From Naegleria lovaniensis (Eukaryota > Heterolobosea > Eutetramitea > Acrasida > Naegleriidae), in assembly GCF_003324165.1 (NCBI RefSeq), contig NW_025407906.1, forward strand, positions 1-23,551: a stretch of 23,551 nucleotides of DNA, read 5' to 3'. This document shows, one piece after another, positions 1 to 23,551 of this stretch; position 1 is the stretch's first letter; every line of letters begins with the position of its first letter. A program made the translations under genes and the position numbers. The notes under the pieces are model-generated. The model was not told where the DNA came from. It saw only the letters and a list, made by a program, of their open reading frames with translations, and did not search any database.

Positions 1-513
1 GTGTAACTGTGGAGACGTCGTCCTTTTGTTGAAATGTGTATAATACAAAATGTGTGTTTCACACCAGGAAATTGGTCGAATCCTCCTTGTTGTGTTGCGT
101 GTGGAGGTTTGGATGTAATTTTTTGAAAGAGAGATTCAGTGGCAGTTGAAACTCGGACTCGTGTCGAGTTGATGGATGACAATTTTAACGACTTGCCCAA
201 GTTCTACTGAGGGTTTTTCGGAACTGAATCAAGACAGTGTATCCCTGAATGGTGTTGAATGAAAAGGAGAAGAAAGGCGAAAGTTCTAATGTGAAAGAGA
301 GAGCCAGGTCTACCAGGTTCTAATTGGCACACCAATGAAGAAATTGAAAAAGGGACAGACCTGAATCAGATCAGAATGAAATTTCATCCATGCTGTACAG
401 CAAGCAACTCCAGTCAGTGAGTTTAGAAGTTGAAATTGGCTTGGACAAACCAAATAAATTTTGGCGCCAACGAAAATTGATTTGAAAAGCCACACAAAAA
501 AATATTATTCATC
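1..513. other. Left-edge region, no convincing gene
   Basis: About half a kilobase upstream of the sterol isomerase gene. No ATG-started frame of convincing composition is seen on either strand. On the minus strand one frame is open from the window edge to position 203 (67 codons). It ends upstream at a TAG (204-206) that could double as a splice acceptor, so it might be an exon of a minus-strand gene running off the window. Its predicted peptide matches no family I recognise, and open frames this long arise by chance here. The last 100 bp should include the promoter and 5' leader of the gene starting at 514; no TATA-like element stands out. Confidence 0.4.
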
Positions 514-1381
<868 letters not shown>

Positions 1382-1383
1382 AT

Positions 1384-3959
1384 TGGGCAATATATTCGTT
1401 CAGCTTTAATGTTATTGTTGATTCGAATGCCCCCAAGGAAACGATCTACCAACCCAATCATGCTCTCTTTACAATTTCTAACAGTACAGTTGTTGGCTCA
1501 ACTTTCCGTATACTTTTATATTCGAATGTGAGTCTGCAAAATTCAATATTCACATCAACCAATTTGGAAATTGGTTCTTCTAATTTGGCAGAAATTAGTG
1601 GGTGTGTATTTACTGGAAAATCCTCACTATCATCAGGAAGTGTGTTCTCTCTTGTAATTTATTCTTCAACCTTTATGGATATAATGGATTCGCAAAAGAC
1701 AGCGAGTATTGTTCGAGTCTACCATGTATTTGGAGTCCTTGAGTTTTGTCAATAATTCTGCAATGAATGGTGGAGCTCTCTATCTAAGTCGTTGGGTTTA
1801 TAATGACAAAATTACGAGTTATTATTCTTTTTATAACGTTCAAGACTTAACATTTCAGAATAATACAGCTCAATTGAGAGGAGGAGCCATGTTTTTTGTC
1901 TTGGATCCTTTAACACATCACTACACGATGCGCTTCACTAAAACAAGCTGTACTTCTAACTTGGCGAGATACAGTGGTGGATGCATGTATTCTTCAATCT
2001 TGTTGTATTTATATGAACTCAATGGATTGGAAGATTCCGATAATAACGCCCTTTCCTATGGAAATTTCATTGGTTATCCCTTAAGAAATTTTACATTTCA
2101 TTCAACGCTCCAATTTTCTAGTTCAAGAAGAATCACCATTGAAGGTGTCTCTACAATTCCAGATATTGCCATATATCCAGGAGAGAAATTACAAAACCTT
2201 TCACTGATTATTCAAAATTTCGATGGAGAATTTGTGAAATTTCTAGTAGCACCTTTATCGATCAAATATTCCTCTACATTCATCAAAATGGATTACTTGC
2301 TGACAACAACAACATCCTCCTCCTCCAACTATAATCTACAGATTAATAACTTGTCAGTGAGACTATTGTCACCAACCACATCTCAAAATGTTTCTATTAC
2401 TGCATTTCTAGTGATTGATGCTTCTAATGAAATACCTTTTAATATCATCACATTACCATGTCCTGAAAGGTACCATCTTGAAAGTAGATATTCTGTGGAC
2501 GGATTTATTTGCGTTGAAGATTCACATGTACCATTTGAAATTATTATCCCAGTAGTGTAGATTGCAACGATCATTATCGTTGGATTGGTTGCAGGTGTGT
2601 TATTTGCCACAATATATACATGTAGAAGAGTGGTTCAGAAATTGAAGACACTTGAAAAGAAACAAAGGTAGGGTGTTTTTGTTGTTTAACCATATCATTA
2701 CATTTTCTTACACTCCTGACGATGATTTTACTAATATTTCAAATGAATGTAGAGCTGAAAAGCAATTAGAATCCAACTTTATAGGAATGAAAACATATAT
2801 CGAGGGAGGTTATTCTTTGTTGCAGCACGATTTTCTTGATCGATCTAGTGAAAATAGTACCTATTTAATTCCAGTTGAGGATTTATCAATTATTAAGAAA
2901 ATTGGAGAGGGTATGTACATATTTCAACTTGTTCAATGAACTCTAACGATTGTTTTATAAAATTATCATTTCAATGTTTTGTTATTTCCTTTCGAAATAG
3001 GTGGTAATGGATCCGTTTATCATGCCAAATGGAATGGCAGTGAAGTTGCTGTCAAATCTATCAAATCGGACGTATCTAATGAAGAATCTGAAGAATTTCA
3101 AAAAGAAGCAGCTCTTCTGAGTACTCTACGTCATCCAAATATTGTCAATTTTTATGGAGTTAGTATCATTAATTCCACAAAATGTATGGTCGTTGAATAT
3201 TTACCTCGTGGAAGTTTAGATCGAATGATTTATAATTGTAGAAGCGGACAATGTGTTTTAAAACTTTTTCAAAAATTAGACATCTTGTTAGGAGTTGCAA
3301 AAGGAATGGCTTACATGCATTCATTGAAACCAAATCCAGTTCTTCATAGAGATTTAAAACCTGCCAATATACTTTTAGATCATTCATTGACTAGTAAGGT
3401 CTGTGATTTTGGATTGTCGACCATTATGGGTAATACCAATACTGCAACCACAAATATTGGAACATTTTTCTACATGGCCAATGTAAGTTGTGTGTTTTTT
3501 TACTTTTTAACATTTTGCTGACATTTCAAAATTTCAAAATTTCTCCCTATTTAGGAAATGATCGAAGGTGATGTCAAGTACAATCACAAGGTAGATGTTT
3601 ATAGTTTTGCAATTATCATGTGAGAATTGTTTTTTGAGGAGACTCCTTAAAAGAGTCAACATTCGAAAAAGTTTCAAAAATTCAAAAGTCATTCCACAAC
3701 GAGCACAGATTCCAATGAGGGTGGAGCTCGAGTGTTAATGCAAGTTCTGAAAGGAAACAGACCACTCATTCCATTTTCAATCGATAACAATGAAGAACTT
3801 GTATTATGGTTGAATGAATTTCTAGTTCCACAAAATCGAGAAATTGACATTCAAACACTTGTGAAAATTCTATCGACTTATATTGATTTGATGAAACAAT
3901 GTTGGCAAAGTAATCCTGAGCTTAGACCAAACTTTTTACAAATTGTTGAAGTGTTGTAA
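1384..3959 (+). pseudogene. Decayed receptor-like TKL protein kinase with beta-helix ectodomain
   Basis: Remnant of a single-pass receptor kinase. The ectodomain (1384-2550) has repeats of the SFVNNSAMNGGALYL and LTFQNNTAQLRGGAMFF type, as in right-handed beta-helix or Pmp-like proteins. A membrane helix follows at 2558-2620, then a juxtamembrane part and a kinase domain. Inferred introns are 2668-2752, 2911-3000 and 3483-3554. Kinase motifs are present: glycine loop GEGGNGSVY across the second intron, EVAVKSIKSD (Lys), VLHRDLKPANILL, CDFGLS, and a C-lobe Arg in ELRPNF. Lesions: no start codon, since the frame is open straight back into the isomerase gene; a frameshift between 1685 and 1750; TAG at 2558-2560 at the membrane helix; TGA at 3621-3623 where a Trp is usual; TAA at 3648-3650; and the APE motif reads Ala-Asn-Glu across the last intron. 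The splice sites and both halves of the kinase are otherwise well kept, so inactivation looks recent. A set of assembly errors is the alternative for some lesions, but not for the missing 5' end. Confidence 0.85.
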
Positions 3960-4082
3960 TCATTGTTGATGTGAGGATGATGATATTCTCCTTCTTGTGG
4001 ATGCTTCTTCTTCTACTTGCAAGTAGTCAAGGGATGTTACAGAACTCTTGAGAACCACATAAAAAAACTTTTAAAGAAAAAA

Positions 4083-4637
4083 ATGGCCAAAACACCTCCA
4101 TCTCCTTACTTGGTGCTTGGACTCGTTTTATTCATTGCTTCACTCTGTCTCACAATTCCATCGGAATCTCATGATCATTGCAGTCATGTATTTTTGAGTA
4201 ATGAAAGAGTACTCACAGTCCTATATTCTCTCTTCATCATTCCTGTTACGATTGCAATTCTTTTTCTAACCGTCGTCTTTGCGATGGGTTTTAGACGGAA
4301 TGATTTCAGCTGCAGTGATTTGGAGACAACATATACGAACTACATGATATTGTATCTTGGTATTGGTTTTTATTTTGCAATGGGAGTTTTTTGGAAAATG
4401 TGGATTGAACGACTCTCATCACCACTCTATACAGAGGAATATTTAAAAGAAAATATTTTAACAGAAAAACAATGTCATGATCACACAACAAGAGTGAGCA
4501 TCTTGAAGAAAATGTTAATGGCTATTGGAAGTGTCTTGATATTGGTCTTTGGATTCTTTGTGGCATATGAGGTTTATTTTAAAATTCAAAGGAATAGAAA
4601 TATTACAACAAGTCATGCCAACTCAATGAGTGTTTAA
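4083..4637 (+). CDS. Four-helix membrane protein, unknown function
   Basis: Intact 184-residue frame. The ATG at 4083 is the first in-frame ATG and sits in an A-rich context (AAAAAAATGG). Four hydrophobic segments are visible near residues 9-25, 43-68, 87-106 and 144-166. A short Cys/His-containing loop (residues 30-36) lies between helices 1 and 2, a loop with charged residues and a Cys-Ser-Cys-like patch (71-80) follows helix 2, and a Glu/Lys-rich loop (110-140) lies between helices 3 and 4. The first segment could be a signal peptide rather than a helix. The tail is polar (about residues 168-184). I do not recognise the family. It lies 123 bp after the kinase pseudogene and before a second gene remnant, so it is the only intact frame in a 4-kb stretch of decay. 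Confidence 0.65.
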   Translation: MAKTPPSPYLVLGLVLFIASLCLTIPSESHDHCSHVFLSNERVLTVLYSLFIIPVTIAILFLTVVFAMGFRRNDFSCSDLETTYTNYMILYLGIGFYFAMGVFWKMWIERLSSPLYTEEYLKENILTEKQCHDHTTRVSILKKMLMAIGSVLILVFGFFVAYEVYFKIQRNRNITTSHANSMSV

Positions 4638-4742
4638 ATTACTAACAATTTTAATATTGTTGCTATAATATTGGAAAGGTTGCAATTTCTTTCAAGAATT
4701 AGCAAAGATCCTTAAAAGGTAGAAAGTTGTGTCGTTCAACGA

Positions 4743-5190
4743 GGTTTTCAAGAACCAGAATGGATCCTAATGAAAGAACAAATATTATGGATAATGGAAG
4801 TGGTTTTTTCCTTACATTCTTTGAACAACCTTGCTAACATTACAGTCAAGGGAGGATCCTCATCGTAACTTGACGGCATTAATGTTTCTTTTATTCTCGC
4901 TTATTCTTCGAGAGATGCTGTAGAAATAAACAAACAACAGTGGTGAAATCCTGTCTCAGGCACAAAATTCGACAAAGCAACACCACTTGATCCAGAAAAA
5001 AGTCTCTTACGACCCTTGAACGTTGTGGTGTGGGTTTGCCTTCTTATAAAAAAGGCTACAGCACTGCAGGTTCCCAAGTTGTCTCCAACCTCAGTACTGA
5101 TGCAGCTCGACGATGCTTAACTTCTCAAATCGGACGGGATGAGGTGCATTCATCGTGATATGGCCGTAGCCGTTCATTTACTAAAATTTG
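4743..5190 (+). pseudogene. Remnant of an unidentified protein-coding gene
   Basis: Frame 4743-5014 reads as plausible protein, including NNLANITVKGGSSS, LDGINVSFILAYSSRDAVEI and DPEKSLLRPL, but is broken by TAA at 4866-4868 and TGA at 4944-4946. At about 5015 the coding sense moves to another frame, consistent with loss of one base. It continues as ERCGVGLPSYKKGYSTAGS and STDAARRCLTSQIGRDEVHS until TGA at 5156-5158, then a few residues (YGRSRSF). Composition and lack of low complexity make chance unlikely, but I do not recognise the family and the ends are approximate. No start codon or splice sites can be assigned. The lesion pattern resembles that of the kinase pseudogene just upstream. 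Confidence 0.4.
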
Positions 5191-5466
5191 TTATTTTAAT
5201 ACAGTTCCATTAAATCAATATGTTGTGTTTTTGCATGGGAGGTGGTAAAAGTTTATTCTTTCAGAATATTAAAATTCCAGCTCTGATTTTTCTTGTTCTT
5301 GATAATTGGACTTGCATTACGTTCCACTCACAACCTTGACAGGGTTAATTTCAAATTTATATAATCCGGATATTAATTTTGTTTGAACACAACAACAGAA
5401 GGTCATCCACATAAACACACCCATTCAGACAAACTTGGTTTTTATTGTCTTACAATCCATCGACGC

Positions 5467-5826
5467 TTACAAAACACCCTTATACTTCATGTCGCTTCCC
5501 TTAATGTGATCCACCAACCATTGTTTGATGAAATTCATCACTCCATCATCGACAGAGGTCAAAGAGACTGCAGTCTTGACAAAGTTATCATGAATTTCCT
5601 TGTGAGCATCCTTTTGATCCCAAGCAACTTTTTCAAATCCATCTTCTTCAGTCTTAAAGTGCATCACAACAAAATCGAGCAATTCCTTCAAAACAGCTCC
5701 ATTAGTTCTGTCGGCATCCAAAGCATTGATCAATTCAAAGATCTTCTTGTGTTGATCATTAATGACTTGATGACCAACGCAGAAGGATTCGTCCCATTGG
5801 AATGGAGATGGAATTTCGAAAGACAT
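5467..5826 (-). CDS. Hemerythrin (non-heme di-iron, oxygen-binding)
   Basis: Single-exon 119-residue protein covering a complete hemerythrin domain. Hemerythrins bind O2 reversibly at a di-iron centre and serve in oxygen or iron handling. The N-terminal signature is present (FQWDESFCVGHQVINDQHKKIF). The seven expected ligands are there with family spacing: His19, His56, Glu60 (HFKTE), His75 and His79 (HKEIH), and His107 and Asp112 (HIKGSD). There is no signal peptide or fused sensor domain, so it is probably a soluble cytosolic protein; hemerythrins of this kind have been reported in Naegleria. It is divergent from the F-box gene across about 540 bp, which holds its promoter. The start is the first in-frame ATG, a few residues before the family core. 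Possible origin by ancient transfer from bacteria cannot be judged here; codon use does not look foreign. Confidence 0.92.
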   Translation of the reverse strand: MSFEIPSPFQWDESFCVGHQVINDQHKKIFELINALDADRTNGAVLKELLDFVVMHFKTEEDGFEKVAWDQKDAHKEIHDNFVKTAVSLTSVDDGVMNFIKQWLVDHIKGSDMKYKGVL

Positions 5827-6367
5827 GATGATGGAGCGTGGTGGATGATGATTGTTTTTTTGTTGAGTTTTGCTGACCCGGTGAGCGAATAAGGTACCCT
5901 TAAATTCTTTTTTTGACCCTGTCCTGAAAATTGCTATTTAAGGCAAAAAACATTGTGTGACGTCATTGATGGATCCAATCATTTTCTTTCGTTTACGATG
6001 TTTCTCCATTGTTACAATGTGAGGTTTCAGCAAATGAAATTTGTACTTTTAAGGTGTATGACCAAAGATCCAATTCTTGTGATGGAAAGAGTCAACTATG
6101 CGCGATTGCCTTACAATCTTGATCAGCCATTGTGAATTGCAAGGACAATACACTAGATGATGTTTTCGCAGTAAAAAAATTGAAGCAGCCAATACATTCA
6201 GTGAAAAGCCTGCAATGATGAAATAGGTGCAACCTGAGCTGGAAAGACGGAATGGCTGGAGAATCATTAAGCCAAATTCATTCTTCTTTTCAGCGAATTC
6301 ATCTTCTCAAATTTCATGACACTCTTTCTCTTGATCCTTTGTGCACTTTCGGAATTAGGGATCCATC
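5827..6367. promoter_or_regulatory. Divergent intergenic region, hemerythrin and F-box genes
   Basis: 541 bp between two divergent start codons, so it should hold both promoters. It contains an 8-bp perfect palindrome TGACGTCA at 5958-5965, about 130 bp before the hemerythrin start. Short frames on both strands (for example 5953-6135 plus and 6049-6267 minus) lack recognisable features and are not called as genes. Confidence 0.5.
5958..5965. promoter_or_regulatory. CRE-like palindrome TGACGTCA
   Basis: Exact match to the cAMP-response-element palindrome bound by bZIP factors in other eukaryotes. It lies about 130 bp upstream of the hemerythrin start codon and 400 bp upstream of the F-box gene. 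One such 8-mer in 23 kb is not statistically striking; function is inference from position only. Confidence 0.25.
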
Positions 6368-8773
6368 ATGTCAATATTGAGTTACAAGGATCAAGCTACA
6401 CTCCATTTTCATCATCATGATTTTCGAAACATAAAAAAAATGTTATCACCACTCGAACAATTACCACATGAAATACTCACCAACATCTTCTCCTTCCTCC
6501 TACCAGGACCACTTGATCACGATGTGGATATTAATATTTACAACATAATGGCGAGTGATATTTTGCCATTAAACCATACATGTTCAACATTTAGGAATGT
6601 CATTCGGAATAATGAAGAACTTTGGAAATATTGCTTCTTTGATCTACTTTACGGATGGATGGAGTGTAGAAATTACTTTTCAAAAGATATTTCTGTCTTG
6701 ATGAGAGAAGGAAATGGGCATGAAATGAAAAATTCTAAAATTCTGGAACGCCAATGTTTCATTTATGAAATTGGCTATCACACCTTGATGAAGTTTATAC
6801 GGCAGATAGCAGGTGAACCCTCAAAGATCATTCAACGCATGACCCTTCAGCATCCACCAACATGTTTACATCAAATTTCTCAATTAGAGAGAAATTTAAA
6901 AGTCGATGACAGTAGTACCAACATAGCTGACTTGATTCAACAACAGCTATCAACCAGTACGTTAGTCGAATGGGTGGACCTTGTATTTACTGATTTGGCA
7001 AATATTAGACAATTGGTATTTATGAGCTCACCTATTGCCAACGATCGTCAAGTGATAACTCCTTCAAACGCCAATACTTTATCAAAACTAGAAAATCTTT
7101 CTATCTATATGGAAGATTGTACCACAATGTTGCCAATTCTAGTGTGCCATGATCGGTGTATTCTTAAGAAATTAAGTCTTTCTGTCAACGAAAATCTCAA
7201 AGACGCACTTCAAAAAATTTCCAATTTTGCCTCTCGCTCAGAATTGTTCAGAACTGGATTAACAGAATTCGAGGTGACCAATGTTATGCCTTTGGATCAA
7301 CTTTTACAATATCGCTCTTGGAACAAATCATTAGTGAATTTTTGTTTTTTTTCAGAGATGCATGAAATACCATTGCTGAATCAATTTGATAATATTCAAT
7401 ATTTATCATGTATGACCTCAGGTCAACGAGATATTTGCTTGGATTCGAACCTCCATTTACCAAATCTAACAGTTTTAAACTTATCTGGAGACATTAATCA
7501 TCTAACAATTCGTGACCTCAATACTCCAAAATTAGAATCCTTAACTCTTTGCTGCAACAGCTGTACATTCTCTGAAGATCAATACTTTCCATCATTAATT
7601 TCACTTTCATGTTTCAAAATGAATTATAACCAAACGATTGAGAGGTTTATTTTCAAGCACAAAACACAGCTCCAAACCCTTGATTTACAAGACAATGACA
7701 TGGATTCATTAGCACCAATTGTTATTAATGAGGATTTTTCTTCTGTGAAACAAATTTCATTGCGCAATATTAAGAAGGCCCGTATTGAAACAAAAGATAC
7801 ACTCACTCAACTCACACTCGACCAATGTGAGCACATTCAAATACATGTGAAGCGTATTGATCTGTTTGAACTTTTATCATCAACCAAAGAAGTGATTTTT
7901 ATGGGAGACACGATCATAGAGAAATTGTGTTCGTTTGTGAATTTTTCAGAATTGCTATCAATACGCCATGAAGGACCTGGTACAAAGATACGAGTGAAAG
8001 AAATGAAGGTACAATTGAGTCAACCTATTGAGGCCTCCCATATTCAGCATTTTTCTGCTAATTTCTTCAACATTGAGACCATTAAGGGATATTTTCAAGT
8101 GAGTGATATTACGGGTCGATTTTCATTATCTCTTGACAATAATTTTGACAAGTTGAATGAATTGAATAATATCACGATGTGGGAACAATTGGGAGGAATT
8201 CTTTCGAGTGATTACATGCACTCTCTTGAGATTATTCAAACTCCACCTTCAATGTGCCACGTGAAAAATTGCAAGTCTTTGGAAAACATTATGGTTCTCA
8301 CTAATCTGAATGTGCTCATTGATTGGGAAAATATTAATATGGAACATCACCATGAGATGACTGTTTCGTGTGACATGTATGCATTTCCATCATTAATCGA
8401 AGCATCGCTCATTCACACAAGCAACATCGTTTTTGAGAGAATTGTAAATCTCACCTTGTCTCGAGGTTGTTTTTGCATTGATATTCATGCATTTCCCAAT
8501 TTACGAACTTTTAACTTGGAAAATTGTACCCAGAATTTTGGTAACATTCTCATCATGAGTGAAGACAAGATTCACAAAACAATCAAATTCATTTATGTAC
8601 ACAATGTTCATTTCCAAAAGCTTCAAATGAAAATCAATGCTCCCAATTTGCGACAGTGTGTCATTTTGGATGTTCAAGTGGAGTCTACGAATCAAAGAAA
8701 TTGGAATGACCCTCGCTCACACGTAAAACTCGTTCACACGCCACGTTTGTTATTTAAAATTTTAGAACTTTAA
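6368..8773 (+). CDS. F-box protein with LRR-like repeats
   Basis: 801-residue frame. An F-box lies near the N-terminus: LPHEILTNIFSFLLP (about residues 32-46), then, after an insertion of about 20 residues, LNHTCSTFRNVIRNNEELWK. F-boxes recruit target proteins to SCF ubiquitin ligases through Skp1. The rest (about 160-801) is a long series of degenerate leucine-rich units such as LPNLTVLNLSGDINHLTI, LQTLDLQDNDMDSLAP and FPNLRTFNLENC, the usual substrate-binding part. Two starts are possible: 6368, or 6440 (eight A residues before ATG), which begins right at the F-box and may be the true one. The TAA at 8771-8773 is followed in frame by 29 more codons that keep the LRR style, ending at TGA 8861-8863, so the C-terminus may have been recently shortened. 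The target is unknown. Confidence 0.75.
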   Translation: MSILSYKDQATLHFHHHDFRNIKKMLSPLEQLPHEILTNIFSFLLPGPLDHDVDINIYNIMASDILPLNHTCSTFRNVIRNNEELWKYCFFDLLYGWMECRNYFSKDISVLMREGNGHEMKNSKILERQCFIYEIGYHTLMKFIRQIAGEPSKIIQRMTLQHPPTCLHQISQLERNLKVDDSSTNIADLIQQQLSTSTLVEWVDLVFTDLANIRQLVFMSSPIANDRQVITPSNANTLSKLENLSIYMEDCTTMLPILVCHDRCILKKLSLSVNENLKDALQKISNFASRSELFRTGLTEFEVTNVMPLDQLLQYRSWNKSLVNFCFFSEMHEIPLLNQFDNIQYLSCMTSGQRDICLDSNLHLPNLTVLNLSGDINHLTIRDLNTPKLESLTLCCNSCTFSEDQYFPSLISLSCFKMNYNQTIERFIFKHKTQLQTLDLQDNDMDSLAPIVINEDFSSVKQISLRNIKKARIETKDTLTQLTLDQCEHIQIHVKRIDLFELLSSTKEVIFMGDTIIEKLCSFVNFSELLSIRHEGPGTKIRVKEMKVQLSQPIEASHIQHFSANFFNIETIKGYFQVSDITGRFSLSLDNNFDKLNELNNITMWEQLGGILSSDYMHSLEIIQTPPSMCHVKNCKSLENIMVLTNLNVLIDWENINMEHHHEMTVSCDMYAFPSLIEASLIHTSNIVFERIVNLTLSRGCFCIDIHAFPNLRTFNLENCTQNFGNILIMSEDKIHKTIKFIYVHNVHFQKLQMKINAPNLRQCVILDVQVESTNQRNWNDPRSHVKLVHTPRLLFKILEL

Positions 8774-8866
8774 AACCTTACGATTGACACGTTTAAAGAT
8801 TGGAATCTGAAGGATACTAATGTTGATATCTTTGCAAAATTAAAACGAGACATGGTGGTTTGACTC

Positions 8867-8883
8867 GAGCCAAATTTTGGCTC
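8867..8883. repeat. 17-bp palindrome after the F-box gene
   Basis: GAGCCAAA-T-TTTGGCTC, perfect 8-bp arms around one base. It starts three bases after the downstream in-frame TGA (8861-8863) and about 85 bp before the ATG at 8967. In RNA the arms would pair with almost no loop, so a DNA-level protein-binding site is as likely as a hairpin. The rest of 8774-8966 holds the 29-codon F-box extension and otherwise nothing recognisable. Confidence 0.4.
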
Positions 8884-8966
8884 CAGCGAATTTGTTGGTG
8901 TGTTTTAATAATTTCATCACATGATTTTTGAGCGCTATTGTTCGTTGTAAATTCATTCCTAAAAAA

Positions 8967-10367
8967 ATGCGAATCATCACTTCCCAAGCAGAGGCTTCTT
9001 CATTCTATTATTAATATTGCTCTGTGTGCGCTCAAGATGGAATTGAAACTCCTTCCGAAGTTTATTGCGAAACGTGCGAGAAATATTTTTGTGTGGTGGA
9101 TGCGAAAAGACATTTGAAACAACAACAACAACAACATGAAATGAAATTATTGGAAAGAAGCCAATATGGAATTCAACAAACGGAGGTAACATCTTTGAAT
9201 TCCTTACCTTATCAATTTTGTCCATTGCATCAATGTCCAATTAATACATTTTGTCAGACATGTCGACAAATTCTATGCTCAGCTTGTGCTGTCAGTTCTC
9301 AACACAAATCACATGAATGCTTCTTATTCTCCGATATTGACCAAGAAATGAGAGAATTATTGAGGAGAGAGCTTTCAGGGTTGCAAGAAAAGAAGCAAAA
9401 ATGGGAGAAAGAATGTCATACGGACGATGCAAGTTTGGATCAAGAAATTGAAAATATTGAAAAACAGAAAAAACTTCTCAAAATGGAATTGAATCAACTC
9501 TTTGACGAGATACACCATTCCCTACAAGAGAGACATGAAATATTGAATAATCAAGTGGACATGTTGTGTTGTGAGCGAATGGATATCATTTCTAAAATCA
9601 AAGAATTGAAACAGAAAACCGAGAAATCCATAAAAGAATTCATTAACTTGGATGAAATGGCCACATTTGACTTGATGCACAAAGCAACTAATTCTCTTGA
9701 CATTGTGGTGAAAGATTTCAACAAAATGACAGAGGAATTTCATTTTGAACAAGTGCATGACATGAAAATTTTGGATTCTAAACTAGAAATAACTGAAATG
9801 AAAAAGATTATTCAAAATTTTGGAAGAATTGAGTCGTCACATTCTGAGAATTGCACAGCAGCATGTCTTTACGATCCTGAAATCATGAACATTTCAATAC
9901 AATCTGGCAACAAGTTTGAAATGGTCAAACAAAGTTCGAATATTGAAAATCATTTTATATTTGTCAATACTGCAATACGAAGTGGAAGTATACACCAATG
10001 GAAAGTTAAAATTAACGATCACTTAGGTTGGATTGGTGTTGGAGTTTCCAGAGAAGAAATTGTCAAGTCTCAAAAATTCTCAGCATTTGAAACGCCCTAC
10101 AACACTCATAGATCTTATTTCATGAGTAGCAACGCATTTACTTGGAGTATTGAATCGAAAGAAAATCAAAAGCAACACGGATTTGAATTCTCGAAAGGAG
10201 ATGTACTTGAAATGATTATGAATGGTAACACTCGGCAGCTGACCGTTCAAAAGATGGGCTCAAATCAAAGCTATACATTTCGCAACATCATTCTTCCAGT
10301 CTATCCGCTCGTTGCACTCTACGCACAAGACGACTCAGTAACGTTTTACGATTGGAAGAGAATATAA
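8967..10367 (+). CDS. TRIM-like protein: B-boxes, coiled coil, SPRY-like domain; early in-frame TAA
   Basis: The frame has a good A-rich start at 8967 but meets TAA at 9012-9014 after 15 codons; it is then open to 10367 (about 450 codons). Right after the stop comes a first zinc finger (CSVCAQDG, YCETCEKYFC), then a poly-Gln stretch. A canonical B-box 2 follows: FCPLHQCPINTFCQTCRQ, LCSACA, then two His. A coiled coil rich in Glu/Lys spans roughly residues 105-215 after the TAA. The end is SPRY/B30.2-like (WKVKINDHLGWIGVGV, GDVLEMIM, LPVYPLVALY). There is no RING finger, so a scaffold or adaptor role is more likely than E3 ligase activity. If translation starts at the next in-frame ATG (9141), the first zinc finger is lost but B-box 2, coiled coil and SPRY remain. 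The TAA could be a real nonsense mutation, a sequencing error, or lie in an intron I cannot place. Confidence 0.65.
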
Positions 10368-10686
10368 TAGTTGTGAGATAATGTAAAACCTTTTGTGTCA
10401 CAACAATGCTCTAAGAAGAACAACGGAATAGTAGGTTATTTTCTCCTTGAGATTCATTTTTGAATTGTCTAACATGAAATCACCACAATTGTGTAATTGT
10501 TCTGAAAAGAAACTTTGGAGGCTGATTAGCTTATGCGAATTTTAATAGAACGGAACCTTTCCAAACACACAGGCGCTTTCAAATTCGTTGCTCTTTTTTT
10601 ATTAAGACTAGACTGACAACTCCAACAGGTTGTGCTTTTTTGCCATTAGCTTGCACATTTGAATTATTCTTCACAGCTGACACCTT
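10368..10686. other. Convergent intergenic region
   Basis: 319 bp between the stop codons of the TRIM-like gene (+) and the low-complexity gene (-). It holds a T-run at about 10590-10600 and no frame worth calling. It presumably contains both 3' UTRs; no clear polyadenylation signal can be singled out. Confidence 0.45.
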
Positions 10687-13600
10687 TCAAAACACATTAA
10701 ACAATCGATGAGGTGCAAAGTCTTCAATATCACTAATAATTTTCGAATATGTTGAAATCATTTCCTTGAAGGAATTATCGAGAGATTCAATTTTGTCTTC
10801 GTTCGAATGCAGCACGACAGAGGACACTTCGAGAAGTACCTCCACAATACTTCGAATGGACTCGAGCAATTCTTTTCTCTTTCCAATGCCGAGTAATTGT
10901 AAAAAACTTTCCTTATTTTCGAGCTCAGAGAATGAGATGTGACGTTTAGGCTTCGAATCATTCGTTTGAATTTGAGGAGAGGATGGTATCATTTTAGCAG
11001 GAAGAGCATGGTGTTTGGTCGTGGGTTGAGCAGTTTGGTTTCTGTGAGCTGTGCTATGTGGAGAGAGGACTGTGACATTCTTTTTCTGATGATGCGGTTG
11101 GTGGTTATGCAACTGACTGGTATGCCCATCCATAAGAGTTTTCTTGTTATTATTAAAATAATAAGAGGTGTGTTGTTGCTTTTGAAAAGCTTGTTGATCT
11201 AGTTTGTAGCGTTGTGAATTCAAAGCTACCGCAGTTTGGGAAGACAAGTGGTTTTGGTGCTTGGAAAGAACGTTGGCGCACAGCGAGGAAGAGTCTTTCA
11301 CCAATTCTAAAATCATGTTAAAATTAATGGAATGTTTTTTACATGATCTTCGTGTGGAGCAAAATATAAAATCAATCAAATCTTCGAGTGCATTCACCAT
11401 TTCATTCTCTGTTTCACAGATCATGTTAAAAAGTGTTTGAATGGATTTAGTGCTATTCAAATCTCCACAAATGCACAAAGCTGACTGAACAATTAGATCT
11501 TCCACTTGCCACACTAAATCCTCATGCACTAAACTCTCCCAAATATTCTGAATTTCTTGTGTCTGTTCTTCCAAGTCCATTTTCACTTGTTGGAGGTGGC
11601 AAACCTTTTCAGTGACCATTCTTAAATTTTCACCCATATTACCTGAATAGTTACGACTAAGGTTATTGTTATTGGGATTTGGAATATTTGTTCTTCTTTT
11701 GAACGCATTCTTGTATTTCTGCTTGGTTCTTTCCCATTCTTGAAGTGCTTCATCTTCATCATGACTCATGTCCTTACTTTGCTCATAACAATCTTTATCA
11801 CCGGATGAGAGAATTTGATCGACATAATAAATTTTCGAATTGCTATGGAGTGGTGACAACTCATAGGCATTTCTATCTTCATCATCGCTTTCATACGAGT
11901 ATCGTAACACATTCATAGTGCTTGATCTCTTGGTGTGGTGGTGACCAGCAGAAGGATGGACAGTCATGTTTGTGGCTTTTTGTTTGGGATGAGTGGTCGT
12001 ATGATCCAACTCTTTACTCTGACCCAAAAGAACTCTTACAAATTCAAGTGTTGGTTGATGATCCAAGTCTGAACAGTCGGTTCTTGTGTACTTTTTGCAA
12101 CCTTGCACATGATTTTTGCCCATCATGGTGTTGTTTCCATGATGAGAGATTGCAGATACACCACAACCATTACTTGGCATGCATGCTTTCATCATGTTGG
12201 TTGAGAGATGAGGTGTTTCTTTTTCTTTGGGAGTCTGTGTTGAAGAAAGAAGAGCAGTTGTTGATGGGTTCGAAAAAGGATCAATTCGAGTTGAATGCAA
12301 GCCTTGATGGAATTTTGTATCGTGTTGTTGTTGCTGCTGATGACTACTCAAGAGATCAGGTTGTTGAATACTAACTGAAGGCTCAAGAGTCTTCTTATCG
12401 AACGATGAGCCTTCTTGTTGTTGTGTGATTGTTGTTGTAGTAGTGTGGTCACTTTGAAAATTGAGGCTGCTACTGCTGCTACCAGGTGACACAACTCTTT
12501 CACAAGCAATTTCGGTGTTTTTTTGAGGAACAGAAATTGTGTTTCTACAACTACTCACAGCATGATAATTTGATGTCTCGTGATGTGGTTGATGATGTGA
12601 AGCAATGTTGCTCGTACTACCCAATACAATTGGCTTATTTGGTGATGATGTGTGGTCGTTTACAACATCACTGTTCTCAATAATGGATTGGCAGTCATGG
12701 TTCAGATGAGCAGTATGAGATGGTTCAAGATGATCATCTCGAGTTGAAAGAGTCACAGTCTTGTTCAAATCCTTCTCTTCAAAGAGAGAATGATGATGGT
12801 TCTGATGTATATAAAGTAAGGGTGAAGTGGTAGATGTGGAAGATAAGACCTTGGTAGCATTGGTCGTTGTGGTTGGATTTGTCAAATCATTTCCACTCTT
12901 ATGGTTCATTAATGTAATGGAAGAAGCATCTTGTGGACGAATGGTCATTGTTGGGAGACGACAATGAATTGGAAAACCCTCTTCGAGTATTCTCAAATCA
13001 TCGTCTAAAGGCTCCAATACTTGGAGAGTTTTTGGGAATTGAGTAGATGCTTCCGTCTTGTCATGAGGATGAGGTTCTTGATCATTCTTCTCCATTCGTC
13101 GTTTCATGTGGTTGAGAAGTGAATGTTCTTGATCCACAAAACTTGTCGATAAGGGTTGTAAGGTCGGTGAGAGAGAAGTCAAATTGGGAGAATTTGGACA
13201 AGTCATACTCTTGGAAGTACAATGAAAATCAGTAGAATTGTGACGATGGGTTTTACCACGAGACCATTCACGCCCAGAGGATGTATGAAATTCATCCAAG
13301 AATGGAGTACTTGTAGTTGCAACTGTTTTGCATGTGGATTGGGTCGATAGACTGTTCAAAGTCGATTTGGTGAAGCTATGACTGCTACTACACGGCCTCA
13401 ATGGTGTAGAGAGAGGAGTGGCATAGTTACTACTACCAATACTGCCACTATGACTCATTGTAGATCCTTTGGAATGACATGGAGTGTTATGGTTGGTGCT
13501 GGTTGTTGTTGTTGTTCTTGTGGAAGGTGTCTTTAAGACATTCTTCTGACTCATTCCAACAACATCATGATTTGCACCTCCAACAGTTGTTGAGAGAGAA

Positions 13601-13881
13601 TACGAAGTGGTTTTCATGAAAGAGGAGAGGTGAGGCTGTTGTTTGACTGACCGAGTCGTGGAGGGGTTGCTAGTGCTGCTGGTCGTTCCTTTCGATTGCA
13701 TCCGTTGTGGTTGTGGTGGTTGTTTCTGATGAACGAAAGTCTTGTTGCATGATGAATGATGAGAATTCATCTTACTGGTTGGTTGAGTAGAGTAAGTCAG
13801 AGGAGCATTTGTTGATAATGATCTTGAAGTAGTAGAAGTAGCAGTAGTGGTGGTGGAATTGGTTAAGCTTCCGATCATCAT
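10687..13881 (-). CDS. Large low-complexity protein, unknown function
   Basis: Uninterrupted 1064-residue frame starting at a double ATG (MMIGS). Residues 1 to about 730 are rich in Ser, Thr, His, Gln and Asn with short homopolymers and no visible fold. At about 725-745 there is a basic stretch (KYKNAFKRRTNIPNPN). Two ordered, mostly helical parts follow: about 748-870 (EKVCHLQQVKMDLEEQTQEI, then WQVEDLIVQSALCICGD) and about 980-1053 (SFSELENKESFLQLLGIG, then KELLESIRSIVEVLLEVSS). A second disordered, His/Gln-rich linker separates them. No catalytic motif, signal peptide or membrane segment is seen. The design (long disordered N-terminus, short helical C-terminus) suits a regulatory or scaffold protein, but no function can be assigned. 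Length and lack of stops in a biased frame make it a real gene. Confidence 0.75.
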   Translation of the reverse strand: MMIGSLTNSTTTTATSTTSRSLSTNAPLTYSTQPTSKMNSHHSSCNKTFVHQKQPPQPQRMQSKGTTSSTSNPSTTRSVKQQPHLSSFMKTTSYSLSTTVGGANHDVVGMSQKNVLKTPSTRTTTTTSTNHNTPCHSKGSTMSHSGSIGSSNYATPLSTPLRPCSSSHSFTKSTLNSLSTQSTCKTVATTSTPFLDEFHTSSGREWSRGKTHRHNSTDFHCTSKSMTCPNSPNLTSLSPTLQPLSTSFVDQEHSLLNHMKRRMEKNDQEPHPHDKTEASTQFPKTLQVLEPLDDDLRILEEGFPIHCRLPTMTIRPQDASSITLMNHKSGNDLTNPTTTTNATKVLSSTSTTSPLLYIHQNHHHSLFEEKDLNKTVTLSTRDDHLEPSHTAHLNHDCQSIIENSDVVNDHTSSPNKPIVLGSTSNIASHHQPHHETSNYHAVSSCRNTISVPQKNTEIACERVVSPGSSSSSLNFQSDHTTTTTITQQQEGSSFDKKTLEPSVSIQQPDLLSSHQQQQQHDTKFHQGLHSTRIDPFSNPSTTALLSSTQTPKEKETPHLSTNMMKACMPSNGCGVSAISHHGNNTMMGKNHVQGCKKYTRTDCSDLDHQPTLEFVRVLLGQSKELDHTTTHPKQKATNMTVHPSAGHHHTKRSSTMNVLRYSYESDDEDRNAYELSPLHSNSKIYYVDQILSSGDKDCYEQSKDMSHDEDEALQEWERTKQKYKNAFKRRTNIPNPNNNNLSRNYSGNMGENLRMVTEKVCHLQQVKMDLEEQTQEIQNIWESLVHEDLVWQVEDLIVQSALCICGDLNSTKSIQTLFNMICETENEMVNALEDLIDFIFCSTRRSCKKHSINFNMILELVKDSSSLCANVLSKHQNHLSSQTAVALNSQRYKLDQQAFQKQQHTSYYFNNNKKTLMDGHTSQLHNHQPHHQKKNVTVLSPHSTAHRNQTAQPTTKHHALPAKMIPSSPQIQTNDSKPKRHISFSELENKESFLQLLGIGKRKELLESIRSIVEVLLEVSSVVLHSNEDKIESLDNSFKEMISTYSKIISDIEDFAPHRLFNVF

Positions 13882-14608
13882 GGATTGACTACTCAGAGAG
13901 GTATTAATAAATTAATTGAAGATGATGAATTTTGTTGAAGGGAGGGTGGTCCAATGTTGTTGAAACAAACAAACGGAATGCAGTAGACGTAGTATGGTGG
14001 CTGGTTTGGATGATGAGGAATTGGATCTTGTTGCTTCACTGGAATGGTGTGTAGACTTTCCAATTATTTTGTTTCAAACTGAAATATTAAATAAAGTGAT
14101 TGCAAGAACATGAAATGCAGAAGGACAAGGAGTTCGTTTCAAAACAGAAGGTGTTAATAACGACCGGATGCAATCAGATTTCTTGTTTTTCTTCACTCCA
14201 AATCCTAGCAACAAGACTTTTCAGGAAAGTTTGAAATTTGAAGATGGGTTTTTTTTGAAGACATTGAATTTGGAGGGAAAGATTGAATTCTGGAAAAGGA
14301 AATTGCATTGTTTGGAGAGAGGATTCTTGAGACTGCATGACGTGTGTTCGTCTACATCTTTCCTGGAGAAGGGTGTAGTGAAAAGGTGAATGGTTGATTT
14401 GAGAGAATGTAATTTAAATGAACAATGTCTTGTGTTGTTGTCAAATGAACAACGTGTTGTCACAACAATGTTCTCCAAGAACAAGTGATTCACTTTCCAA
14501 TGGAGAGTATTAGGACAATAGGAAAGTAAATTGGAAAGTGAAATGCAACAATGGTGAATGAAGTCCAATAAATTATTAAAATTTTCAATAGGAATAAAAA
14601 TTTAAATC
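13882..14608. promoter_or_regulatory. Divergent intergenic region, low-complexity and DUF971 genes
   Basis: 727 bp between two divergent starts. It contains the inverted repeat at 14489-14542. A 73-codon ATG frame at 14168-14389 (+) has no recognisable features and could be chance or a small protein. A longer minus-strand frame (14221-14568) has no ATG. Both genes' promoters should lie here. Confidence 0.45.
14489..14542. repeat. 13-bp perfect inverted repeat upstream of the DUF971 gene
   Basis: Left arm 14489-14501 (TTCACTTTCCAAT) and right arm 14530-14542 (ATTGGAAAGTGAA) are exact reverse complements with a 28-bp spacer. A further partial copy (GGAAAGTAA) lies just before the right arm. 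The element ends 66 bp before the start codon, where it could be a factor-binding pair or a leader hairpin. Confidence 0.5.
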
Positions 14609-15481
14609 ATGCTTTCAAATCACTTGCTCCGATCAGGATTCAAATCGAACACAGGATTGGCGATTCATAAATTGCTCATGTCCTATCATCCGCATCAACA
14701 ATTATTATGCAGTCCAGTGAACACATCAAGTTTTGTAGAACCATTTACAAATCAAATCCACAATTTTTCAATCAAGCTCCGATGGCATAGCAACACGAAT
14801 AAAGAAGAAGATAGGACCACCACAATAACATCAACAAGCTCCAATAGAGATCCTAGTAATAGAACAGAAAATCTTTCTAATATTCGTGAAACATTTCATC
14901 ATTATGCCTCCACCATTCCGAGCCATTTGGTGAGAGAATCAACACTCCCTCATCATCATCAACAACATGTCATCGATAAACCCTTGGATCCCAAACATCC
15001 CTATGGTCCCGATCAAGTCAAAGTCCAAGAAATCAAATTAAGAAAACAACGCAAACAATTAGAATTACATTTTGAAATTACTCGTTCCATGATCATCATG
15101 AATAATAATGGAGAGGAAGGCTCACAATCTTCAACACTCGATCTGGTTGGTACTCTCCCAGCCGAGTTATTGCGAGTAGAGAGCCCTTCTGCGGAGGTTC
15201 AAGGAGAGAATGGTCAAAAGAGACTCATCTATGGCAAGAAGTTTGTTCAAATCTTGCAAATTGAAACAGTCGGTTCATATGCAATCAGGCTCATCTTCTC
15301 GGATGGACATGATAGTGGCATCTATTCGTGGAGTTACTTGTACGAAATGGCACAACGGAAATATTCCTTGATGAAACAATATATTAAAGATTTGAGAGCA
15401 GCAGGAAAGAGTCGTTATCCTAGAGAATATTTGAAAAAGATGAAGGACCAACAGCAACCAAGTTCTTCAAAGAATGAGTAG
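14609..15481 (+). CDS. DUF971 (GBBH-like N-terminal) protein, probably mitochondrial
   Basis: 290-residue protein. The N-terminal 60 residues are rich in Ser/Leu/Arg/His with almost no acidic residues until about residue 47, as expected for a mitochondrial targeting sequence (MLSNHLLRSGFKSNTG). A disordered linker follows. The C-terminal half holds a DUF971 domain (PF06155): TLPAELLRVESPSAEVQG (about 180-197), then ILQIETVGSYAIRLIFSDGH and DSGIYSWSYLYEMAQ (about 215-248). The same fold is the N-terminal domain of gamma-butyrobetaine and trimethyllysine hydroxylases and is fused to the Fe-S scaffold HCF101 of plants, which hints at a role near Fe-S assembly; that is inference. No hydroxylase domain follows, so it is a stand-alone version. 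The Ctf18 ATG lies only 108 bp downstream on the same strand. Confidence 0.8.
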   Translation: MLSNHLLRSGFKSNTGLAIHKLLMSYHPHQQLLCSPVNTSSFVEPFTNQIHNFSIKLRWHSNTNKEEDRTTTITSTSSNRDPSNRTENLSNIRETFHHYASTIPSHLVRESTLPHHHQQHVIDKPLDPKHPYGPDQVKVQEIKLRKQRKQLELHFEITRSMIIMNNNGEEGSQSSTLDLVGTLPAELLRVESPSAEVQGENGQKRLIYGKKFVQILQIETVGSYAIRLIFSDGHDSGIYSWSYLYEMAQRKYSLMKQYIKDLRAAGKSRYPREYLKKMKDQQQPSSSKNE

Positions 15482-15589
15482 AATCATGGAAATCATGTGT
15501 GGAACATGTTGAGATTTAAGTGTTTTAAAAATGCGTAACGGTCATTTTGTTAGACTTTCCCCGCCTTTTTTTTTTAACAAATTCAAAAA

Positions 15590-18500
15590 ATGTTCAAAAG
15601 AGACCGAAGCCAATTTGAGTACAAAGTTTCGGAAGCCAATCATCACGAGCATGACGAGAGTGATGATGATGAGCATACTCTCATATCATCCACACTTGAA
15701 GAAAACATTAGAAATCATGCCTCTAAAGAATTGAAAAGAATTAAATTTCTTTCTCCACCTTCTCATCCGACCATGAGTAGTATCATTCAGGATGATCTCA
15801 GCAAGTTATCTTCGGAATCATCGTTATTCAATGGAATTCATTATGAAATTCCTTCTCTAGATACAGACTTTATTACTTGCATTGGCTCAAAAGGAGGTGA
15901 TATGTGTTATTTGACTTTTTTGGATGATGAAAAAGAAGAAACACGTGTAGCAACTAGTTCCCGAGAAGCAATCTTTGCCAAAATACCAGCCAACAGAATC
16001 TTGAAAAAACCAATGAGTGAATTATTGGAAGATGTACAGCGACTTAGATATGAAGAAGAGATCAAGAAAAAGGCAAGAGCTCAGACGAATGCATCCTCCC
16101 GTCACGCTGTTGATGCTGCAGATATGATGAATGATGTTCAATTTTCAAGCAATGCAAAACAAAAGTATGAGCTACTTGTTGACAAGTATGCTCCAACCTC
16201 GTATTTGGATTTACTAACAGATGATGTAGGTACTTGATAATTTTCTGTGTGCCTCTAACAATGACATTCATGTCACATTATTAATTTATGATGGAATCCT
16301 TTGGATAAAAGAAAACCAATGCTGAGGTATTGAAATGGATCAAGGAATGGGATCCCATAGTATTTCCAGAAACAGCCAAGACGAAAAAAATCAAACCAAC
16401 AACACAAGAAAAGCCAAAGAATCCATTAATGACAGTTTTTGGTTCAGTGAGCTCCCAAAAGTCGGCAAAGGATGAGAAGAACACTTCCAACAAGTTTAAT
16501 AACAGTTCAAAATCCTCAAACAATGCAACCAAGGGACCAGATCACCGTATTTTGCTCATTTCAGGTAAGTGTGAAATTATCATTTTTACTTTTTCTTCGA
16601 ATCTTAATGTCACTCTGAAAATACCCTTCGTGCAGGCCCTCCTGGTATTGGTAAAACAACTCTAGCGCATATTTGTGCCAAGCAAGCAGGATATGAACCA
16701 CATGAAGTGAATGCATCTGATGATCGTTCTAAGGACAAACTCATTCCAGAAATTCAAAAAGTGACCCAAATGCAAACAGTTTTTGGTAGCAAAAAACCCA
16801 AACTCTTAATATTAGATGAAATTGATGGAGTTCAAAACTCTGAAAACAAGTCTGTCATTTCAGAAATTCTGAACATGACCTATCCTAAAAACAAATCATC
16901 GTCTCAAAAAGACAATAATGAAAGTTCGAGCAAAACTAAAAAGACTAAATCAGGAGTGAAGCTAGATAAGAAGACCAAAAAGAAGAAGGATCAAGGCATC
17001 ATGAGACCTATTATTTGCATTTGTAATGACCAGTAAGTGGCACGCTTTTGAATACTCTATTTTTTACAAGAATATTCTATGGACATTCTTAGTTATTCTC
17101 CTGGCCTTAAAGAATTGAGACAAAAAAGCAAGTTAATTATTTTCAGAAGAGATGACTACAGAACTGATAACACACAACGAATTGTAGATCGACTTGGTAT
17201 AATCTTACGAAAAGAGAGTCATCCTTTAGCCAACGTGGGTAAACACGAATTGACACAATTTGTAAAGGACTCTGACAATGATATTCGTTCATGTCTCAAC
17301 ACTATTCAATTTATGGGTTTTCATGGATCCAATTCTATGAAAGAGTTAATGACCATTTCGAAAGATGTCAAATCGGATATTTTCGATGCCATGAATCTCG
17401 TCTTTAAAACCAAGAAGATTGACAAATCCTTAATTTCCAAATATCAGGAAAACCGCATTTCACTATTTAATTCGTTTTTAAGCGAATTGGACAAGTTTGA
17501 TTCTATTGCGAATGGATGTTTTGAAAATTATTTATCATTCTGCTCTGGAAGTTCTATGAATGACATTGCAGACTCTCTTTCATTCCTTCAATGGTCTGAC
17601 ATGATTGACGTTGCTTCCAATCGATATCAAGAACGATCCCTTCAAGTCTACAGAGCTGCTTCACTTGTGAAATTCTTTGTTGCTTGTAAAAAGTCTGGAT
17701 TTGACACTAGCAATGACTTTATTCAATATCCAAAACAGCAAGGAGATGCCAAACGATCCTTCAACCACAAACACAACGTTCTCAAATCTCTCTTTTTGAA
17801 TTGTTTTACTCATGAATTTGTAAAGGCCAATAAGAACGATAGAGACTCACAGACTAGTGGAAACTTGTTGACAACATCCTCAGTCAAAGACATGGCCACT
17901 GATCTCGTACCATATTTGTATCAAATTCTCGATACCAAATGTTTGTCAGGACTCAATACTGGAGCTGCTCTCTCATCTTTGGCTCATTCTGGAATGAAAG
18001 GCCTCAAACAAATGATCAAGAGCGATCAAGAACGTCAATCGTTTGAAGCAATTTTGGATATTTGTTTATCGTACGGTATTGGAGTGAAGCAGACCTATGT
18101 GAATGAAAAATATGAAAGCACATTGGATCCTCCCTTAGATGAAATTGCATTCTATCCTTTGAAATCATCACAGAGTGGTATGGATGTGAATGCCAAGGGT
18201 CTTGTCACTCCTTCCAAAGTGAACAAGACGGACATTGCATCCTACTTTAAAAAGCCATCATCATCTAGCAGCAGCAATAGTAGTAACAGTAGTAACAGTA
18301 GTAACAAACAAGTAGAGAATGGTACAAGCAATGTATTGTCTGACCATTTTAAAAAGATTCTCTCGTCAGCTCTACACTTTGAAAAATTGGATAGAAAGTA
18401 CGGAAAGAAAGATCAAAAGGAGGCTCCTCAAAAAGCATCCTCAAATGATCTTAATTCTCTGTATGCACAATCTCCAAAACATACAAGTGCACAGACAGTC

Positions 18501-18620
18501 ATGGAATATAAAAAGAGAAGAAGATCACAACTGAAAGGAACAATTTCCATGTATTTGGAATTTCATGATGGAATGACAAATTCCATTCGAAGACCTGCCA
18601 AGACTAGTGAGTTTTTGTAG
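15590..18620 (+). CDS. CTF18: Ctf18, clamp-loader large subunit (alternative RFC), 4 exons
   Basis: AAA+ ATPase that, with Dcc1, Ctf8 and Rfc2-5, loads PCNA at replication forks and supports sister-chromatid cohesion. Exons are 15590-16225, 16312-16564, 16636-17032 and 17093-18620 (phases 0, 1, 2; all GT-AG), giving 937 residues, close to the size of animal CHTF18. Motifs: VDKYAPTSYLDLL before intron 1; Walker A GPPGIGKTT (297-305, its first Gly split by intron 2); NASDDRS; Walker B LLILDEIDG (Asp-Glu-Ile-Asp at 357-360); sensor 1 ICICND followed by YSPGLKEL across intron 3; and DNDIRSCLNTIQF. The C-terminal end (LEFHDGMTNSIRRP) matches the conserved Ctf18 tail that binds Dcc1-Ctf8. RMRP-like PIICICND and NASDDRS favour Ctf18 over Rfc1 or Elg1. 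A Lys-rich insert lies between Walker B and sensor 1. A PIP-box-like peptide (KTDIASYFKK) sits before a Ser/Asn repeat. The last 17 bp overlap the convergent gene. Confidence 0.93.
18255..18305 (+). repeat. Ser/Asn codon microsatellite in Ctf18
   Basis: TCA/AGC-rich triplets followed by three exact copies of the 9-mer AGTAGTAAC (18279-18305), coding Ser-Ser-Asn repeats in a predicted disordered linker. Length is likely to vary between strains. Confidence 0.8.
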
Positions 18621-21600
18621 ATGATAATCGAGTGTACATGTCCATCTTTCTTTTTGCGTGCTCTTTCATGTAAACGTCTAATAAATGATTCAAACGATTG
18701 TTCAAAAAACGATGCATGCGATTTGAGCTTTCTCCAAACTTGTGCTTCAAAATTGAATTTAAGGTTGAAAATTCAAATGAATGATCGTCAAGTATTTGAT
18801 TCCATTGAGCGTAACCATGTTTGGCACATCCTCTCAATAAAATCAAGTCATGAGCTTTGTTCCACCACGGATAATATGCAGAACATGTTGTACCATTCTC
18901 ATTAGTGTCGTCATGTATCTGGTGTTGTTCAAGTATGGTCTCAACTTGTGCAAGGTCCTCGTTGTTTTGAATGTGAGAATTCTTGTACTTGTGTACCACA
19001 TGATAAATGACAAACATGCAAGCAATACGCTGTAAAATTTTCACATTATTCAATCGATCTGTGGGAGTACCATCTGAATAATGTGAATAGCGCTGATCTA
19101 CTTGCTCTGAGAAATGATCTAACATGAATATACCAAATTCAGTCACTTGTTTCAGTGTTTTTTGTAAATTAGAAACTCTTCTAATGATATTAAAAAACTC
19201 GTACCATTTCTGGTCCTGTGTTGGAAAGCCCAAACCATATCTCCACAAAGTCGCTACAAACATCATTCGTTCTGTTGGCGTAAAACCTAGAACCGAAACC
19301 GAGTGATTGGGAAAAATTTTGATTTTCGGATTGGTGAGTTGTCTTTCAATAATTTTCAATTGAATCGTTTCATCCTCAATTTGATATTTCAATGCTCGAA
19401 TATTGGAACTAATTTTCTTTCGTTGTGTGACATCTTTGACTGTTTTGAGAGTGGCACTCAATTCCTCTACTTGATTCATCAATGCATTGAGATTGTCTGA
19501 GAGTTCATTTGCTACAGTTTCAGAATATTGTTGAATTTCTTCCTCACTGTATAATAAATCATCTGAAGAAGAGTTTAAAAATTGTTCGAAAAATCGATCC
19601 ATTGTTTCATCTTGATAATGAAGTAGAGATAATTCCATGGCAGTGGTATCCTTTCGTTTATGATCGTTACTGCCATTCATATGTTCCATCTTGACCAATG
19701 AAAGATCTGCTGTAGTTTTTGCAGACTTGATGAGTCTTGTCCAAAATATTTCACCAGGAAGATTGTCAATCTCTGCATGTAGAGAAGGGGATTTTCCAAG
19801 AGAGGGTACAGAACTCGTGGTGGGATTTTCCTTCCTTTGAAAATGTGTAATTTTCACATGGCTTAATGATTTGGCTGAAGAGTGAATCATCATATCGTAT
19901 GCTTGTGGTTGTTGTTGTTCCGTATGATTATTCTTCTCTGATAAAATTTCATCCAAGATACTCTCTGATAGATGTAGACTTTCCATGGATTGTAAAAATT
20001 CTAGTCCTTCTTGAGAAGTGAGTTCATCTAGCAATGGATCCAAACTCAAAGTGGAATCCTCACTGTTGTTCGTGAATAAATCTTTTGCAAAAATTCGTAA
20101 TGACGTCTCAAATTCAGAGAGTTGCTTTAAAAACATTCCTCGTATCATTTCATTTTCTGATAAATTTAAAATCATTGTTTCAAATTCTTCACAACACACG
20201 AGTCGTAGAATGGTTGTGCGTTTGTCAATTTTACAGAATCGTGTGAGTTGTTGCGAATCTATGATTGGATGATATGCAGAATCCATGACAATAATTGTAT
20301 CGAAATTCAATAAATCTATGGATGGATGAAGTTGAGTGCTCATAATTACAATAGGTGCAGTGGTGTTTGTTGTGGCATTATTCTTATTGGTTGACTCGCT
20401 GGATACAATCAATTGATATTGATACTCTTTGAATCGAATCAGTTCTTCAATCACGTATGGATAAGAAGATAAAATAAGTACTTTTTGCTTGAGTGATTTG
20501 CATCGTTGAAGAAGAGCCTCTAACAGAACTAACTTGGATGAGGACTGAATGAAATATTTCATAAATAATTCGTTATTCTGTGCAAAAGGTTCTTCCTTTT
20601 CGAGAAAGAATTGCAAGTAAGGATGTTCACAAGTCCTCAAAATATCTGAAAACATTTGTTGAAAGAGTGAAGAGTATTGCTGAGGTGTGTCACTGCTCTT
20701 AAAAACATTGGTGAGAGCGTTGAAATAGGCACTTTTCTTAAATATTTGTCTAAAGAAATATTTGTGGAGAGGTGTTAAATTCACAGTAAGCAACAAGTCT
20801 GCTCGTGGTTTGATGCATGCAAGAACGTCTTGCCGCTCTCTTCGTAGTAATAATTCTTTTGGAAAGTCCTGTATCGGACTGTTAGAATTTAGCAATGAAA
20901 TAAAAGGTCCACATGTCTCTGAATTATACATTTTGTCACTGATAAAGAGTGTAAAATCTATTTTCAGTTCTTTCAGCATCAGGAAAAGGTTTGATTTTGT
21001 TTTTTTTAACACATGTGCCTCATCTATAACTGCAATTGGCCATAGAAAATATTTGAACCATGTCTCGTCGTTTACAATACTCTCAATGGTTGTTAAAATA
21101 ATATTTACAGAGAAATTCAATCGATCTGTAGGTGTCAAATTTCGCTTTTGAATCGTTTGAATAATGAATTGCTTAATAATTTTTCTGTCATCAAGTAATC
21201 CGTCGTATACTGCAACTCTGAGATCAGGTGCCCAAAATGTAATTTGCTTTTTCCAATGCTCAATTCGATTTCGAGGAGAAATTATTAAAAACGGACCAGG
21301 TACATTATGATACATGGACATGGCTCTTAGGAAAGATATAGCTTGAGTTGTTTTGCCAAGACCGTGTTGATCTACCGCATATTGTAACATTCAAATTTAG
21401 AAATGTAAGGGCAGTGATACACTATTAAAACATACCACACAGTAAACAGGATTTGTGATGATTCCACATGGACCTCATCCATGCCACACCTTGAAGTTGA
21501 TAGTCAAATAATTCAAAATTGTGTCCTTCAACATTTGTGACACTCATTTTCGAAATTCCACGAGCCGTACGTTGAGATTCAGTTCGTTTCCTTGACAACA

Positions 21601-22363
21601 GCTCTGCCTCTGAAAGAATTTTGTAAGACTTTTTTCTATGACTTTCTATGAATCTATTATATAAATCTGTGGCCTTATTTTCATTGGTCTTTTTTTCGTG
21701 CTTCAAAATATCACTCTTAGATTCCCATGTACACCCAGAGTAAGGAACGTCCATCCATTTGATTAAAAAATAATTCCCATTATTTGCAATGATTTGTTCT
21801 ATTTTTTCCCAATTTGAATGAAATAGATCAATTTCCATATCACGACCATAATGTTCTTCGAACCACATGAGCTTGACTGTGGCATTTTCTTGAACTTCTT
21901 CGCGTGACATCCATTTACAATGCCAATGAGATTGACCGCTTAATTTCACAAAATATTTCATTTTCCCATCATGGAATCGTTTACGTTTTAAAATTGTGTC
22001 AATAGTATTTGTGTTATGATATTGAATAGTATTAGGATCAAAATTTTCTTCCTCTTGTGCAGTGGCTTTTATAGATGACGCCATGACTACAGACGATGAT
22101 GATGATGCTGATGGAATGTTGCCCTGTATTTCCACATCAGATTCTACATTTGTTTTTCTAATCTTTTTCGGAGGTACTTGTTCCGAATGTTTTTTCATAG
22201 AGGGCGATGGTGCAGTAATAATGACCACATCATCATCATCAGAATCGGACAAGCAGGTACTCGGTGATGTGGTTGATTCCGCCACCAATTCCTTCCGTTT
22301 TTTCAAATCCAACAACAGTGAAGAAGAAGCCTTTTGCATTTTGATATTTTTTTTAAATTTCAT
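18604..22363 (-). CDS. Mi-2/CHD3/4-like chromatin remodeler with eroded ATPase, 2 exons
   Basis: Exon 1 is 22363-21436 and exon 2 is 21371-18604, separated by a 64-bp GT-AG intron that splits an Asp codon; product 1231 residues. Order: acidic/Ser-rich N-terminus; double chromodomain (about 118-172, with SGQSHWHCKWMSRE, and 185-238, with YFLIKWMDVPYSGCTWES), close to CHD3/4; SNF2 ATPase (about 284-720); a CHD3/4-type middle domain (LGFTPTERMMFVATLWRYG, near 1003); and a C-terminal block LILLRGCAKHGYAQWNQIL (1141-1177) like the Mi-2 C-terminus. No PHD fingers are seen. Walker A (DQHGLGKTT, 310-318) and DEAH (426-429) are kept. Motif III, usually GTPLQN, reads ISDKMYN; the Arg-Ile-Asp-Gly block before motif V is missing; motif V lacks the usual Arg-Ala-Gly-Gly; and motif VI reads QLTRFCKIDKRT instead of the QAxxRxHRIGQ type. 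It may be a weak or inactive remodeler. A second possible start is Met9. Confidence 0.88.
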
Positions 22364-22892
22364 TTAATTTTTTATTTTGGCGGGATGTTGTGTGAATTGT
22401 TAAACATTAAATATTATTATTAAAAGATGAAACATTTTCCTTATTCTCAGATGGATTTGTTGTTTCAACAGATTCTCTTGATTCTCCACTTTGAAATACT
22501 CCTTCCATAGTGTCTCGACTTGAAAGATTAGAACCCAAATCTCCTTGTTGCAAATTCCTTTGGGAACCTCCAAGAACTTCCTCTTGTTTACTGCTATAAA
22601 CGTCTTTTTTACCAATGTTTTCAATAGTGTCCATCCTGATGATAAGTCTAGGAATACAATAGATTGTTTTCTTTTATTTGGAATGAATCATGGGTCTGAT
22701 ATGTGTGAAAGAAGGCAATGGTTTCTATCCTTGATTGGTAAAGATGGGAAATTGGTATATTTGGAAGAATTCTTTCTTAAGAAAAGTGTCATTTAACAAC
22801 ATTGAACTGTGAAGACATTTCGACACTTGTTGAACTTTTGTTCTAAAATTTTCAATATCTTTGAATTTAATATTTAATACATCACAAAAAAA
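22364..22892. promoter_or_regulatory. Divergent intergenic region, Mi-2-like and membrane-protein genes
   Basis: 529 bp between divergent starts, very AT-rich near both ends. It should hold both promoters. It also contains the minus-strand small frame at 22407-22634; other short frames here lack an ATG or recognisable features. Confidence 0.4.
22407..22634 (-). CDS. Possible small protein, unknown
   Basis: 75-codon ATG frame coding a hydrophilic peptide rich in Ser, Glu, Asn and Gln (SRDTMEGVFQSGESRESVET) and ending in a run of Asn. The composition is protein-like, and the frame lies just 44 bp upstream of the Mi-2-like start on the same strand, so it could be a small gene, a last exon of one starting farther right, or chance. 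No motif is recognised. Confidence 0.2.
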   Translation of the reverse strand: MDTIENIGKKDVYSSKQEEVLGGSQRNLQQGDLGSNLSSRDTMEGVFQSGESRESVETTNPSENKENVSSFNNNI

Positions 22893-23551
22893 ATGACCAA
22901 ACCAAGAAGGGTAGCTCTTTCCTCCCACAACTATGATGATAAGAATCACAATCATGAAAGAATGGGGAATAATGTTCATTCGGAACGTTCCGATATTTCA
23001 ACCAATTCCAAGGAATCATCATCGTCGCTGCCAAGATCATCCACTTCTTCAAAATTTTCTTCCATTCTGATTGCTGTATTACCGACATTATTAACTTCCG
23101 TTATGGATCTCTATATTGATATGCACTTGACGAAATATTATTTAGAAGATATTTGTTCCGATAATTCCAATCATGATCAGCCATATTCTTTACAATGTAT
23201 TTCTCCATCCCGATTTGGATTAATTCATTCCTTGATCCGATCTCTGAGTTTATTTACTGATTTTTTCAGTGCAACCATCATTGATAGCCATTTACCGTTT
23301 CAACAACCGACCTTATTAATAGTGTTGGCACCACTGTATTGGTTCAGTATTTGTGCCTTATTCATGGGTCCTTCAATGATTCACAAGTTTTCAAACCATG
23401 AAAATATGACAAGGTGGCTATTTTCAACCGATGTATGGTATACACTATGTTCCTTAATGAAGAATATGATTCCGTTACGAGTGTTGTATGATTCAAGCAT
23501 GATGAGAATGTGTAAAACTTGGAATGTGAAAGATCGAGCCGATTTATTTTT
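22893..23551 (+). CDS. Membrane protein of unknown function, 3'-partial
   Basis: Frame with an ATG in an A-rich context (AAAAAAATGA) that stays open for 219 codons to the window edge. The first 50 residues are polar and Ser/Asn/His-rich (cytosolic-type leader). They are followed by hydrophobic segments near residues 52-68 (SILIAVLPTLLTSVM), 104-122 and 133-152 (LLIVLAPLYWFSICALFMG). A loop with two Cys lies between the first two (DICSDN, LQCISP). No family is recognised. The gene continues beyond the window, so size and topology are unknown. Confidence 0.65.
   Translation, partial: MTKPRRVALSSHNYDDKNHNHERMGNNVHSERSDISTNSKESSSSLPRSSTSSKFSSILIAVLPTLLTSVMDLYIDMHLTKYYLEDICSDNSNHDQPYSLQCISPSRFGLIHSLIRSLSLFTDFFSATIIDSHLPFQQPTLLIVLAPLYWFSICALFMGPSMIHKFSNHENMTRWLFSTDVWYTLCSLMKNMIPLRVLYDSSMMRMCKTWNVKDRADLF

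Follow-up and report, generated by a model that had tools for sequence, protein, structure and literature searches.

The window, the whole 23,551-nucleotide stretch of Naegleria lovaniensis DNA analysed here (contig NW_025407906.1), contains a Mi-2-like gene on its minus strand. The original prediction, made from the bare sequence, had the coordinates, strand, length, single intron and open frame of 1231 codons right. The gene and its domains are laid out as follows.

22363..18604, minus strand: Mi-2-like gene, 1231 codons plus stop, one 64-bp intron
21436..22363, minus strand: exon 1, by splicing and translation (N-terminal tail, tandem chromodomains and beginning of the SNF2 region; Chromo E 1.8e-12)
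21854..22027, minus strand: chromodomain 1 (residues 113-170), degenerate, with a WHCxW common to CHD4
21689..21814, minus strand: chromodomain 2 (residues 184-225; Pfam)
21372..21435, minus strand: intron of 64 bp, GTATGT..GGTAG, phase 1, immediately before Walker A, of the same length in the copy on contig C16
18604..21371, minus strand: exon 2, by splicing and translation (Walker A to the stop codon)
18976..19305, minus strand: CHDII_SANT-like domain (PF06461; Pfam)
18640..18873, minus strand: CHDCT2 domain (PF08074; Pfam)

One reason the splice is credible is that the canonical CHD gene of contig C45 (L011) has an intron at the matching place. In both genes the Asp codon preceding GLGKT is split, at the identical position and in the identical phase. 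An intron falls within the Walker A codons for ADEMGLGKT in 7 of the 12 SNF2 genes inspected (L020 unresolved), at four distinct positions. These are the Asp codon in phase 1 (the window gene and L011) or phase 2 (L012 and L021), before the first Gly (L013, and L014 of L014/L015) and before the Thr (L016), the positions in L013 and L016 being read from the DNA by eye.

At its 3' end the window gene overlaps a convergent plus-strand gene by 17 coding bases, both stop codons included (18604-18620). This neighbor resembles CTF18 (CHTF18 match, E 4e-7). Elsewhere in the window there is a hemerythrin-family open frame (5467-5937, minus strand; E 2.6e-9). A polymorphic-membrane-protein-like repeat frame is followed by a protein kinase domain frame (1685-3521, plus strand), and the two are possibly one receptor-kinase gene with introns.

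The Mi-2 type proposed originally stands: CHDII_SANT-like (59 bits, cut-off 28.8) and CHDCT2 (28.4 bits, cut-off 27.7; 32.1 in the whole-genome search) are both above their Pfam cut-offs, and double chromodomains are present. The Chromo match extends over two stretches, so that tandem chromodomains precede the SNF2 domain. Both are recognizable, although chromodomain 1 alone is under the Pfam cut-off (22-23 bits vs. 25.1) and has VKL at the position of the CHD4 VKW. The closest solved structure by sequence is human CHD4 (E 1e-54), with weaker separate stretches matching both C-terminal blocks. Tandem chromodomains, SNF2, CHDII_SANT-like and CHDCT2 occur in the identical order in the CHD4/Mi-2 proteins (CHD3/4/5 and PICKLE, i.e., subfamily II CHD). 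However, the resemblance is not complete. The window protein is 1231 aa long against 1927 in the CHD4 chain compared, and its ATPase coupling motifs are lost (see below). Pfam gave no PHD finger before the chromodomains (exon 1, E<=1) and no CHDNT in the window protein. Plant Mi-2/CHD subfamily II members are described in part of PMC2507757 as having kept a single PHD finger. Judged by its sequence, the window protein is best called Mi-2-derived rather than a full subfamily II member, because no PHD finger was found by Pfam and motifs I-VI are incomplete.

Trees are of less help. In a whole-domain tree the window protein sits among divergent sequences, on a branch of 2.56 (0.77-1.88 for the other tips), and perhaps this placement is long-branch attraction. 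In a lobe-1 tree it groups with L011 and human CHD4, leaving yeast Chd1 outside, with low support (UFBoot 80 and 74). The Mi-2 assignment therefore rests on domains, not on trees. HDA2-3 Pfam matches of the paralogues were put down to shared SNF2 sequence and set aside. None of six patterns from the C-terminal part of the window protein matched any stretch of the viral contigs, and phage records gave no match.

Motifs kept and lost in the ATPase

The window protein was aligned with 11 canonical SNF2 sequences, nine from its own genome plus human CHD4 and yeast Chd1. The intron-fragmented genes L014/L015 and L020 and a human CHD1 fragment stood outside this comparison. The motif positions in this alignment are these.

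21343..21371, minus strand: motif I/Walker A, DQHGLGKTTQ (residues 310-319), GLGKT intact, first base in exon 1
21001..21030, minus strand: motif II, VIDEAHVLKK, intact (DEAH is residues 426-429)
20920..20946, minus strand: motif III position, lost, FISDKMYNS vs. CHD4 LLTGTPLQN
20824..20856, minus strand: LLRR element, start of lobe 2, kept
20308..20346, minus strand: motif V position, mostly lost, IMSTQLHPSIDLL vs. CHD4 LLSTRAGGLGINL
20212..20253, minus strand: motif VI position, QQLTRFCKIDKRTT, first Arg kept, second Arg replaced by Lys, GQ deleted

It is clear that most of what had been predicted about these motifs holds. Walker A and DEAH are kept, and the GTPLQN columns of motif III are occupied by DKMYNS, inside ISDKMYNS (453-460). 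The segment before the LLRR element is indeed short, with 24 residues from motif III to the LRR where the 11 canonical sequences have 38-76 and CHD4 has 47. The D-G/R/F block before motif V is shorter and has lost its conserved residues. The exception is motif VI, which had been said to lack its paired arginines. The second is lost (K690) and GQ is deleted, but the first is still there (R687), as is Q683.

How unusual is this? In lobe 1 the window protein retains 17 of 29 conserved columns, in lobe 2 it retains 24 of 59. By motif, the columns kept are 5/6 (I), 4/4 (II), 1/8 (III with flank), 2/11 (IV/IVa), 3/10 (V) and 5/12 (VI). The weakest canonical sequence, L021, keeps 25/38 and 48/68, and because of this lobe 2 appears as the clear outlier whereas lobe 1 looks just somewhat unusual. 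Lobe profiles built from 65 canonical SNF2 rows, prokaryotic and viral-contig, score 99 bits for lobe 1 (canonical 103-223) and 31 bits for lobe 2, where the 11 canonical enzymes reach 194-218. None of five shuffled copies scored above 0.5. The lobe-2 match covers profile positions 1-225 of 235, and the lobe is thus present from end to end, yet without most of its motifs.

Other approaches were also used. The Pfam SNF2-rel_dom match covers only profile positions 24-159 of 290, and Helicase_C has no match in the window protein at E<=1, while all nine own-genome paralogues in the alignment have it. The complete set of motifs I-VI that marks an active SNF2 remodeler, GTPLQN and RxxRxGQ included, is not found. 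Canonical motif III, V or VI strings do not occur in the three gene-strand frames, and one R-x-G-Q string sits on the opposite strand. An AlphaFold2 model still predicts two lobes (pLDDT 79.9), in a prediction that leaned on the 65 canonical rows, its alignment omitting 44 of 109 non-redundant rows.

The search for another Mi-2 and the second copy

A 30.69-Mb assembly of 97 contigs was searched, the profile search going exon by exon, and the CHDII_SANT-like and CHDCT2 profiles found no second, canonical Mi-2 in it. CHDII_SANT-like is listed at two places genome-wide, both of them copies of the window gene. CHDCT2 is listed at three, two being the same copies and the third falling below the cut-off (E 0.88). 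The window gene is the only Mi-2-type gene found within this assembly, which means that the motif loss has hit the sole Mi-2 copy seen. The alternative raised originally, a lineage-specific Mi-2 paralogue, is not supported here, both Mi-2 domains passing their cut-offs only in the two copies of the window gene. SNF2 matches number 39 at E<=0.01, and among other remodelers the INO80, ISWI, BRM, HSA-bearing and MOT1 types are present, as judged by domains. The C45 gene is a canonical chromodomain remodeler. Like the window gene, it has a double chromodomain, SNF2 and the intron before Walker A. Unlike the window gene, it has canonical helicase motifs and neither CHDII_SANT-like nor CHDCT2. An adenosylhomocysteinase encoded in this assembly differs at 12 of 442 positions from the Naegleria fowleri enzyme (PDB 5v96), which points to a close relationship with that species.

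The second copy of the window gene is on contig C16 and is 98.5% identical across 9.2 kb, neighbors included; its intron measures 64 bp and its product 1229 aa. It looks like the other haplotype of the window, whose contig (C84) would be an alternate-haplotype contig of C16 (window positions 14344-23550). C20/C71 and C14/C96 resemble further haplotype contig pairs. Frame, intron and motif losses are kept in both copies.

The two copies differ at 17 synonymous and 17 non-synonymous sites, plus one two-residue indel. The whole-protein pN/pS is 0.31 (p=8e-4 against neutrality), from 34 differences in a single pair of copies and with transitions weighted double. Counts are small and the regional p values carry no multiple-test correction, with pN/pS at 0.14 for the chromodomains (p=0.023), 0.28 for the ATPase (p=0.022) and 0.15 for the C-terminal domains (p=0.028). 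In the middle region neutrality is not rejected (0.48, p=0.35), and in the N-tail all four differences change the protein, none being synonymous. As controls, a canonical MOT1 pair gives 0.23, two pieces of another SNF2 gene give 0.10 and 0.00 (four and two differences) and neighboring open frames range from 0.09 to 1.42. The upper value belongs to a B-box and SPRY (TRIM-like) open frame at 9015-10367 on the plus strand, which has only six differences between copies.

This polymorphism between two haplotype-like copies suggests that the protein, and its ATPase region too, is under purifying selection. The gene had been described as not simply decaying, and this is borne out by 1231 open codons, a C16 copy that keeps frame and intron, and the pN/pS of 0.31. 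Motifs III, V and VI are identical between the copies. The IV/IVa stretch may be free to drift, because the indel and S634N both fall within this lost block.

Possible roles of the protein and rival explanations

SNF2 motors depend on residues in motifs III, V and VI for the coupling of ATP to movement along DNA. Their loss, with P-loop and DEAH box kept, suggests that nucleotide binding is possible but translocation is not. The only Mi-2 (CHD3/4-type) gene found probably now encodes a pseudo-remodeler, kept as a scaffold for chromatin and partner proteins. Lobe 1 retains the P-loop and DEAH box, and nucleotide binding may persist. The coupling parts have disappeared (motif III, the IV/IVa block, the motif V glycines and, in motif VI, the second Arg and GQ), and DNA translocation would not be possible. 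Both lobes are predicted to fold still. Docking on nucleosomal DNA would fall to the chromodomains and the remaining SNF2 shell, and the C-terminal domains could hold partner proteins, with a histone deacetylase complex as the obvious candidate. The outcome would be a repressive scaffold, perhaps locked in one conformation by bound nucleotide. It is at least plausible from the motifs that the protein binds ATP without remodelling, as had been proposed.

The original prediction also spoke of a chromatin reader. Parts of PMC3476528 report that the tandem chromodomains of CHD4 bind DNA, that binding of the isolated pair to H3 peptides with K4 or K9 methylation was undetectable, and that PHD fingers are needed for DNA-stimulated ATPase, Drosophila Mi-2 differing on the PHD requirement. 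With VKL for VKW in the window protein as well, a methyl-lysine reader is doubtful. Docking and scaffolding through DNA and partners would seem to fit better than the reading of histone marks.

What if the protein still responds to its nucleotide? In this scenario ATP is bound and perhaps slowly hydrolysed, and binding alters the hold on chromatin or partners with no translocation. Motifs I and II keep 9/10 columns against 32/78 elsewhere (Fisher p=0.005, for a grouping picked post hoc), and motif VI retains Q683 and R687, but it has lost its second Arg, and motif III is missing as well. Such a switch is rather unlikely, and it is a refinement of the scaffold explanation, not its opposite. The full-length lobe 2 could also mean that some enzymatic activity remains.

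A different concern is that a canonical Mi-2 is missing from the assembly and the window gene is a divergent paralogue after all. The assembly may be incomplete, and an exon-by-exon search could overlook an intron-cut domain. However, the INO80, ISWI, BRM and MOT1 types (by domains) and a canonical CHD gene were all found, there is no extra CHDII_SANT-like place and the sole extra CHDCT2 place is the one at E 0.88, which makes this improbable. Early gene decay, with function gone and the frame still unbroken, would explain the long branch (2.56 vs. 0.77-1.88), the N-tail differences (0 synonymous, 4 non-synonymous) and the indel polymorphism in the IV/IVa block. It has a slimmer chance still, given that the 1231-codon frame is open and the intron retained in both copies, that pN/pS is 0.31 overall and 0.28 in the ATPase region, and that the losses largely avoid motifs I and II (9/10 columns kept). 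The idea that the motif losses are sequence errors or unseen introns is scarcely credible: motifs III, V and VI read alike in the two assembled copies and have no canonical string in the three gene-strand frames, and lobe 2 aligns over its whole length in one frame. The two-copy agreement, open frame, pN/pS and frame scan were the grounds for rejecting decay as well as sequence error and hidden introns.

Returning to the scaffold explanation, a more specific form of it is tentative. Here the sole Mi-2 would be an ATP-binding, non-translocating nucleosome clamp in a nucleotide-set state, in a eukaryote that dropped Mi-2 remodelling and kept the protein. If this is true, the scaffold role can be uncoupled from the motor of Mi-2 and is able to outlive it. 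Motor and scaffold are hard to tell apart while an intact copy of Mi-2 exists. A sole Mi-2 without motor motifs, apparently under selection, would be a natural separation-of-function experiment.

There are precedents for parts of this. MOM1 of vascular plants is described in portions of PMC2507757 as a CHD3-derived silencing protein with a degenerated and dispensable SNF2 domain, and portions of PMC10338684 likewise have this CHD3 descendant silencing without its SNF2 domain. CHD3-type ancestry and a degenerate SNF2 domain are what the window protein shares with MOM1, as described there; a shared origin is not claimed. The details differ, since by those accounts Arabidopsis MOM1 has helicase motifs left only in lobe 2 and acts via CMM2, whereas the window protein keeps motifs I and II, in lobe 1. 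The setting also differs, no intact Mi-2-type gene having been found beside the window gene. Degenerate CHD3 proteins are thus already known, but a genome whose sole Mi-2 appears degenerate was not found in the literature searched. The window gene would be a non-plant example of a MOM1-like change from CHD3 to scaffold, and one in a genome whose search turned up no intact Mi-2. The parts of the Naegleria chromatin literature covered, including PMC10538959 and PMC9928731, contain no description of a Naegleria Mi-2, a single mention of "chromodomain" in PMC8040595 aside.

Hda2/Hda3 of the yeast HDA1 complex have SNF2-like lobes that are non-catalytic and are proposed, in the relevant part of PMC7062823, to form a DNA-binding scaffold for the deacetylase. 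The window protein is similar in having SNF2-like lobes and a proposed non-catalytic scaffold role. However, Hda2/Hda3 are described in that part of PMC7062823 with a DNA-binding domain and a coiled coil, and with no chromodomains or Mi-2 C-terminus. Genome searches for ELM2 and MBD, neither with a positive control, gave no match, which leaves a NuRD-like setting hypothetical. Deacetylase (HDAC) genes are present in the genome.
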